Source: Rhodoligotrophos appendicifer
Lineage (GTDB): Bacteria > Pseudomonadota > Alphaproteobacteria > Rhizobiales > Im1
Reading direction: 5' to 3'
Assembly (NCBI RefSeq): GCF_007474605.1
Contig: NZ_VHKL01000001.1
Span: forward strand, 248,001 to 312,000
Length of the DNA: 64,000 bases
The translations under genes were made by a program, and so were the position numbers. Under the pieces are notes generated by a model, which saw nothing but the letters and a program-made list of their open reading frames with translations, did not search any database and was not told where the DNA came from. The first letter of the stretch is position 1, and every line of letters begins with the position of its first letter. Positions 1 through 64,000 of the stretch are shown piece by piece.

Positions 1-4
1 GTGT

Positions 5-23
5 AGTTGTCTCTTAGACAACT
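5..23. repeat. 8-bp inverted repeat upstream of rpoN
   Basis: AGTTGTCT and AGACAACT form a perfect 8-bp inverted repeat around a CTT loop, ending 31 bases before the rpoN start codon. It could be the stem of a terminator for the gene left of the window or an operator for rpoN. There is no T-run after it, so a simple intrinsic terminator is not supported. The preceding gene is outside the window. Confidence 0.4.
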
Positions 24-54
24 GGGCTCATCGGGAGTTGGGGCACTCGAGGTT

Positions 55-1536
55 ATGGCGCTGAGAGCCAAGCTAGAGCTCCGCCAGGGCCAGTCCCTGG
101 TGATGACGCCACAACTGCAGCAAGCGATTAAGCTGCTGCAGATGTCGAATCTCGAACTTGCGCAATATGTCGAGACCGAACTGGAACGCAATCCTCTGCT
201 GGATGGCGATGTGGCAGCCGATGACGACCTGACTGAGCTGCCTCCATCGCAAGATCAATCTCCGGTCCAAGAGAGGCTGGAGGCTCTCGATACTGATCTC
301 GACAATGTCTACTCCGACGAGGCGACGGCGGACCGGCTTGAGCGCGACATCGGGCCGAGCCTGTCAGACTCCGGCTGGTCGACTCTCTCCTCCGGTCAAG
401 GCGGCCATTCGGACTCGTTGGACGGCGACATCCAGGCGACGCTGAGCCAAGAAGCGACCCTGGGCGAACATCTCGAGCGGCAGCTTGGCGAACTCATCAG
501 CGACCCTGCCGAGCGCCTGATTGGTCTCCAAATCATCGGCATGCTGGACGAGGCTGGTTACCTCGCCACCGATCTTTCCACCATCGCCGACACTCTCGGT
601 GCGTCCCTGGAGGCGGTGGAAGCCTGCCTGAAAAAAATCCATACTTTCGATCCGCCTGGAATCGCCGCGCGAAACCTCAAGGAATGCCTGAGCATCCAGC
701 TCTTTGAGCGGGGCCTGCTGACGCTGGAGATGGAGGCGTTGATGGACAACCTTCCATTGCTGGCCGCGCGGGACTTCGCCAAGCTCCGGAAGATCTGCGA
801 GGTCGACGGCGACGAACTCCGGGAGATGATCACCGAGATCCGCCATCTGGACCCGAAACCCGGCGCGGCCTTTGGTTCGACGATCATCCAGCCCGTGATC
901 CCGGATGTCTTCGTTCGCTTGGCTCCCGACGGCACCTGGATCATAGAGCTCAACAGCGAAACCCTGCCCCGGGTTCTCGTGAACAATCAGTATTATTCCT
1001 CCATTGGCCGAAGCGGCGCTCGCGAACAGGATCGAGAATATATCTCGGAATGCCTCGCCAGCGCCAATTGGCTGGTGAAGAGCCTCGAGCAGCGGGCGAG
1101 AACGATCTTGAAGGTCTCCCGCGAGATCGTGCGTCAGCAGGATGCTTTCTTCGTGCACGGCGTCCAGTTTCTGCGTCCGCTTAATCTGCGGATGATCGCC
1201 GACGCGATCGAGATGCATGAGTCGACCGTCAGCCGCGTGACATCCAACAAATACATGGCCACGCCCCGCGGAACCTTCGAGCTGAAATACTTCTTCACGA
1301 CCGCCATTGCGTCCGCCGAAGGTGGCGAATCACACTCCGCCGAAGCCGTGCGGCATCGAATGAAAGAGCTGATCGAGAGCGAAACGGCCGCCAGCGTCCT
1401 GTCCGATGACCGCATCGTCGAACTCCTTCGCGGCTCCGGCATCGACATCGCCCGAAGAACTGTCGCCAAATATCGCGAAGCATTAGGTATTTTATCTTCA
1501 GTACAACGCCGAAGAGAGAAGCAGGACTTCGCATGA
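55..1536 (+). CDS. rpoN: RNA polymerase sigma-54 factor RpoN
   Basis: Sigma-54 directs core RNA polymerase to -24/-12 promoters and needs an AAA+ activator to open them. The protein is about 493 residues, the usual length. The N-terminal activator-interacting Gln/Leu-rich region (LRQGQSLVMTPQLQQAIKLL) is intact, followed by an acidic linker, the core-binding domain, the HTH region and the diagnostic RpoN box ARRTVAKYRE at residues 466-475. I chose the ATG at 55 because family members begin MALxAKLELRQGQ; a TTG at 7 would add 16 unrelated residues. A GAGG precedes the ATG but only 2 bases away. In related bacteria rpoN follows lptB and precedes hpf and ptsN; here hpf is missing from that position. 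Assignment is secure, exact start less so. Confidence 0.97.
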   Translation: MALRAKLELRQGQSLVMTPQLQQAIKLLQMSNLELAQYVETELERNPLLDGDVAADDDLTELPPSQDQSPVQERLEALDTDLDNVYSDEATADRLERDIGPSLSDSGWSTLSSGQGGHSDSLDGDIQATLSQEATLGEHLERQLGELISDPAERLIGLQIIGMLDEAGYLATDLSTIADTLGASLEAVEACLKKIHTFDPPGIAARNLKECLSIQLFERGLLTLEMEALMDNLPLLAARDFAKLRKICEVDGDELREMITEIRHLDPKPGAAFGSTIIQPVIPDVFVRLAPDGTWIIELNSETLPRVLVNNQYYSSIGRSGAREQDREYISECLASANWLVKSLEQRARTILKVSREIVRQQDAFFVHGVQFLRPLNLRMIADAIEMHESTVSRVTSNKYMATPRGTFELKYFFTTAIASAEGGESHSAEAVRHRMKELIESETAASVLSDDRIVELLRGSGIDIARRTVAKYREALGILSSVQRRREKQDFA

Positions 1537-2055
1537 TCCGTAATATTTTTGCTCCATCCAAGTGATATTTGGTACATTTTTCAATAGGTGCAGCGAGATC
1601 CGGCAGATCGCCGAAGTTGCATTTCTTTAGATCCGTTTTGACAACCCACCCGGATGCATCAAAAGGAAGCCATTGACTTGTCGCGGCGACCTCATTACCT
1701 AGAGGCCGCCGCCGTGGGGGCGACCGTGATTTCAGTGCCAATCACGTTTTGGCATGTGCACGAAACATGGTAAGCTAATTGTTAATTGAGGGTGGATTTG
1801 AGGCGGTAAGGATCGAAGCCTTCGCCTCTCGGGACAGAAACAGAAAGCGACGGGCGGCGCTTCTGGAAGGATGAAAATCCATTTGTGGACATGGGTGTGG
1901 GAATCCGAATCGGATATCCGGTGCAGCCCTGTGCTTTGGCAATCAACAGCGTCAGCAAGCGACAACCACGTCGACATTTTGGAGTGAGATCGTTGGCTCT
2001 TTATCAGCTCAAGGGCGTAGTCACCGAGACTGTGCACCTTAGGAGACCCAATACC
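1537..2055. other. 519-bp rpoN-ptsN intergenic region, no gene seen
   Basis: This gap sits where many Rhizobiales carry hpf. I see no reading frame resembling a hibernation factor on either strand, and no convincing -24/-12 promoter. An in-frame ATG at 1885 would extend PtsN by 57 residues, but the translation has no family similarity and no good ribosome-binding site. The stretch is less GC-rich than its flanks, notably around 1540-1640 and 1760-1800, so it probably holds the ptsN promoter and leader. Confidence 0.5.
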
Positions 2056-2526
2056 ATGCAATTGTCCGACATTCTCTCGGCCGATGGAGTCGTGCCTTCG
2101 CTCAAAGTGAGCAGTAAGAAGCAGGCTCTTCACGAGCTGGCGGCAATTGCATCGAAGCAGACCGGACTGGATGTCCGCCAGATCTTCGATACGTTGCTGC
2201 AGAGAGAGCGGCTGGGGTCGACCGGACTGGGCCAGGGCATCGCTATCCCGCACGGGAAGCTTCCAGGCTTGTCCAAACTTCACACCGTTTTTGCGAGAGT
2301 CGCTCAACCGATCGAGTTCGATTCGGTCGATGATCAGCCCGTTGACCTCATTTTTGTGTTACTGGCGCCGGAAAGCGCAGGCGCCGACCATCTCAAAGCC
2401 CTCGCACGCATCTCGCGCCTGTTGAGAGACCCAGAAATCGTTGCAAAGCTCCGGGGGTCGGACAGTAGCGCTGCCCTTTATTCAATTCTGACTGAGCCGA
2501 CGGCCTCTGCCTCGCACGCAGCTTGA
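2056..2526 (+). CDS. ptsN: PTS IIA-Ntr nitrogen regulatory protein PtsN
   Basis: EIIA-Ntr is the final phosphate acceptor of the nitrogen phosphotransferase chain (PtsP-NPr-EIIA). It regulates potassium transport, nitrogen and carbon metabolism by protein-protein contact rather than sugar import. The 156-residue protein starts MQLSDIL, typical of the family, and carries the phosphorylatable His66 in GIAIPHGKLPG. The start at 2056 is supported by AGGAG at 2041-2045 and by the family N-terminus. It lies downstream of rpoN but 519 bp away, so it may have its own promoter. It is convergent with the DUF1150 gene. Confidence 0.95.
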   Translation: MQLSDILSADGVVPSLKVSSKKQALHELAAIASKQTGLDVRQIFDTLLQRERLGSTGLGQGIAIPHGKLPGLSKLHTVFARVAQPIEFDSVDDQPVDLIFVLLAPESAGADHLKALARISRLLRDPEIVAKLRGSDSSAALYSILTEPTASASHAA

Positions 2527-2557
2527 GTCCTCAGAAACGCTACTCCCAACGACGGGA

Positions 2558-2821
2558 CTAATGGACGCTCATCGGCTGAAGGTCGTGCTCGAAAGCATTC
2601 GCCACGGCGGCCTCATGACTCCCGGCTATGGCGACGGGCGTGCCATCAGCCGCATAGAGCGCAAAGAGACGGACATCGTCCGGCAGGGGGCTCATGGGCC
2701 CGATGAGCTCCGCCGCTTTCTCGTTGGCGATCTCGCGGACGTATCCGACCTTACCGCCGCCGAGCAAAGCAAACTCGGTTGCACTCATCAGCGGCTTAGC
2801 CGCAACGTCCTGACTATTCAT
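2558..2821 (-). CDS. DUF1150 family protein
   Basis: A small 87-residue protein of the DUF1150 family, which is largely alphaproteobacterial and of unknown function. Recognisable features are the stretch FALLGGGKVGYVREI, then LFALYAADGTPVAIAGSHEAAVANA near the C-terminus. The start at 2821 is backed by AGGAG seven bases upstream; an upstream ATG at 2851 is less likely. It lies 87 bp downstream of the Hsp20 gene on the same strand, the usual arrangement, so it is probably co-expressed with the heat-shock protein. No catalytic motif is visible. Confidence 0.85.
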   Translation of the reverse strand: MNSQDVAAKPLMSATEFALLGGGKVGYVREIANEKAAELIGPMSPLPDDVRLFALYAADGTPVAIAGSHEAAVANAFEHDLQPMSVH

Positions 2822-2908
2822 AGCGATACTCCTGTAACGCACTAACGGCACACAACTGTGCTGCCGAAGAACACTCTTATTGCCAACGCTGAGAGGGAAG
2901 ATTCAGTT

Positions 2909-3340
2909 TCATCCTCGCCCTTCGCGGATATCAATCGTCTTGACCAGCTTCTCCTGCTGCCGCCGCACCAGATCGACAGCCAGCATGCCATGTTCGAGAG
3001 AGGCACCCATCACTTCGATGCCATCGGCGAGAACGAAGGTCTTGAGAAACTGCCGTGCAGCGATGCCACGATGCAGATAGGCCCTTGAGCCATCATCCTT
3101 CTGCTTGCCTCGCACCACCAGCTGATTCTCTTCCACCTGCACCTGCAATTCGTCTCGGCCGAAACCCGCCACCGCAAGCGTAATCCGCAGATGCTGCGAG
3201 GCGTCCGTATCAGCAGTGAGCCGCTCGATGTTGTAAGGTGGGTACCCGTCGCTCGCGGTTTTACCCAAGCGATCAAGCAATCTTTCGATATCGTCGAACC
3301 CCAAGAGCAAGGGGCTCGAGAAAAGAGAAACGCGAGACAT
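2909..3340 (-). CDS. Small heat shock protein, Hsp20/IbpA class
   Basis: An ATP-independent holdase that binds unfolding proteins during stress. The 143-residue protein opens MSRVSLFSSPLLLGFDDIERLLDRL, as rhizobial class A small Hsps do (residues beyond 20 not needed to recognise it), followed by PPYNIE and an alpha-crystallin domain from about residue 35 to 130. The I-x-V-like C-terminal region is poorly conserved. Start 3340 is preferred over 3358 on family N-terminus and a GAGGG upstream. DUF1150 follows. Rhizobial small Hsps are often controlled by ROSE RNA thermometers; the leader at 3341-3470 was inspected but no convincing ROSE fold was established. Confidence 0.93.
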   Translation of the reverse strand: MSRVSLFSSPLLLGFDDIERLLDRLGKTASDGYPPYNIERLTADTDASQHLRITLAVAGFGRDELQVQVEENQLVVRGKQKDDGSRAYLHRGIAARQFLKTFVLADGIEVMGASLEHGMLAVDLVRRQQEKLVKTIDIREGRG

Positions 3341-3501
3341 CGAAAAGCCCTCAGACAAGCAGCTTACGAATTGCGCCGGTGGATGTTCACCCTTGCGGCC
3401 ACAGAGACGATGACCCGATCATGGCATCAACGCCTTAACGAAATCCAATATGGCGTCTCATTTCCCCTCGTTCAAGCTGATGAAAACTCGGAGAACGTTT
3501 C

Positions 3502-3903
3502 ATGTCCACAGAACTTGTGATGCTCGCCTGGGCCGTCATCCTCGGGATCGCGCAGATAGCCTTTTCAGCCGGCCTTGTTGCCCAGCGACTGGGATTCGTG
3601 TGGGCGGCTGGGGATAGGGATGACCCTCGCCCGGACGCCTTGAAGGGCGTCTCAGGCCGCCTGCGGAGGGCGCAGAACAACTTCCTAGAGACCTTCGTAT
3701 TCTTCGCCGTGGCCGTCCTGATGGTGGAGGTCACAGGCCGCCATAGCCCCGCAACCCTGTGGGGCGCCCAACTCTATTTCTGGTCCAGACTGATCTATGT
3801 GCCTCTCTACGCCCTCGGGACGCCCTATATCCGTACATTGGTCTGGGGGATCTCCATCGTCGGCTTGCTGATGGTGCTCTACGGCGCAATGGCCGGCGGA
3901 TGA
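3502..3903 (+). CDS. MAPEG family membrane protein
   Basis: A 133-residue protein with four predicted transmembrane helices (about residues 5-27, 53-75, 82-100 and 108-130). It carries the MAPEG signature around RRAQNNFLETFVFFA (about residues 54-68) and YFWSRLIYVPLYALG. Eukaryotic relatives act in glutathione and eicosanoid metabolism; bacterial ones are mostly uncharacterised, some with glutathione transferase activity. The gene ends 4 bp before the convergent MBL-fold gene. A GGAG lies roughly 12 bases upstream of the ATG. Confidence 0.85.
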   Translation: MSTELVMLAWAVILGIAQIAFSAGLVAQRLGFVWAAGDRDDPRPDALKGVSGRLRRAQNNFLETFVFFAVAVLMVEVTGRHSPATLWGAQLYFWSRLIYVPLYALGTPYIRTLVWGISIVGLLMVLYGAMAGG

Positions 3904-3907
3904 GCCG

Positions 3908-4717
3908 CTAATAGCCAGGGAGTACGAGAACCTTCGGTCTCTGAGGCAGCGTCGCCATCGATATGACGGTGCTCGCCGTCGGACTGATCTCGATGTCAAA
4001 GTCATCCCGCATGCCCTCAACGAAGCTGTTCAACGTCCCGGCACCGAAATAATGCATCGGGATCACGAGCTGAGTGCGGAGGGTCTTGAGCACCTCGATC
4101 ATGGCACGTTGATCCATCGTGTAGGTGCCGTCGACGGGGACAAGCACCACGTCGAGACGGCCGATCATGCCGATGAGGTCTGGCGTCAGTTCATGATGGA
4201 GATGGCCCAGATGCCCGATGCAGAGATCGGCGACTTCGAAGATGAAAATCGAATTCCCCCCGGGCTCGCGGCCACCGCTCCAGCGACGGATATCCGTGGG
4301 CACGTTGCGGATGGTCACGTCATCGACGGTGAGATGGTGCTTGGCGGGTTCACCATTGGTGCCCCAACCGCGCAGAACATGCTTGATCGCAGGGTCCGGA
4401 AAATCCGTGTAATGGCTGCTGTGGGCGTGGTTCATGGTGACGACGTCGGGGATCACCCCGGAACCGGCATATCCCGCAAAATCGGTGGCAATCCGCACAC
4501 CCTTGGGCGTTTCGATGAGAAAGGTGGAGTGCCCGACGAAGGTGAGGCCGACCTGATCGGCCTCCAGCGCCACAGTCCTGAAAAGGCTGAGGGCACTAGG
4601 CGGAGATCCATCCGCTACGGCGAGGCAATGGCTCATGCCCTGAGCACCGGCCGGCGCAATGATTGCGCTCAAGCTCAGAGCCATGACGACGGACAACGCT
4701 TGGGCAAACCACCGCAT
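3908..4717 (-). CDS. Exported MBL-fold metallo-hydrolase
   Basis: A 269-residue protein with an N-terminal signal peptide (roughly residues 1-27, ending near APAGAQG) and a metallo-beta-lactamase fold of the UlaG-like type, beginning VGLTFVGHSTFLIETP. The metal motif reads NHAHSSHYTD, so the aspartate of the canonical HxHxDH is replaced by serine. Later histidines (HLGHLHHE and PMHYFG) are present. The substrate is unknown. Start 4717 gives a clean signal peptide and has AGG upstream; the upstream ATG at 4768 does not. The neighbour upstream on the same strand is an EamA exporter 101 bp away, with no obvious functional link. Confidence 0.8.
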   Translation of the reverse strand: MRWFAQALSVVMALSLSAIIAPAGAQGMSHCLAVADGSPPSALSLFRTVALEADQVGLTFVGHSTFLIETPKGVRIATDFAGYAGSGVIPDVVTMNHAHSSHYTDFPDPAIKHVLRGWGTNGEPAKHHLTVDDVTIRNVPTDIRRWSGGREPGGNSIFIFEVADLCIGHLGHLHHELTPDLIGMIGRLDVVLVPVDGTYTMDQRAMIEVLKTLRTQLVIPMHYFGAGTLNSFVEGMRDDFDIEISPTASTVISMATLPQRPKVLVLPGY

Positions 4718-4818
4718 CAGTGCCTCGCTTCTTCCCTCGATGAGCAAGAGCATAGGAAGACGCCGCACCGTTAGCCACTGAGCTCGTTCTCAAGACATCG
4801 TGAGCAGCCGTCCGAGAC

Positions 4819-5715
4819 CTAGGAAGCGATTTTTGCAGCGGATCTTCGGGTGAGAATGCTCGACCGCCATTCCATGCCCACAACGATGGCGCCACTCATC
4901 ACGATAAGCGCTGCACCGAGAACGACTCCCAGATCGGGCACATCGTTCCAAATCCAGTATCCGAGCCCGAAGGCCCAGATCAGGCCGGTGAATTCAAGCG
5001 GGGCGATGGTGCTCGCGGGAGCGCGCCGGATCGCCTCGAAGACAAGGCCCTGCGCCGCGCCGCCGATCACGCCCATGGCGATGAACAGGATCGCGTCGTT
5101 AAAAGAGGGAGTGACCCAGTGCCAGGGCAACATCACAAGCCCCAGCCCGACGAAGCCGAGATTGGTGGCCAGCATGTTGACGGTCGTCTTCTCGGCCACG
5201 TTTGACTGGCGGACGAGGATCACCGCATAGGCCCAGAGCCCGGCCGCCGTCAGCGCGAGGAGAACTGCGAAAGTCGATTCGCCGAGATTGGGACGGCATG
5301 CGATGACGACGCCCACGAATCCTAGGCCGATGGCGATCCATTTCGATAGGGCGACTTTCTCGCCCAGCAGCGGGACGGCCAGCATGGCCACGACAATGGG
5401 CGACGCGAAATAAATGGTCGTCAGCTCTCCCAGTCCGAGCGAGCGCGCGGCTGAATAGTAGCAGGACCAAGCACCGATCAACACGGCAGCACGCAGGAAC
5501 AGGAACCGCCGAACCGGTGAGGTCACGGTTCTCTTGACGAGCCCCCGCCCTTGCCAGATGCACAGAAACACAGCGATTATGGCGCTGCGAATGAACATGA
5601 TCTGCCAGATCGAATAGTCCGCCACCAGCCACTTCACGATCGCATCGTGGAAGGGAAAGAGCGCGAATGCCGCGAAGGCGATGAGAACTCCGAAGAGGCT
5701 CGTGCGCTGATGCAC
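4819..5715 (-). CDS. DMT superfamily transporter, EamA family
   Basis: A 298-residue integral membrane protein with ten predicted helices arranged as two EamA repeats (about residues 8-140 and 150-285). The second repeat contains APASTIAPLEFTGLIWAF, typical of drug/metabolite exporters of the RhaT/YdcZ type. Substrates of such proteins range from amino acids to nucleosides and cannot be inferred here. The gene is flanked by the exported MBL protein on the same strand and the divergent DUF1194 gene. Confidence 0.85.
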   Translation of the reverse strand: MHQRTSLFGVLIAFAAFALFPFHDAIVKWLVADYSIWQIMFIRSAIIAVFLCIWQGRGLVKRTVTSPVRRFLFLRAAVLIGAWSCYYSAARSLGLGELTTIYFASPIVVAMLAVPLLGEKVALSKWIAIGLGFVGVVIACRPNLGESTFAVLLALTAAGLWAYAVILVRQSNVAEKTTVNMLATNLGFVGLGLVMLPWHWVTPSFNDAILFIAMGVIGGAAQGLVFEAIRRAPASTIAPLEFTGLIWAFGLGYWIWNDVPDLGVVLGAALIVMSGAIVVGMEWRSSILTRRSAAKIAS

Positions 5716-5890
5716 CTCTCGACCCCGCTGCGAAACGATTGCCGAGAATAGATATTCGGTTCCTGATGCGCTGTCGTCTCATGTCTCTGCATAGGCCTAT
5801 GCAGGCTTCGCATTTCCCGATGGCTAACTTTCGCCTGATTGACCATTCTCAATGAAGCGCCTTGTCGAAGATGCCTCACGGGAGCCGCCG

Positions 5891-6682
5891 GTGTTGATCC
5901 TTCGAATGCTGAGCTTGACCCTGGCCTTTCTACTCGGCCTTTGCGGCGTATCTCGAGCGGCGGATCTGGACGTTGATTTGGAGTTGATCCTGGCGGTCGA
6001 TGTATCCTGGTCGATGGATCTCGATGAGCAGGCCCTGCAGCGCCAGGGTTACATCTCCGCTCTGCAGCATGCGGATGTGATCAATGCCATACGCTCGGGT
6101 CTGACGGGCAGGATCGCCGTCACTTACATCGAATGGGGCGGTCCCTATAATCAACAGATCGTGGTTCCCTGGACGACGGTGGACGGGATCGAGGCCGCAC
6201 GCGGCTTTGCGGCCCAACTGGACTCCGCATCCATTTCAAGGTTTCGCGGCACGTCCATTTCATCCGGGCTTTTGTTTGCATCGCCCATGTTCGAAAACAA
6301 TGGCTTTGCCGGCATGCGACGAGTGATCGACATTTCCGGTGATGGCCCCAACAATATGGGCATCCCCGCAACCGAGGCCCGCGATTCCGTCCTTTCCAAC
6401 GGAATTACGATCAATGGTTTGCCGATCATGCTGAAAGCCCATGACGGCTTCTATTCGATCGCGGATCTCGACGTCTATTACGAGGACTGCGTGATCGGCG
6501 GCCCCGGAGCCTTCATCGTGCCTGTGCAGTCTCTAGAGACCATTGCGGAAGCCATCCGCCGCAAACTTGTGCTCGAGATCGCCGGCCGGCCGGCCGAAGT
6601 GATCTTCGCCGCCGAGCAACGTCAATCGCGACGTATCGACTGTCTCATCGGTGAAAAGCTGTTCCAGCGCTGGATGCAGTGA
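5891..6682 (+). CDS. DUF1194 secreted VWA-domain protein
   Basis: A 263-residue protein with a signal peptide (about residues 1-23) followed by a von Willebrand A domain. The metal-ion-dependent adhesion site DxSxS is present as DVSWS (D37, S39, S41), with further MIDAS elements at RGTSIS and DISGDGPNN. The DUF1194 family is found mainly in alphaproteobacteria and its role is unknown; VWA folds mediate metal-dependent protein contacts. I chose GTG 5891 because GGGAG lies six bases upstream; the ATG at 5852 lacks a site and would bury the signal peptide. A C-terminal pair of cysteines (about positions 208 and 250) could form a disulfide. Confidence 0.88.
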   Translation: MLILRMLSLTLAFLLGLCGVSRAADLDVDLELILAVDVSWSMDLDEQALQRQGYISALQHADVINAIRSGLTGRIAVTYIEWGGPYNQQIVVPWTTVDGIEAARGFAAQLDSASISRFRGTSISSGLLFASPMFENNGFAGMRRVIDISGDGPNNMGIPATEARDSVLSNGITINGLPIMLKAHDGFYSIADLDVYYEDCVIGGPGAFIVPVQSLETIAEAIRRKLVLEIAGRPAEVIFAAEQRQSRRIDCLIGEKLFQRWMQ

Positions 6683-6706
6683 TATAGCCGGGCCTCGCTC
6701 GACCGA

Positions 6707-7336
6707 GTGGCGCTTTCCAAGGTTATTCCACAGTTGCATCACGACCTCAGCCCTTTCATCCAGAGCTATGGTGACCTTGCGGTCTTCATGGCGATCTTCC
6801 TTGAGGCTTTTGGGCTGCCTCTGCCGGGCGAGATCATGCTCATCACCGGCGGAGGTCTGGCGGCCCGTGGTGAAATCAACCCCGTCCTGTTCTTTGTCAG
6901 CGCCTGGGTGGCGGCAGTTCTGGGTGACAATATCGGCTATGTCATAGGCCGCCTTTTAGGCCGCACCACCATCATCCGCTACGGCAGCAAGATCGGAATC
7001 ACCGCGCCGCGCTATGAATGGGCGGAGGAAAAGTTCAACCGGTTTGGCCCCGTCATCGTGGCCGGCGCACGCTTCGTGGCCATCCTGCGCCAGATCAACG
7101 GCATCGTCGCCGGCAGCCTCGGCATGCACTGGCTCACCTTCATGATCTTCAATGCGATCGGTGCTGCACTTTGGGTGGGGCTCTGGGGCTCGGCGGCTTT
7201 CTTTCTCGGTTCCCACCTCCAGATATTCCTGCATATCGCCAAGCATCTCGGCACCGTCGGCGCGATCGTGCTCGCTATCTTGGTCGCGGCAGGTCTCTGG
7301 TGGCATTTCAAGCGCCCCATCAATCCGAAGGCATAA
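6707..7336 (+). CDS. DedA family membrane protein
   Basis: A 209-residue member of the DedA/VTT family, polytopic inner-membrane proteins implicated in undecaprenyl-phosphate and phospholipid flipping and in membrane-potential homeostasis. The family signatures are visible as FLEAFGLPLPGE near residue 32, GDNIGYVIGRLLGR near residue 73 and FVAILRQINGIVAGSLGM near residue 120. The GTG start at 6707 has no clear ribosome-binding site, so the true start is uncertain. It sits 24 bp after DUF1194 and 5 bp before the HyuA-like gene, and could be part of one transcript. Confidence 0.88.
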   Translation: MALSKVIPQLHHDLSPFIQSYGDLAVFMAIFLEAFGLPLPGEIMLITGGGLAARGEINPVLFFVSAWVAAVLGDNIGYVIGRLLGRTTIIRYGSKIGITAPRYEWAEEKFNRFGPVIVAGARFVAILRQINGIVAGSLGMHWLTFMIFNAIGAALWVGLWGSAAFFLGSHLQIFLHIAKHLGTVGAIVLAILVAAGLWWHFKRPINPKA

Positions 7337-7341
7337 GAGAC

Positions 7342-9372
7342 ATGGCTCTTCTTCTCGGAGTCGACACCGGCGGGACCTATACGGATGCGGTGATCTTCGA
7401 CGATGCCGCGGAGACCCGCTCGGCGGGCGTCGTCGCTAAGGCCAAGGCCCTGACCACCCGACGCGACCTGGTGGTCGGGATCGCCGGCGCTGTCGACAAG
7501 GTTCTGGCAAGATCCGGCGCGGCGGCCGCCGATATCTCTCTCGTGTCGCTGTCGACAACACTTGCCACCAATGCGCTCGTGGAGGGCCAGGGCGGCCGGG
7601 TCTGCCTCGTTTTTATCGGCTTCGGAGAGCAGGATCTCGCCCGTGCCGGTCTCAAGGAGGCATTGGGCGACGACCCCGTCATCTTGCTGGCCGGTGGTCA
7701 TGATCCCTTGGGCGAGGTTCAGGCACCCCTGGACGTCGCAACTCTCGAAGCACGGCTCGACGATGTCGGCACGACCGTAACGGGATTTGCAGTTGCAGCT
7801 CATTTTGCAACCCGAAATCCCGACCACGAGCTTAAGGCGGCCGACATCATCCGCTCAAGGAGCGGCCTTCCGGTGACGTGCAGCCATGAATTATCGGCGA
7901 AGCTCAACGGGCCCAAGCGCGCCCTCACCTGTGTCCTGAACGCCCGCCTGATCAGCATGATCCACCACTTGATCGCCGCCACGGAGGGCCTGCTGCAAGC
8001 GCGCGGGATCCACGCTCCCCTGATGGTCGTGCGCGGTGACGGAGCCCTCATATCGGCTGACTACGCAAAGTTGAGGCCCATAGAGACGATCCTCTCCGGC
8101 CCGGCCGCCAGTCTGGTGGGTGCCGCCTATCTGACGCATGCCCCCGATGCCATCGTCTCCGACATCGGCGGGACCACCACCGATATCGCCGTCATGATCG
8201 ACGGGCAACCGCGCATCGATCCGAGCGGCGCGCTGGTCGGCGGCTGGCGCACCATGGTCGAAGCCGTAGCCATGTACACGCACGGCCTCGGTGGCGACAG
8301 CGAAGTTTCGCTGGATGCCGACAATGCCTATGCCGGAACCATGAAGCTCGGCCCCCGTCGGGTCGTACCGCTTTCCCTGTTGGCGATCAGCCATGCAGCC
8401 CAGGTCCATGCAGCGCTCGATCGCCAGCTGGACCAATCGCGCGCTCAGGAATTCGATGGCCGCTTTGCCTTAGTCTCAACCAATATGCTGTCGGGGCTTT
8501 CCGGCCTTGGCGAGCGCGAGCGCATACTGCTGGAGCAGATTGGCGAGACGGCCGCACCATTGGATCGGCTCATCCAACGTCGGCCGGATGTTGCAGCGCT
8601 GAATCGCCTGGTCACCCAAGGCATTGTCAGCCTGAGCGGCCTCACGCCATCGGACGCCTCGCACGTGTTGGGCATTCAGGAGGGTTGGGACGCCGAGGCG
8701 GCACGCAAAGGCGCCGCGCTGTTCGCCTTGAAGAAGAATGGCCAGGGCAACCTCATCTGGCCGACCCCCGCCGCGGTTGCTCGGAGCGTGATCGACACTC
8801 TTACGCGGCGATCTGCCGAACTCCTGCTGGACGCAGGCTTTGCCGAGGACGGATTTCAGGAGCCGCACCTCAGCCGCTCCGCCCTCGCCCGAGCATGGCT
8901 TGATCGCCGGCAGGGCCAGGTCAGCGTCCAGATGCGTTTGACGACACCAGTCATCGGCCTCGGAGCGTCATCCCCTGTCTACTACCCTGCGATCGCAGAG
9001 CTTTTGGGCGCCGACCTGTTGGTTCCGGAACATGCAGACGTCGCGAACGCGGTCGGCGCCGTCGTCGGGAACGTGAAGATCAGGCGCGAAGTCATGGTGT
9101 CGGAGCCGGTGGACGGTCAATTCCGAGTGCATGTCGCTCACGCGCCCAAGACCTTCACGTCGCTCGAAGAGGCCGTCACATATGCGGAAAGCATGGCGAG
9201 GGACTGGGCCCACCGGGAAGCGCTGGAAGCCGGCGCCGCCGAGGTTTCGGTCCGCGTTGAGCGCAACATCGAGATCGTCACCATTGAAGGCCAGCAGAAA
9301 TTTGTCGACGGCTCCGTCACCGCAGTGGCGACAGGTCGCCCGCGCATGGCGCGAGAAACTGTTGCCGCATGA
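7342..9372 (+). CDS. Hydantoinase/oxoprolinase family protein, HyuA-like
   Basis: A 676-residue ATP-dependent amidohydrolase-type protein of the N-methylhydantoinase A / acetone carboxylase beta family. The N-terminal nucleotide-binding motif GVDTGGTYTDAVIFDD and the second ASKHA motif DIGGTTTDIAV (about residue 274) are clear. The family's usual partner, a HyuB/acetone carboxylase alpha-like subunit, is not in the window. It is followed by a class II aldolase gene, so it may belong to a small catabolic unit of unknown substrate. The start at 7342 lies 5 bp after dedA; AAGAGA precedes it. Confidence 0.87.
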   Translation: MALLLGVDTGGTYTDAVIFDDAAETRSAGVVAKAKALTTRRDLVVGIAGAVDKVLARSGAAAADISLVSLSTTLATNALVEGQGGRVCLVFIGFGEQDLARAGLKEALGDDPVILLAGGHDPLGEVQAPLDVATLEARLDDVGTTVTGFAVAAHFATRNPDHELKAADIIRSRSGLPVTCSHELSAKLNGPKRALTCVLNARLISMIHHLIAATEGLLQARGIHAPLMVVRGDGALISADYAKLRPIETILSGPAASLVGAAYLTHAPDAIVSDIGGTTTDIAVMIDGQPRIDPSGALVGGWRTMVEAVAMYTHGLGGDSEVSLDADNAYAGTMKLGPRRVVPLSLLAISHAAQVHAALDRQLDQSRAQEFDGRFALVSTNMLSGLSGLGERERILLEQIGETAAPLDRLIQRRPDVAALNRLVTQGIVSLSGLTPSDASHVLGIQEGWDAEAARKGAALFALKKNGQGNLIWPTPAAVARSVIDTLTRRSAELLLDAGFAEDGFQEPHLSRSALARAWLDRRQGQVSVQMRLTTPVIGLGASSPVYYPAIAELLGADLLVPEHADVANAVGAVVGNVKIRREVMVSEPVDGQFRVHVAHAPKTFTSLEEAVTYAESMARDWAHREALEAGAAEVSVRVERNIEIVTIEGQQKFVDGSVTAVATGRPRMARETVAA

Positions 9373-9455
9373 AGAATTTGCTGATCTGATGCTGTCGAGT
9401 GTCCGGGTCGATGCTACTCTTCCCCGGCTCAAGACTTCATCTGAGGAGAGATCGC

Positions 9456-10223
9456 ATGTCCACCGTGACGACGCTGAAAACCAACCGGCAAAGCGAGTCG
9501 GAGCTGTGGCAGATGCGCGTGGACCTGGCTGCCGCTTTCCGCTTGGCGGCCGAAATGAACTGGCATGAAGCAATCGCGAACCATTTCAGCCTCGCCGTGT
9601 CGCCGGATGGCAAGCAGTTCCTCATGAATCCCCGCTGGAGGCATTTCTCCCGCATCAAGGCCAGCGATCTTCTGTTTCTCGACAGCGACGACCCGGAGAC
9701 GATGAACCGTCCGGACGCACCAGACCCCTCAGCGTGGTGCATTCACGGCAATCTGCATAAGTCGTTGCCGCATGCGCGCTGCATTCTTCACGTTCATCCT
9801 GCCTATGCGACCGCCATCTCGACGCTGGCCGATCCCGACATCAAGCCCATCGACCAGAACACCGCACGCTTCTTCAATCGCGTCGCCATCGACCTGGATT
9901 TCGGCGGCATTGCCGATGACAACGAGGAAGGCGAACGCCTGGTGCGCGCTTTGGGCAATGCCAGCCGCATGATGATGGGAAATCACGGCGTACTGGTTGT
10001 CGGCGAGACCGTCGCGGAAGCCTTCGACGACCTTTATTACCTTGAGCGGGCCTGCCAGACGCTTGTGCTGGCTTATTCGACGGGCAAGCCCCTGAACGTG
10101 CTCTCCAACGAGATTGCCGAGAAGACCGCCCAAGGGTGGGAGCGCTACAAGCCAAGCTCCTTCGCCCATTTTGAACAGATGAAGAAAATCCTCGACGACA
10201 AGGATCCTTCATACGCGGAGTGA
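9456..10223 (+). CDS. Class II aldolase/adducin family protein
   Basis: A 255-residue protein of the class II aldolase family, which cleaves or epimerises phosphorylated or free sugars using a zinc ion bound by histidines. The zinc-site segment WCIHGNLHKSLPHARC leads into HVHPAYATAIS, and NHGVLVVG gives the third histidine. Family members include fuculose-phosphate aldolase, ribulose-phosphate epimerase and non-enzymatic relatives; the substrate here is unknown. The start at 9456 has GAGGAG seven bases upstream. It is 83 bp downstream of the HyuA-like gene on the same strand. Confidence 0.88.
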   Translation: MSTVTTLKTNRQSESELWQMRVDLAAAFRLAAEMNWHEAIANHFSLAVSPDGKQFLMNPRWRHFSRIKASDLLFLDSDDPETMNRPDAPDPSAWCIHGNLHKSLPHARCILHVHPAYATAISTLADPDIKPIDQNTARFFNRVAIDLDFGGIADDNEEGERLVRALGNASRMMMGNHGVLVVGETVAEAFDDLYYLERACQTLVLAYSTGKPLNVLSNEIAEKTAQGWERYKPSSFAHFEQMKKILDDKDPSYAE

Positions 10224-10285
10224 TGGACGCGGCGGCCTCACGAGCACCGGCGTCTCGACACCATTGCGACATGCTCCGTCAAATT

Positions 10286-10297
10286 AAGGTCGACCTT
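10286..10297. promoter_or_regulatory. Perfect 12-bp palindrome upstream of HPF-CSD gene
   Basis: AAGGTCGACCTT is a perfect palindrome 92 bp before the start of the hibernation-factor fusion gene, in a short intergenic region (10224-10388). Position and symmetry are compatible with a dimeric repressor operator, but no factor can be named, and chance palindromes of this length do occur. Confidence 0.2.
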
Positions 10298-10388
10298 CGC
10301 TCTTACCGAAGGCTGGTGCAACGCCCGTGGGAACCGCCTCAAGCGTCCGCACGTTGGCCCCATGCAACTGCTGGAGTGTTAACAGACG

Positions 10389-10967
10389 ATGGATACCCCC
10401 ATTCAAATCTCGTTCAAAAACCTCGACAGCTCAGAGGCACTTGAGAACCACATCCGCGAGAAGGCTTCGAAACTGGAGCGATTTCACCACAAGATCGTCT
10501 CCTGCAGAGTGGTAGTACACACACCGCACCGAAGCGCCGGTCAGGGAAAACCTCCCATGGGACTGTCGTTGGAAGTCGAGGTTCCGGGGCGCACCTTGGT
10601 GGCGAAGAGCGGCGACGGGATCTACGACACCAAGGAAGGCAGCATCACCACGGTCGTGAACAAGGTGTTCGAGGCGATGGAGCGCCAGCTGAACGAAGTC
10701 TCCGACATCCGCAGCCAGCAGGTGAAGACCCATGAAGGCGCGGGCGACACGGGTAAGGTCGCACGTCTCTTCCCGGAGCAGAACTACGGCTTCATCGAGG
10801 CTCTGAACAGCCCGGACCTTTATTTCACGCGGAATGCCGTCATTGACGACGCCTTCGACGATCTGAAGGTCGGTATGATGGTGAGGTTGACCCGGGCCAC
10901 TACGGAGGGCCCCATGGGTCCTCAGGCCAGCTCGGTCCGCCGCTTGTCCGGCGAACAGGTGGGCTGA
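10389..10967 (+). CDS. HPF/RaiA ribosome-associated domain fused to cold-shock domain
   Basis: A 192-residue two-domain protein. Residues 1 to about 105 match the HPF/RaiA hibernation factor domain (MDTPIQISFKNLDSSEALE, RASKLERF-like helix, then a basic strand region). Residues about 120-185 match a cold-shock domain, with GKVARLFPEQNYGFIEA, DLYFTRNAV and LKVGMMVRL recalling RNP motifs. HPF blocks the decoding site of idle ribosomes; a cold-shock domain binds single-stranded RNA. Such fusions exist in proteobacteria, but here it may be the only HPF near rpoN, whose usual hpf neighbour is absent. GGAG lies 12 bases upstream of the ATG. The role of the added domain is inference. Confidence 0.88.
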   Translation: MDTPIQISFKNLDSSEALENHIREKASKLERFHHKIVSCRVVVHTPHRSAGQGKPPMGLSLEVEVPGRTLVAKSGDGIYDTKEGSITTVVNKVFEAMERQLNEVSDIRSQQVKTHEGAGDTGKVARLFPEQNYGFIEALNSPDLYFTRNAVIDDAFDDLKVGMMVRLTRATTEGPMGPQASSVRRLSGEQVG

Positions 10968-10988
10968 CCCATCGGCCCATGGAACCGG

Positions 10989-11009
10989 TGCCCGGGATCG
11001 TCCCGGGCA
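10989..11009. terminator. GC-rich hairpin between convergent genes
   Basis: TGCCCGGGA and TCCCGGGCA form a perfect 9-bp stem with a TCG loop between the convergent HPF-CSD and SpoIIE-type phosphatase genes. It could stop transcription from either side, although no T-run follows on either strand. Confidence 0.45.
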
Positions 11010-11026
11010 TCCAACATGGGCAAGAT

Positions 11027-13120
11027 CTATCCGCGGTATTTTACGACCAGCAAGGTGACGTCGTCGGACTGGTCGTGTCCGCTCTCGAACGTCTTCACGG
11101 CTTCAGCCGTGGCGCGCGCGAGCGGGGCTGGTTCGTCCTCGAGATGGCTCCGCAGGGTTTCCTCCAGCCGCAGCTCTCCGAACTGATCCCCCGCGTCGTT
11201 GAACGCTTCGGTGACCCCGTCGGTATAGAGGACCAGGCTTTCTCCGGGCTCGAGCACCAGCCGCCGGGTGGTGAAGTCGGTGTCGCTCACGATCGCCACC
11301 GCGATGTCATCGCTGGGATCAAGGGCCACGACGCCCTTGGCGCCGACACGATAAGGGGGATTATGCCCCGCATTCACATATTCCACCGCCCCGGTTGCGG
11401 GGTCCAACACGCAGAAGAACAGCGTCACGAACATCATCTGATCATTGCCGGCGGTGAGCAGCTCGTTGAGCTGACGGACGCAGACGGCGGGATCGTTTTC
11501 GAAGAGGGCGATGGCCTTCAGCAGGGTCCGCGCGATGGCCATGAAGAAGGCCGCGGGCACGCCCTTCCCTGACACATCCGCGATGAGGAAGGCGAAGCGC
11601 CCGTCATTCTGGTCGAAGAAGTCGTAGAAATCGCCGCCGACTTCGCGCGCGGACTCCATCAGCCCGAACACGGAAAACCGCTCGCGATCGGGAAAGTCGA
11701 TGGGAAGAACGGACCGCTGCAGATCCCGTGCGATCGCCAGCTCCTGTTGCAGGCTGGCGAGCTGCGTCTCGCGAACCAGCGCTTCTCGCAGCCGCGTCAC
11801 CAGTTCCGAGAGCCGGCGGTGCTGATCGACGACTCGCCCCGACATTTGCTGGAGGACCGCAGCCAGGGGGCCGAGTTGATCGTCTTCGCGAATGAGCCTC
11901 GCCATCGATTGCGATTGATCGCTGGCACCCTCCGTCTTGGGCAGTGCGCCGCTGGTGGCGGCGACGATCCGTCGGAGGTCCGTCAGCACTTCTTCGCGTG
12001 CGCCCGGTTCCAGAGTGCTGGCGAGATTTTCCATCTGACGCCGGACGAAACGCTCTTGCCGTCGCCGCTGGAGCTCGCGTTGCCGCCGGGTGTCGTTGAG
12101 GGCGATGAGGTTCTGACGGAGTCCCTGAATGGCCGTGGCGATGTCGCCGATCTCATCGTCGCTTTCCTTGGTGAGATTGGCCGAAGTGTCGCCCCTGGAG
12201 AGAGCACCCAGCACCGACACGGCCCGATCGAGCGGCCGGAAGCTCAGCCGAAGATAAAAATATAGGCCGGCCAGCAGGACAACCAGCATGATGATGGCCG
12301 CCCCGACCGTCAGCATTGTCAGCCGTCGCAGGGCAGTGAGGCTCTCAGTGGCATCTTGCACCGTGACCAGCAGACCTGCGGTCCCTGCCGAAAGATCGTC
12401 CAAGGGGATGGCTGTAACCGCAAAGAGTTTACCGTCCAGCTCCGCCTGCGTGACCGTAGCGACCCGCTGCGGCAGATCCAGGTGCAGTTCCCCCCACAAC
12501 CCGTCGGCCGTCCCCTCCACCAGCCTGCCGCGGGTGCTGAGCAGGAAGACATCGGCATTCATGGCGGCCGCAAACCGCTTCAGGGCCGCATTTGCGGAGC
12601 CCGCAAGCGCCAGAACTAAGCTTTGTTCAGCGACAGGATAACGACGCGCCGCAATGACACGGAACCGGTCGGAAGCAATCTGGCGGATGCCCTGCGGCAT
12701 CGCCCCCGCCTGCACCGCCCTGATGGTACTGACGTCCAGGAGCCGCGGCGGTTCGGCTGCCGTTGAACTGGCGAAGACGATCTGTCCGTTCCCGTCAAGG
12801 ATTTGCAGATCGGTCAGCTCGGAGGACGCAAAGCGGGGAATGGTCCAGGCGGTCGCCAAACTGCGCATCTCGGAGACATTGCGAGCGGCGACCGCTCGCT
12901 GCAGATCGGGATCGGCAATGATCTGATCGGCCAGCTCGATCAGCGGCTGTATGTGATCGTCCAGGATCTCACGCCACAGAGCGGCCTGCCCCGTTGTGCC
13001 GATGCGCGTATAGGGAACCTCCGCGAGCCGCTCCCGCTGCAAGCCGGCCAGGACGAGCCCGCCGAATGCGATTGCGAACACGACCGTGACAAGGAGAGTG
13101 ACGCGGGTACGCAGGAGCAT
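11027..13120 (-). CDS. Membrane SpoIIE/PP2C-type protein phosphatase with HAMP domain
   Basis: A 697-residue protein: transmembrane helix at about 8-28, periplasmic sensor region to about 265, second helix about 270-293, HAMP region about 295-350, coiled-coil rich linker to about 460, then a PP2C/SpoIIE domain. Phosphatase metal motifs are intact: EVGGDFYDFF, LIADVSGKGVPAA, YVNAGHNPP, LYTDGVTEAF and SDDVTLLVV. In partner-switching systems (RsbU, SpoIIE) such enzymes dephosphorylate a STAS protein; a STAS gene lies at 21226-21561. The gene starts 2 bp after the sensor-MFS gene, making it the third gene of a three-gene operon. Ligand unknown. Confidence 0.92.
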   Translation of the reverse strand: MLLRTRVTLLVTVVFAIAFGGLVLAGLQRERLAEVPYTRIGTTGQAALWREILDDHIQPLIELADQIIADPDLQRAVAARNVSEMRSLATAWTIPRFASSELTDLQILDGNGQIVFASSTAAEPPRLLDVSTIRAVQAGAMPQGIRQIASDRFRVIAARRYPVAEQSLVLALAGSANAALKRFAAAMNADVFLLSTRGRLVEGTADGLWGELHLDLPQRVATVTQAELDGKLFAVTAIPLDDLSAGTAGLLVTVQDATESLTALRRLTMLTVGAAIIMLVVLLAGLYFYLRLSFRPLDRAVSVLGALSRGDTSANLTKESDDEIGDIATAIQGLRQNLIALNDTRRQRELQRRRQERFVRRQMENLASTLEPGAREEVLTDLRRIVAATSGALPKTEGASDQSQSMARLIREDDQLGPLAAVLQQMSGRVVDQHRRLSELVTRLREALVRETQLASLQQELAIARDLQRSVLPIDFPDRERFSVFGLMESAREVGGDFYDFFDQNDGRFAFLIADVSGKGVPAAFFMAIARTLLKAIALFENDPAVCVRQLNELLTAGNDQMMFVTLFFCVLDPATGAVEYVNAGHNPPYRVGAKGVVALDPSDDIAVAIVSDTDFTTRRLVLEPGESLVLYTDGVTEAFNDAGDQFGELRLEETLRSHLEDEPAPLARATAEAVKTFESGHDQSDDVTLLVVKYRG

Positions 13121-13122
13121 GT

Positions 13123-14808
13123 TCAGTCAGCCCCCGCCGCTGGCCGCGCTCTGGAAGTGAAGTGGCTTGCCATCGCCAGGACCAGACCCACGGCCACCGG
13201 CGCGATCAAGTCATTGACAGTGTAGCCGCCGGAGAGGCCGAGCACCACGATGCCTGCGATCATCCCCGCGGGCAGTCCGCCAAACGCAACACCCCTTTCC
13301 GTGCGCCCACCGAAAATGGCCGCCAGGCAGACCAGGCCAGTCAGCGCAGTCGCAAGGCCTCCGGTGAGATAATCGTCATAGCCCGGACCGCTTGGGATCC
13401 AGACGAGAATGACTGCACCGCCGATTGCGCCGAGGGAGGCCGCAGCCAGCCAGCCCGAGAGCTCGGCTCCATGCGGATGAGGAGCGTCAACGCCAGGGCG
13501 GTTCCGCAGCAGCGGCATCAGTGCGGCGGAGAGAACGAGACCGCAGCCGATAGCGAGGAACCCCATTCGTCGGCCCACCGCCTCTCCGACAAGCCCTCCG
13601 AGCAGGGGCCCGGCGCATAAAGCGGCAAACACGGTGAGCCTGACGATAGGCTTGGAGAGACTGGCGCTGTTCAGCGCTGCAGCAAGGAACAGCCCCAGCC
13701 CTGCGCCGGCACAGGCGCGCAACAGCACGAACAGCAAATAGGAATGGGACCAGGCAACGAACGCGGTGGCGATGCCCGCCAGGACCAATCCGGCCCACCC
13801 ACAAGCGTGTCGCACATGGCCCGGGAGACGGCTGGCACCTAGCGCCGCGATCGACACGGCTGCGATCTCCGCCATGAGGACGACGCCAGGCCACCACGCC
13901 GCCGACACGGCTGACCATTCCCGATCGATGGCATAATTCGCGATGAAGGGGGCGGCCGCCATGTAGCAACCGACCACGATCGAAGCCGGCCATGCGGCAA
14001 TCTTGGCCCTGGCCACGAAGGACGACGGCCCCGCGCCTGCCGCAGTCTGCTCGTTGACCTCAGCGAGAAGGGGATCCAGCCTTTCCTTGAGGCTTCCGTC
14101 GAAATCGATGGCCTGGACCGTGGCAGCGGCATCCTCTAGACGCCGCTGGGCCTCTCGGACCGGTTCGATGCAGCGATCCAACCCGCGCAGGGCAGCGACG
14201 ACGATGCCGCGGCCGATGGGGGGTGGTGCGGTCTTGAAATGCCCGTCTCGCGCCAGGGCAAGGGTATGGGCAAGCTGACGCTCTGCAGTTCTGAGATGGT
14301 AGACGAGAAACAGGTAGGACCCGAGCCCTGCCAGCACGCCGCAGAGAAGGGCTGCGACGGCGACGGCGGCTTCAAGCCGGCTAACCGCGCCGGCAACCAG
14401 GGGGGATGCCACCTGAAGAATCAAGCTTCCTGCCGGCTGCGCCGCGACCTGAAGGGGAAAATTGAGCCCCTCGATGTCCCCACCCGTGGAAAATAAGATC
14501 TTTCCTGCCGCATCGACGATGGCCAAACCCTCAACCTGCGGCGCCCCGTCAGAGACGTGCTTGAGATACTCGGTAACGCCGTTCAACCGGTCGAGGGGAA
14601 TTCCGTAGCCCAGCGCCTTCTCGATCTGGCTGGTGACGGCCCGGCCAACCGCCTCGGCGCCTCCCTGAGTCGCCTCCGAGAGCACCGGAAGGCTCTCTCG
14701 CTCGGCTCCCTGCAACATGGCATAGCCGCCTGCACCGACGCAGAGCGCGACGATCACAGCGAGCACGCCCGCCAACAGCCAGGATGGGAGCGCCTCAAGC
14801 CGCCGCAT
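13123..14808 (-). CDS. Sensor domain fused to degenerate MFS-like membrane domain
   Basis: A 561-residue protein. Helix 1 (about 10-33), an extracytoplasmic region carrying YGIPL (68-72) and AIVDAAGKILFST (96-108), helix 2 (about 145-172), a HAMP-like cytoplasmic linker, then about ten hydrophobic segments resembling a major facilitator domain (VLLRACAGAGLGLFLAAAL, LLGGLVGEAVGRRMGF). Its paralogue at 16349-18343 has the same plan with better MFS motifs. I infer a receptor rather than a transporter, because the charged MFS loop motif is weak. ATG 14808 overlaps the end of the preceding gene by 14 bp, implying coupling. Family not recognised. Confidence 0.72.
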   Translation of the reverse strand: MRRLEALPSWLLAGVLAVIVALCVGAGGYAMLQGAERESLPVLSEATQGGAEAVGRAVTSQIEKALGYGIPLDRLNGVTEYLKHVSDGAPQVEGLAIVDAAGKILFSTGGDIEGLNFPLQVAAQPAGSLILQVASPLVAGAVSRLEAAVAVAALLCGVLAGLGSYLFLVYHLRTAERQLAHTLALARDGHFKTAPPPIGRGIVVAALRGLDRCIEPVREAQRRLEDAAATVQAIDFDGSLKERLDPLLAEVNEQTAAGAGPSSFVARAKIAAWPASIVVGCYMAAAPFIANYAIDREWSAVSAAWWPGVVLMAEIAAVSIAALGASRLPGHVRHACGWAGLVLAGIATAFVAWSHSYLLFVLLRACAGAGLGLFLAAALNSASLSKPIVRLTVFAALCAGPLLGGLVGEAVGRRMGFLAIGCGLVLSAALMPLLRNRPGVDAPHPHGAELSGWLAAASLGAIGGAVILVWIPSGPGYDDYLTGGLATALTGLVCLAAIFGGRTERGVAFGGLPAGMIAGIVVLGLSGGYTVNDLIAPVAVGLVLAMASHFTSRARPAAGAD

Positions 14809-15568
14809 CTTGCTCCTTGTCCTCGTCCAGCGCCAAGATCGCGGAAACCGTCCGGTCCAGCTCGACCACCCGTGTGGCGACCGCCGCGCGCGCCTCGTCG
14901 GCAAGAAGGCCAAGGCCGCTGGTTGCGGCAACCGGCGACGTGCTGCTGAGATGAGACCGAACGTCGCGTAGCGGCGCCGTCGCCGCTCTTAACAACGCCC
15001 ATGCGGAAAAGATGACGACGAGAACGGCACAAGGCAGCGCAATGGCCATCCGGCTCGTGAGGATCGATCCCACCGCGTCGGCGTGAAGCTCCCGAGAACT
15101 TCCCGCAAGGGTAATGGCCACATGTCCGACCGGCTCTCCGAAATCGTTGCGGATCACCTCGCCGACGACGATGTCCCCAAACTCCTCGACCCGCCAGCGA
15201 CCGTAACCGAGGCTCCGCCGAATTGCCTCGTTCCAGCTTTCGCGCACCGGTTCTCCGATGCTGCCCCTGTCGGTGTTGAACTGTGAGGTGCCATTGGGCG
15301 AGAAGATCTCGACCGCGAGGATTTCGCTGTCTGCAGCTTGCGCTTGTTCGATCAGATCCTGGGCGATTCGGATTTCCGGCAGCGCCAGTCCGAGATTGAC
15401 GTTTGCCTCGATCGAATCACGAAGCTGTGTGAGCACGAATTTGAGGTTGGATTCGGCCACTTGCACTTGCGAGCGGTCCAGGCTGCCATAGATCAGGAAT
15501 GCGCAGAGACACAGTCCTGCGGCGGTTAAAAGCGCCAGGGCACAGATGAGGCGAGTGACGGGAGCCAT
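14795..15568 (-). CDS. Small membrane sensor protein (paralogue A)
   Basis: A 257-residue protein with two transmembrane helices (about 8-27 and 172-194) bracketing an extracytoplasmic domain, and a short cytoplasmic tail rich in charged residues. The loop contains LGLALPEI (59-66), AVEIFSPNGTSQFNT (85-99) and IRNDFGEPVGHVAI (139-152), each matching the divergent small sensor at 15715-16347. The topology and two-motif pattern suggest a Cache-like ligand-binding domain, which is inference. It has no kinase, cyclase or phosphatase output, so it probably signals through the adjacent sensor-MFS or phosphatase. It is the first gene of the minus-strand operon. Confidence 0.7.
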   Translation of the reverse strand: MAPVTRLICALALLTAAGLCLCAFLIYGSLDRSQVQVAESNLKFVLTQLRDSIEANVNLGLALPEIRIAQDLIEQAQAADSEILAVEIFSPNGTSQFNTDRGSIGEPVRESWNEAIRRSLGYGRWRVEEFGDIVVGEVIRNDFGEPVGHVAITLAGSSRELHADAVGSILTSRMAIALPCAVLVVIFSAWALLRAATAPLRDVRSHLSSTSPVAATSGLGLLADEARAAVATRVVELDRTVSAILALDEDKEQDAAA

Positions 15569-15714
15569 CGTTACGCGATCGGCCTTATGGAAAAGACCGT
15601 TTGACGGTAACGGATGAGTTCCCCAATGTCACCGCTGGACAGTATTTCGCCATAATCTGGTCTCGCGGGCCACGCTTTATCTGCGAGATCATGCGACAGT
15701 AAGCGCTAGATCCC
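15569..15714. promoter_or_regulatory. Divergent promoter region of the two sensor operons
   Basis: A 146-bp region separates the divergent start codons of the two small sensor genes and must hold both promoters unless they start further upstream. It contains ACCGT-TTG-ACGGT (15596-15608), a small inverted repeat that could be an operator. I could not assign -35/-10 elements with confidence. Confidence 0.45.
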
Positions 15715-16347
15715 ATGCTCCGCCTCGCTTTTCGAACGTTGCCGCTTTTCGCCGTCATCGTTGGCTTTGCCATAGCTCTCGGCGCGTACATGAATTTCAG
15801 CGGCGTTCGCGGTGCCTATCTCGAACTGATTCGCTCCCGCATGGAGGTCGTGGCCAAGGAATTGGATCGGGATGTGGATTCTGCGGTATCATTGGGTATC
15901 CCGCTTTCCGAGCAGATCACCCTCCCCGCCCTGTTGGCGCGCCAAGCCAGTGCGGACCCTCTGATCCTGTCCATCGATGTGGCCTCGCCTGAAGGCAAGA
16001 CACTCTTCAGCAGCAAGCCGGACCGTGACGGAGCAACCGAGCCGTCCGATCATGACCCCGAGGCGCATGTTCTCAGTCATCGCATTTTGAACGATTTCGG
16101 TGCTTCGGTCGGCACGGTGGTGATCCGCTACAGCCGGGCGGAGACCTCGGCCAAGATCAGTGCGCTGGGCAAGGAGATCATCGGTCGTGCAGTGCCGGCA
16201 GGAGTGTTGGCCGTCTTGGCAGGATGCTTGGCGGCATTCCTCGTTCTGACCCGGTTGCACAACAAGGCCCGCACCGCGTCGCACCAGAATTCAAGCGACG
16301 CCATCGCTCGAGCCGAGTCCGAGCTTCACACGGTGGAGGCGAGCTGA
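15715..16347 (+). CDS. Small membrane sensor protein (paralogue B)
   Basis: A 210-residue protein with helices at about 8-27 and 158-179 around an extracytoplasmic domain. It carries LGIPLSEQ (60-67), SIDVASPEGKTLFSS (86-100) and ILNDFGASVGTVVI (124-137), closely parallel to the paralogue on the other strand. The cytoplasmic tail is only about 30 residues, so no output domain exists. It is followed after a single base by the sensor-MFS gene, so the two products likely work together. Function not established; a ligand-binding subunit is the simplest reading. Confidence 0.7.
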   Translation: MLRLAFRTLPLFAVIVGFAIALGAYMNFSGVRGAYLELIRSRMEVVAKELDRDVDSAVSLGIPLSEQITLPALLARQASADPLILSIDVASPEGKTLFSSKPDRDGATEPSDHDPEAHVLSHRILNDFGASVGTVVIRYSRAETSAKISALGKEIIGRAVPAGVLAVLAGCLAAFLVLTRLHNKARTASHQNSSDAIARAESELHTVEAS

Positions 16348-16348
16348 G

Positions 16349-18343
16349 ATGCGCAGCCTTCAGATCCGCCTCTCCGTAGCCCTCGTCGCCATCCTCATAG
16401 CGGCGCTTGCCTTCTTGTCCGTTCAGACCGCAAACCGCGCTGAAGGACTTCTTCTGCCTGAGGTGGAACGTAAGGCGGAGACTGTGGCGGGCTCCATCAC
16501 GAGTCTCATCGATCGCGCGCTGGAAGTCGGCATACCCTTCTCCGACATTCAGGGCCTGGAGCCCTATCTGTCGCGAGTGCTGGCGGCGAACCCGGACTTC
16601 CAGTCGATCGGCATCGAGGATCTCGGGGGACGTCAGCTCTTTTCCGTTGGCACAAGATCCGGGGCAGGCGAGCAACCTGGGGTGCGCCTTCCCATAGGAG
16701 CGCAAGGCGCGCCGGTCGCCTATGTCTCCGTCGGGCTCGACCCGGCGTTTGCTCAGGAGATCGTCTACAAGCTGTGGATCGACCTCGCCATCGTCATGGT
16801 GGTCACGGCACTGGTGGCTCTGGAGCTTGTCTATATCAGCTTCGGTGCCGGCCTCTACGGCATCATCGAAGGCGTGGAGGCGAGGCTCCACAGCCTCGAC
16901 CACGAGGATCTGCGCAAGCACCCCCCCGTCAACAATGATTCCGAGTTCGGACGCTTGGCGAATTTGATCGATGGACGCCTTGCCGCCGTGAACCAGCGAT
17001 ACATGGCCCTGCGCGATTCCCTGGCGACGAGCATCGGCGCCGCCCGTAGGAACGCGCTCGAGCTCGTCCGCAAGCGATTCAAGCTGGGAGACAATCCCCT
17101 GACGGCACCATTGTCCGTCGTTGCGATCCGCGCCCCGCTCTTCGTTTTTATGTTTGCCGAAGAGCTCACCCGCCCGTTTCTGCCGATCTACATCCAGCGC
17201 ATTGCCACGCCCATACCGGGCCTTTCACCCCAGTTGGTGATCAGCCTGCCCATGGTGGTCTTCCTGGCCATCGTCGCCCTGACGCAACCAGTGCTCGGCG
17301 GGTTGACGGAGCGCTTCGGCCGGCGCCGCTCGCTGATTTGCGGAGCGGCATTCGGCGTCGCCGGCTACTGTGCCTCCGCCTTTGCCTACGACATCCTGGG
17401 GCTTGCGCTGGCGCGGGGATTGGCCGCCATCGGCTTCGCCCTGGTCTTTGTCAGCGCCCAAGGTTATGTCATCGACAGCACCAGTACGAGCCAGCGGGCT
17501 CGCGGCATGGCCGTGTTCATCGGTGCCATCCTGGTCGCCGGGCTCTGCGGCCCCCCCATCGGCGGCATCATCGCCGATCGCCTGGGCATCGAGGCCGCCT
17601 TCCTCATAGCGGCTTGCATGGCCGGCGCCAGCCTGCTTCTGGCATTGATCTGCATTCCGGAAATTCCCGGCCATAAGCCCTCGGGTCCACCGATCCGCTG
17701 GCGGGATTTCACGGCCACCCTGAGCTCACCCTCTTTGGCCGTCCTGCTCTTCTGCTGCGCCATGCCTGCCAAGATCATCCTCGTGGCCTTCTGCTTCTTT
17801 CTTATTCCCTTGCATATGGAGGCACTGGGTCAGGATCAGGCCGCCATCGGCCGGATGCTGATGATCTATCCCCTGATCATGGTCATGCTGGTGCCGACAT
17901 TCGCCTCCCTCGCCGACAAATGGAACGCCCGCCTGGCCTTCGTCGCCGGCGGCGGCCTCATCGCCGGGCTGGGGAGCTTGGTGGTCTTGATCGATGCCAC
18001 CAATGTTTTCGTGCTGGGGACGATGCTGCTGTTCCTCGGTATCGGTCAGGCCATCAGCATTGCCCCACAATCTGCCCTTGTCGGTGAATTTGGCAGAGAC
18101 ACGAGCCGTCCCGTCGGCGATGGAGCGCTTTACGGGATATTCCGGCTGGTGGAGCGGACCGGCAACGCGCTGGGCCCGGTGATCGCCGGTTTCCTCCTGG
18201 GGCTCTACGGCTTCACGGTCACGGTCGTCCTGATCGGTGCCCTGATGGCGGTCGGCTCGATTTGCTTTGGCGCCACCACATCCGGCTTCCGCAGTCGGAA
18301 ACAAAAGCCAGTATCCCAACCCATGGGGAGCGAACCTGCATGA
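16349..18343 (+). CDS. Sensor domain fused to MFS domain
   Basis: A 664-residue protein: helix 1 (about 5-25), extracytoplasmic domain with VGIPFSD (60-66) and GIEDLGGRQLFS (88-99), helix 2 (about 143-168), a HAMP-like linker (170-240), then a complete-looking 12-helix MFS domain from about 255. MFS features include LTERFGRRRSL (loop 2-3 motif) and GPPIGGIIADRLG. Whether it transports, or uses an MFS fold as a receptor, cannot be decided by sequence. The stop codon overlaps the start of the substrate-binding protein gene (ATGA, 18340-18343), linking transporter-like and binding proteins. The name of this architecture is not known to me. Confidence 0.8.
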   Translation: MRSLQIRLSVALVAILIAALAFLSVQTANRAEGLLLPEVERKAETVAGSITSLIDRALEVGIPFSDIQGLEPYLSRVLAANPDFQSIGIEDLGGRQLFSVGTRSGAGEQPGVRLPIGAQGAPVAYVSVGLDPAFAQEIVYKLWIDLAIVMVVTALVALELVYISFGAGLYGIIEGVEARLHSLDHEDLRKHPPVNNDSEFGRLANLIDGRLAAVNQRYMALRDSLATSIGAARRNALELVRKRFKLGDNPLTAPLSVVAIRAPLFVFMFAEELTRPFLPIYIQRIATPIPGLSPQLVISLPMVVFLAIVALTQPVLGGLTERFGRRRSLICGAAFGVAGYCASAFAYDILGLALARGLAAIGFALVFVSAQGYVIDSTSTSQRARGMAVFIGAILVAGLCGPPIGGIIADRLGIEAAFLIAACMAGASLLLALICIPEIPGHKPSGPPIRWRDFTATLSSPSLAVLLFCCAMPAKIILVAFCFFLIPLHMEALGQDQAAIGRMLMIYPLIMVMLVPTFASLADKWNARLAFVAGGGLIAGLGSLVVLIDATNVFVLGTMLLFLGIGQAISIAPQSALVGEFGRDTSRPVGDGALYGIFRLVERTGNALGPVIAGFLLGLYGFTVTVVLIGALMAVGSICFGATTSGFRSRKQKPVSQPMGSEPA

Positions 18344-19350
18344 AACGCCGGCACTTCCTCGGACTGAGCCTTGCGGCTTCAGCATCGATTCTCACAGCGT
18401 CTGCCCACGCGCAAACGACATCAGCCGCGCCCAAGCGCATTTACCGCATCACCTATCGCGGCCGAACCGCAGTCGAGGAAGGCTTCGACGACTACCTCGC
18501 CGCCAATGGTGCCAAGGTGGAGTTCATCGAACGCGACGCGCAGCGCGACCCCTCGAAGATCCCCGGCTTCGTGCAGGAGATCCATGAGATGAAGCCGGAC
18601 CTGGTTTACACCTGGGGCACGCCGGTAACCCTGGGAACCGCGGGACGCTACGATGCTGCGGAAAAGGCGAAATACATCACCGAGATCCCGATCGTCTTCG
18701 CCCTGGTCTCGGCGCCCGTGCAGGCGGGCATCGTCAAGAGCACGGAGCATCCGGGGCGCAACGTGACCGGCGCAGTCCACGTCGTCCCCACCGAAACCCA
18801 GCTGCGAGCGATGGAATCTTATCGCCCGTTCAAGAAGCTCGGCGTTCTCTACAGCCTCAACGAGCAGAATTCCGTCTCCATTGTGGAGGATCTCAAGAAA
18901 CTTCAGGGGAAGCTCGGCTTCGAGCTTATCGAGCGCACCTTCCGAATGGTCGACGGCAAGCCGGTGGCCGACGGCATTCCCGAGCTGATCGCGGAGATCA
19001 AGGCCGCCGGTGCCGATTGGCTTTATCTCCTCCCCGATACCTTCCTGGGCACTCAATATTCTGTGGTGGCGCCGGCGGCCCTCAGCGAGAAACTGCCGAC
19101 CTTCGGCGCGGCGGAACTGGCAATTCGTGAAGGGGGCGCCCTCGTCGCCCTCGTGGCCCGCTATTATTCCGTGGGCCAACTCGCCGCGTCCAAGGCTCTG
19201 AAAATCCTGGAACAAGGCATTCCACCCGAAGACATTCCGATAGAAACGCTCAAGCGATTTTCGTTGATCATTAACATGCCCGTTGCAAAACAGTTGGAAC
19301 TCTATCCCCCAATTGAGATGCTGAATTATGCAGAGGTCCTGACGAGCTGA
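18340..19350 (+). CDS. ABC-type substrate-binding protein, TrpX-like, orphan
   Basis: A 336-residue periplasmic binding protein of the ABC_sub_bind (COG2984/TrpX-like) family. The N-terminus KRRHFLGLSLAASAS fits a Tat-type or twin-arginine-like signal peptide with cleavage near AHAQ. The body has the usual two-lobe pattern, with YRITYRGRTAVEEGF at the start and VVPTETQLRAMESYRP in the middle. Relatives bind amino acids such as tryptophan or tyrosine. No permease or ATPase gene is nearby, so it more likely presents a ligand to the sensor-MFS protein than feeds an importer (inference). GGGGAG lies upstream and the ATG overlaps the preceding stop. Confidence 0.87.
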   Translation: MKRRHFLGLSLAASASILTASAHAQTTSAAPKRIYRITYRGRTAVEEGFDDYLAANGAKVEFIERDAQRDPSKIPGFVQEIHEMKPDLVYTWGTPVTLGTAGRYDAAEKAKYITEIPIVFALVSAPVQAGIVKSTEHPGRNVTGAVHVVPTETQLRAMESYRPFKKLGVLYSLNEQNSVSIVEDLKKLQGKLGFELIERTFRMVDGKPVADGIPELIAEIKAAGADWLYLLPDTFLGTQYSVVAPAALSEKLPTFGAAELAIREGGALVALVARYYSVGQLAASKALKILEQGIPPEDIPIETLKRFSLIINMPVAKQLELYPPIEMLNYAEVLTS

Positions 19351-19399
19351 TCTGGTACGGCTCGGGGACCATAATCCAGGGGAAGTCCGTGGGGGCGGC

Positions 19400-20080
19400 G
19401 TGACAGTGACTTCGACGGCGGCAGAGACGGCAGCCATGAATTGGCGCGTCCTCGGAATGGAGGACGTCGAGGCAATCTACCGGCTTCACATCGCCGCCAC
19501 GGATGCTGTCGGCCGGCCGGATTTTATCCGTCCGGAGACCCTTGAGTTCTTCGTGAAAATGCTCTCCGGCGCAGGCATCATCGTCGGCGTTCACGACCTT
19601 CATGGCCTTCTGGCCTATGGAGTTCTGCAGTGGGACCTGTCGATCGAGGAGGATCCGCGCCCTGCTCTGCAGCTCACGGAAGCGGATTCCCTTGCCAAAC
19701 TGGCTGGCGCCTCCGTCAGGCCGGGAACTTGGGGCAGTGGCTTGCATCGCCGAATGATCGACTGGCGCCGCGAGGAAGCCCGAGCCCGCGGCTTTCGGCA
19801 TCTCTATGCGACCTCGGCACCTGGAAATGAGCGAAGCTGGACCAATCTCATCGAGGAAGGCCTGCAGATCCGCAGTATCCGGCAGCAATATGGGGGCCAT
19901 TTACGCTACGTTATGGCTACGGATCTGGAAGACACTCGCCCATGGTCCTGCCAAGTGTCATGGTGCGACGTGAAAGATATTGCCGGCCAGAACACGATGT
20001 TGGCACAGGGCCTCGTCGGCTTCGCCTGGGAGAATCGCGAGGGCCGACGGATGATTTGCTATGGGCAGCGCCAGCCATGA
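19400..20080 (+). CDS. GNAT family N-acetyltransferase
   Basis: A 226-residue protein with a GNAT acyl-CoA-binding core, visible as ASVRPGTWGSGLHRRMIDW (motif A, about residues 103-121) followed by the beta5/alpha4 segment HLYATSAPGNERSWTN. The substrate is unknown; GNAT enzymes acetylate amino groups of amino acids, drugs or proteins. The C-terminal 70 residues extend past the fold and are unusual. GTG 19400 is the likely start. The stop overlaps the racemase start as ATGA, so expression of the two is coupled within the sensor operon. Confidence 0.8.
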   Translation: MTVTSTAAETAAMNWRVLGMEDVEAIYRLHIAATDAVGRPDFIRPETLEFFVKMLSGAGIIVGVHDLHGLLAYGVLQWDLSIEEDPRPALQLTEADSLAKLAGASVRPGTWGSGLHRRMIDWRREEARARGFRHLYATSAPGNERSWTNLIEEGLQIRSIRQQYGGHLRYVMATDLEDTRPWSCQVSWCDVKDIAGQNTMLAQGLVGFAWENREGRRMICYGQRQP

Positions 20081-21204
20081 TCATGGGGCGACCGCCCATC
20101 CCCGGGACCCACCAGCCACTCAGCCACGCCACCCTTGAGGTAAACCTCGGCGCCGTGGCTGAAAACTACAAGGAAATGCGCCGGCGCTATGAGGGCACGG
20201 TACTGTCGGCCGTCGTCAAGAACGATGGCTACGGCTTGGGCCTGGAGCCGATCGTCCGTCGCCTCTCTGCGGAAGGCTGCACGCATTTCTGGGTGCTCGA
20301 TCTAGCCGAAGGTCTTCGCGCCCGGGCGAGTGCGTCAGACGAAGCCGAGATTTGTGCTCTCCACGGCCTTCAGAACACAGCACCGGAGGAATTCGATCGA
20401 CAGCGGGTTGTACCGGTCCTCGCGACGTTGGAGGAAGTCGCAGCAACCGCAGCAGCGGCCCGCCGCCTTGGCCGGCCTATCGTGGTGTCGGTTCAGCTGG
20501 ATACAGGCCTGGGCCGCCTCGGCCTCTGCGAAGCCGAGGTCGCGATCTTGGCAGACCGCAGAGAGTGGCTGGACGTGCTGGAAATCAGGACCTGGGTCTC
20601 CCACCTCGCCTCCTTCGACGTCCCCGACGCGCCGTCCAACGAGGAGCAGCGCGAGAAGTTGGTGAATTGGGTCGGCCGCCTGAAACCTGCCCCGATCAGC
20701 CTGGCCTCCTCCGCGGGGATCTATATGGGCGCGCATTGGCACTTCGACGTCGCCCGCGTGGGAAGTGCTCTCTATGGCGTTCAGACCTCCGCCATTTGGC
20801 AGGACGGACTGCGCCCTTGTTACACTCTCCGAGCGCCCCTGCTGAGGGTCACGGAGATGCCGGAAGGGGCGTGTGTCGGTTATCGCCGGATGACGAGGCT
20901 CGGCAGAAGGTCCCTGATCGCAACGGCTCAGATCGGGTATGGCAACGGCCTTCCCCAGGCTCTGGCGAAATATGCCAAGGTCGACATTGCCGGACACCAA
21001 GTGCCCATAGTCGGCGGAATCGCCATGAATCTAGCAATGATCGATGTGACGGACGTACCGCGCGGCCTTGTGGACACCGCAACCGTTGCAACCTTTCTCG
21101 ATGAGCGTCACACTGTCGATGATCTGGCGAGACAGATGGACTGCGCCCCCAATGCCATCCTCACCCAGGTCGGCGCCTGCACGCCGCGGATCTATCGAGA
21201 TTGA
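20077..21204 (+). CDS. Alanine racemase-like PLP protein in signalling operon
   Basis: A 375-residue fold-type III PLP enzyme. The PLP lysine is K48 in SAVVKNDGYGLG (canonical AVVKADAYGHG), and the C-terminal barrel and beta domain carry QLDTGLGRLGL, SLASSAGIYMG and QIGYGNGLP. Alanine racemases make D-alanine for peptidoglycan. This copy sits at the end of a sensor operon rather than with dnaB or cell-wall genes, so it may be a dedicated racemase of another amino acid or a sensory derivative. N-terminal residues 1-16 are an extra extension. ATGA overlap with the GNAT gene gives the start. Confidence 0.85.
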   Translation: MIMGRPPIPGTHQPLSHATLEVNLGAVAENYKEMRRRYEGTVLSAVVKNDGYGLGLEPIVRRLSAEGCTHFWVLDLAEGLRARASASDEAEICALHGLQNTAPEEFDRQRVVPVLATLEEVAATAAAARRLGRPIVVSVQLDTGLGRLGLCEAEVAILADRREWLDVLEIRTWVSHLASFDVPDAPSNEEQREKLVNWVGRLKPAPISLASSAGIYMGAHWHFDVARVGSALYGVQTSAIWQDGLRPCYTLRAPLLRVTEMPEGACVGYRRMTRLGRRSLIATAQIGYGNGLPQALAKYAKVDIAGHQVPIVGGIAMNLAMIDVTDVPRGLVDTATVATFLDERHTVDDLARQMDCAPNAILTQVGACTPRIYRD

Positions 21205-21225
21205 CCGGCGTCCGACCCGCCCCTG

Positions 21226-21561
21226 TCATGACCGCAGGGCAGCTATGGCACCATCCGTGGTGGGGTGGATCTGGAACAGCTTCGCAAACCCGCTGATCGT
21301 GAAGACTTCGTTCACTGGGCCGGTCATTCCCGATAGCGCCAGAGGGCGGCCCCGGGCCTTACTCTGCTTTGCCGCCATCAACAGCACCCGCAGCCCGGCG
21401 CTGGAAATATAGGTCAGTTGCGAGAAATCGACGACGATGCTGCTCTCGGCATCGAAAGCCGGCAACAAGACGGCCTCCAGGTCGCGGGCCGTATTGCTGT
21501 CCACTCGGCCGATCGGCGCAATGACGCTGATCCCTTCGCGCATCTCGCGGCTAATTTCCAT
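21226..21561 (-). CDS. STAS-domain anti-anti-sigma factor
   Basis: A 111-residue single STAS domain. The phosphorylatable serine lies in the conserved segment LTYISSAGLRVLL (about residues 49-61), as in SpoIIAA/RsbV. Such proteins bind a kinase/anti-sigma when unphosphorylated and are switched off by phosphorylation. AGGAGG lies four bases upstream of the start codon, a strong site. The gene is 9 bp after the HATPase fusion gene on the same strand, and the SpoIIE-type phosphatase is 8 kb away in the same island. It is convergent with the racemase-like gene. Confidence 0.93.
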   Translation of the reverse strand: MEISREMREGISVIAPIGRVDSNTARDLEAVLLPAFDAESSIVVDFSQLTYISSAGLRVLLMAAKQSKARGRPLALSGMTGPVNEVFTISGFAKLFQIHPTTDGAIAALRS

Positions 21562-21570
21562 TTACGCCTC

Positions 21571-23235
21571 CTATTGGCCGCTTGTCGCAGCTTTTTCTAC
21601 GAGTTTGGTGAGCATGAGTTCGTTGCGGCCGTCTCGCCGCACATAGTCGATGCCGTCCATCATTTCCCGGACCAGGAATACGCCAAGCCCGCCGATCTCT
21701 CTGTCGTCTACATCGGCATCGAGGTCCGGCACCGGCGCTTCACGTGGATCGAACGGCGCAGCATCGTCGCTGAGCCGGACGACGACTTCAGGTCCATGTC
21801 GCTCGATGCGGAGATCGATCACATGCTCTTGTTCGTCCTTAAAACCATGGGTGATCGTGTTGGTCAGCAACTCGTCGAGCGACAGATTGAGGGCATGAGC
21901 AACGTCCGGACCAAACCCGTTCGCCTCGCAAAATGCTTCGACCGCCTCGGCGATCCGCTCGATCTCGGAAAGCGAATTGGCAACGCTGAGATGCAGTGCG
22001 GGGACAACCGGTTCTTCGGACACTGGAGGCCTTTTCCCATCCCTGATCGGATCGACCGTGAGGAGATCGATCACCCGATAGATCGTCTCGTGCCCGAACC
22101 GCTTCGGCAATGCCACCATATCATGATACTCGACACGATAGCGCGGCGAATAGGGAGCTCCCGTCATCGCCGCTTCATAGGCTCTTTCGTCCATCTCCGC
22201 CCTGAGCAAAGCGACGAAATTTTGCGAGGCGAAGACCTCTCCCGGGACGGCGATCGGCTCGATGCGCGCGGCCCGATTGACGTGGTGGCCGAAGATCATG
22301 CTCCGGCCGGTCAGGGGATGGAGACCGACGAAGACGGGACCGGCATGAAGGGCGATCCGAAACCGGGGCGAACGCTCCAGCCCATAGGTCTTCGGATCGA
22401 TCTCGCGGACGGCCCGGGTCAATGCGGAGGCATAATCGGCGAGATCATGTGCTGTCTCTCCGGCCGCATGCACGGCATCACCCCACGTATTGATCAGGAT
22501 CGGCGCCGGCGCCCGCAGATCCACCTCCTGCTGCGCCTCGCTCAAGAGGTCGAACAGCAACGGCAATTCCTCGTCGCCGAAATTGGTGAAGGTCGCAATG
22601 TCGGCGAACAAGATGGCCCGGATGGCCCGGGGGCTCAGCCCCACTTCGAGGCCGAATCGCTGCTGGCTCGACGAAGACGATAGTGGTGTGCCGCGCAGGT
22701 CGTCCAGATCGATGATCTGCAGCCGCTCCAGCTCCGGCCAGTGATCCATGAAATCTGCGGGGCTGCCGGGTTCGGGCGGGGCGCTGGGACTCCACAGCAG
22801 CAGCAGGGTGACCTGCGTATCGAGCGCCTCCGCCTGGAGCCGGGCGATGCCCTGAAGGACCTGATTGTTGAAACGGATCAGCAATTCGTCGCCCAGCAGG
22901 CGTTCCTCGCAGCTGATGTTGACGCTCGCAGCGCGATGGCAGAGCTGCTCGAATCGATCGATCCACTCGCGGCCCCCAGGCGCCACATACTGGCTCACGA
23001 AATCGTCGCGCTCGCAGGGGATGTGGATGTGGAGCTTGCCGCCCCGGCGGACGACCTCTTCGCCGAAAATGATGTCTCCTCCGGCGGAGGCGGAGGCGTA
23101 GCCGATGAGATCGCCGGGTCCATCAAGCTTGGTGCGCAAGGCCGACCGCACATCGCCCACCAGCGATTCCGGAAAGACTTCGCCGTCTGGATCGAGCCGC
23201 TGGCCTGCGAAAAGAATGATCTTCGGTGCTGTCAT
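21571..23235 (-). CDS. SLOG-like/class III cyclase/RsbW-type HATPase fusion
   Basis: A 554-residue three-part protein. Residues 1 to about 160 resemble a SLOG/Rossmann nucleotide-binding domain (SAGGDIIFGEE at 50-60). Residues about 200-390 are a class III nucleotide cyclase catalytic domain with both metal aspartates (D212 in LFADIATF, D253 in TWGDAVH) and the GHHVNRAARIE segment (316-326). Residues about 420-554 are an RsbW-type HATPase with N-box ELLTNTITHGF and G2-like GGLGVFLV. I predict a kinase/anti-sigma able to phosphorylate the adjacent STAS protein and possibly make a cyclic nucleotide. An alternative ATG at 23286 would add 17 residues; neither start has a strong site. Confidence 0.85.
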   Translation of the reverse strand: MTAPKIILFAGQRLDPDGEVFPESLVGDVRSALRTKLDGPGDLIGYASASAGGDIIFGEEVVRRGGKLHIHIPCERDDFVSQYVAPGGREWIDRFEQLCHRAASVNISCEERLLGDELLIRFNNQVLQGIARLQAEALDTQVTLLLLWSPSAPPEPGSPADFMDHWPELERLQIIDLDDLRGTPLSSSSSQQRFGLEVGLSPRAIRAILFADIATFTNFGDEELPLLFDLLSEAQQEVDLRAPAPILINTWGDAVHAAGETAHDLADYASALTRAVREIDPKTYGLERSPRFRIALHAGPVFVGLHPLTGRSMIFGHHVNRAARIEPIAVPGEVFASQNFVALLRAEMDERAYEAAMTGAPYSPRYRVEYHDMVALPKRFGHETIYRVIDLLTVDPIRDGKRPPVSEEPVVPALHLSVANSLSEIERIAEAVEAFCEANGFGPDVAHALNLSLDELLTNTITHGFKDEQEHVIDLRIERHGPEVVVRLSDDAAPFDPREAPVPDLDADVDDREIGGLGVFLVREMMDGIDYVRRDGRNELMLTKLVEKAATSGQ

Positions 23236-23348
23236 GGGCGACGCCGTCCGTGGGCTGGATCGGGAAAGAGCGAGGTGGTGCGCCATCTTGGCGCGATTTT
23301 TCTTAACGGTCAGCGTATAACCACCGCCCAGCAGCAGGGGAGACAGGT

Positions 23349-24452
23349 GTGACTGCGAGGCTGAAGGCTATCTACCATGTCCGGGGCGAGGCGGGGAGCA
23401 TCGAAGCGCGAGCCCAGGCGATCGCCGTCGAGCAAAGCGTCGAAATGCCCGTCGATGCCATCGACGATGCGTTCGTTCTGTCCGAGATCGTCGGTCGGGT
23501 GGAGTCCATAGCGGAGATCTCGCCGGGAACATTCGAGGTGGAGGTAGGCCTGAGCGCCGAGACCATCTCCGACGATCCCGGCCAGCTCCTGAATATGCTC
23601 TTTGGCAACACTTCCCTGCATGACGACGTGACCTTGCACGACATGGTGCTTCCACCGGAGGTGATTGCCTGCTTTGGCGGCCCCCATCAGGGATTGGACG
23701 GCCTGCGCGCTCGGGTCGGCGCACGGGATCGCGCCCTCACCTGCTCGGCGCTGAAGCCCCAGGGCCTGCCGTCACCTGACTTGGCCGACCTCGCGCATAG
23801 ACTGGCGTTGGGCGGGCTGGACTATATCAAGGATGACCATGGACTGGCCGATCAGGCCTTCAGTCCCTTTGCGCAAAGAGCCGCCGCCTGTGCCGAGGCA
23901 GTCCGCCTCGCATCGGAGTTCACCGGCCACCAGACCCGCTACATACCCAGTGTCAGTGGCCATCTGGATAGGATGCGGCAACAGCTCGAATTCGCTCGCG
24001 ACGTGGGCATCGACACGGTCATGATCGCTCCCATGATTGCAGGCTTTTCAAATGTCTGGCTCCTGGCGCGGGAGTATCCGGATGTGGCTTTCCTCGCCCA
24101 TCCCACCATGGGCGGAGCTTCTCGCATCGCGCCGACGCTGCTGATCAGCCGCCTCTTCCGCCTCGTGGGTGCCGACGGCGTAATCTTTCCCAACAGCGGC
24201 GGGCGGTTCGGCTATTCCCGCGAGACCTGCAAGGCCATCGCCGCCAGGGCACTTGAACCCTGGGAATCGTTGCAATCCAGCGCTCCAATTCCCGCCGGCG
24301 GCATGACGCTCGAACGTGTCCCGGAGATGCTCTCATTCTATGGCGCCGACGTCATCCTGCTGGTGGGCGGCGCGCTGTTGTCCGCCCGGAGCGAGCTGGT
24401 CGCTGCGACGAAGGCCTTCACAGCAGCGGTGGCCGATCATAATTATGCCTGA
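23349..24452 (+). CDS. RuBisCO-like protein (form IV)
   Basis: A 367-residue relative of the RuBisCO large subunit. TCSALKPQG matches the first active-site lysine segment, and GGLDYIKDDHGLAD (about residue 159) keeps the carbamylated lysine and metal aspartate but has His where RuBisCO has Glu. The loop 6 lysine region is absent, so it cannot fix CO2. Form IV proteins act as enolases or isomerases in methionine salvage. The cupin gene 22 bp downstream suggests the Rhodospirillum rubrum-type isomerisation of 5-methylthioribulose-1-phosphate. GTG start at 23349 with GGGGAG upstream. It is divergent from the cyclase fusion gene. Confidence 0.9.
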   Translation: MTARLKAIYHVRGEAGSIEARAQAIAVEQSVEMPVDAIDDAFVLSEIVGRVESIAEISPGTFEVEVGLSAETISDDPGQLLNMLFGNTSLHDDVTLHDMVLPPEVIACFGGPHQGLDGLRARVGARDRALTCSALKPQGLPSPDLADLAHRLALGGLDYIKDDHGLADQAFSPFAQRAAACAEAVRLASEFTGHQTRYIPSVSGHLDRMRQQLEFARDVGIDTVMIAPMIAGFSNVWLLAREYPDVAFLAHPTMGGASRIAPTLLISRLFRLVGADGVIFPNSGGRFGYSRETCKAIAARALEPWESLQSSAPIPAGGMTLERVPEMLSFYGADVILLVGGALLSARSELVAATKAFTAAVADHNYA

Positions 24453-24474
24453 ACCACGGAGCGTGAGCTGACAG

Positions 24475-24921
24475 ATGATGCACCGCAAGGCGCTGGACGG
24501 ATTCCGCTGGGATGGCATCGACCATCTTCCCTACAAGGAAGAGGGCTCGGTGCCGTTCAAGGATATTTCACGCCAGGTGCTGCTCTCGGCCCCTGAATTG
24601 AGCGGAGAGCTGCGCTATTTTGAAATGGGCCCTGAGGGTTTCTCAACCTTGGAGCGACACGAGCACATGCACGGTGTCATGATCTTCCGCGGCGAGGGTC
24701 ATTGCCTGGTGGGCGACGAGGTGCGCTTTGTCCGCGAACGCGACCTCGTGACCATCCCCCCCTGGACTTGGCATCAGTTTCGCGCGACCGCAGGGGTCGC
24801 GTTCGGCTTTCTGTGCATGGTCAACACCCAGAGAGATAAGCCGCAACTTCCGAGCGACACGGAGCTGGAAGAACTGCGGACCAATCCGACGGTTCGGGCC
24901 TTTCTGGACGGAGAAATCTAG
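24475..24921 (+). CDS. Cupin protein, candidate methylthioxylulose-5-phosphate methylsulfurylase
   Basis: A 148-residue single-cupin protein with metal-ligand histidines in LERHEHMHGVMIF and the second cupin motif PPWTWHQFRA. A late cysteine (FLCMVN) lies near the metal site. In R. rubrum a RuBisCO-like protein and a neighbouring cupin with a catalytic cysteine together turn methylthioribulose phosphate into deoxyxylulose phosphate and methanethiol. Gene pairing and the cysteine support that function here, but substrate is inferred. The gene is 22 bp after the RuBisCO-like gene. Its TAG stop shares the palindrome CTAG with the stop of the convergent gene. Confidence 0.75.
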   Translation: MMHRKALDGFRWDGIDHLPYKEEGSVPFKDISRQVLLSAPELSGELRYFEMGPEGFSTLERHEHMHGVMIFRGEGHCLVGDEVRFVRERDLVTIPPWTWHQFRATAGVAFGFLCMVNTQRDKPQLPSDTELEELRTNPTVRAFLDGEI

Positions 24922-25337
24922 GGTCTGGTAAAGCTCTGGACCCTGATCTGCAGCTGATGCTCCGCCGGTGCACGTGTGAACTGAAGGCCCACGCGGCGCT
25001 GCGACTGCTGCGGAACGTAGTCGAGTGTCGCTTCACTTTCCTCCAAGACCGTCTCTCCGTCGCGGAGTTCCGCCGATATGACGACCCCCGCGGCTGCAGC
25101 ATCGCCCTTGTTGTAAACATGAGCAATAACAACAAACCCCGCATCGACCTTTTGCGTTTCAGTCTGCTCGACGATCAGGTTCGGGATCCCGGGTGGTCGC
25201 GTGAAGTTGGAGTAAAGGAGGTAGCCGATGATGGCGACCACGAGAACGCCGCCAAAGCTTGCGAAGACCCATTCAAGCGGAGAGGTGCCGATACCCAGAA
25301 GCTCTTCGGAGTCGTTGTCGGGCTTGTTGTCGTTCAT
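24918..25337 (-). CDS. TIGR02588 family protein
   Basis: A 139-residue protein with one N-terminal transmembrane helix (about residues 22-43) and a soluble C-terminal beta-rich domain, matching TIGR02588, a family of unknown function found next to TIGR02587. The ATG at 25337 overlaps the stop of that gene as ATGA, implying translational coupling and probably a complex. The soluble part would face the periplasm if the N-terminus is cytoplasmic. A longer upstream frame exists but has no family similarity. Confidence 0.8.
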   Translation of the reverse strand: MNDNKPDNDSEELLGIGTSPLEWVFASFGGVLVVAIIGYLLYSNFTRPPGIPNLIVEQTETQKVDAGFVVIAHVYNKGDAAAAGVVISAELRDGETVLEESEATLDYVPQQSQRRVGLQFTRAPAEHQLQIRVQSFTRP

Positions 25338-26179
25338 AGCGCCAGCCTCGCGACGGCAGCACCGATCGCCCCGGGGAAGCTCAACACGACGGCCATGATC
25401 AAGATGATCTGCAAACCGTTTTCGTCGGTCCGCGCGAAGACCCATAGAAGGAACAGGGAGACCATCAGCACCACGGCATAACCTGCCACTGTGAACCGCA
25501 GAAAGACTCCCCAGAACGTCTCCTCTGGCTTGCGACTGTGCGACCCTTGGAACTCGACGAGATAGACGAAGGCGTGCATGAGAATCAGGGAGGCGACGAT
25601 CAGGATCACTTGCTGAAACGGTGACATGGAATAGGCGATGAGCTCGACCTCCTCCGTCGGCGCAATATTGAGCGACAGGAAAACCGCGCCGACACCCATG
25701 AGGAACAGCTCGCCCCAATAGCTGGGATTTGACTTTCGCCGTTTCTCCTTGCCTTTGCCGCCGCCAAGCTGGTTCTGGGCGAGCAACGCGCCGATGCTGC
25801 CGGGCACCATCTGCAGAGCCACCTTTCCCACCATTTCGCGTGTCGACATTTCCCCCGTCAGTTGGCCGAACACCCAAAGGATCGACAGCGCCGTGACGAA
25901 GGCAACCGCGACCCCGACAAGTGCATCGGCAATATCATCGCGCAGGCACACCGTGGAGCGGAATCCTCCATAGCGCGAGAGACCGACAAGGGCGGGGACC
26001 ACGACAAGCAGCAACAACCCCAACCGCAGCGGATCCATGACGAAGCCGAGCTGCCACATCTCCATGGTCATGATCATCGGCAGGGAAAAGATCAGCGCAC
26101 CGGCGATCGCCCGCGCGACGCCGACCATGAAATCCTCACGGGATCGAATGACGATCCTCGGTCCTGTCGCGGCGATCAT
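25334..26179 (-). CDS. TIGR02587 family integral membrane protein
   Basis: A 281-residue polytopic membrane protein with about seven hydrophobic segments, matching TIGR02587 (putative integral membrane protein of unknown function). A charged loop (about residues 140-152, GGGKGKEKRRKSN) separates the N-terminal and C-terminal helical parts. It is coupled to the TIGR02588 gene through an ATGA overlap. Nothing in the context indicates substrate or pathway. The divergent neighbour is an MltB-type transglycosylase. Confidence 0.8.
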   Translation of the reverse strand: MIAATGPRIVIRSREDFMVGVARAIAGALIFSLPMIMTMEMWQLGFVMDPLRLGLLLLVVVPALVGLSRYGGFRSTVCLRDDIADALVGVAVAFVTALSILWVFGQLTGEMSTREMVGKVALQMVPGSIGALLAQNQLGGGKGKEKRRKSNPSYWGELFLMGVGAVFLSLNIAPTEEVELIAYSMSPFQQVILIVASLILMHAFVYLVEFQGSHSRKPEETFWGVFLRFTVAGYAVVLMVSLFLLWVFARTDENGLQIILIMAVVLSFPGAIGAAVARLAL

Positions 26180-26290
26180 GAATATCTTCCCCGCGTCAGG
26201 ATCAGACGCGCTCCCGATTGTGAAGTCTAAAGGCCAGGGGCACGCAAATCATAGCGTGCATTCCGACCAAGGCTCGGTTTAAACAGAATC

Positions 26291-27565
26291 ATGCATCAGA
26301 CCGTTCCCGCACTCCATAGAACTCTTCGATCTGCCAGCATCATTCTGTTGATGGGATTGGCACTTCTCATGGCCGCCGGCTCTCAGGCGAGCGCCCAAGA
26401 CGCCTCCGACCGCAGACGGGTCGAGGCCGAGTTTCAACAGTGGCTACAGGCGAAGGTTTGGCCCGAGGCGAAAAAAGGGGGCATCTCAAGGGGAACCTTC
26501 GACGCGGCCTTTTCGGGAGTGTCCTTGGATTGGAGCCTTCCCGACCTCAATCCGCCAGGGGTGGCGCGTCCCAAGCCGGAACCGCAACGACAACCTGAAT
26601 TCTCCAGCCCCGGGAAGTATTTTTCCGAAAAGCAGCTCGACGGCTTGGTACGAAACGGTCGTCCCTTGCTGAGGCAATGGTCCGGGACGCTCGACGCGAT
26701 CGAACGGCGCTATGGAGTGCCTCGCGAGATCATCGTGGCTGTGTGGGGTCGGGAGTCCGCCTATGGCAAAGCGAAGATCCCCTATGAGGCGATCCGATCC
26801 CTCGCGACTGAAGCTTTCATGGGCCTGCGTAAGCAGGCGTTCCATTCCGAACTCATCGCTGCCCTGAGGATCCTCCAGGAGGATCATATCTCACGAGCGG
26901 AAATGAAGAGCTCCTGGGCCGGCGCTTTGGGCCAGCCCCAGTTTCAACCCTCCAAATTCTTGGGCTATGCAGTCGATTTCGACGGCGATGGACGCCGCAA
27001 CATCTGGACTTCGGTTCCCGATACGCTGGCCTCAATAGCCAACTACCTGCGCAAGCATGGCTGGACACCAGGCAGAGGCTGGGGGGTCGAGATCCGGCTT
27101 CCCGGAGATGTCTCATGCACGCTGGAGGGGCCCGAACAGGGAAAACCGCTGCGGGAATGGACGGGCCTCGGCGTCCGCCAAGTCGATGGCCGCCCGCTGC
27201 GGGCGGGAGACCTCAAGGGCTATCTCCTGATGCCCGCTGGACGGTTCGGACCCGCCTTCATCGTCTCCGAGAACTTCTACGTTCTAAAGGAGTACAACGA
27301 ATCAGACCTCTACGCCCTGTTCATAGGCCATCTCGCTGATCGCTTGGCGAATGACACTGCCATCGTTGAGCAATGGGGAAACATTTCCGGCTTCACCCGC
27401 AACGACGTGAAAAGGTTTCAGGAGCGTCTTGTCGCGGCCGGTTATGACGTCGGCGGCGTAGACGGACTCATCGGCTTCAAGAGCCGCATCGCAGTCGGAA
27501 AGTGGCAGGCACGGCAGGGAATGAAGGAAACCTGTTTTCCCGACCGTGCCACAGTTCTGAGATAA
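26291..27565 (+). CDS. Exported lytic murein transglycosylase, MltB type
   Basis: A 424-residue protein with a signal peptide (about residues 1-36). The SLT/MltB catalytic domain spans about 60-340, with the catalytic glutamate in VWGRESAYGKAK and the substrate-site segment ALGQPQFQPSKFLGYAVDF. A C-terminal peptidoglycan-binding domain (about 355-420, RFQERLVAAGYDVGGVDG) anchors it to the wall. It cleaves glycan strands with formation of 1,6-anhydro-MurNAc. It is convergent with the small exported-protein gene; both stop codons lie in one hairpin at 27562-27580. Confidence 0.93.
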   Translation: MHQTVPALHRTLRSASIILLMGLALLMAAGSQASAQDASDRRRVEAEFQQWLQAKVWPEAKKGGISRGTFDAAFSGVSLDWSLPDLNPPGVARPKPEPQRQPEFSSPGKYFSEKQLDGLVRNGRPLLRQWSGTLDAIERRYGVPREIIVAVWGRESAYGKAKIPYEAIRSLATEAFMGLRKQAFHSELIAALRILQEDHISRAEMKSSWAGALGQPQFQPSKFLGYAVDFDGDGRRNIWTSVPDTLASIANYLRKHGWTPGRGWGVEIRLPGDVSCTLEGPEQGKPLREWTGLGVRQVDGRPLRAGDLKGYLLMPAGRFGPAFIVSENFYVLKEYNESDLYALFIGHLADRLANDTAIVEQWGNISGFTRNDVKRFQERLVAAGYDVGGVDGLIGFKSRIAVGKWQARQGMKETCFPDRATVLR

Positions 27566-27580
27566 GGTCTCGAACCTTAT
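27562..27580. terminator. Bidirectional hairpin containing both stop codons
   Basis: ATAAGGT and ACCTTAT form a perfect 7-bp stem with a five-base loop. The transglycosylase TAA (27563-27565) is in the left arm and the opposing gene's TAA (27577-27579) in the right arm. On the plus strand TTTTG follows, so it can act as a short intrinsic terminator. Confidence 0.6.
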
Positions 27581-27963
27581 TTTGCGGCCATCCGAACGCG
27601 GGTCCGGGTTTCGTTGATGACCTGGTCGTACTGCTTCATCTGAGCCGGGTTCAGAACCTTCGACATCGCCTGACGCTCCTGCCGCGCGATCTGCTGCAGG
27701 GGACCGGACGCCTTCATCAGCTTGTCGAAGACAGGCGCGGCGTTGGGATCGATGTTGTACTGCTTGAACACCGCCAACATCTGCGACTTGCTCTGCTGGA
27801 TGATGGACGCCACCTGCGCCTTCTGCCCACTGTCCAGGTCGCTCAACTTAGAACCGACATTGGAATCATAGATCGTGTCCGCGGCGGCAGGACCGATGCT
27901 CAGCACCCCCCCGACGCTGAGAGCTGCAAACACCATCAGTGCGCGAATGAACGAAAGCGACAT
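27577..27963 (-). CDS. Small exported LTXXQ-like protein
   Basis: A 128-residue protein with a signal peptide (about residues 1-29). The mature part is helical with the pattern LSDLDSGQKAQVASIIQQ and a closing LNPAQMKQYDQVINE, reminiscent of the LTXXQ repeat of Spy/CpxP periplasmic chaperones. The match is by pattern only, so a stress-linked periplasmic role is tentative. The start at 27963 has GGGGAAAGA upstream. The gene stands alone on its strand between two longer genes. Confidence 0.7.
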   Translation of the reverse strand: MSLSFIRALMVFAALSVGGVLSIGPAAADTIYDSNVGSKLSDLDSGQKAQVASIIQQSKSQMLAVFKQYNIDPNAAPVFDKLMKASGPLQQIARQERQAMSKVLNPAQMKQYDQVINETRTRVRMAAK

Positions 27964-28105
27964 GTTCTTTCCCCTACGAACTCTGCAGATACTGACAAGT
28001 CCCATTTTGCAACTTGTTCGAACCACACTGCACTATATACATTCTGATAGCTTGCCTAGCTGAAGCGCAACCCTCATGCAAATGAGGATTAACGGCAACT
28101 TAGTC

Positions 28106-29560
28106 TCATCCCGCTTTGCGCTTGGTCTGTTCACGAAGCGAAGGCACGAGTTCCGCCGCAAACTTTAGATCGGCGACAAAGCGATCATATTCCCTGGCTT
28201 TGCTTTCAGCATCTGGCAGCCGAAGCATGAAAGAGGGATGAACCGTGATCAAGCCATCCATTCCATGCTTTAGAGGGATCGCCCGCCCTCGCTCTTTCGA
28301 TATGGTGAGAGAGCGACCCGTAACGGCGCGCGCAGCGCTTGCACCCATGGCGACCACGAGCTTAGGCTTGGTCAATCCGATTTCCTTGTCCAGCCACCAG
28401 CGACAGATATCGATTTCTCCGGTGGAAGGCGACTTGTGGATCCGGCGCTTCCCCCGGGGTTCGAACTTGAAGTGTTTGACCGCATTGGTCACATACACCT
28501 TCTCCCGATCGATTCCTGCATCTGCCAGAGCCCGGTCCAGGAGCTGCCCAGCAGGGCCGACGAACGGACGTCCGGCAAGGTCCTCCTGATCACCAGGTTG
28601 TTCGCCGACCAGAACGACCTCTGCATGGCCGGGGCCCTCGCCGAAGACCGCCTGCGTCGCGTCCTTGTACAAGGGACAGCGTGTGCAGGCTTGTACGTCA
28701 GCCGATAATTTCGCGAGGTCGCCCGCCTCTTCCGTCCGGCGTTCGGGCGCTTTGCTGGGAGCCCAATGCTTGACCCGCTGGTGGGGGGTGGAGGGTCCTT
28801 CTGTGATCATCGTCTGCATCCGGGTGCTCGCGGCCGCTATCATCTCTGGAATGGCTTTGGCTTCCGGAAGGTTCCCCCAAAGCTTTTTCGGCATTTGTGC
28901 GAGCATGGCATCGATCTTCAGACGGGCCGGATTGAATGTTGTCCTGTAATAAAGTGTCCACCATTCTTCCAACTCATCTTCTGAGGGCGCATCCTTGCGC
29001 TCCGCACCGGGCCCGAAGGTCAGGATGGTACGATCCCAGTGCATCGACTCCCTCGGCGTGAGGATGGCCCAGTCCATGCCGGCAAACCGGTCGATGAAGA
29101 AATCTGCCACCCGCCGCAGCACACGATGCTCCGGCATGTGCCAGGCGACGAAGCGCTCTTCGCCCTCCACCAGAATCATTCGAAATCGAACATGGGCCTT
29201 CATCCTGTAGGCATCGAGCTTGACGGCCTTGGCCATCCGGACGAGCCGATGGACCAGCGGATCCGCAGCGATCTCCAGCAGGTGCCGCTCCCCATGTGAA
29301 AGACGCCAGAGACACTCGTAGAGAGAGGCGAAACACCGATCATCCGAATGGCAAACAGCCTCTTCCGCCAGAGCCACGAAGGCCTTCGGGACGAGGACCT
29401 GCCGGCCGGACGCCGGGAGCGGCTGTTCATGGAAAAGCGACTGGCTGCCGCCTCGGCGCCAATCGATTTGAGACGGCTCGATCCCTGCCGCCAAGTGCGT
29501 TCGAGCCTCCGATCTGAAGGTTTCCCAAACATTCTCGGTATCGATCGCAACGCTGCGCAC
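28106..29560 (-). CDS. UdgX-type uracil-DNA glycosylase fused to DUF4130
   Basis: A 484-residue fusion. Residues about 1-250 match DUF4130 / TIGR03915 (putative DNA metabolism protein). Residues about 280-475 are a family-4-like uracil-DNA glycosylase with CTRCPLY (Fe-S cysteines), VGEQPGDQEDLAGRPF, the diagnostic UdgX loop KRRIHKSP and HPSFMLRL. In UdgX the loop histidine forms a covalent bond with the deoxyribose after uracil removal. The GTG start at 29560 has GAGGAG upstream and lies 9 bp after the radical SAM gene, which is its known partner. Expression as a two-gene operon is likely. Confidence 0.92.
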   Translation of the reverse strand: MRSVAIDTENVWETFRSEARTHLAAGIEPSQIDWRRGGSQSLFHEQPLPASGRQVLVPKAFVALAEEAVCHSDDRCFASLYECLWRLSHGERHLLEIAADPLVHRLVRMAKAVKLDAYRMKAHVRFRMILVEGEERFVAWHMPEHRVLRRVADFFIDRFAGMDWAILTPRESMHWDRTILTFGPGAERKDAPSEDELEEWWTLYYRTTFNPARLKIDAMLAQMPKKLWGNLPEAKAIPEMIAAASTRMQTMITEGPSTPHQRVKHWAPSKAPERRTEEAGDLAKLSADVQACTRCPLYKDATQAVFGEGPGHAEVVLVGEQPGDQEDLAGRPFVGPAGQLLDRALADAGIDREKVYVTNAVKHFKFEPRGKRRIHKSPSTGEIDICRWWLDKEIGLTKPKLVVAMGASAARAVTGRSLTISKERGRAIPLKHGMDGLITVHPSFMLRLPDAESKAREYDRFVADLKFAAELVPSLREQTKRKAG

Positions 29561-29569
29561 GGAAGCTCC

Positions 29570-30781
29570 TCAGAACAGGGAGAGCTGACGCGCCGGCACA
29601 AGGCGGGCCTTGAGATCATGACTGTCCAGGAGCGATCTCGGACGGTGATCGACGGTGCTGATGAAGGGAAGGACTTTTTTCACGGACACTCCAAGGCGCC
29701 TGAGATCGTCGAGCCGCGGGCTGCAATGCTTTCGCATGATCAACAGGCGGTCGACCGTCCGAGTTCCCAGTCCGGGCACCCGAAGCAGGGCATCTCGACT
29801 CCCACTGACGACATCGACGGGGAATGCAGCACGGTTTTTCAACGCCCACGCCAGTTTGGGATCCATGTCGAGATCCAGCATCTCGTCGCCGGCAATGATC
29901 TCACTTGTCTCAAACCCGTAAAACCGGGTCAGCCAATCCGCTTGATACAGACGATGCTCCCGCTGAAGCGGCGGCGGCGCGGATGGGAGGCTCTTGCTCG
30001 AGTCGGGGATTGGACTAAAGGCTGAGTAGAAGATGCGACTCAATCCATAACTGCTGTAAAGCGTCTCGCTAGCGCGCAAGATAGCTCCGTCGCTGGTCCC
30101 ATCGGCCCCGACGATCATCTGGGTGCTTTGTCCAGAGGGAGAAAAGCGCGGCGCACGGCGCTCGGCCTTAGCCTCCTCGATGCGCACCCGCACTTGCGCC
30201 ATCGCTTTTCGAATCGTCCCGACATTTTTCTCAGGCGCAAATTCGATCAGGCTCTTGTCCGAAGGCAACTCGATATTGATCGATAGCCGATCGGCAAAGA
30301 GCCCCGCCGTCGCGATGAGCTCAGGACTGGTTTCTGGAATGGTCTTCAGATGGATATACCCGCGGAACAGGTGCTCTTCCCGAAGCTTGCGGGCGACTTC
30401 GATCATCTGTTCCATCGTGTAATCCGCGGACTTGATGATGCCAGACGATAGGAACAGGCCCTCGATGTAGTTGCGCTTGTAGAAGTTGAGTGTCAGCTCG
30501 ACGACTTCCTCGACGGAAAATCGCGCGCGCTCAACATTGCTGGAGCGCCGGTTGACGCAGTAGGCGCAGTCGAAAGTGCAAAAGTTTGTCAGCAGAATTT
30601 TGAGCAGAGACACGCACCGCCCGTCCGGCGTGAACGCGTGGCAAATTCCCATGCCGTTCGTCGAACCGATCCCGCCCGTCCCGCGAGAATTCCGCTTACC
30701 TGCACCCGAGGAAACGCATGATGCATCGTATTTTGCAGCGTCGGCGAGAATCTCGAGTTTTTCCAGAGTCGAAAGCGCCAT
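29570..30781 (-). CDS. Putative DNA modification/repair radical SAM protein
   Basis: A 403-residue radical SAM enzyme of TIGR03916. The 4Fe-4S cysteines are C68, C72 and C75 in FCTFDCAYC. Further cysteines lie upstream in GICHAFTPDGRC. The C-terminal third carries a helix-hairpin-helix-like element (LLRVPGLGTRTVDRLL), a DNA-contact motif. The reaction is unknown; family members are always paired with the TIGR03915 protein, here the DUF4130-UdgX fusion 9 bp downstream. First gene of the pair; the promoter should lie in 30782-30860. Confidence 0.92.
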   Translation of the reverse strand: MALSTLEKLEILADAAKYDASCVSSGAGKRNSRGTGGIGSTNGMGICHAFTPDGRCVSLLKILLTNFCTFDCAYCVNRRSSNVERARFSVEEVVELTLNFYKRNYIEGLFLSSGIIKSADYTMEQMIEVARKLREEHLFRGYIHLKTIPETSPELIATAGLFADRLSINIELPSDKSLIEFAPEKNVGTIRKAMAQVRVRIEEAKAERRAPRFSPSGQSTQMIVGADGTSDGAILRASETLYSSYGLSRIFYSAFSPIPDSSKSLPSAPPPLQREHRLYQADWLTRFYGFETSEIIAGDEMLDLDMDPKLAWALKNRAAFPVDVVSGSRDALLRVPGLGTRTVDRLLIMRKHCSPRLDDLRRLGVSVKKVLPFISTVDHRPRSLLDSHDLKARLVPARQLSLF

Positions 30782-30860
30782 AATGAGTTCCTGTTTTGTT
30801 CTAAGGTAGGGCTTCGATCTCTGCGCGACAAGTCAATCTTTACACTGAGGAGACGCTGAA

Positions 30861-31016
30861 ATGACAGAAACCCCGCCGGGGAGGTGGCGGGGTTTCTGCG
30901 TGACCGGTCCGCGCCGGAGGCGCTCGACCTGCTGGGGCCACGACGGCTTCAGATCGGAGCGATTACGTGGAGGTTACGTAAGGGGGCCGCTCACGGTCTG
31001 CGCCGAGTGCACATGA
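30861..31016 (+). CDS. Candidate 51-residue small protein
   Basis: An ATG at 30861 preceded by GAGGAG at an ideal 8-base spacing opens a 51-codon frame ending in TGA at 31014-31016. The product would be basic and contains Cys and Trp residues (RWRGFC near the start, VCAEC at the end). There is no recognised family, and the start of the frame overlaps the 13-bp hairpin at 30865-30898. It may be a chance frame in GC-rich DNA. Confidence 0.2.
   Translation: MTETPPGRWRGFCVTGPRRRRSTCWGHDGFRSERLRGGYVRGPLTVCAECT
30865..30898. repeat. 13-bp perfect hairpin
   Basis: CAGAAACCCCGCC and GGCGGGGTTTCTG form a perfect 13-bp stem with an 8-base loop (GGGGAGGT). No clear T-run follows on either strand. It lies 84 bp upstream of the radical SAM start and 370 bp past the dehydrogenase stop; it could be a terminator for an unrecognised transcript or an RNA structural element. 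Confidence 0.6.
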
Positions 31017-31191
31017 TGCGGTTGGGGAGCAGTCTTGTCCAACGATCAAGAAAGAACACGGCGCTGCAAATTTGAATTTATTCTCATCGGGGCCATCTCT
31101 GGCATTCGATTTGCAGCACACTGATTAATCTGAAGGGTTCAGCAAGCAACGTGCAATACCGCCCCCGGTCGCGCGTTGTTTTGCTGGGCGG

Positions 31192-31222
31192 GGAGCCTTG
31201 CCGTCTCTGATGGCAAGGCTCC
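31192..31222. terminator. 11-bp hairpin downstream of dehydrogenase gene
   Basis: GGAGCCTTGCC and GGCAAGGCTCC form a perfect 11-bp stem with a nine-base loop, 45 bp beyond the stop of the minus-strand dehydrogenase gene. On that strand no T-run follows; on the plus strand TTGTAAT follows. Terminator function is probable from position but direction is uncertain. Confidence 0.45.
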
Positions 31223-31267
31223 TTGTAATATCTATGTGCCACTTTGGGACGGCAGCCGTGCTGCTGG

Positions 31268-32209
31268 TCAGTACCCTTGTGCCAAATCGATACGGGCTTC
31301 AATCTCCTTTTTGGCCTCGATCCTCTTCATCTGCCGAAGAATGAATGTTGTAAGGGACTTCGGATCCGAGTCGCTTGCGATGTGGGGCGTGATGACGGCA
31401 CGCGGATGAGACCAGAGGGGACTGCCGGGGTCGAGCGGCTCTTGTTCGAACACGTCAAGGCTCACCGCGTGCAAGTCGTCGCTTTCCAGGGCGTGAAGAA
31501 TGTCAGTCTCGACGTGAACCTTTCCCCGGCCGGCATTGATCAGGACCGGGCCAGCCAGCGGACCGTCCTTAGCCAGCGCCTTGAACGCGTCCGCATTGAG
31601 CAATCCTTCCGTTTCCGGTGTGTGCGGAAGTAAGCAGACCACGATATCCGTTCTGTTCAAAAATGCCGTGAACTGTTCGGCGCCGCAGAAACACTCTATG
31701 CCCGCCAGCTGCTTCGCCGTGCGGCTCCACCCGGCAACCCTGAAGCCGAGCTGCCGCAGCTTTTCGGCGGCGTCACCACCGAGCACGCCAAGGCCCATGA
31801 CGCCGACGCGCACATCGGCGGCGGCCGGTTGGTTTATCGAGGCCCATTTGCGACTGCGTTGTGCTTCGCTGAGCAGGAGCTGTTGACGGTGATGGAGCAG
31901 GACTTGGAGGACGACATACTCCGTCATCCGCATCGTCATGTTCGGATCGATAATGCGACCGATGGGAATGTCCGGCAGCGTCCGGTCCGCCATCAGGTGA
32001 TCCACACCCGCGCCGAGGTTGAAGATTCCCTTCAAATTCGGGAAGGTCTTGAACACTCCATGAGGTGGCTTCCAGACGAGGGCGTAGTCGATCTCGGTCG
32101 GATCGCCGTAATCCGGCCAGATGCGCGCCTCACGATCCGGCGCTTGCTGCTCGATCGCCTCTTGCCAGGGGGCAAGGTCCCAGCCCTGCGCAATGTAGAG
32201 AACTGCCAT
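31268..32209 (-). CDS. D-2-hydroxyacid dehydrogenase, GhrA-like
   Basis: A 313-residue NAD(P)-dependent 2-hydroxyacid dehydrogenase similar to glyoxylate/hydroxypyruvate reductase A. The nucleotide-binding loop is VGVMGLGVLGG. The catalytic Arg, Glu and His sit in NAGRGKVHVE, DVFEQEPL and SHPRAVITPHIAS. It would reduce glyoxylate or hydroxypyruvate. Start 32209 (MAVLYIAQG) is preferred; the ATG at 32239 overlaps the preceding ABC gene. The gene begins 26 bp after yejF on the same strand, so it may be the last gene of the peptide-importer operon. Confidence 0.9.
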   Translation of the reverse strand: MAVLYIAQGWDLAPWQEAIEQQAPDREARIWPDYGDPTEIDYALVWKPPHGVFKTFPNLKGIFNLGAGVDHLMADRTLPDIPIGRIIDPNMTMRMTEYVVLQVLLHHRQQLLLSEAQRSRKWASINQPAAADVRVGVMGLGVLGGDAAEKLRQLGFRVAGWSRTAKQLAGIECFCGAEQFTAFLNRTDIVVCLLPHTPETEGLLNADAFKALAKDGPLAGPVLINAGRGKVHVETDILHALESDDLHAVSLDVFEQEPLDPGSPLWSHPRAVITPHIASDSDPKSLTTFILRQMKRIEAKKEIEARIDLAQGY

Positions 32210-32235
32210 GTTTTCCGCCCGCCATGTGGCCCATC

Positions 32236-33879
32236 TCAACTCGCGACCGGCCTCGCATGGCGATCGCTGGCGGTCAATGAAAATGCGGCCTTCAACAACG
32301 CCTTTGTGTAGTCCGTTTTCGGATTGTCGAAGATGTCTGCGGCCGGTCCGGCTTCCACGACCCGCCCGTCTTTCATGACCAGAACTTCGTTTGCGAGCGC
32401 GCGCACCACCTTGAGGTCATGACTGATGAACATGTAGGCGAGGCCGTGCCGCTCCTGAAGCTCACGCAGTAGGTCCACGATCTGGGCCTGAACCGACATG
32501 TCCAGAGCACTCGTAGGCTCGTCGAGCATCACAAAGCGCGGCTGCAGAACCATGGCCCGCGCAATCGCGATCCTCTGCCGCTGCCCACCGGAAAACTCGT
32601 GGGGATAGCGGTCCATGGCGCCGGGATCGAGCCCGACTTCCTCAAGGGCAGCCGCGACCCTTTCCCGCCGTTCGGTGCGGCTGAGGTCCCGGTTCTGCAC
32701 GAGGAGGCCCTCCGCGACGATGTCGACGATCGGCATGCGCGGGCTGAGCGAACCATAGGGGTCCTGGAAGACGACCTGCATATCCTTTCGCGCCGACCTG
32801 AGCTCCGATGGCGAAATGGAATCGATCGGCTTCCCGAGAAAGGCGATGCGCCCTTCCGACGAGATGAGGCGCAACAACGCCAGTCCCAGCGTGGTTTTGC
32901 CCGAGCCGGATTCCCCCACGACGCCAAGGGTCTGCCCCTCCCTCACGACCGCCGAGACGCCGTCGACCGCCTTGATGTGACCGACCACCCGCTTGAAGAA
33001 GCCGCGCTTGATCGGAAACCAGATCTTGAGGTCCGTCGTCTCCATCACGACCGGCGCCGAAAGATTAGCGGCCGGCGGATCGCCCTTGGGCTCCGCTTCC
33101 AGTAGGCGCTTCGTGTAAGGATGCTGAGGATTGTCGAAGATGGACTGAACGTCTCCCTGCTCGACGACTTTTCCCTTCGTCATCACGAAGACGCGCTGCG
33201 CCATCCGCCGCACGATGCCGAGATCATGGGTGATCAGCAGCATCGCCATTCCGAGTTCTCGCTGCAATTCCTGCATGAGGTCCAGGATCTGCGCTTGGAT
33301 CGTCACGTCCAGCGCCGTGGTCGGCTCGTCCGCGATGAGCAGATGCGGATCATTCGCCAACGCCATGGCGATCATCACCCGTTGTCTCTGCCCGCCTGAC
33401 AACTGATGGGGAAAGCTGGCCAGCCGGGTCTCCGGCTCTGGAATGCCCACGCGATTGAGCAGCTCGAGAACACGCTTGCGCGCCTGGACGTCGCTCATCC
33501 CCTGATGCAGTTTGAGGACTTCGCCGATCTGGTCCTCGATCGTATGCAGGGGATTGAGCGAGGTCATCGGTTCCTGGAACACGATGCCGATGTCATTGCC
33601 GCGAATCCGCCGCATGGTGCGATCATCCGCCGACAGGATATCGACATCCTCGAAGCGGATCTTGCCCGACGGATGACTGGCTGCTGGATAGTTCAGCAAA
33701 CGCAGGATCGACAGCGCGCTGACGCTTTTGCCCGACCCGGACTCGCCCACCAGCGCGACGGTCTCCCCCTTACCGATGTCGAAGGAAACATGATCGACAG
33801 CAAGCGTCGTGACCCCGCCCTGGGTGAAGGCCACGGAGAGGTCCTCGACGGTGAGAATGGGTTGAGTCTCACCGATCAT
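32236..33879 (-). CDS. yejF: ABC transporter ATP-binding protein YejF, dual ATPase
   Basis: A 547-residue protein with two complete ABC ATPase domains in one chain. Each has a Walker A ([16 protein letters not shown]) and a signature (LSGGQRQR at about residue 165, FSGGQRQR at about residue 435), with Walker B aspartates in [11 protein letters not shown] and [11 protein letters not shown]. It energises the Yej importer, which takes up oligopeptides and, in E. coli, microcin C. It follows YejE by 33 bp and completes an A-A-B-E-F operon on the minus strand. Confidence 0.93.
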
Positions 33880-33912
33880 GGAGATGCCTGTAGGGAGAGT
33901 TCCATTACCATA

Positions 33913-35097
33913 TCACCGAAACGTCTTCCGCGGATCCAAGGCATCCCGCACCGCCTCGCCGATAAAGATCAGCACGCTCAGCATCACCGCGATCACCACG
34001 AAGCCGGAGATCCCCAGCCAGGGCGCCTGCAAGTTGGACTTTCCCTGGGCCAGCAATTCGCCCAGCGAGGGCGAGCCGGGCGGCAGGCCGAAACCAAGGA
34101 AATCGAGCGACGTCAACGTCGTGATCGAGCCATTGAGGATGAACGGCATGAAAGTCAGCGTCGCCACCATGGCGTTGGGCAGGAGATGCTTGACCATGAT
34201 GAAGAGGTTCGAATGCCCCATGGCGCGCGCCGCCATGACGAATTCGAAGTTACGTCCGCGCAGGAACTCGGCCCTCACGACGCCGACCAACGCAACCCAG
34301 GAAAACAAAAGCAGGATTCCCAGCAGAATCCAGAAGCTGGGCTCGATGAAGGAGGCCAGGATGATCAAGAGATACAGCGTCGGAATCGAGTTCCAGATCT
34401 CGATGAAACGCTGGAACAGCAAATCCGTCCAACCGCCGAAATAGCCCTGCACCGCACCGGCCGCCACGCCGACGACGGAGGAAAAGATCGTCAGCACGAG
34501 GCCGAACAGCACGGAGATCCGGAACCCGTAGATCAACCGGGCCACAACGTCCCGGCCTTGATCATCCGTCCCGAGCCAGTTGAGGTTGCCCAGCGTGCAG
34601 TTTGGATCGGCGACACCCTGTGGATAGGCCGCGCAACGCTTCTCGGGCGTCATCATCCAGAAAGGCGGCGAAGGAGCAGGAACCGGAAGCTCCAGGTTGA
34701 TGGAGCGATAATTGTACCGGATCGGCGGCCACACGATCCATCCGTTCCCCTGGATCTGCTGCTGAATGAACGGGTCGCGATAATCCGTCTGCGGAAGGAA
34801 TCCGCCGAAAGTGGTCTCAGGGACATCTTGCACGACGGGAAAATAGTAATGACCCTCGTAATTCACGACGATGGGTTTGTCGTTGGCGATGATGTCGGCA
34901 AAGAGGCTCAGGATGAACAGGACGAGGAAGATCCACAGCGACCAGTAACCGCGGCGGTTGGCCTTGAAGTTGTCGAGACGACGCCGATTGATCGGTGACA
35001 GCCAACCTGTTCGAGGAGCGGCGCTCAACGCTGCAGCGCGCTCCTCGGAGGCAAGGGCGTCCGAGCCAGACGCGGTTTTGGGGGTGAGGATATCCAC
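33913..35097 (-). CDS. yejE: ABC peptide transporter permease YejE
   Basis: A 394-residue inner-membrane permease with the DppC-type layout: N-terminal helix (about residue 52-72), a long periplasmic loop typical of YejE (about 73-185), then five to six helices with the EAA-like loop ARAMGHSNLFIMVKHLLPNA. It pairs with YejB to form the translocation path. The gene abuts the yejB stop (35097/35098), so translation is probably coupled. The C-terminus ends RDALDPRKTF, the family pattern. Confidence 0.93.
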   Translation of the reverse strand: MDILTPKTASGSDALASEERAAALSAAPRTGWLSPINRRRLDNFKANRRGYWSLWIFLVLFILSLFADIIANDKPIVVNYEGHYYFPVVQDVPETTFGGFLPQTDYRDPFIQQQIQGNGWIVWPPIRYNYRSINLELPVPAPSPPFWMMTPEKRCAAYPQGVADPNCTLGNLNWLGTDDQGRDVVARLIYGFRISVLFGLVLTIFSSVVGVAAGAVQGYFGGWTDLLFQRFIEIWNSIPTLYLLIILASFIEPSFWILLGILLLFSWVALVGVVRAEFLRGRNFEFVMAARAMGHSNLFIMVKHLLPNAMVATLTFMPFILNGSITTLTSLDFLGFGLPPGSPSLGELLAQGKSNLQAPWLGISGFVVIAVMLSVLIFIGEAVRDALDPRKTFR

Positions 35098-36207
35098 TCA
35101 ATTTCCCCGCGTTTCGAAGTCGATGCGCGGATCGACCCACGTATAGGTGAGGTCGCTCAGCAGGTTTATGAGCAGGCCTATCAGCCCGAGAATGTAAAGG
35201 GTTGCGAAGACCACCGGATAATCCCGGTTGATCACCGATTCATAGGAGAGCAGGCCGAGCCCATCGAGCGAGAAGATCGTCTCGATCAGCAGCGATCCGG
35301 TGAAGAAGGCCGAGATGAAGGCGCCGGGAAAGCCCGCGATCAGGATCAGCATGGCGTTCCGGAAGACATGCCCGTAAAGGACCTGGCGCTCCGTGAGCCC
35401 CTTGGCCCGGGCAGTCATCACATATTGCTTGCGGACCTCGTCCAGGAACGAGTTCTTCGTCAACAGCGCGGTCGTAGCGAACGCCCCCACCACCATCGAG
35501 GTGATCGGCAGCACGAGATGCCAGAAATAATCGATGATCTTTTCGTACCACGGCATTTGCGACCAGTTGTCCGAGGTGAGGCCGCGCAGGGGAAACCAGT
35601 CGAGAAACGAGCCTCCGGCGAACAGCACGATCAGCAGCACCGCGAACAGGAAGCTGGGGATGGCATAGCCGACGATGATGACCCCGCTGGTCCAGACATC
35701 GAACTTCGATCCGTCACGCATCGCCTTCGCGATACCCAGCGGCACTGAGATTGCGTAGGAAATCAGTGTCATCCAGAGGCCGAGTGAGATCGAAACCGGC
35801 ATCTTCTCTTTGATCAGCTGCACGACCGAAACGTCGCGGAAGTAGCTGTTGCCGAAATTGAAGGTCGCGTAGTTCTTGAGCATGAGCAGGAAGCGTTCAT
35901 GAGCCGGCTTGTCGAAGCCGAATTGCTTCTCGAGCTCCTTGATGAACTGCGGGTCGAGTCCTCTTGCGCCGCGATACTTGGAGCCGGCGCCGACATCATC
36001 GCCTGCGCCTCTGTTGCCTCCCATGATCGTATCGCCGCCGCTGCCTCCGATCCGCGCCGTGGCGCTGACATCGGTTCCGGAAAGCTGGGCGAGCACTTTC
36101 TCCACCGGCCCCCCTGGCGCGAACTGCACGATGATGAAGCTGATCAGCATGATCCCGAGGAGCGTGGGGATCATCAGCAGAAGCCGCCGCAGGATGTAAG
36201 CAGACAT
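35098..36207 (-). CDS. yejB: ABC peptide transporter permease YejB
   Basis: A 369-residue DppB-type permease. The first helix (about 8-28) is followed by [16 protein letters not shown] and a glycine-rich periplasmic segment that is normal for YejB. The EAA-like loop reads [21 protein letters not shown]. It forms the channel with YejE. It starts 3 bp before the downstream end of the first binding-protein gene and is immediately followed by yejE, consistent with one operon. Confidence 0.93.
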
Positions 36208-36210
36208 GGC

Positions 36211-38046
36211 CTATTCGCTCAGACCGATGGCGTTGGCCCTCTGCGGGTCATACCACCATGTATCGACGATCCCGAGATCGTATGTGGCGACGGTCTCCGG
36301 CTTCCCGAAGGCATCCCAATAGGCCAGCCGATGTTTGTTGGAAAACCACTGCGGCACCCAGAAATGCTCCGCCCGGAGCACGCGGTCGAGCGCGCGGGCA
36401 GCGGTCGTCATCTCCTCGCGTGATTTGGCATCGACGACTGTGCCGATCAGCGCGTCGACCGCCGGAGACTTCAATCCGGAAAGATTGTTGCTGCCATTGT
36501 CGCCGGCGGCATCCGAGCCGAAGAAGTTCCGCATTTCCGGCCCTGGGGTCATGCCCAGCACGAACCGCGTCGTCGTGACGTCGAAGTCGAACGACTTCAG
36601 CCGCTCTTGATACTGGGCGGAATCGACGATCCGCATACGTCCCTCGATCCCGAGCAGCCGCAGATTTTTGACATAGGGGCTGACGACCCGCTCGAAGGTT
36701 GGCTCGAACATGAGGAACTCGATGGTCAGCGCCTCTCCCTTCTCGTTGACACGGCGGCCGCCTTCGTTCTTCCAGCCCGCTTCGTCAAGCAGCCGCGCGG
36801 CCTCGCGGAGCAGCGCGCGGTCTTGCCCTGAGCCGTTGCTGACGGGAGAGACATAGGGCTCTTGGAACACCGCCGCGCCAAGATCCTGCCGCAGGGGTTC
36901 CAGCAGCGCCAGCTCCTCGGCGGAAGGCAGTCCGCTGGCCTTCAGCGGCGAATTCTCGAAGATCGAGTTGGTCCGCGCATAGGAGCCGTAGAACAGGTTC
37001 TTGTTCATCCACTCGAAGTCAAACGCATAATCCAAAGCCATGCGTACGCGCGGATCCTTGAACTTGTCCCGGCGCATGTTGAGGAAAAACCCTTGCGCGC
37101 CGGAGGGCTCGTGATTGGGCAGTTCGGTCTTGATCATCTGCCCGTTCTTCACGGCCGATATGTTGTATTGCGTGGCCCAGTCGCGCGACGTGAACTCCTC
37201 GCGCAGCAAGTATACCTTGGCCTTCAAAGCCTCCAGCTCGGCCGTACGATCTCGGAAGTACTCGTATCGCACCTGGTCGAAATTGTAGCGGCCGCGATTG
37301 ACCGGCAGATCCTTGCCCCAATAGTCGGGTCGGCGCTCATAGGTGATGTAATTGCCCTGCCGCACGGCCCCGACCTTGTAGGGCCCCGATCCGAGAGGCG
37401 CGTCCAAAGTGGTCTGTTCGAAGGGCTTGGCTGTATAATAAGCCTTTGACAGCACCGGCAGACCGGCAACCGTCAGCGGCAGATCGCGGATATTTGTCCC
37501 CTTGAAGGTGAACTTGACGGTATGCGGGTCGACCGCACTCGCTGTCTCGACATCGCGCAGTTGCACGCGGTACCCGGGGCTGCCCTTGGTCTTCAGCGTC
37601 TCCAAGGTGAAAACCACATCCTCCGCCGTGATCGCCGTACCGTCTGAGAACTTCGCCTCAGGGCGCAGGAAGAACACAGCGCTCATCTTGTCGTCGGCCA
37701 CCTCGACACTCTCGGCGACGAGACCGTACATCGCGTCAGGCTCGTCTTGCGCTCGAGCCATGAGCGTATCGAAGGTCAGCTCCATTCCCTGCGCGGGATC
37801 GCCTCGCAGAATGAACGGGTTGAGACTGTTGAAGGTGTTCAGCGCAGCGGTGCCGATGCGCGAGATCTTGCCGCCCTTCGGCGCATCGGGGTTCACATAC
37901 TCGAAATGCTTGAAGTCGGCGGGATACTTCAGCTCCCCGAAGGTTGAGACCCCATGCCGCCTCTCAGCGGCAACACTGGGACCGCTCGCAACCAGCGCCA
38001 GACCGGCAGCCATAGCGAGCGCTAGCCAACGGCGGCTCAGCTCCAT
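36211..38046 (-). CDS. Extracellular peptide-binding protein YejA, copy 1
   Basis: A 611-residue family 5 solute-binding protein with a Sec signal peptide (about residues 1-28, ending SVAAE). The YejA features HGVSTFGELKYPADFKHFEYV and LNTFNSLNPFIL (split by PDAPKGG) are present (first motif longer than needed). It captures peptides for the YejBEF importer. It starts 2 bp after the stop of a second YejA gene, to which it is a diverged paralogue. I chose ATG 38046 because it opens a clean signal peptide; the upstream ATG 38187 overlaps the neighbouring coding sequence. Confidence 0.92.
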   Translation of the reverse strand: MELSRRWLALAMAAGLALVASGPSVAAERRHGVSTFGELKYPADFKHFEYVNPDAPKGGKISRIGTAALNTFNSLNPFILRGDPAQGMELTFDTLMARAQDEPDAMYGLVAESVEVADDKMSAVFFLRPEAKFSDGTAITAEDVVFTLETLKTKGSPGYRVQLRDVETASAVDPHTVKFTFKGTNIRDLPLTVAGLPVLSKAYYTAKPFEQTTLDAPLGSGPYKVGAVRQGNYITYERRPDYWGKDLPVNRGRYNFDQVRYEYFRDRTAELEALKAKVYLLREEFTSRDWATQYNISAVKNGQMIKTELPNHEPSGAQGFFLNMRRDKFKDPRVRMALDYAFDFEWMNKNLFYGSYARTNSIFENSPLKASGLPSAEELALLEPLRQDLGAAVFQEPYVSPVSNGSGQDRALLREAARLLDEAGWKNEGGRRVNEKGEALTIEFLMFEPTFERVVSPYVKNLRLLGIEGRMRIVDSAQYQERLKSFDFDVTTTRFVLGMTPGPEMRNFFGSDAAGDNGSNNLSGLKSPAVDALIGTVVDAKSREEMTTAARALDRVLRAEHFWVPQWFSNKHRLAYWDAFGKPETVATYDLGIVDTWWYDPQRANAIGLSE

Positions 38047-38048
38047 TC

Positions 38049-39920
38049 TCACCCCTGCCCTTTGATTTTGGACGCTTTCTCTCGATCGTACCACCAGATC
38101 GACGGAAATCCGGTAGAATATTTGGGCATGGTTTCCGGATGAGAGAACCGGTTCCAACGCGCAGTCCGATCTGTGGGTGTATACCACTGCGGTACAACGA
38201 AATGGTGCCAGAGGAGGACCCGGTCCAAGGCATGGCAGGCAGCGACAAGCTCCTCTCGGCTCTTGGCGTAGATGATCCTGTCGATGAGGGAGTCGATGGC
38301 GGGATCCTTGATCCCGATCATGTTCTGGCTGCCCCTCTGCTCTGCAGCTTGGCTGCCCCAGTAATTCCGCTGTTCGTTGCCCGGCGACAGGGATTGCGGC
38401 CAGGAATGAACGATGATGTCGAAGTCGAAATTATCGGTACGGTTCTGATACTGGGCCGTGTCGACGGTGCGGACGGTCGCTTGAACTCCGAGCCGCTTGA
38501 GCGACTGTGTAAATGGCAGAATGACCCGTTCGAAATCCGGCTGGACGTTTAGGAATTCGACGGTCATCGCATCGCCGGCCGCGTTCTTGAGCACCCCCTC
38601 TTGAATCGACCATCCCGCATCGTTGAGCAGCTTCATTGCCGCGCGAAGATTGTTGCGCTGTTCCTGGGGATCGCTGTTGACGGGGTTCTTGTATTCCTGA
38701 GTGAAGACCTCCGGCGGAACCTTGTCGCGAACGGATTCGAGGATCTCCAGCTCTATCCCTTGCGGCAGGCCCGTGGCCGCCAGCTCCGAATTCTCGAAGT
38801 AGCTGTTCATCCGCTTGTAGAGACCATAGAACAGCGTCTTGTTCGCCCACTCGAAATCGAAGGCATTGTTGAACGCCTGACGCACGCGTGGATCGGAGAA
38901 CTTCGCCCGCCTCGTGTTGAACGCAAAGGCCTGCATGCCATCGGGATTGTCGAGCTTGAACTCCTCCTTGATGACATCGCCTCGTTTGACCGCGGGAAAG
39001 TCGTACTGTGTCGCCCAGTTTCGGGCTGAATTCTCGGTGCGCCAATCATACTGGTCAGCCTTGAACCCCTGCATGGCCACCGTCATGTCGAGGAAGTATT
39101 CTTGGACGATCTCGTCGATATTGTTGCTGCCAATGTTGACCGGCAGATCCTTCGCCCAATAATCCTCCACCCGCTTCAGCGAAATGGTCCGTCCGGTCAC
39201 CACGCGGTCGACCCGGTAAGCGCCATTCCCAAGAGGCACTTCCAAGGTCGTCGATGACAGGTCCCTTGCCTTTCCATTAGCATCCATACCCGTCCACCAC
39301 GCCTTCGACAGGACATTGAGCTGTCCCGTGATGTTTGGCAGTTCGCGATTTCCGCTCTGGTCGAAGAAGAGTGTGACCTCGTCATCCCCCGTCTTCTCGG
39401 CCTTCGTCACATTCTGATAATAGGCGGCGTAGAACGGGTGTGACTTCTTGATCGCCTCGAGACTGAAGATGACGTCGTCGGGCGTGACGGGCGTCCCGTC
39501 ATGGAACTTCGCCTCCTTCCGCAGCCGGTAGGTGACGCGCGAAAAATCTGCGGGAAACTTGATCGACTCCGCGATCAGTCCGTAGGACGTACTGGCTTCG
39601 TCCAAGGACGCGGCCATCAAGGTATCGAAGCAGAACGCAACCAGACCCGCGGCCCTACCCTTGTAGGTAAAGGGGTTCAGGCTGTCGAATGAGCCCAGCC
39701 CCAGCATCCGCACGCGGCCGCCCTTTGGCGCCTCTGGGTTAACGTAATCGAAGTGCTTGAAATCGGGCGCGTATTTGAGATTACCGAACAACGAGGAGCC
39801 GTGCAGCCATTGGTCGGCATCTTGGGCATAGGCGGGGCCGGAAAGAAAGCCGGGACGGATGAGGCCGAGTCCAGCCGTGGCGCCGAACAGCGTGAGGGCA
39901 TTTCTCCGGGTAAATTCCAT
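38049..39920 (-). CDS. Extracellular peptide-binding protein YejA, copy 2
   Basis: A 623-residue family 5 solute-binding protein, first gene of the Yej operon. Its N-terminus TRRNALTLFGATAGLG carries a twin-arginine pattern, unlike the Sec-type signal of copy 1. Mature motifs are parallel: HGSSLFGNLKYAPDFKHFDY, EAPKGG and GSFDSLNPFTYKG. Two tandem, differently exported binding proteins sharing one permease set would widen the range of peptides captured. The gene begins 61 bp before the terminator of the upstream cytochrome gene. Confidence 0.92.
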   Translation of the reverse strand: MEFTRRNALTLFGATAGLGLIRPGFLSGPAYAQDADQWLHGSSLFGNLKYAPDFKHFDYVNPEAPKGGRVRMLGLGSFDSLNPFTYKGRAAGLVAFCFDTLMAASLDEASTSYGLIAESIKFPADFSRVTYRLRKEAKFHDGTPVTPDDVIFSLEAIKKSHPFYAAYYQNVTKAEKTGDDEVTLFFDQSGNRELPNITGQLNVLSKAWWTGMDANGKARDLSSTTLEVPLGNGAYRVDRVVTGRTISLKRVEDYWAKDLPVNIGSNNIDEIVQEYFLDMTVAMQGFKADQYDWRTENSARNWATQYDFPAVKRGDVIKEEFKLDNPDGMQAFAFNTRRAKFSDPRVRQAFNNAFDFEWANKTLFYGLYKRMNSYFENSELAATGLPQGIELEILESVRDKVPPEVFTQEYKNPVNSDPQEQRNNLRAAMKLLNDAGWSIQEGVLKNAAGDAMTVEFLNVQPDFERVILPFTQSLKRLGVQATVRTVDTAQYQNRTDNFDFDIIVHSWPQSLSPGNEQRNYWGSQAAEQRGSQNMIGIKDPAIDSLIDRIIYAKSREELVAACHALDRVLLWHHFVVPQWYTPTDRTARWNRFSHPETMPKYSTGFPSIWWYDREKASKIKGQG

Positions 39921-39981
39921 CGTAATTCCGCTCCGTTACGCCAAGCGCCTGAATCCATATAGGCTCTATGCCACAAACAAA

Positions 39982-40008
39982 AACGCCGACGAAAGGTTCG
40001 TCGGCGTT
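39982..40008 (-). terminator. Rho-independent terminator of the cytochrome c gene
   Basis: AACGCCGACGAA and TTCGTCGGCGTT form a perfect 12-bp stem with a three-base loop. Read on the minus strand the stem is followed by TTTGTTTGTGG, so it terminates the minus-strand cytochrome gene 28 bp after its stop codon and insulates the Yej operon. Confidence 0.85.
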
Positions 40009-40035
40009 AAATCTTCGTAAGAAGACCGTGATGGA

Positions 40036-41484
40036 TCACTGCGGCAGGGGCTGCGGAGTGTCTGCCAGCGACCGCAGATAGACCAGCAACGCGGCCCGAT
40101 CCGTGTCCTTCTTGATCCCGGCAAAAGCCATCTTCGTGCCTGGCACGGAGGCTCTCGGGTTAGCCAGGTAGTCGAAAAGGTGCTGGTAACTCCAGTCCCC
40201 CCACTCCTTCGCCTTCGCCTGCATCGCCGGCGAGAACGAGAAATTCCGGGACGGCGATGCGATTTCTTCGCCCACGATGCCGTACAAGTTTGGACCTATC
40301 TTGTTTGCACCACCCTTGTCGAAAGTATGGCACGCCGCACACTTCTTCGCCTGCGCTTGGCCCTGCTCGATTGTCGCCTTCGCCATGAGAGCGCCGAGAC
40401 CGCTGCCCCCTGCAGCAGCGGTAGCCGCTGGAGCGGCCGGGGTAGCTGTAGCGGCCGGGGCCGGTGTAGCGGTGGCAGCCGGCGCGGTCGTCGCACCTGC
40501 TGTCCCGGGAGTAGCTCCTCCCGCCTGCGCGCTATCATTGGCCGTCTGCGCGGGTGAGGCCGTCTGCGGTACCTCGGTAGCGGGCACCTGGGAGGATTGA
40601 GAGGCCTGAGCCTGCTCGGCAGGTTGCACGGCCTGACCCGACGCGGTCGTCTGACCGCCGTTGCTGGCATTGGACTCCTGCTGCGCAGGCTGCGTGGCCT
40701 GACCTGTCGCAGGCGACTGTGTCGATCCTTCGGTTGCCGGCTGCTCGGTGGCGCCCTGTTGCGGAGCCGGAGCCACCGCATCGCCACCCGGCTGGCGTCC
40801 CGTCGCATCACCAGAGCCCGCTGGGGCCTGGGGATTTCCGGCATCCCCCGTCTGAGCGGAAGGATCGGAAGGAGCCTCGCTGGGACTGACTTGTCCAGCA
40901 GCAGCACCGCCTGCGTTCGTCTCGGCTGCAGGCACGGCGGGAAGAGGTGGAGGATTGTCGTTCTGCTCGCGCAGCCAAGCGATCAGATCGGCGCGATCCT
41001 GATCATTCTTGATCCCGGCGAAGCTCATCTTCGTGCCCGGAACGTAGCCCTGGGGGCTGGCAAGGAAAGCGTTGAGGGTGTCGAAGCCCCAGTTGTGGAT
41101 TTCCTCGCCCTTCGCCACCATGGCGGGCGAGAACTGGAACCCAAGAGCGGGAGCCGCAACCTCTTCTCCAACGATGTTGTAGAGATTGGGACCGATCTTG
41201 TTTCCGCCGTCCTTCTCAAAGCTATGGCAAGCTGCGCACTTCTTGCTCTGTGCCGCGCCCTTGTCGAGGCTGGCTTTGGCCAGCAGCTCGGCGAAGGGCA
41301 CCTGCGGCGCGGCCGCTGCCTGTTCACCGCCAGCCGGCGCTTCCGCCACGGCGACGGCAAAGCCCGGCTTCTCCGGAGCTTCGTTGTGATAGACGATTTC
41401 AGCGAGTTGCTTGAGACCGAGAGTGACGAGGAGCGTGAAGAGGATCGCCCCAGCGATCTTGTTGAATTCGAACGAATCCATCAT
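40036..41484 (-). CDS. Membrane-anchored cytochrome c with two haem domains
   Basis: A 482-residue protein. An N-terminal helix (about 10-30) anchors it, as in CycM/cytochrome c552. Domain 1 has CAACH at 83-87 and axial methionine M153 in VPGTKMSF; domain 2 has CAACH at 382-386 and M452 in VPGTKMAF. The two domains are near-duplicates (KKCAACH, NKIGPNLY, IVGEE in both) joined by a roughly 185-residue low-complexity linker rich in Ala, Gln, Pro, Thr and Ser. It should carry electrons at the periplasmic face, for example to a terminal oxidase. A terminator follows. Single-gene unit, divergent from kdsB. Confidence 0.93.
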   Translation of the reverse strand: MMDSFEFNKIAGAILFTLLVTLGLKQLAEIVYHNEAPEKPGFAVAVAEAPAGGEQAAAAPQVPFAELLAKASLDKGAAQSKKCAACHSFEKDGGNKIGPNLYNIVGEEVAAPALGFQFSPAMVAKGEEIHNWGFDTLNAFLASPQGYVPGTKMSFAGIKNDQDRADLIAWLREQNDNPPPLPAVPAAETNAGGAAAGQVSPSEAPSDPSAQTGDAGNPQAPAGSGDATGRQPGGDAVAPAPQQGATEQPATEGSTQSPATGQATQPAQQESNASNGGQTTASGQAVQPAEQAQASQSSQVPATEVPQTASPAQTANDSAQAGGATPGTAGATTAPAATATPAPAATATPAAPAATAAAGGSGLGALMAKATIEQGQAQAKKCAACHTFDKGGANKIGPNLYGIVGEEIASPSRNFSFSPAMQAKAKEWGDWSYQHLFDYLANPRASVPGTKMAFAGIKKDTDRAALLVYLRSLADTPQPLPQ

Positions 41485-41670
41485 GTGCAGTGCGTCCCCT
41501 CTCCCGCTGTGATGGAGCCAAACATATAGACCGCCGTAATTAATTCCACGCGGTGAAATTCGATCCCACGCGCGGGCCGGACCCTAATTCTTTCACCATT
41601 GCCTTGCAACCGCCATGACCTCATGCGCACATATGCCGCGCTGATTTTTGCCGGGATCAACGAAGGGACC

Positions 41671-42432
41671 ATGATGGCCGTTCCAAACGCGCATAATACC
41701 CTCGTTGTCATTCCGGCACGTATGGCGGCAACCCGGCTTCCCGGCAAGCCCCTTGCCGATATTTGCGGCCTGCCCATGATCGTCCACGTCTTGCGCCGTG
41801 CCGAAGCCGCCGGTGTCGGCCGCGTGGTGGTGGCCTGCGGTGATTCGGAAATTGCCATGGCGGTCGAGGCCGCCGGTGGACATGCCGTGATGACCGACCC
41901 GAACCTCGCAAGCGGATCCGACAGGGTGCAGGCCGCGGCGTCAACCCTGGACCCTGACGGCTCCTATGAGATCGTCATCAACCTGCAGGGTGACCTGCCG
42001 ACGGTCGATCCGGAGGCGTTGCGCGCCTCGCTGCTCCCTCTCCATAATCCCCAGGTGGACATTGCGACCCCGGTCGCGCGCATCCGGGATCGTGAGGAGG
42101 AGGAGAGCGACGCCGTCGTCAAGGCCATTGCGCGCTTCGAGCACGGCGCCCGCACCGCGCGGGCCGAGGACTTCGTCCGCGAACTGCCCCCCGATGCCGA
42201 GGGACCCCATCTCCACCACATCGGCATTTATGCTTTTCGTCGCCCCGCCCTCGATCGGTTTGTGAGGCTTCCGGTTTCCGCTTCCGAGGTGCAACGCCGG
42301 CTGGAACAGCTGCGTGCATTGGACAATGGCATGCGCATAGATGTTGCGCTCGTTGACACTGCCCCCTTCGGTGTCGATACTCCGGCCGACCTTGAAAGGG
42401 CTCGCGGCGTGATCGCCTCCAGGCGGGCCTGA
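41671..42432 (+). CDS. kdsB: 3-deoxy-manno-octulosonate cytidylyltransferase KdsB
   Basis: A 253-residue CMP-Kdo synthetase that activates Kdo with CTP for lipopolysaccharide core assembly. The nucleotide-binding segment VVIPARMAATRLPGKPLA and the later NLQGDLP and HIGIYAFR motifs match the family. Two adjacent ATGs (41671 and 41674) fit the start, with GAAGGG upstream; an ATG at 41599 would add 24 unrelated residues. It precedes pheA by 52 bp on the same strand, the usual rhizobial kdsB-pheA order. Confidence 0.95.
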   Translation: MMAVPNAHNTLVVIPARMAATRLPGKPLADICGLPMIVHVLRRAEAAGVGRVVVACGDSEIAMAVEAAGGHAVMTDPNLASGSDRVQAAASTLDPDGSYEIVINLQGDLPTVDPEALRASLLPLHNPQVDIATPVARIRDREEEESDAVVKAIARFEHGARTARAEDFVRELPPDAEGPHLHHIGIYAFRRPALDRFVRLPVSASEVQRRLEQLRALDNGMRIDVALVDTAPFGVDTPADLERARGVIASRRA

Positions 42433-42484
42433 TCCTCAAAATCGGACCGGTGTTTAAGCGGCCGGCCGCAGTCGGTGAAAAATC

Positions 42485-43345
42485 GTGTCCAAACGCAAGA
42501 TCGTCTACCAGGGTGAGCCGGGCGCCAACTCGCATATCGCCTGTACGGAAATGTTTCCCGACGATGAACCCATCGCAAGCGAGACCTTTCCGGATGCCTT
42601 CGCCGCCCTGACGGAAGGTCGTGTCGATCTGGCGATGATACCGATCGACAACACGCTGGCCGGGCGGGTCGCAGACATTCATCACCTGATCCCGGAGTCG
42701 AACGTCTATTTCGTCGGCGAGCACTTCCTGCGCGTCAATCATCAGCTCCTCGCCATCCCCGGAACGAAGATCGAGGACCTGAAGACGGTCTCGAGCCACC
42801 CCCACGCGCTGGGTCAATGCCGCAAGAAAATTCGGGCACTCGGCCTGAAACCCATCACCGCCGCCGATACGGCCGGCGCCGCGCGGGAGGTGGCGGAGCT
42901 GAAGGATCCCTCTCATGCCGCCATAGCCACGGGCTTGGCCGCTCGCATTTACGGCCTCACGCCCCTGGTGACGGAATTCGAGGACGCCGAGCACAACACG
43001 ACGCGCTTCGTAGTGCTTTCTGCCAAGCCTAATGATGCAGAGCCGGAGGAAGCGCCGGTTCTCACCAGCTTCATCTTCAAGGTGCGGAACGTTCCCGCGG
43101 CCCTGTACAAGGCACTCGGCGGGTTCGCCACGAACGGCGTCAACATGATCAAGCTGGAGTCCTATGTGGATGAAGGCTTCAACGTGGCGCAGTTCTACGC
43201 CGACGTCGTCGGTCATCCCATGGATCGCAACGTCAAGCTGGCGCTGGAGGAACTTGCATTCTTCACGACGTCCTTGCGCATACTTGGCGTCTATAAGGCG
43301 AGCCCCTTGCGGGCTTTGTGGCGCATGAACGAGTCGATCGGCTAG
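42485..43345 (+). CDS. pheA: Prephenate dehydratase PheA
   Basis: A 286-residue monofunctional prephenate dehydratase that converts prephenate to phenylpyruvate for phenylalanine synthesis. The catalytic domain (about 1-190) contains YQGEPGANSH, IPIDNTLAGRV and the NTTRFVVL active-site segment. The C-terminal ACT domain (about 195-275, GVNMIKLESYV) binds phenylalanine for feedback control. Start codon is GTG. It lies just downstream of kdsB, probably in the same transcript. Confidence 0.95.
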   Translation: MSKRKIVYQGEPGANSHIACTEMFPDDEPIASETFPDAFAALTEGRVDLAMIPIDNTLAGRVADIHHLIPESNVYFVGEHFLRVNHQLLAIPGTKIEDLKTVSSHPHALGQCRKKIRALGLKPITAADTAGAAREVAELKDPSHAAIATGLAARIYGLTPLVTEFEDAEHNTTRFVVLSAKPNDAEPEEAPVLTSFIFKVRNVPAALYKALGGFATNGVNMIKLESYVDEGFNVAQFYADVVGHPMDRNVKLALEELAFFTTSLRILGVYKASPLRALWRMNESIG

Positions 43346-43699
43346 AGGTCGATCGGCGCATACGGCTTCCCCGTGGGTTTCTCGATCCCATAGGCCACGG
43401 TGTGGACGGGGGCTCCCGCCTGTGCCCGCATCGATGGAACGGGACCGGTGATGGAAACCTCCCGTCGCAGCCCTCGGGATCGGCTTTGGCTGCTGCCGCA
43501 TAAAAGCTTTGAGCGGGATGGATCGTTCCTCCCGACTGAGCCGCATTGACCGTGGCTCAGGTTAAGGTAGAAAGCCCTGCCGCGATGGTGCAGGGTGATG
43601 CTGGAGTGCAAGTTTTGCTGATGCGGCCTTAGGTCATGGCCTCACGCACACTATGTTCCGGGTAGAGTTTGGGTAAGTTCAGACGAGGAGACGTCAATC
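43346..43699. other. 354-bp region between pheA and tatA, no gene supported
   Basis: An 89-codon frame on the minus strand covers most of this stretch, but its translation matches no family I recognise and has no ribosome-binding site. The right end contains the tatA ribosome-binding site (GAGGAG, 43685-43690) and presumably its promoter. Nothing else was identified. Confidence 0.45.
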
Positions 43700-43939
43700 A
43701 TGGGTGCGATGAGCGCTTGGCACTGGATCATTCTCGGCCTGGTCGTGGTACTTCTGTTCGGCCGCGGCAAGGTTTCGGAACTGATGGGCGATGTCGCCAA
43801 AGGCATCAAGAGCTTCAAGAAGGGCATGGCCGAAGAAGATGAACGGCCCATCGACCCGAATGCCAGCCGGATCGAGCATGGCACTGATGAACGCGCCGGG
43901 GTCACGGCGGATGGTGTGAAGACTCCGATCCGCGAATAG
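43700..43939 (+). CDS. tatA: Sec-independent translocase protein TatA
   Basis: A 79-residue TatA/E protein: one N-terminal membrane helix (about 5-20, [18 protein letters not shown]), an amphipathic helix ([19 protein letters not shown]) and an acidic tail. TatA forms the oligomeric pore that lets folded proteins with twin-arginine signals cross the inner membrane. Usually tatA is followed by tatB and tatC, but here the next gene is a YqaA-like protein, so tatBC must be elsewhere or this is a second tatA. GAGGAG lies 9 bases upstream. Confidence 0.93.
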
Positions 43940-43966
43940 TCTCATCCCCCGGGGCCGGCACGCGCG

Positions 43967-44548
43967 ATGCTGCGCAAGCTTTACGACCGCATGCTGGTCC
44001 TGGCCGAGGGGCCGAACGCCCTTTGGGCACTCGCTGTCGTTTCGTTTACGGAGGCCTCCTTCTTTCCGGTACCTCCCGATCCGGTCCTGGCGGCGATCGT
44101 GCTCTCCAGACCGCAACGGGCTTGGCTCGCGGCGGCGGTCTGTACCCTGGCTTCCGTAGTCGGCGCTCTTTTCGGCTACCTCATCGGGCTGACGCTCTAT
44201 GACCTGATCGGTCAGCCGATCATCGATTTCTACGGCATTCAGAACGCGTTCGACACATTTAGAGCGAGCATCCAGGAGTGGGGCGGCTGGATCATCGTGG
44301 CCAAGGGCCTGACGCCCATTCCCTTCAAGCTGGTCACTATTGCCAGTGGCGTGGCGCAGCTGGATCTGCTCGTGTTTGTCGTCGCCTGCGCCCTTACCCG
44401 TGGCGCACGCTTCTTCCTGGTCGCCGGGCTCTTCTATAAGTTTGGCCCCGCAGCGCGGCAGGTGATCGACAATAATTTTAACCTCGTGATGGTGACCGGC
44501 GTCGCACTGGTCATCTTGGGCTTTGTCGGCTTTGCATTTGTAGGTTAG
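43967..44548 (+). CDS. YqaA/DedA-like VTT domain membrane protein
   Basis: A 193-residue membrane protein of the YqaA branch of the DedA/VTT family. Signatures are VSFTEASFFPVPPDPVL near residue 24, GALFGYLIG near residue 65 and GLTPIPFKLVTIASGVAQ near residue 113. Family members are implicated in lipid scrambling or flipping. It is 27 bp downstream of tatA. A second DedA gene is at 6707-7336, of a different branch. Confidence 0.87.
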   Translation: MLRKLYDRMLVLAEGPNALWALAVVSFTEASFFPVPPDPVLAAIVLSRPQRAWLAAAVCTLASVVGALFGYLIGLTLYDLIGQPIIDFYGIQNAFDTFRASIQEWGGWIIVAKGLTPIPFKLVTIASGVAQLDLLVFVVACALTRGARFFLVAGLFYKFGPAARQVIDNNFNLVMVTGVALVILGFVGFAFVG

Positions 44549-44699
44549 TTCGGACGGCACCCAGCTACGTTGTACCAGAACATATTAGCGGCGAATATTT
44601 ATCTCATTTATGCCGATTTCTGCTGATCAAGATCAGTTCGCTCCGACATCGATACCATATTTATAGTTTTATATTTCATCCTTTTCTAGGATACATTTC
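44549..44699. promoter_or_regulatory. AT-rich region upstream of exported oxidoreductase
   Basis: About 150 bp, markedly richer in A and T than the surrounding DNA (runs such as TATTTATCTCATTTATG and TTATAGTTTTATATTTC). It should contain the promoter of the following gene. It also contains GATCAAGATC, a short interrupted repeat. No regulator can be assigned. Confidence 0.4.
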
Positions 44700-45902
44700 A
44701 TGGAACGCCGCGATTTGTTTCGCCAGACGGGGGCCTTCCTGGCGGCCGCCTCTACGCTCGCAATCCCATTGATGGCGGAGAACGCCCTCGCTGCAGCTGT
44801 CCCCGACAGCTCGGACACCACAATCTCGTTGGCGCCAGGCGCAGGGCCGATTCCACCGCTGCCGCCGATCGACGCCAAGATTGATCGCATCACCGGTGTC
44901 TATGCCGGCACCCGCCCATTCCGGCACCAGGGCCCGCGCATCGAATTGGAGCGGCTTGGAAGGAAGGTCATCGTCCACAATTACGGGCATGGCGGTGCAG
45001 GCTGGTCCCTCTCCTGGGGCTCAAGCAAGCTTGCACTGGACCTCGCGTTGACGACCGGCGAGCGTCGCCTTGCCATCATCGGCTGCGGTGCCCTCGGTCT
45101 CACCTCCGCCCTGCTGGCGCAAAGGGCGGGCCTGCTGGTACGAATCTACGCGAAGGCGCTTCCCCCAGACGTATCGTCGATCAGCGCTACGGGATTATGG
45201 ACACCCGATTCACGTTTCTGCTCGGCCGAGCATGCCCCGGCTCAGGCCACACGCTGGAAGGAGATGGCCACCACGTCATTCGCGGCCTACCAGAATCTAA
45301 TGGGCCTGCCCGGCAAGCCCATAGAGTGGATCACAGGCTATGCCCTGTCGGATACGCCCTTCACGACCCGCCCCTCCCCCATTCCTGACGAGCCAGAATA
45401 TGGCGAGCTTCGCGATCGGCAGAACGATTTCACACCACAACCGGTGGCGATCGAACGGGGAAGCCACCCATTCCCCACGCCGTTTGTGCGCAGATGGACC
45501 ACGATGATGTTCAACGTGAGCGCCTATGCACACTTGCTCATGGCCGATTTCCTCCGCGCCGGCGGCAAGGTCCAGGTCTGTGAGTTCAAGCACCCGCGCG
45601 AACTTCAGAAGCTCCCTGAGCGAACGATCATCAACGCCACAGGCTACGGGGCGAGAGCCTTGTTCGACGATAAATCGGTCATCCCCGTGCGCGGCCAGAC
45701 GGCACGCCTCGTTCCACAGCCTGAAGTAACCTACGGGCTGAGCACGAAGCAGTTCCTCGTCGTGCCGCGAAGCGATGGCCTGCTGGTCCAGGATATCGAC
45801 GAGACCGGCAACTTCAACAACGCCGACGAGTCACCCAGCCGGTCGGAATCCGAGAGGACCGTACGCCAGCTTGCGGCGCTGACCGCCAACTTCCGGAAAT
45901 GA
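44700..45902 (+). CDS. Exported FAD oxidoreductase, circularly permuted D-amino-acid oxidase-like
   Basis: A 400-residue protein with an N-terminal export signal (MERRDLFRQTGAFLAAAS, Tat-like). Residues about 64-115 (TGVYAGTRPFRHQGPRIE, VHNYGHGGAGWSLSWG) match the C-terminal FAD/substrate segment of D-amino-acid oxidases (GFRPVRPQIRLE, HNYGHGGYGLTIHWG). The Rossmann motif IIGCGALGLTSALLA comes only afterwards at 126-140, and the chain ends with elements that in DAAO precede the GxRP segment (INATGYGARALF, PVRGQ). So the order of the fold looks permuted. Flavin-dependent oxidation of an amine or amino acid in the periplasm is inferred; substrate unknown. No related neighbours. Confidence 0.82.
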   Translation: MERRDLFRQTGAFLAAASTLAIPLMAENALAAAVPDSSDTTISLAPGAGPIPPLPPIDAKIDRITGVYAGTRPFRHQGPRIELERLGRKVIVHNYGHGGAGWSLSWGSSKLALDLALTTGERRLAIIGCGALGLTSALLAQRAGLLVRIYAKALPPDVSSISATGLWTPDSRFCSAEHAPAQATRWKEMATTSFAAYQNLMGLPGKPIEWITGYALSDTPFTTRPSPIPDEPEYGELRDRQNDFTPQPVAIERGSHPFPTPFVRRWTTMMFNVSAYAHLLMADFLRAGGKVQVCEFKHPRELQKLPERTIINATGYGARALFDDKSVIPVRGQTARLVPQPEVTYGLSTKQFLVVPRSDGLLVQDIDETGNFNNADESPSRSESERTVRQLAALTANFRK

Positions 45903-45916
45903 GCCGACAATTGCCC

Positions 45917-46936
45917 CTAGGCCAGTGCAGCACCCTTGGTGGAAACAGCGCGATGTCGTGCGACCAGCCAAGGGTGTAGCGCAATGACCACCAGAAGGAG
46001 GATGACCACCCCGGAGGTCATGCCCACCAACCGTTCGACTGCGGGGAGAATGGTGGCGGCAGGGGCCGGGCCTGTGACCAGGGCCATGATATAGGCGAAA
46101 CCCGCCTGGGTGCCGATATAGGCCACGCGCGGATCGCCGTGATGGATCTGAGCGAACAGGAATAGGCCGCCGAGCAGCAGGATCGACCAGGCCGGCAGGG
46201 TCTCGATGCCGAGCATGGCGATAGGGATGCCGACGCCGGCGCCGACCAGACAACCCAGCAAACGCTGCCAACTTCGCGTGATCATCGTCGTCATCTTCTG
46301 GTCCACGAGGATGACGGCGCTGACGATGATTTGCAGGATGCTCGGCAGATCGAACCAGATCCAGGCCACAATGGCGACAACGCAGGTGAGACTGGACACG
46401 ATCGCTGCATGCTCGACTTCCACGAGGTCGGTCGCGGAAATTTTGGCGGGCTCGCCGGGATGCTCGGCTTGCGGAACCAGGCGCCCCGCCGCGGTTTCCA
46501 CGACGAAATACGCAACGACGCCGACCGTGACCTCCAATCCTCGGGAGACGACGAACTGAAAGACATCCGCGGGATCAGAGACATTGGCCGCCAGGGCCAT
46601 GGCGGTGGTCAGATAGAAAAGGGCCCAAGCATAGGGATAAGGAGACTGGAACCGCCGATAGGCGCCCAGGCCGACGACCGCCGCCATGCACATCACCATG
46701 ACGAACGGATCGTCCATCGTCAGCACGGCGAGGACATATCCGGTGACGCATCCAGCGAACGTCCCCACCAGCCGCATGGCCGCCTTCGACACAGTGGCAC
46801 CACGATCGGGGTTTGCGATGACCCACGCGGTGATGCAGGCCCAATAAGGTTCAGGAAGAGCGAGACTGAAGGCAAGGATCCCCGCCATCAGGACGGCGGA
46901 GGCGGTCAGCAGGGACTGACGCGCGACGATGTTCAC
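45917..46936 (-). CDS. FUSC/aromatic acid exporter family inner-membrane protein
   Basis: A 339-residue protein of the FUSC/ArAE type: two sets of about six hydrophobic segments separated by a cytoplasmic stretch (about 170-200). Motifs include ITAWVIANPDRGATVSKA and RLLGCLVGAGVGIPIAML. Relatives (AaeB, YccS) export aromatic carboxylates or toxic compounds. The GTG start at 46936 overlaps the TGA of the HlyD gene as GTGA, so the two subunits are co-translated. No outer-membrane channel gene is nearby. Confidence 0.85.
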   Translation of the reverse strand: MNIVARQSLLTASAVLMAGILAFSLALPEPYWACITAWVIANPDRGATVSKAAMRLVGTFAGCVTGYVLAVLTMDDPFVMVMCMAAVVGLGAYRRFQSPYPYAWALFYLTTAMALAANVSDPADVFQFVVSRGLEVTVGVVAYFVVETAAGRLVPQAEHPGEPAKISATDLVEVEHAAIVSSLTCVVAIVAWIWFDLPSILQIIVSAVILVDQKMTTMITRSWQRLLGCLVGAGVGIPIAMLGIETLPAWSILLLGGLFLFAQIHHGDPRVAYIGTQAGFAYIMALVTGPAPAATILPAVERLVGMTSGVVILLLVVIALHPWLVARHRAVSTKGAALA

Positions 46937-47931
46937 CGTGGAAGTCCGACGAAAAGGAGAACGCTGGCATCGGAGCCCGCATACAGGTGACGCTGTTCCG
47001 GCAGGAGGCCGAGATCGATCTCCACCGGAAATCGCCGCTGCAGCCGGACCCACTGTGTGTCGACTGCCACATAAGGCAGGGCCAGGATCGCGGCATCGCT
47101 GCGCGAGACACCGCGTGCGATGCTTCGGACGGTCCCCCTGTGGATGCGCCAGGGATCCCCCGCCAGCCGGATATAGACGACGCTGTCTGTCTTTATGGTC
47201 TCGAGATACTGTTCCTTCAGATTGGCGACTACGCGCCAGTTGTTGTTGGTCACCACGGCCAGCACATCGTCGCCGGGTTGCACATAGTCGCCCGGCTTTT
47301 TCTGATAGGGAGCCACAGTGCCGTCGGTCGGGGCGAACACCTTGGTGTGCGAGAGATTGTATTGCGCCGTCCCCAGTTGAGCCTGCGCGACTCCGATCGA
47401 CGCCTCGCGGACTTGCGCGGTGCTTTTCGCGACCTCGAGGGCAGCTTCCGCGGAGGACACGGCGGCATTGGCCTCGTGGAGGTCACGGTTTGCGTTGTCG
47501 AGCTCCTGTTGTGACATGAAGGTATCGCGCACCAGCGTCGCGATGCGTGCTTGAGTGGCCTTGGCGTCGGCCTGCCGCGCCTGTGCTGCCGCGAGCGAGC
47601 TCGACGCCACATCGATCTGCGACAGGGCAGCCTTGTAGTTCGCTTGAGCGAGGGTGACGGCCGCCTCGCCCTTCGTCACCTCGATGGAATAGGGCCGCGG
47701 ATCGACCTCGAACAGCAGATCGCCTTGCTTGACGGTCTCATTGTTGACGACAGGGATGGCCACCAGCTGCCCTGCGACGATGGGCGAAAGTACGAGCACG
47801 TCGGTCGCCACATAGGCGTCCCATGTATAGGCGACGAAGGTGGTGATGATCTCGTAGGCGAGCAACAGGATGCAGAGCAGTCCAATGACCGATAGGCTGA
47901 CATGCTTGGCGACGAAAGCTCTCAATCCCAA
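46933..47931 (-). CDS. HlyD/AaeA family membrane fusion protein
   Basis: A 332-residue periplasmic adaptor. One N-terminal helix (about 12-34) anchors it; lipoyl halves flank a coiled-coil hairpin (about 80-195, rich in Ala, Gln and Glu), with the second lipoyl segment FAPTDGTVAPYQKKPGDYV. It would link the FUSC pump to an outer-membrane channel. The start is TTG at 47931, with GGAGAG upstream. The operon is divergent from the small-protein gene, with a candidate operator between. Confidence 0.88.
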   Translation of the reverse strand: MGLRAFVAKHVSLSVIGLLCILLLAYEIITTFVAYTWDAYVATDVLVLSPIVAGQLVAIPVVNNETVKQGDLLFEVDPRPYSIEVTKGEAAVTLAQANYKAALSQIDVASSSLAAAQARQADAKATQARIATLVRDTFMSQQELDNANRDLHEANAAVSSAEAALEVAKSTAQVREASIGVAQAQLGTAQYNLSHTKVFAPTDGTVAPYQKKPGDYVQPGDDVLAVVTNNNWRVVANLKEQYLETIKTDSVVYIRLAGDPWRIHRGTVRSIARGVSRSDAAILALPYVAVDTQWVRLQRRFPVEIDLGLLPEQRHLYAGSDASVLLFVGLPR

Positions 47932-47974
47932 CGTCCGCTCTCCAACCCGACCACTCGAACAATCTCCACTTTTG

Positions 47975-47993
47975 TTACCCTATCGTTTGGTAA
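47975..47993. promoter_or_regulatory. Interrupted palindrome upstream of the efflux operon
   Basis: TTACC and GGTAA flank a nine-base spacer, 44 bp upstream of the HlyD start codon. On the minus strand the site reads TTACCAAACGATAGGGTAA, a shape typical of TetR-type operators. No regulator gene is nearby, so this is a pattern-based call. Confidence 0.3.
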
Positions 47994-48086
47994 TGAAGTC
48001 TCTCCAAACATGTCCGTAGGAGGCAGGATTGCGCAAGCTCCCATGCTATATTCGATCTCGATTTGGACAGAGGATGGAGATGGGTT

Positions 48087-48281
48087 GTGTTTGATCGCTT
48101 GGAGGCCGAGCTTTCCCTGCTGCTGACGCAAATGGAGAATCAGCCTGAGGACCGGCATGAGATGTATTTGTCACTGCGGGAAAAACTCAACGAAATGAGG
48201 GCTTTCGGCATGCCGGTACCGGATGATATTCTTGAGTTGGAGCGTGCGCTGGAAGCAGAGTTCTTGGAAACGAAGATGTGA
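48087..48281 (+). CDS. Small conserved-looking helical protein
   Basis: A 64-residue protein with alternating charged and hydrophobic residues predicted to be alpha-helical (FDRLEAELSLLLTQM, then REKLNEMRAFGMPVPDD). It resembles short alphaproteobacterial hypothetical proteins but I cannot name a family. GTG 48087 is the probable start, with GGAGATGG just upstream; an in-frame ATG at 48063 is the alternative. Its stop is 65 bp before the L,D-transpeptidase start on the same strand. Confidence 0.65.
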   Translation: MFDRLEAELSLLLTQMENQPEDRHEMYLSLREKLNEMRAFGMPVPDDILELERALEAEFLETKM

Positions 48282-48346
48282 CTGCGCTCTGTTTGACAAC
48301 GGCGCTAGGAAGATCTCACCGCGATTTGGTGCTGAGGGGAATTGAG

Positions 48347-48931
48347 ATGATACGGGGTTTATGTGCAGCTTTTCTTTGCGCATTGGTAGTGACGGTAGCG
48401 TTCTGGAGCAGTGGGGCATCCGCCCAGTCGGTTCGGTTCAACTTCAACACGGAGAGCCGTGGACTCGACAAGAAGTTCCAGAAGCAGATGGTCGCGTATA
48501 ACGGCCGGGAGGCCCCCGGCACGATTATTATCGACACGAAGAATCGTTTTTTGTTCCTGGTGATGCCCGGCGGTCAGGCCATGCGCTACGGCGTTGGCGT
48601 GGGTCGCGACGGCTTCGCATGGTCGGGTGAAGCAACCATCGAGAGCAAGCAGGAATGGCCGAAATGGTTTCCTCCGAAGGAAATGATCGCGCGTGATCCG
48701 AAGCTTGCGCCCTATTCCACGGGCATGGCCGGCGGACCCGAGAACCCTCTCGGAGCCCGCGCGATGTACTTGTACAAGGATGGCAAGGACACCCTGTTCC
48801 GCATCCACGGCACGTCGCAGCCCTGGAGCATCGGCCAGAGCCTTTCGAGCGGCTGCATCCGGCTGCTGAATGAGGATGTCATAGACCTGTACGAGCGTGT
48901 TAATCTCGGCACGACGGTGGTTGTGCAGTAG
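48347..48931 (+). CDS. L,D-transpeptidase (YkuD domain), exported
   Basis: A 194-residue protein with a signal peptide (about residues 1-27). The YkuD domain carries the catalytic His and Cys in IHGTSQPWSIGQSLSSGCIR, the standard HxxG...SxGCxR pattern. It forms 3-3 cross-links in peptidoglycan or attaches proteins to it. GAGGGG lies 7 bases upstream of the ATG at 48347. A hairpin follows the gene. Confidence 0.92.
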   Translation: MIRGLCAAFLCALVVTVAFWSSGASAQSVRFNFNTESRGLDKKFQKQMVAYNGREAPGTIIIDTKNRFLFLVMPGGQAMRYGVGVGRDGFAWSGEATIESKQEWPKWFPPKEMIARDPKLAPYSTGMAGGPENPLGARAMYLYKDGKDTLFRIHGTSQPWSIGQSLSSGCIRLLNEDVIDLYERVNLGTTVVVQ

Positions 48932-48950
48932 CCGGCTCTGTTCACCTCCA

Positions 48951-48979
48951 GCAATGCGCTCCGTTCAGGGACGCATTGC
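48951..48979 (+). terminator. Hairpin downstream of L,D-transpeptidase gene
   Basis: GCAATGCG and CGCATTGC form a perfect 8-bp stem, extended by an inner TCC/GGA pairing, 20 bp after the stop codon and before trxA. ATTTCC follows, a weak T-tract. Confidence 0.5.
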
Positions 48980-49070
48980 ATTTCCGGTTCTTGATCGGTT
49001 GCCGGTGAGCACCTAACTTTGACCTATGTGCGGCGCACAATGCGTCGGGAATCGTTTACGAGGTAAATTG

Positions 49071-49406
49071 ATGGACGCGCTCAAGTCAGCCACGGTCAAG
49101 GTGTCGGATGCCAGCTTCGAAGCTGATGTTCTCAAATCGACCAGTCCGGTCGTTGTGGACTTCTGGGCTGAGTGGTGCGGTCCGTGCAAGATGATCGCTC
49201 CCGCGCTCGAGGAAATCGCCAGCGAGCTCGGCGACCGGTGCAAGGTCGTGAAGATCAACATCGACGAAAACCAGATGACGCCGTCGAAATACGGTGTTCG
49301 GGGCATACCGACCTTGATGCTGTTCAAGGATGGCCAGGTGGCTTCCACCCAGGTAGGCGCGCTCCCCAAGGGCAAGATCCTCGAGTGGATCCAGAAGTCG
49401 GTCTGA
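49071..49406 (+). CDS. trxA: Thioredoxin TrxA
   Basis: A 111-residue thioredoxin with the active site WCGPC at residues 35-39 in the segment FWAEWCGPCKMIAP, and the cis-proline loop GIPTLMLF. It reduces cytoplasmic disulfides using thioredoxin reductase. The start at 49071 is chosen on family length and GAGGT upstream; an earlier ATG at 49026 would add 15 unrelated residues. It is convergent with folC, a common rhizobial arrangement. Confidence 0.96.
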   Translation: MDALKSATVKVSDASFEADVLKSTSPVVVDFWAEWCGPCKMIAPALEEIASELGDRCKVVKINIDENQMTPSKYGVRGIPTLMLFKDGQVASTQVGALPKGKILEWIQKSV

Positions 49407-49485
49407 CTTCTAGTCTCGGCCGGACAGCCGATCGCTTTCGGCTAGCAGTGGGGGATGACGGGTAGAAATCCGCATCCCTGCTGCC

Positions 49486-50817
49486 CTATGAACCTGCCTC
49501 TGCAACGCCCTCATGAGCCGCGAGCACGTGGCCCGCGAGATAGAGCGAACCGCAGATCAGCACGCGCGGTGCAGTGTCAGTTCGGGTGGCCTCGCGCCAC
49601 ACCTTCGACAAGGCATCTTCCAGCGAAAGCGCCGCCTCACTGTCGAAACCCGCTTCAGCAGCGATTTCTGCCAGGATCGCGCCCTCCAGGGCATTGGGTT
49701 CCCCGGGAATGGTCAACGTAATCACGCGCTTTGCAAGTCCTGCAAACGAGGCGATGAAGCCGCTGGGATCCTTGGTGTTCAGCATTCCCCAAATCAGTAT
49801 GAGCGGTCGGGACACCCTCTCCTCGATCTCCGCTAAACTCGCCGCAAGGACTCGCCCAGCGGATGCGTTATGTCCGCCGTCGAGCCACAACTCTGCGCCG
49901 GTCGGCAGGAGGGCCAGCAAGGGCCCACCATTGAGACGCTCCAGCCGCGCGGGCCATTCGGCGAGCAACAAACCCTGCTCTATCTGGACCTCGCCCACTT
50001 CGGGATCGCCTAAGGCGCGGACTGCTGCGATTGCAGCACCCGCATTGTCGAGCTGAAACCGTCCGGCCAGGCGGGGCAAGGGCAAGTCCAACAAGCCATG
50101 CATGTCCTGGTAGACGAGGCGGCCATGTTGTTCGAAGGACTGCCAGTCTTGGCCCGAAATGAGGAGCGGCGTTCCGGCTCTGTCTGCCGCTCGCTCGATG
50201 GCCTCAAGTGACTCATCCGCTTGCGGCGAGATAATGCAAGGACGGTCCCGCTTCATGATGCCGGCCTTCTCGCCGGCGATTTCGGCAAGACTCTCGCCCA
50301 GGAACTGCTGGTGATCATAATCGATCATGGTGATGACGCTCACCGCCGGATCGACGACATTGGTCGCATCCAGGCGCCCCCCGAGCCCGACCTCAAGGAT
50401 CAGATAATCTGCCGGTTGGCGGGAAAAGGCCAGAAACGCCGCAGCCGTCGTGATCTCGAAGAAGGTGATCGGCTCCCCATCGTTGATGGTTTCGCACTCC
50501 TCCAACAAGGCACTCAGCCTCTCATCGGTGATGAACGTGCCGCCGCCGTTCTGTCCCAACCTGATCCGCTCATGGAAATGCACGAGATGCGGCGAGGTAT
50601 AGACATGGACGGACTTGCCGGAAGCTTCCAGCATGGCCCGCAGGAAGGCCACCACGGATCCCTTGCCATTCGTTCCCGCGACGTGAATGACCGGCGGCAA
50701 CTGCCGCTCTGGATGGCCCAACCTCTCCAGGATCCGCCAGACGCGATCCAGGGAAAGGTCGATCACCTTGGGATGCAAAGCCGTCAGGCGTGAGAGAACG
50801 GCGTCGCTACGCGACAT
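49486..50817 (-). CDS. folC: Bifunctional folylpolyglutamate/dihydrofolate synthase FolC
   Basis: A 443-residue Mur-ligase-like ATPase that adds glutamate to (dihydro)folate. The P-loop is in VIHVAGTNGKGSVVAFL; the second family segment is LEVGLGGRLDATNVV and the C-terminal domain contains ELWLDGGHNASAGRVLA. It starts MSRSDAVLSRLTALHPKVIDLSLDR (a usual N-terminus; only the first 20 needed). It follows accD by 27 bp in the trpFBA-accD-folC operon. Confidence 0.95.
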   Translation of the reverse strand: MSRSDAVLSRLTALHPKVIDLSLDRVWRILERLGHPERQLPPVIHVAGTNGKGSVVAFLRAMLEASGKSVHVYTSPHLVHFHERIRLGQNGGGTFITDERLSALLEECETINDGEPITFFEITTAAAFLAFSRQPADYLILEVGLGGRLDATNVVDPAVSVITMIDYDHQQFLGESLAEIAGEKAGIMKRDRPCIISPQADESLEAIERAADRAGTPLLISGQDWQSFEQHGRLVYQDMHGLLDLPLPRLAGRFQLDNAGAAIAAVRALGDPEVGEVQIEQGLLLAEWPARLERLNGGPLLALLPTGAELWLDGGHNASAGRVLAASLAEIEERVSRPLILIWGMLNTKDPSGFIASFAGLAKRVITLTIPGEPNALEGAILAEIAAEAGFDSEAALSLEDALSKVWREATRTDTAPRVLICGSLYLAGHVLAAHEGVAEAGS

Positions 50818-50844
50818 TCCGAATTCCTTGAGCTGGTGCCGACA

Positions 50845-51792
50845 TCACTGAGCGGCGTCGCGAAGTGTTTCCCCTTGATCGTGCTGCGGGTCCGCATTCA
50901 AAGCCGGAACGAGGATCTCCGGCTGAACGATGTTTCTCTGATCCGGCACCCGCATGAGGGTCTGGACGAGGCGGCTGAGGGTGGCCCGCAATTCATGGCG
51001 ATGGACCACCAAGTCGACCATGCCGTGATCCATGAGATATTCGGATCGCTGGAACCCTTCCGGAAGCTTTTCCCGGATCGTCTGCTCGATCACGCGCGGC
51101 CCGGCAAAGCAGATCAGCGCGCCGGGCTCAGCCAGATGGACGTCGCCGAGCATCGCATAGGACGCAGTGACGCCACCTGTCGTGGGGTTGGTGAGCACGA
51201 CGATGTAGGGCAGCCTTGCATCGCGCAGCATCTCCACCGCGACTGTCGTCCTCGGCATCTGCATGAGGGAGAGGATGCCCTCCTGCATCCGCGCGCCGCC
51301 GGAGGCGACAAAGAGAATGAAGGGACAATGGCGGAAAACGGCCTGCTGCATGGCAGAGATGATGCCTTCGCCGGCAGCCATCCCGAGCGACCCGCCCATG
51401 AACTCGAAATCCTGGACGGCAGCCACCACCTCCACCCCATCGAGATGTCCGGCGCCCGCCTGTATCGCATCCTCCTGGCCCGTCTTCTGGCGAGCCTCCT
51501 TCAACCGATCGGCATATTTGCGCTGATCGCGGAATTTTAGAGGGTCATTAGCGGCTTTCGGGAGCTCAAGCGCTTCGTAGTGCCCCTCGTCGAATAGCCC
51601 CTTCAGCCGGTTTGCGGGAGGCATGCGCATATGATGATCGCTGCCGGGAATGACGAACTGATTGGCTTCGAGATCTCGGTAGAACACCATCTGCCCCGTC
51701 TCGGGGCACTTGACCCAGAGGTTCTCCGGCACCTCCCGTCGAGAAAGGATGCTGGTGATCTTGGGTCGTACAAAATTCTTGATCCAGTTCAC
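50845..51792 (-). CDS. accD: Acetyl-CoA carboxylase carboxyltransferase beta subunit AccD
   Basis: A 315-residue subunit of acetyl-CoA carboxyltransferase, making malonyl-CoA with AccA. The crotonase-like core is intact ([37 protein letters not shown]). The N-terminal zinc ribbon of E. coli AccD (four cysteines) is not conserved: only C29 remains in KCPETGQM, and the second pair is replaced by VIPGSD. Loss of the zinc ribbon is common in Rhizobiales, so this is probably the family state. It lies between trpA and folC, 43 and 27 bp apart. Confidence 0.95.
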
Positions 51793-51835
51793 GGGATCTC
51801 CTCAGAGCGCTTCTCGCCCCTGCTCACGGCACCGA

Positions 51836-52687
51836 CTATTCGGCAGCCGTAGCCCGGGCCGCACGCACACCTGTCGCCAAGCGCGACACAAGCTCGTGAA
51901 CGGCACCGGCAGTCGCCGGCGTCGCTCTGCCGTCCCTGTCCAAACTCTTGCCGATCTCGTCGACAAGTGCAGAACCAACCACGACCGCATCGGCATGAAC
52001 TGCGATTCCGGCTGCTTGTTCCGCCGTCTTCACGCCAAAACCCACAGCGACCGGCAAATGGGTATGAGCCCTGATGCGGTCAAGGGCCGTGCGGACTGAC
52101 GTCGCATCCGCCGAGCGTGCCCCCGTGATGCCAGTGATGGAGACGTAATAGACAAAGCCGCTGGTATTGGTCAGAACCGCCGGCAACCGGGCATCATCGG
52201 TCGTCGGTGTGGCGAGGCGTACGAAGATGAGTCCCTTGGTCAGCGCCGGGATGCAGAGCTCGTCGTCCTCCTCCGGCGGCAGATCGACCACGATGAGCCC
52301 ATCGACTCCGACGTCAAGCGCATCCGAGAGGAACCGGTCGACGCCATAGCTGTAGATGGGATTGAAATACCCCATGAGAACGATGGGCGTGGAATTATCG
52401 CTGGCCCGAAAGCTGCGCACCATGTCCAGGGTCTTGACCATGGTTTGGCCAGCGGCCAGGGCACGAAGGGAACCGGCCTGGATGGTTGGACCGTCCGCCA
52501 TGGGATCTGTGAACGGCATGCCCAGCTCGATCACATCGGAACCGGCGGCGGGCAGGCCCTGAAGGATGGCGCAGGAGGTCGTATAATCGGGATCGCCGGC
52601 TGTCACAAACGTGACCAGCCCGGCCCGGCCCTCCAGCTTGAGAGCTGCGAACTTCGTATCGATCCGGGTCTCTCGTGATGACGTCAT
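51836..52687 (-). CDS. trpA: Tryptophan synthase alpha subunit TrpA
   Basis: A 283-residue TIM-barrel enzyme that cleaves indole-3-glycerol phosphate. The signature region is [19 protein letters not shown] (catalytic Glu), and [12 protein letters not shown] carries the catalytic Asp. It starts 4 bp after the trpB stop; the ATG at 52687 ([13 protein letters not shown]) is the family start and an in-frame ATG at 52726 lies inside trpB. Fourth gene of the pyrF-trpF-trpB-trpA run. Confidence 0.96.
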
Positions 52688-52691
52688 GGTC

Positions 52692-53915
52692 TCACATCTC
52701 CACGCCGAGATGTTCTGCGACAGCAAACACGTCCTTATCGCCCCGACCGCTCATGTTCATGATCAGGATCTGGTCGCGCTCCATGGTTGGCGCGATCTTC
52801 TCGACCAGCGCCAGCGCATGCGCGCATTCCAACGCTGGGATGATCCCTTCCAGCTTGGTACAGAGCTGAAACGAGGCTAGTGCCTCCTGGTCGGTGATCG
52901 GCACATAGTCCACCCGGCCGACATCCTTCAGCCAGGAATGCTCCGGCCCGATTCCGGGATAATCTAGGCCCGCGGAAATCGAATGCGCTTCGGTGATCTG
53001 ACCGTCGGCGTCCTGCAGCAAATAGGTCCGGTTGCCGTGCAGAACGCCCGGGCGACCGCCGCTGATCGACGCTGCGTGCTCATGGGTATCGATGCCCTTG
53101 CCGCCGGCCTCGACGCCATAGATCTTGATGTTGCGATCATCCAGGAAGGGATGAAAGAGTCCGATCGCATTGGAGCCTCCGCCGACTGCGGCGACCAGTG
53201 CATCCGGCAGCCTGCCCTCGACTTCGAGGATCTGCTCGCGCGTCTCGTTCCCGATGATCGACTGGAAATCGCGCACCATGACCGGATAGGGATGCGGACC
53301 CGCCGCGGTGCCGATGATGTAGAAGGTATCTTCCACATTGGTGACCCAGTCGCGCAGGGCCTCGTTCATGGCGTCCTTCAGCGTGTTGGAGCCTGAGGTC
53401 ACGGGCCGGACTTCGGCTCCCAGGAGCTTCATCCGAAAGACGTTCGGTCTCTGCCGCGCGACGTCGGTTGCTCCCATATAGACGACGCAGGGAAGACCAA
53501 ACCGAGCACAGACCGTTGCCACCGCTACGCCGTGCTGACCTGCACCGGTCTCCGCGATGATCCGTGTCTTGCCCATGCGCCGAGCCAGCAGGATCTGCCC
53601 CAGGCAATTGTTGATCTTATGCGAGCCGGTGTGATTGAGCTCTTCCCGCTTGAAATAGATCTTGGCACCGCCGAGGTGCTCGGTAAGGCGCTCGGCGAAG
53701 TAAAGTGGGCTGGGCCGACCGGTGTAGGTCTTGTTCAACCCGTCGAGCTCCGCCTTGAAGTTCGGGTCGACCTTGGCCGCCAGATAAGCCGCCTCGAGCT
53801 CAAGGATCAGCGGCATCAGGGTCTCGGCGACGAACCGTCCGCCGTGATTGCCGAAGTGACCGCGCTCATCCGGTCCTGCTCGAAACGTATTCGCGATCGG
53901 TGCACTGTTATTCAT
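52692..53915 (-). CDS. trpB: Tryptophan synthase beta subunit TrpB
   Basis: A 407-residue PLP enzyme that joins indole and serine. The PLP lysine is in [18 protein letters not shown]; the glycine-rich phosphate site is [14 protein letters not shown]. The indole tunnel partner, TrpA, follows directly. Length and motif order are typical of the TrpB1 class. It is 47 bp downstream of trpF. Confidence 0.97.
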
Positions 53916-53962
53916 TCGGGCTTAAACTGACCTGCTGCCGGAAAAGGGGAAGAGCCTGGTTC

Positions 53963-54613
53963 TTAGCCCGTGGCCCGCGCCGCCTCAATAAAATTCCTGA
54001 TCAGGCGCGGGTCTTTACGTCCCGGCCCCGTTTCCACTCCAGATGAGACATCCACCATCGGAGCCGAAGTGATCCTTATCGCTTCCGCCACATTCTCCGG
54101 CGTGAGCCCCCCGGAAAGCATGAATGGTGCCCCCTCCCCACGCGAAGCCAGGAGCGACCAGTCGAAAGCAACACCATTGCCGCCGGGAAGAGCCCCTGCT
54201 TCATCCTGAGGTGGGCGCGCATCGAACAGGATCAAGCGTGCGACATCGCCATAAAGTGCCGAATTGGCGATGTCGGAGGCGTCTCTCACCGTGATCGCTT
54301 TGATGATGGGCACATTGAAATGGGCCGCAATCTGCGCCACGCGGTCTGGGCTTTCCTGCCCATGCAGCTGCAGATAGTCCGGATTGGTCGCCGTGACGAT
54401 CATATCCAGCGTCTGATCGTCGGCATCCACCGTGAGCGCGACTTTCGCAGCGCGGCCGTCCACACGCTCAGCCAGTTCCCTGGCCATCGCGTAGGAGACG
54501 TTCCGAGGGCTGCGTTCGAAGAAAACCAAGCCGATCAGGTCTGCCGATGACTCAAGAGCAGCATCGAGAGCCGCAGTCTCGTTGATCCCGCAAATCTTGA
54601 CCTTAACGACCAT
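53963..54613 (-). CDS. trpF: Phosphoribosylanthranilate isomerase TrpF
   Basis: A 216-residue TIM-barrel isomerase of tryptophan synthesis. The catalytic cysteine is in KVKICGINE (C8), and the later motif LFDARPPQ carries the aspartate; FMLSGGLTPENVAEAI and VDVSSGVETGPGRKD form the phosphate site. Its start overlaps the end of pyrF by 11 bp, implying translational coupling. It leads the trpF-trpB-trpA-accD-folC operon part. Confidence 0.96.
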   Translation of the reverse strand: MVVKVKICGINETAALDAALESSADLIGLVFFERSPRNVSYAMARELAERVDGRAAKVALTVDADDQTLDMIVTATNPDYLQLHGQESPDRVAQIAAHFNVPIIKAITVRDASDIANSALYGDVARLILFDARPPQDEAGALPGGNGVAFDWSLLASRGEGAPFMLSGGLTPENVAEAIRITSAPMVDVSSGVETGPGRKDPRLIRNFIEAARATG

Positions 54614-55352
54614 GGACCAGCTCTTGCGCCGAGTCGATCTCGGCCTTTATCAAACGGGCGGCCGCTAGAGGATCATCGGAGCCGGTGATAGGCCGGCCGA
54701 TGACCAGAATATGGGCTCCTGCCCGCAACGTGTCCTCCGGCGTCGCGATACGCTTTTGATCCGCGACCGCGGAAGTCAATGGTCTGATCCCCGGCACCAC
54801 CGTCATGAAGTGCTTGCCGAAGCCCGCCCGCATGGCTGCAACTTCTCGCGGACTGCAGACGACGCCGTCCAGCCCACAGCCAGCGACCACGGCCGCGAGC
54901 CCGAGTGCATGGGTTTGCGTATCCGCCCCGTCCCGCATGTCGAAACCGATGGTCTCCAGGTCGCCACTGTCCAGGCTGGTGAGAATGGTGACGGCGATGA
55001 GCTTGGGTCGCCGTGTCGCCTCGATCGTGGCAATCACCTCGCGCGCCGCCATCAGCATCGCTTCCCCGCCCGCCGCATGAACGTTCACGATGGCAGGAAG
55101 GGGCTCAAGCTTCATCAATGAGCGGAGACCGCCAGCGACGGTGTTGGGAATATCGTGGAGCTTCAGGTCCAGAAAAATGGGTGTGCCGCAAGCTGCGACC
55201 TTTTCGTAGCCTGAAGCGCCATGGGCATAAAAAAACTCGAGGCCCAGCTTGAGGAAGCCGACGGCTCCTTTGAGCGTCCGCGCGAGGGCGACCGCTCGAT
55301 CGAGGTCAGATGTGTCGATGGCGACGCAGATGGGATTCGGAAAAGGGCTCAT
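54603..55352 (-). CDS. pyrF: Orotidine 5'-phosphate decarboxylase PyrF
   Basis: A 249-residue decarboxylase that makes UMP from OMP. The catalytic Lys/Asp cluster is in IFLDLKLHDIPNT (about residue 65), and the phosphate site is VVPGIRP with GRPI near the end. It overlaps trpF by 11 bp; in alphaproteobacteria this pyrF-trpF pairing is usual. The gene is 63 bp after the exported-protein gene. Confidence 0.95.
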   Translation of the reverse strand: MSPFPNPICVAIDTSDLDRAVALARTLKGAVGFLKLGLEFFYAHGASGYEKVAACGTPIFLDLKLHDIPNTVAGGLRSLMKLEPLPAIVNVHAAGGEAMLMAAREVIATIEATRRPKLIAVTILTSLDSGDLETIGFDMRDGADTQTHALGLAAVVAGCGLDGVVCSPREVAAMRAGFGKHFMTVVPGIRPLTSAVADQKRIATPEDTLRAGAHILVIGRPITGSDDPLAAARLIKAEIDSAQELVHGR

Positions 55353-55415
55353 GCTCTTTCGGCTTGTTCAACAGATGGGCCGCTTATAGCAGAGGTGAAG
55401 AGCGGCCGCGATCCC

Positions 55416-56270
55416 TTAGCCGCCGCACCCACACCAGAGCACAGGCCGCGCCTTGCCGTCGACCACGGCGGTGATATCCCAACCGTCGCCATAGTCGAAA
55501 AAGCTGAAGACCACCAGTTCGTACGGTCCTCGGCCATCGACATCAACAATGGCGACGACACGGTTCTGCAGCAGGGAGGGGGGTTCTTCCGGCGGTGTGG
55601 CGACGACCTCGCTATGAACCGGAATGATTGTTTCTCCCTGCTTTAGCAGCAGCACGGAGTAGTTTCCCTGCGCGATCTCATCCTTGCCGATAAGGGAGGC
55701 ATTGATGATCAAATCGTCCTGGCCATCCCGGTCCAGGTCGACGCTGAGGATCTGCTGAAACGATAATTCGGCTGCGGGCAGGCCCGCTTGCTTGAGATAG
55801 TCGGCAAGGATCTGGCGGACCTGGTCGTCGGGCTCGCGTGTGGTAACCTTCGCCGGCAGCAGCTTCTCGACATCTGCTGTCGCACCGGAGACAGCGACCG
55901 CAAATTTCCCGGGCTGCCCCTCCTCCAAAGCAAGTTCCACGGTATAGCTCGCATCGCAGTCGCCAGCGTCGTTGAGCACCGGCTGGCCGAGCGCGGCCAC
56001 CTCTCTCAAAGGCCCTGTGAGATCGACCAATGTATAGATCTGATTAATGGCGAGCTTCGGAACGATCTGCGAAGCGTCTCCAAACAGGCCCTTTTCGCTG
56101 CCGCCTATGAAGCAGGTATCGGCATCGGAAGTGACACCCATCAACCCGATGGGCTGTGCCAACGCCCCTGCGGGTAGCAGGCAGAGCGAAATGGCGAGCG
56201 CGGTTCGGCGGATCCGAAGCAGTGCCCCTGCCTTGAACTTCGTCTCGAATATGTCCGCTCTTGAAGTCAC
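55416..56270 (-). CDS. Hypothetical exported protein with calcium-loop-like repeat
   Basis: A 284-residue protein with a signal-peptide-like segment (about residues 18-38, LLRIRRTALAISLCLLPAG). A motif DLDRDGQDDLIINAS (about residues 176-190) resembles the Asp-rich loop of FG-GAP/dockerin calcium sites. Four cysteines occur in the mature part, two of them in the C-terminal WCGCGG. No family is recognised. The ATG at 56270 overlaps the LapA-like TGA (ATGA), so the two genes are translationally coupled. Confidence 0.65.
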   Translation of the reverse strand: MTSRADIFETKFKAGALLRIRRTALAISLCLLPAGALAQPIGLMGVTSDADTCFIGGSEKGLFGDASQIVPKLAINQIYTLVDLTGPLREVAALGQPVLNDAGDCDASYTVELALEEGQPGKFAVAVSGATADVEKLLPAKVTTREPDDQVRQILADYLKQAGLPAAELSFQQILSVDLDRDGQDDLIINASLIGKDEIAQGNYSVLLLKQGETIIPVHSEVVATPPEEPPSLLQNRVVAIVDVDGRGPYELVVFSFFDYGDGWDITAVVDGKARPVLWCGCGG

Positions 56271-56605
56271 AATGGCTGCAGAGGCGCCGGCGCTGTCAGG
56301 GCAGTTTCCCGTGGGACGTCGCGCTCTGATTGAAGACGGCGGACCTCGTGGCGCCTATGACGGGCTTCCCGCCTCCATTTTCCCTGGGACAGCCATGCTG
56401 ATGCGCCACCGATCAGCATGCCCAGGATGATGGTCGCCACGAGAAGGGCGTAAAGCGGCATCTCGAACGCGAGCCAAGGATTGGCCACATCGAAGGGATC
56501 GAGGGAAAATACCACCAGACCCCTGTTTGCCACCACCACCACGATGACGATCAGGGCAACGGGGACACCCAGGATCCAGGAGAGGACGCGCTTCAAGATC
56601 AGCAC
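56267..56605 (-). CDS. LapA family (DUF1049) membrane protein
   Basis: A 112-residue protein with two transmembrane helices (about 5-27 and 49-72) and a basic, coiled cytoplasmic tail (RREARHRRHEVRRL). The family is LapA/DUF1049; the E. coli relative is involved in lipopolysaccharide assembly. The GTG at 56605 is the likely start; the family begins with a short hydrophobic N-terminus. The stop overlaps the ATG of the next gene as ATGA. It lies after ihfB, as in related genomes. Confidence 0.8.
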   Translation of the reverse strand: MLILKRVLSWILGVPVALIVIVVVVANRGLVVFSLDPFDVANPWLAFEMPLYALLVATIILGMLIGGASAWLSQGKWRREARHRRHEVRRLQSERDVPRETALTAPAPLQPL

Positions 56606-56781
56606 TCCGTGAGTTGCCGGACAAGTAGACGAACAGCCGCTCAACACACAGAGAGCGGCCGCGGCAGTCGACAGAGAGTATCAGATGAGATCTGCTGGAA
56701 ACACCCCAGATGGCAACTTCCCGAAGCAAAAACGCAATCTTGTGACCGTCGTCCACCACAGGGTGAACGATGACGACAGGA

Positions 56782-57069
56782 CTACTCGCCCTCGGTGTTC
56801 AGGCGATCACGGAGATCCTTGCCGGTCTTGAAATAGGGAACTCGTTTGGCTCCCACGCTGACGGGCGTCCCGGTGCGAGGGTTGCGTGCCGTGCGCGCCT
56901 GGCGCTCCTTGATGGAGAAGGCACCGAAGCCGCGAAGCTCCACCCTGTCCCCACGTGCCAGCGCGTCACGAATCTCGTTCAAGATCGTATTGATGATCCG
57001 CTCGACATCGCGTTGGTAGAGATGCGGATTCTGCTGAGCTATGTGAAGAATGAGCTCAGACTTGATCAT
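56782..57069 (-). CDS. ihfB: Integration host factor subunit beta
   Basis: A 95-residue DNA-bending HU/IHF protein. The beta-arm that inserts in the minor groove is [21 protein letters not shown], trimmed to [12 protein letters not shown] (about 55-66) as the key part. The N-terminus [11 protein letters not shown] is typical. GGAGGG lies directly upstream of the ATG at 57069. It forms a heterodimer with IhfA and shapes nucleoid and promoter DNA, including sigma-54 promoters. It follows sppA and precedes lapA. Confidence 0.95.
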
Positions 57070-57130
57070 CCCTCCCTCACCGTTGGCCGACATTATTTCG
57101 CTCTTCGTTCGTAGGCCCAGCACAAATATT

Positions 57131-58090
57131 TTATTGAGGGTGCCAAATGGATATCAGCCCGTCAAGGCTAAGTCTTTCTGCGCGAAGAGTTTTTTGCAGT
57201 GTGCCAAAAAAGTCACCGCCGCCGAGGGCGCTGAACAAGGCCGCCAGTGCTTTGCTCCCGAGGCCGATCTGGCTTGAATCGGGAACCTCGTAATTGACGA
57301 TCTCGAGCTTGCTGTCGATGCCTTTGGCCGTCCGCAACCAGTTGAGCGCCTGATCTTCACCGCCGAGTTCATCGACCAGTCCGACATCCACCGCCTGGCG
57401 CCCGGAAAACACTCGGCCGTCAGCGAGCTGCCGAACATCGTCGAGCGCGAGCTGCCGCCGCTCGGCGACAAGTCCGATGAACCAATTGAAGCTGTCATCG
57501 ACCAGCGCCTGGGTCACCCGCCGAACGTCTTCGCGCAAGGGCGTAAAGGGCGAAGGCTCGGCCTTGAGAGCTCCGCTCTTGATTTCATTCATGGTGATGC
57601 CGAGCTTGCCCAACAGTTCGGTGAGTTGCGGCCACTGAAGAATGACGCCGATCGAGCCGGTTGTCGTATTTCCCAGGGCCACGATGTGATCGCCGGCGAT
57701 GGACGCGATATAGCCGCCCGATGCAGCGACCGTCCCCATTGCCGTGACAACGGGCTTCTTCTCCGCGAGCTCGCGGATGGAATGATACAGAAGCTCGGAG
57801 CCGGCCGTCGTGCCCCCGGGACTGTTGACCTCGATGATGACGGCTTTGACCCGCTTGGCCTTGCGAAGGTCCTCGAAGAGCTTCTCATAGCCGTCCGTAT
57901 CGGCGATGACGCCCGAGACCCGCACCCGCGCAATGTGGTCTGTGAGCTTCCCGATCTCCGCGGTTCCCGCAAGCGAGAACGCGCCGACCACGCACACTGC
58001 GAGGACGGCGAGCACCGCGAAGATCCGCCAGAATGACAGCCGCCGCTTGAGGCGGCGGCGGTCTGCCAGGATGTCGGCGTCAACGATCAT
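57131..58090 (-). CDS. sppA: Signal peptide peptidase SppA
   Basis: A 319-residue inner-membrane S49 peptidase that degrades cleaved signal peptides. One N-terminal helix (about 20-42) leads into the periplasmic catalytic domain; the nucleophile serine is in [11 protein letters not shown] and the catalytic Lys region is in [11 protein letters not shown]. Length fits the short single-domain type (SppA36K). It is between rpsA and ihfB, as in most relatives. Confidence 0.94.
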
Positions 58091-58127
58091 GGCACTGCAT
58101 CCAATTCTGGAGGCTTAAGTGAACGAA

Positions 58128-58150
58128 TGAAAAGTCCTCAGGACTTTTCA
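58128..58150 (-). terminator. Hairpin containing the rpsA stop codon
   Basis: TGAAAAGTCC and GGACTTTTCA form a perfect 10-bp stem with a three-base loop; the loop is the rpsA TGA. On the minus strand TTCGTTC follows. It may attenuate transcription into sppA or act in mRNA stability. Confidence 0.5.
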
Positions 58151-59886
58151 CCCTCTTCCTCTTCGTCATCACCGGCCTGCTGCTTAGCCTTGTGCAGGGC
58201 AGCACCCAGGATATCACCAAGCGACGCTCCGGAGTCACTGGAGCCGTACTGTGCGACGGCAGCCTTCTCCTCGGCAATCTCGAGCGCCTTGATCGAAACC
58301 GCGATACGGCGGCTGGCTTTCTCGAAATTGGTGATGCGAGCATCGACCTTGTCGCCGACGGCGAACCGCTCAGGCCGCTGCTCCGAACGATCCCGCGAGA
58401 GATCGGCGCGACGCACGAAGGTTGTGAGATCCGTATCCGCGATCTTCACATCGATGCCGCCTTCTTTCACCGCGATAACCTCGCAGGTGACGACGTCGCC
58501 CTTCTTCATGCCCTTGGCCGAAGACGCTTCCATCGGATCGGACTGCAACTGCTTGAAGCCGAGGCTGATGCGCTCTTTCTCGACATCCACGTCGAGAACG
58601 GTCGCCCGGACGATCTCGCCCTTCTTGTAATCCTGGATCGCCTCTTCGCCGGTACGGTTCCAGTCCATGTCGGAAAGGTGGACCATGCCGTCGACATCCC
58701 CATCGAGACCGATGAACAGTCCGAACTCGGTGATGTTCTTGATCTCTCCCTCGACCACGCTGCCGACCGGATATTTGTCGGCGAACGAATCCCAAGGATT
58801 GGACAGAGCCTGCTTGAGGCCCAGCGAGATCCGGCGCTTGTTGGGGTCGACCTCGAGAACCACGACCTCGACTTCCTGGCTTGTCGACAGGATTTTGCCG
58901 GGATGCACGTTCTTCTTGGTCCAGCTCATCTCGGAGACGTGGACCAGACCCTCGACACCTTCTTCCAGCTCCACGAAGGCGCCGTAATCAGTGATATTGG
59001 TAACGGTTCCGGTCACCTTCATACCCATCGGATACTTGGCGTCGACACCCTCCCAGGGATCCTTCTCCAGCTGCTTCATGCCGAGGCTGATGCGCTGGGT
59101 GTCCGGATTGATCTTGATGATCTGGACTTTGACGGTCTGTCCGACCGACAGGACGTCCGCCGGATGGTTGACGCGCTTCCAGGAGATGTCGGTGACGTGC
59201 AGCAGGCCGTCGATGCCGCCGAGATCGACGAACGCACCGTAATCGGTGATGTTCTTGACCAGGCCTTCGACCACCTGACCTTCTGTCAGGCTCTGGACCA
59301 GCTCCGAACGCTGCTCGGCGCGGGTCTCTTCCAAGACGGCGCGGCGCGAAACGACGATATTGCCGCGACGCTTGTCCATTTTGAGGATCTGGAACGGCTG
59401 CGGCACGTTGAGGAGAGGTCCGACATCGCGGATCGGGCGGATGTCCACCTGGCTGCCCGGGAGGAACGCAACGGCGCCGCCGAGGTCGACGGTGAAACCA
59501 CCCTTCACGCGACCGAAAATATTGCCTTCAACACGCTCATTGGTTTCGAAGGACTTCTCGAGGCGCACCCAGGCTTCCTCGCGGCGAGCCTTCTCGCGCG
59601 ACAGGACGGCCTCGCCCATGGCGTTCTCGACCCGCTCAAGATAGACCTCGACCTCGTCGCCGACATTGAGGACGTCTTCTCTGCCATTGGTCAGAAATTC
59701 GCGAAGAGGGACGCGGCCCTCCGTCTTGAGGCCCACATCGATGACCGCGAAATCATTCTCGATCGCCACGATCGTCCCTTTGACGACGCTGCCTTCAGCG
59801 AAGTCAGAAGTTCCGAAGCTCTCGGCCAGCAGGGCCTCGAAATCCGCCCGCGTCGGGTTGAGCGAGCTTGAAGTCACGTCAGTCAT
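58138..59886 (-). CDS. rpsA: 30S ribosomal protein S1
   Basis: A 582-residue protein with six S1/OB-fold repeats; visible repeats start near VVKGTIVAIENDFAVIDVG, RVEGNIFGRVKGGFTVDLG, VVEGLVKNITDYGAFVDLG, KVTGTVTNITDYGAFVELE, VVEGEIKNITEFGLFIGLD and VVTCEVIAVKEGGIDVKI. S1 unwinds mRNA leaders and docks them on the ribosome. The acidic C-terminal tail (DDEEEEGEKS) is usual for alphaproteobacteria. AGAGG precedes the ATG at 59886. It follows cmk, the classical cmk-rpsA order. Confidence 0.97.
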   Translation of the reverse strand: MTDVTSSSLNPTRADFEALLAESFGTSDFAEGSVVKGTIVAIENDFAVIDVGLKTEGRVPLREFLTNGREDVLNVGDEVEVYLERVENAMGEAVLSREKARREEAWVRLEKSFETNERVEGNIFGRVKGGFTVDLGGAVAFLPGSQVDIRPIRDVGPLLNVPQPFQILKMDKRRGNIVVSRRAVLEETRAEQRSELVQSLTEGQVVEGLVKNITDYGAFVDLGGIDGLLHVTDISWKRVNHPADVLSVGQTVKVQIIKINPDTQRISLGMKQLEKDPWEGVDAKYPMGMKVTGTVTNITDYGAFVELEEGVEGLVHVSEMSWTKKNVHPGKILSTSQEVEVVVLEVDPNKRRISLGLKQALSNPWDSFADKYPVGSVVEGEIKNITEFGLFIGLDGDVDGMVHLSDMDWNRTGEEAIQDYKKGEIVRATVLDVDVEKERISLGFKQLQSDPMEASSAKGMKKGDVVTCEVIAVKEGGIDVKIADTDLTTFVRRADLSRDRSEQRPERFAVGDKVDARITNFEKASRRIAVSIKALEIAEEKAAVAQYGSSDSGASLGDILGAALHKAKQQAGDDEEEEGEKS

Positions 59887-60068
59887 ACAGCCTCTTTCCA
59901 AAGCAATAAGCGTTTGCCCGCGGGCTAAAACCGCAGGACATCCCGACCCAGATGCACAGGGGGACGGGCGTTGATATCACATCCTGTTCCGAATGCCCTT
60001 TACGCCAGGAGCAAAGCGGTCTTGGACAAGCTAAAAGGCGCGCCGGCAAATTACCCCCGCGCACCTTG

Positions 60069-62089
<2,021 letters not shown>

Positions 62090-62174
62090 TCATCTTCCGC
62101 CATTTGCTTTTGACAGCCGCCGAGGTGCATGGCATGGGGATGCGCAAATCCAGATTTATGCAAGGGTCAGATCC

Positions 62175-62585
62175 GTGGTCAAACCGGAACTAGGAACGAA
62201 ACGCACGTGTCCCAACTGTTCGACGCGTTTCTATGATCTTGAGAAGGACCCTATCCACTGCCCGAAGTGCAGCTATTCCTTCGTGGCCGAATCATTGTTG
62301 CCATCGAAGATGGACCAGATGGTGCCGGTTGCGCCTGCTCCCAAGGTCGAGCCCAAGGTCGTCGATGACGAAGAGGAGTTCGAGGACGTCGAGCTCGTCA
62401 GCCTTGAGGACATCGAAGAGGACGTCAAGGACGATGATGAAGAGGACGTGCCCGCCATTGAGGACGTCGAGATCGGCGACGACGACGTAAAGCCGGACGA
62501 CGACACCTTCCTTGAGGACGACGACGAGGAAGGCTCTGATGTGACGGGAATCATCGGCGTCAACGACGATGACGAGGAAACCTGA
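62175..62585 (+). CDS. TIGR02300 family zinc-ribbon protein with acidic tail
   Basis: A 136-residue protein: a zinc ribbon with CPNCSTRF and CPKCSYSF (four cysteines in total, residues about 11-34), then a long Asp/Glu-rich tail covering about the last 75 residues. TIGR02300 proteins are restricted to alphaproteobacteria and of unknown function. The GTG at 62175 gives the family start VVKPELGTKRTCP. The gene is divergent from aroA and followed 110 bp later by a tRNA gene, the usual order in Rhizobiales. Confidence 0.85.
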   Translation: MVKPELGTKRTCPNCSTRFYDLEKDPIHCPKCSYSFVAESLLPSKMDQMVPVAPAPKVEPKVVDDEEEFEDVELVSLEDIEEDVKDDDEEDVPAIEDVEIGDDDVKPDDDTFLEDDDEEGSDVTGIIGVNDDDEET

Positions 62586-62695
62586 TCCTCGCCAACTATT
62601 GCTTGATCTAAAAAGGGTGCCGGCCTAAGTAGGCGGCGCTGCATCGCCGGGGCGGTTCCCACACCGCCGCCACCAGAGAACCCGGCGCAGACGAT

Positions 62696-62771
<76 letters not shown>

Positions 62772-63069
62772 TCCACCCTCCAAGTCGCTGACATCGTTGG
62801 AAGACGAGAATTTCAGCGTCTTAGCACTCGCAGCTTGCACACAATCGTGACAGGATCAGGGTGCCGAAGCACCTGGTGGTCTCCCTGAGCAGGACCACGA
62901 TCAAGGAAAGCCTCGGCACGTGTTCACTGCAGACCGCCAAGAGGAAGCCCAACCTCCCGCGCGTTTGGGATGCCGCAGGTGCCAGACCGACTGCCGTGAT
63001 TAACTGCCAAGGCTCGTATGGCGCGCGAACCCTCGGATGGCGGCCTTTGGATTGAGCTTCGGGCCGCCA
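62772..63069. other. 298-bp region after tRNA-Ala, no gene supported
   Basis: A 64-codon plus-strand frame (from 62861) has no ribosome-binding site and an unstructured, basic translation without family similarity. The creatininase gene on the opposite strand ends at 63070. Nothing else was identified in this stretch. Confidence 0.4.
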
Positions 63070-63870
63070 TCAGCCGCCTTGGGCTGTCCCTTTCAAGCCG
63101 AACTCCGCCGTCACGGCCTTGGCAATGCCCTGGACATACTCGTCGAACAGCAGCTTGCCTTTCGCGGCGCTGGCGGTGGTGCTGGCGACCAGAGCGCCAT
63201 CCTTGGGAAGGCTCGGCCAGTTTTCCCAGGTCATGGGGAAGACGTCATAGGGTGGGAAATCTGCAGGCGGATGGCTCGGGAGCCGGTCGGCATGAACCAG
63301 CTCCGGGTAGAGATGCATCATCAGCGAGGTCTCCATGACCCCGGCATGCTCCAGCGCCCAGGTCGGGAAGCCGTCGGGCCAGACGGCCTTTTCCGCATCA
63401 GGGCTGGTGAACTCGTAATACCCTATGCGCATGATCTTGATCTCGGTAATGCCGTCGCGCCGCAAGTCGCGGAGCGCGAGATCCACGCCCTCGGCGATCA
63501 TCATGGTGTTCTCGTAATGGCCATCCATGAGAACGACGCGCCGGATGCCGTGTCGCGCCAGTTCGCAGATCACATCCTTGATCGTGCCGATCAAATTGGC
63601 TGCGTCCAGGCTAATCGTTCCCGGAATGTGGTTCCCGCCACCGGAGCGAACCTGAGACTTGTAACCGAAGACGATGGAGGGAGCGACGAGGGCGCCGATG
63701 CGCTCAGCAACTTTCTCTGCGATAGCAGTCGGAATGACCTCATCGCAACACATGGGCAGATGCGGGCCATGTTGCTCGTGAGAACCCACTGTCACGAAGA
63801 CCACTGGATTTTCGTCTCGAACTTTCCGGTCATAGTCAGTCCAGCTCAATTCGGTCATGCGGACGGTCAT
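63070..63870 (-). CDS. Creatininase family amidohydrolase
   Basis: A 266-residue metal-dependent amidohydrolase of the creatininase family. Metal ligands fit SHEQHGPHLPMCCDE (E32, H34, D43) and MDGHYENTMMI; VMETSLMMHL follows. True creatininases open creatinine to creatine; many family members act on other lactams or formamides (for example MftE, ArfB), so the substrate is open. AGGAG lies 8 bases upstream of the ATG. No creatine-degradation genes are visible nearby. Residues after it (63871-64000) contain an AT-rich promoter-like stretch. Confidence 0.88.
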   Translation of the reverse strand: MTVRMTELSWTDYDRKVRDENPVVFVTVGSHEQHGPHLPMCCDEVIPTAIAEKVAERIGALVAPSIVFGYKSQVRSGGGNHIPGTISLDAANLIGTIKDVICELARHGIRRVVLMDGHYENTMMIAEGVDLALRDLRRDGITEIKIMRIGYYEFTSPDAEKAVWPDGFPTWALEHAGVMETSLMMHLYPELVHADRLPSHPPADFPPYDVFPMTWENWPSLPKDGALVASTTASAAKGKLLFDEYVQGIAKAVTAEFGLKGTAQGG

Positions 63871-64000
63871 TCTATTCTCCTGGGCCGGACCTGATTTGCA
63901 GAAGATGATTGCTCGCGCCTCGCGAGGAAAGAATAGTAAAATTCCGAAGTTATGTTTTGCTGCCTCACAAGTACAGTCGCGGTGGTGGAGCGCCCGCCGG
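63871..64000. promoter_or_regulatory. Upstream region of creatininase gene, to end of window
   Basis: The last 130 bp precede the minus-strand creatininase gene and contain its AGGAG ribosome-binding site and an AT-rich part at about 63925-63960, probably the promoter. No further gene start was seen before the window ends. Confidence 0.4.

What the first reader, a model, noticed from the sequence alone, without database searches (positions are those of the whole stretch)
11027..23286. Candidate undescribed signalling island: duplicated sensor/sensor-MFS pairs wired to a partner-switching module
Seen: two divergent operons, each beginning with a small two-helix sensor and a sensor fused to an MFS-like domain; one ends in a SpoIIE/PP2C phosphatase, the other in an orphan substrate-binding protein, a GNAT and an alanine-racemase-like protein. 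Convergent to them are a STAS protein and a cyclase-HATPase fusion. Gene overlaps (14 bp, 2 bp, 1 bp, ATGA twice, 9 bp) indicate tight operons. Known: PP2C phosphatase, STAS and HATPase kinase form partner-switching circuits (RsbU/V/W, SpoIIE/AA/AB). Inference: the MFS-like proteins and the binding protein are the input. No sigma factor is encoded here, so the output is unknown.
Basis: partly seen in the sequence, partly recalled or inferred. Interest (0 to 1): 0.88.

Follow-up and report, generated by a model that had tools for sequence, protein, structure and literature searches.

The report
Receptor-switch module wired to nucleotide cyclase
Ten neighbouring genes look like one signalling device, in which membrane sensors and a binding protein control a phosphatase-kinase switch whose likely output is a cyclic-nucleotide-making enzyme, and related bacteria seem to attach versions of the same receptor to protein-injection machines instead.

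Summary
Phosphatase, STAS and HATPase motifs are intact, or nearly so, in the homologues aligned. Here it is fused to the HATPase kinase. Of 7 same-order genomes with the module and a stand-alone kinase, 6 have a PAS-cyclase gene beside the phosphatase gene; the seventh lies beside a T6SS. In two genomes a cyclase of that subfamily replaces the phosphatase domain on the same receptor chassis. More widely, the sensor-MFS-binding-protein unit lies near T6SS genes in 8 of 56 loci, T3SS genes in 3, hybrid kinases in 6. The own genome gave no T6SS-sheath or T3SS/flagellar-ATPase hit. The Bordetella btr locus lists the same kinds of parts. Verdict: new variant, a btr-like partner switch with a likely cyclase output. 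Ligand, nucleotide and all biochemistry are untested; the cyclase's substrate residues are atypical; 42 of 56 loci showed no cyclase match.

The parts
11027..13120 (-). PP2C: periplasmic sensor part (dCache-like by its relative L059), HAMP, linker, SpoIIE/PP2C phosphatase (697 aa)
   Evidence: dCache match in L059; alignment A2; metal-site Asp columns kept in 28-31 of 31
13123..14808 (-). MFS_A: sensor domain plus degenerate MFS-like membrane domain
   Evidence: 28 bits, below cut-off; no match to a simple motif-A pattern in 11 of 12 MFS_A proteins, L045 having one; 17 invariant columns in 10 loci against 107 for MFS_B
14795..15568 (-). sens_A: small two-helix membrane sensor (257 aa)
   Evidence: dCache only 13 bits, below cut-off
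15715..16347 (+). sens_B: small two-helix membrane sensor (210 aa), distantly similar to sens_A
   Evidence: no Pfam family
16349..18343 (+). MFS_B: sensor domain fused to a well-conserved MFS domain
   Evidence: motif-A pattern in 14 of 16 MFS_B proteins, the window's included
18340..19350 (+). SBP: PF04392 periplasmic binding protein with an RR-containing signal peptide; no ABC permease or ATPase in the island
19400..20080 (+). GNAT-like acetyltransferase
   Evidence: Pfam 0.017; homologue in the stretch held in 32 of 56 loci
20077..21204 (+). ALR: alanine-racemase-like PLP enzyme; active-site Lys and Tyr kept in 7 of 7
   Evidence: found in 11 of 56 loci
21226..21561 (-). STAS protein (anti-sigma-antagonist type), Ser-Ser kept
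   Evidence: 23 of 23
21571..23235 (-). Fusion: Rossmann-like N-terminus (low confidence), class III cyclase, RsbW-type HATPase

Best explanation
A btr-like partner switch with a nucleotide cyclase as output. Inferred order of events: (1) the periplasmic binding protein, possibly loaded with an aromatic or related amino acid, docks on the sensor/sensor-MFS receptors; (2) these change the HAMP-coupled PP2C phosphatase; (3) PP2C removes phosphate from the STAS protein, which the HATPase domain phosphorylates; (4) dephosphorylated STAS captures the HATPase domain; (5) because that domain is fused to the class III cyclase, capture changes cyclic-nucleotide synthesis, probably by relieving inhibition. 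Shown here: gene content, synteny, kept motifs, and the repeated pairing of this circuit with a cyclase. Inferred: every biochemical step, the ligand, the nucleotide and the sign of the effect.
For: Cyclase and kinase are fused in 5 loci (window, L035, L036, L039, L040). In 6 of the 7 same-order genomes with the module and a stand-alone kinase, a PAS-cyclase orthologue (53-61% identical to L044's) sits next to the PP2C gene; a length-fraction estimate on those six gives 0.19 expected, or 1.2e-3 if the two families count as two events (which did not include the seventh, G072). In L059 and L060 the PP2C catalytic domain is replaced by a cyclase; the L059 chassis matches the window's over 452 residues (34%, 8e-45), and the L059 cyclase's best hit in each of those six genomes is the module's PAS-cyclase. 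The window genus has no close PAS-cyclase (best 36%, cyclase domain only), as if another cyclase took its place. Of 28 module genomes, 13 have a cyclase fused or adjacent against 0.71 expected by chance placement. Motifs: HATPase 25 of 25, STAS 23 of 23, PP2C Asp columns 28-31 of 31.
Against: The seventh same-order module genome (G072, L051) has no cyclase match beside the module but a T6SS. The window cyclase keeps both metal Asp residues, but the substrate Lys position is Asn (Glu in L035/L058) and the Asp/Thr position is Met; L035/L058 also lacks the catalytic Asn, so activity and substrate are open. 42 of 56 module loci gave no match to two cyclase queries in the stretch held, among them L104-L106 and L109, the nearest loci outside the window's class on the SBP tree. 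STAS was not found in L044. AlphaFold models are poor (pLDDT 56 and 53). Related genomes are not independent. No biochemical data.
Confidence: 0.6

Rival explanations
1. The real output is in trans: STAS or the HATPase domain binds a sigma factor or other protein encoded elsewhere, and the cyclase domain is a degenerate regulatory or dimerisation part.
For: Classical RsbW/SpoIIAB kinases, which bind sigma factors, are the top structural matches of the kinase region; atypical cyclase pocket; most looser relatives have no cyclase match.
Against: The pairing with a cyclase is kept although the cyclase differs (PAS type with Lys and Thr, against the fused type), and the chassis-cyclase fusion joins the same receptor to a cyclase without STAS or HATPase matched nearby. 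No sigma factor family among the ten ORFs, which does not exclude one elsewhere.
Confidence: 0.21
2. Mainly a nutrient system: SBP, MFS_B, GNAT and ALR take up and modify an amino-acid-like compound, and the switch only adjusts this transport or catabolism.
For: MFS_B is well conserved and has a motif-A pattern in 14 of 16; GNAT in 32 of 56 and ALR in 11 of 56 loci; ALR active-site Lys and Tyr kept; metabolic genes on both sides in the window.
Against: GNAT and ALR are not always present; the flanking genes that were checked differ between loci; MFS_A is degenerate.
Confidence: 0.12
3. It controls a secretion machine, as btr does in Bordetella.
For: T3SS genes beside L062, L115 and L116; T6SS genes near eight loci.
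Against: No hit for the T6SS sheath family or the T3SS/flagellar ATPase C-terminal family in the window's own genome (33 contigs, rated 100% complete).
Confidence: 0.04

Closest known systems
Bordetella btr locus (BtrV, BtrW, Alr, BtrO, BtrU, BtrN; PMC7498569, passages and Table 3 seen)
   Same: Lists a STAS protein, serine kinase, alanine racemase, MFS transporter, SpoIIE phosphatase and an 'ABC transporter' protein in one locus; BtrO, BtrN and Alr are marked 'unknown' there.
   Different: btr serves a T3SS and has an ECF sigma factor (BtrS) and a secreted anti-sigma factor (BtrA); the window has a kinase-cyclase fusion, no T3SS ATPase hit in its genome and two sensor/MFS pairs. Sequence homology to the Btr proteins was not tested, nor whether BtrN is a binding protein.
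RsbU/RsbV/RsbW and SpoIIE/SpoIIAA/SpoIIAB
   Same: PP2C, STAS and HATPase with kept motifs; kinase region matches RsbW/SpoIIAB structures.
   Different: No sigma factor in the island; kinase fused to a cyclase; membrane receptor set.
Pseudomonas HsbR-HsbA-HsbD (PMC6482189, passages seen) and SiaABCD (recalled)
   Same: A STAS switch that acts on a nucleotide cyclase (a diguanylate cyclase).
   Different: There the cyclase is HsbD, a separate diguanylate cyclase bound by phosphorylated HsbA; here it is a class III cyclase domain fused to the kinase.
PF04392 binding proteins (3lkv, 6hni, 3lft; TrpX model NF041285)
   Same: Same family.
   Different: Well below the TrpX cut-off (113 against 390 bits); no ABC permease or ATPase among the island genes.

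Membership tests
RsbU/V/W-type partner switch | Phosphatase, STAS and kinase catalytic motifs intact | tested here: met
   (window and L035-L097): HATPase E/N and GGLG 25 of 25; STAS Ser-Ser 23 of 23; PP2C Asp columns 28-31 of 31; the window has all
RsbU/V/W-type partner switch | Cognate sigma factor in the locus | tested here: not met
   no sigma family among the ten ORFs
RsbU/V/W-type partner switch | Kinase phosphorylates STAS, phosphatase reverses it, partners exchange | not testable with these tools
   needs biochemistry
Bordetella btr-type locus | STAS, kinase, Alr, MFS, SpoIIE and ABC-type protein together (by kind of part) | tested here: met
   against the table in PMC7498569; a comparison of annotations, not of sequences
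Bordetella btr-type locus | Linked T3SS | tested here: not met
   no T3SS_ATPase_C match in the own genome; L062, L115 and L116 do have T3SS genes beside the module
Bordetella btr-type locus | Sequence homology to Btr proteins | not tested
   no Bordetella sequence was fetched
Class III nucleotide cyclase | PF00211 above cut-off, two metal-binding Asp | tested here: met
   38.9 bits against 21.9; both Asp in the alignment
Class III nucleotide cyclase | Canonical substrate residues (Lys plus Asp/Thr) and catalytic Asn/Arg | tested here: inconclusive
   Asn and Met at the substrate positions; Asn/Arg kept in the window, Asn lost in L035/L058; residue roles are recalled
c-di-GMP-coupled switches (Hsb, Sia) | GGDEF diguanylate cyclase | tested here: not met
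   no GGDEF family in the ten ORFs; SiaA model 80 bits against cut-off 700
Pycsar defence cyclase | PycC model match and effector gene | tested here: inconclusive
   fusion only 14.3 bits, E 0.0041; the PAS-cyclase of L044 matches PycC models up to 1.1e-22, which may reflect cyclase kinship only; effector not searched for
ABC importer | Permease and ATPase with the SBP | tested here: not met
   none among the island genes

The most novel reading that the evidence does not exclude
A modular envelope receptor (binding protein plus sensor-MFS proteins, with MFS_A turned from transporter into signal coupler) that bacteria plug into different outputs: class III cyclases, injectisomes, T6SS and hybrid kinases. 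In this genome the switch kinase and its target are one polypeptide, so partner switching would directly set the level of a second messenger, possibly a non-standard cyclic nucleotide.
Probability: 0.45. Interest if true: 0.82.

Novelty: new variant of a known kind. Interest (0 to 1): 0.72.

Why it matters
Partner switches are best known for sigma factors, with a few c-di-GMP cases. A kinase fused to a class III cyclase would tie this logic directly to cyclic-nucleotide signalling and make it testable with one protein pair. The comparison also suggests that the unexplained btrO, btrN and alr genes beside the Bordetella T3SS switch are parts of a widespread receptor, and that a related receptor sits beside some T6SS clusters. 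That gives a concrete hypothesis for what tells these injection machines to act.

Tried and rejected
Structure prediction of the fusion and of MFS_B gave poor models (pLDDT 56 and 53). Only the HATPase region gave a clear Foldseek match (RsbW/SpoIIAB); the N-terminus gave weak DprA/ShosA/LOG-like matches, so 'SLOG-like', a recalled name, is a guess.

Two apparent N-terminal extensions of HATPase ORFs (L061, L067) looked like other fusions but have no Pfam domain there and no significant match to the window fusion outside the kinase (one at E 0.021); treated as frame extensions of stand-alone kinases. Antisense clusters were taken for shadow ORFs of GC-rich DNA.

HATPase/STAS/PP2C sets without the sensor-MFS-SBP genes also occur in the order (L047-L050); they show that the switch alone is not specific to this module.

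Other neighbours were sought by Pfam beside L035, L037, L040-L042, L051, L052, L054, L055, L057, L061, L062, L064, L065, L067, L070, L077, L080, L088, L104-L107, L109 and L116 (one or more ORFs each): apart from cyclase, T6SS, T3SS and histidine kinase genes they differ (haem d1 genes, TetR, GPP34, LuxE, HD domain, thiolase and so on). A RuBisCO-like gene beside the fusion was also seen in one congener (L040); the one neighbour of the fusion checked in L035 gave no Pfam hit.

Counting notes. The 56 loci are those of 80 stretches considered that passed the MFS and SBP thresholds; the stretches come from the fusion, MFS_A, MFS_B, plasmid and alignment searches and are not a random sample. Left out beforehand: L053 (close kin of L052), L058 (same contig as L035), L098 (overlaps L057). 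The cyclase and T3SS labels were written by hand from earlier calls; the T6SS label rests on VgrG/VipB matches plus L051 and L064 by hand (L064: sheath gene about 20 kb away); L055 has ImpA-like matches but was labelled 'none'; the HK label rests on similarity to one Azospirillum hybrid kinase anywhere in the stretch. Several loci lie on short contigs. The 28 genomes are those that I named, not all module genomes, and one search's chance estimate for six same-order genomes left out G072. The genome scan returned four loci; the fourth (L038) matches only part of the MFS domain.

Literature: ten searches; one search listed 20 of 48 papers. Among the listings I recognised no paper on a class III cyclase under a STAS/HATPase switch, or on this MFS-SBP receptor with T6SS. 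I saw listings, abstract starts and found passages (PMC8256260, PMC11418112, PMC6482189, PMC4822843, PMC7498569), no whole paper. The library holds only openly licensed PMC papers.

Full report
WHAT IS THERE. The ORFs claimed are present. On the minus strand lie PP2C (11027-13120), MFS_A (13123-14808) and sens_A (14795-15568). Divergent from them, on the plus strand, are sens_B (15715-16347), MFS_B (16349-18343), SBP (18340-19350), GNAT (19400-20080) and ALR (20077-21204). Convergent to the latter, on the minus strand, are STAS (21226-21561) and a cyclase-HATPase fusion (21571-23235 from the likely start). Starts were refined from homologues and reading frames. Domain assignments are from Pfam and NCBIfam.

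CONSERVATION. A search of 150 genomes of the same order with MFS_A found 9 at 1e-10, the own one included. Reading 20 kb around the eight others showed the cassette in all eight: two congeners (L039, L040) with the same fusion, and six more distant genomes (L041-L046) with a stand-alone HATPase; STAS was not found in L044. The HATPase search added a ninth module genome of the order, G072 (L051), with one sensor/MFS pair and a T6SS. Two metagenome-derived alphaproteobacterial contigs (L035, L036) have the fusion too; L036 is cut before PP2C. ALR is present in 6 of the 11 loci of the window's group (window, L035, L036, L039-L046). Wider searches with the MFS_B alignment found 35 of 387 genomes of the class and 14 of 397 of the phylum at 1e-40, the own genome counted in each, some genomes shared between the two samples and some matching only the MFS part, and 19 of 299 genomes of one further family at 1e-20. 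Of 80 stretches considered, 56 have strong MFS and SBP matches; of these 49 have a sensor match, 32 PP2C, 25 STAS, 26 HATPase, 32 GNAT and 11 ALR, and 23 have PP2C, STAS and HATPase together. Single-pair forms exist (L037, L051, L061, L062, L066, L077), so duplication is not essential.

THE SWITCH. In alignments of the homologues found at 1e-5 in the window and L035-L097, the HATPase N-box E and N and the GGLG motif are kept in 25 of 25, the STAS Ser-Ser in 23 of 23, and the PP2C metal-site Asp columns in 28-31 of 31 (some of these PP2C proteins belong to other loci). Foldseek places the kinase region on RsbW and SpoIIAB complexes.

THE OUTPUT. Four observations point to a class III cyclase. 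First, it is fused to the kinase in five loci. Second, in 6 of the 7 same-order genomes with the module and a stand-alone kinase, a PAS-cyclase gene lies beside PP2C; a simple length-fraction estimate on these six gives 0.19 expected. In the alignment these cyclases carry Lys and Thr at the substrate positions (that this is the class IIIb adenylyl cyclase signature is recalled). Third, in L059 and L060 the chassis of the phosphatase ends in a cyclase instead of PP2C; for L059 the chassis match is 34% over 460 columns, 8e-45. No STAS or HATPase was matched in those two stretches. Fourth, the L059 cyclase's best hit in each of the six genomes above is the module's PAS-cyclase, at 2.8e-60 or better, while the next cyclases listed for those genomes are at 2.5e-43 or weaker. 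The window genus lacks a close PAS-cyclase and has the fused cyclase of another subfamily. L066 adds a CHASE2-cyclase next to the module. Of 28 module genomes, 13 have a cyclase fused or adjacent against 0.71 expected by chance placement; related genomes are not independent, so this is no p-value.

CAUTION ON THE CYCLASE. The fused cyclase has Asn and Met where canonical enzymes have Lys and Asp/Thr; L035 (row L058) has Glu and Thr and lacks the catalytic Asn. Proteins with the same N-terminal and cyclase domains but no HATPase match occur elsewhere in the order. The domain may make another nucleotide or have become regulatory. G072 has the module without a cyclase match beside it, and 42 of 56 loci gave none in the stretch held, judged by two cyclase queries.

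OTHER OUTPUTS. T6SS genes lie near eight loci (L051, L054, L065, L075, L076, L086, L087, and L064 at about 20 kb), T3SS genes beside three (L062, L115, L116) and hybrid kinases in the stretches of six (T3SS by Pfam and by similarity). Of the 12 of 28 genomes with a T6SS sheath gene, 5 have it within 21 kb of the module, 0.17 expected. A weaker SBP-MFS pair on a Nitratidesulfovibrio plasmid sits beside a T3SS chaperone gene. On the SBP tree the 30 loci with a labelled output need at least 8 changes of label, so outputs were probably exchanged repeatedly. In 26 of 56 loci no output was recognised. The own genome has no hit for the T6SS sheath or the T3SS/flagellar ATPase C-terminal family, so a cyclase fits better there.

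RECEPTOR. MFS_B is conserved, and a simple motif-A pattern is found in 14 of 16 MFS_B proteins (not in L051 and L054); it is absent from 11 of 12 MFS_A proteins (L045 has one match). In the same ten loci MFS_A has 17 invariant columns against 107 in MFS_B. I infer that MFS_B binds or moves a ligand and MFS_A couples signal to PP2C. Calling the sensor domains Cache-like rests on a sub-threshold match in sens_A and a match in L059. The SBP belongs to PF04392; that relatives bind Trp or Tyr is partly recalled.

COMPARISON. The Bordetella review lists in btr: BtrV STAS, BtrW kinase, Alr, BtrO MFS, BtrU SpoIIE, BtrN ABC transporter, with BtrO, BtrN and Alr of unknown function (PMC7498569, passages). 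This composition is so close that the window is best called btr-like; homology to the Bordetella proteins themselves was not tested. STAS control of a diguanylate cyclase is published for HsbA-HsbD (PMC6482189, passages). In the listings of my ten literature searches I recognised nothing on a class III cyclase under such a switch.

Noticed in passing
L051, L054, L065, L075, L076, L086, L087: Sensor-MFS-binding-protein genes sit inside or beside T6SS clusters in genomes of the window's class and of other proteobacteria; function unknown.
   Followed up: partly
L062:417-18862; L115; L116: Receptor and PP2C genes directly beside T3SS genes, resembling the btr arrangement (STAS matched in L115 only, HATPase in L062 and L115).
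   Followed up: partly
L099-L102: Sensor-MFS-SBP next to a divergent hybrid histidine kinase and response-regulator-like gene, with no PP2C match: perhaps a different output of the same receptor.
   Followed up: no
window 23349-24921: RuBisCO-like protein and cupin genes divergent from the cyclase-HATPase gene; a RuBisCO-like gene is also adjacent in L040.
   Followed up: partly
window 10389-10967: Ribosome hibernation (S30AE) domain with a weak, sub-threshold cold-shock domain match in one protein.
   Followed up: no
L006-L012, L021-L025: Proteins with the same N-terminal and atypical cyclase domains but no HATPase match; up to four places per genome.
   Followed up: no
L084, L095, L096: A more distant MFS (about 810 aa), SBP (PF04392 in L084, the others by similarity) and PP2C trio, possibly a sister system.
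   Followed up: no
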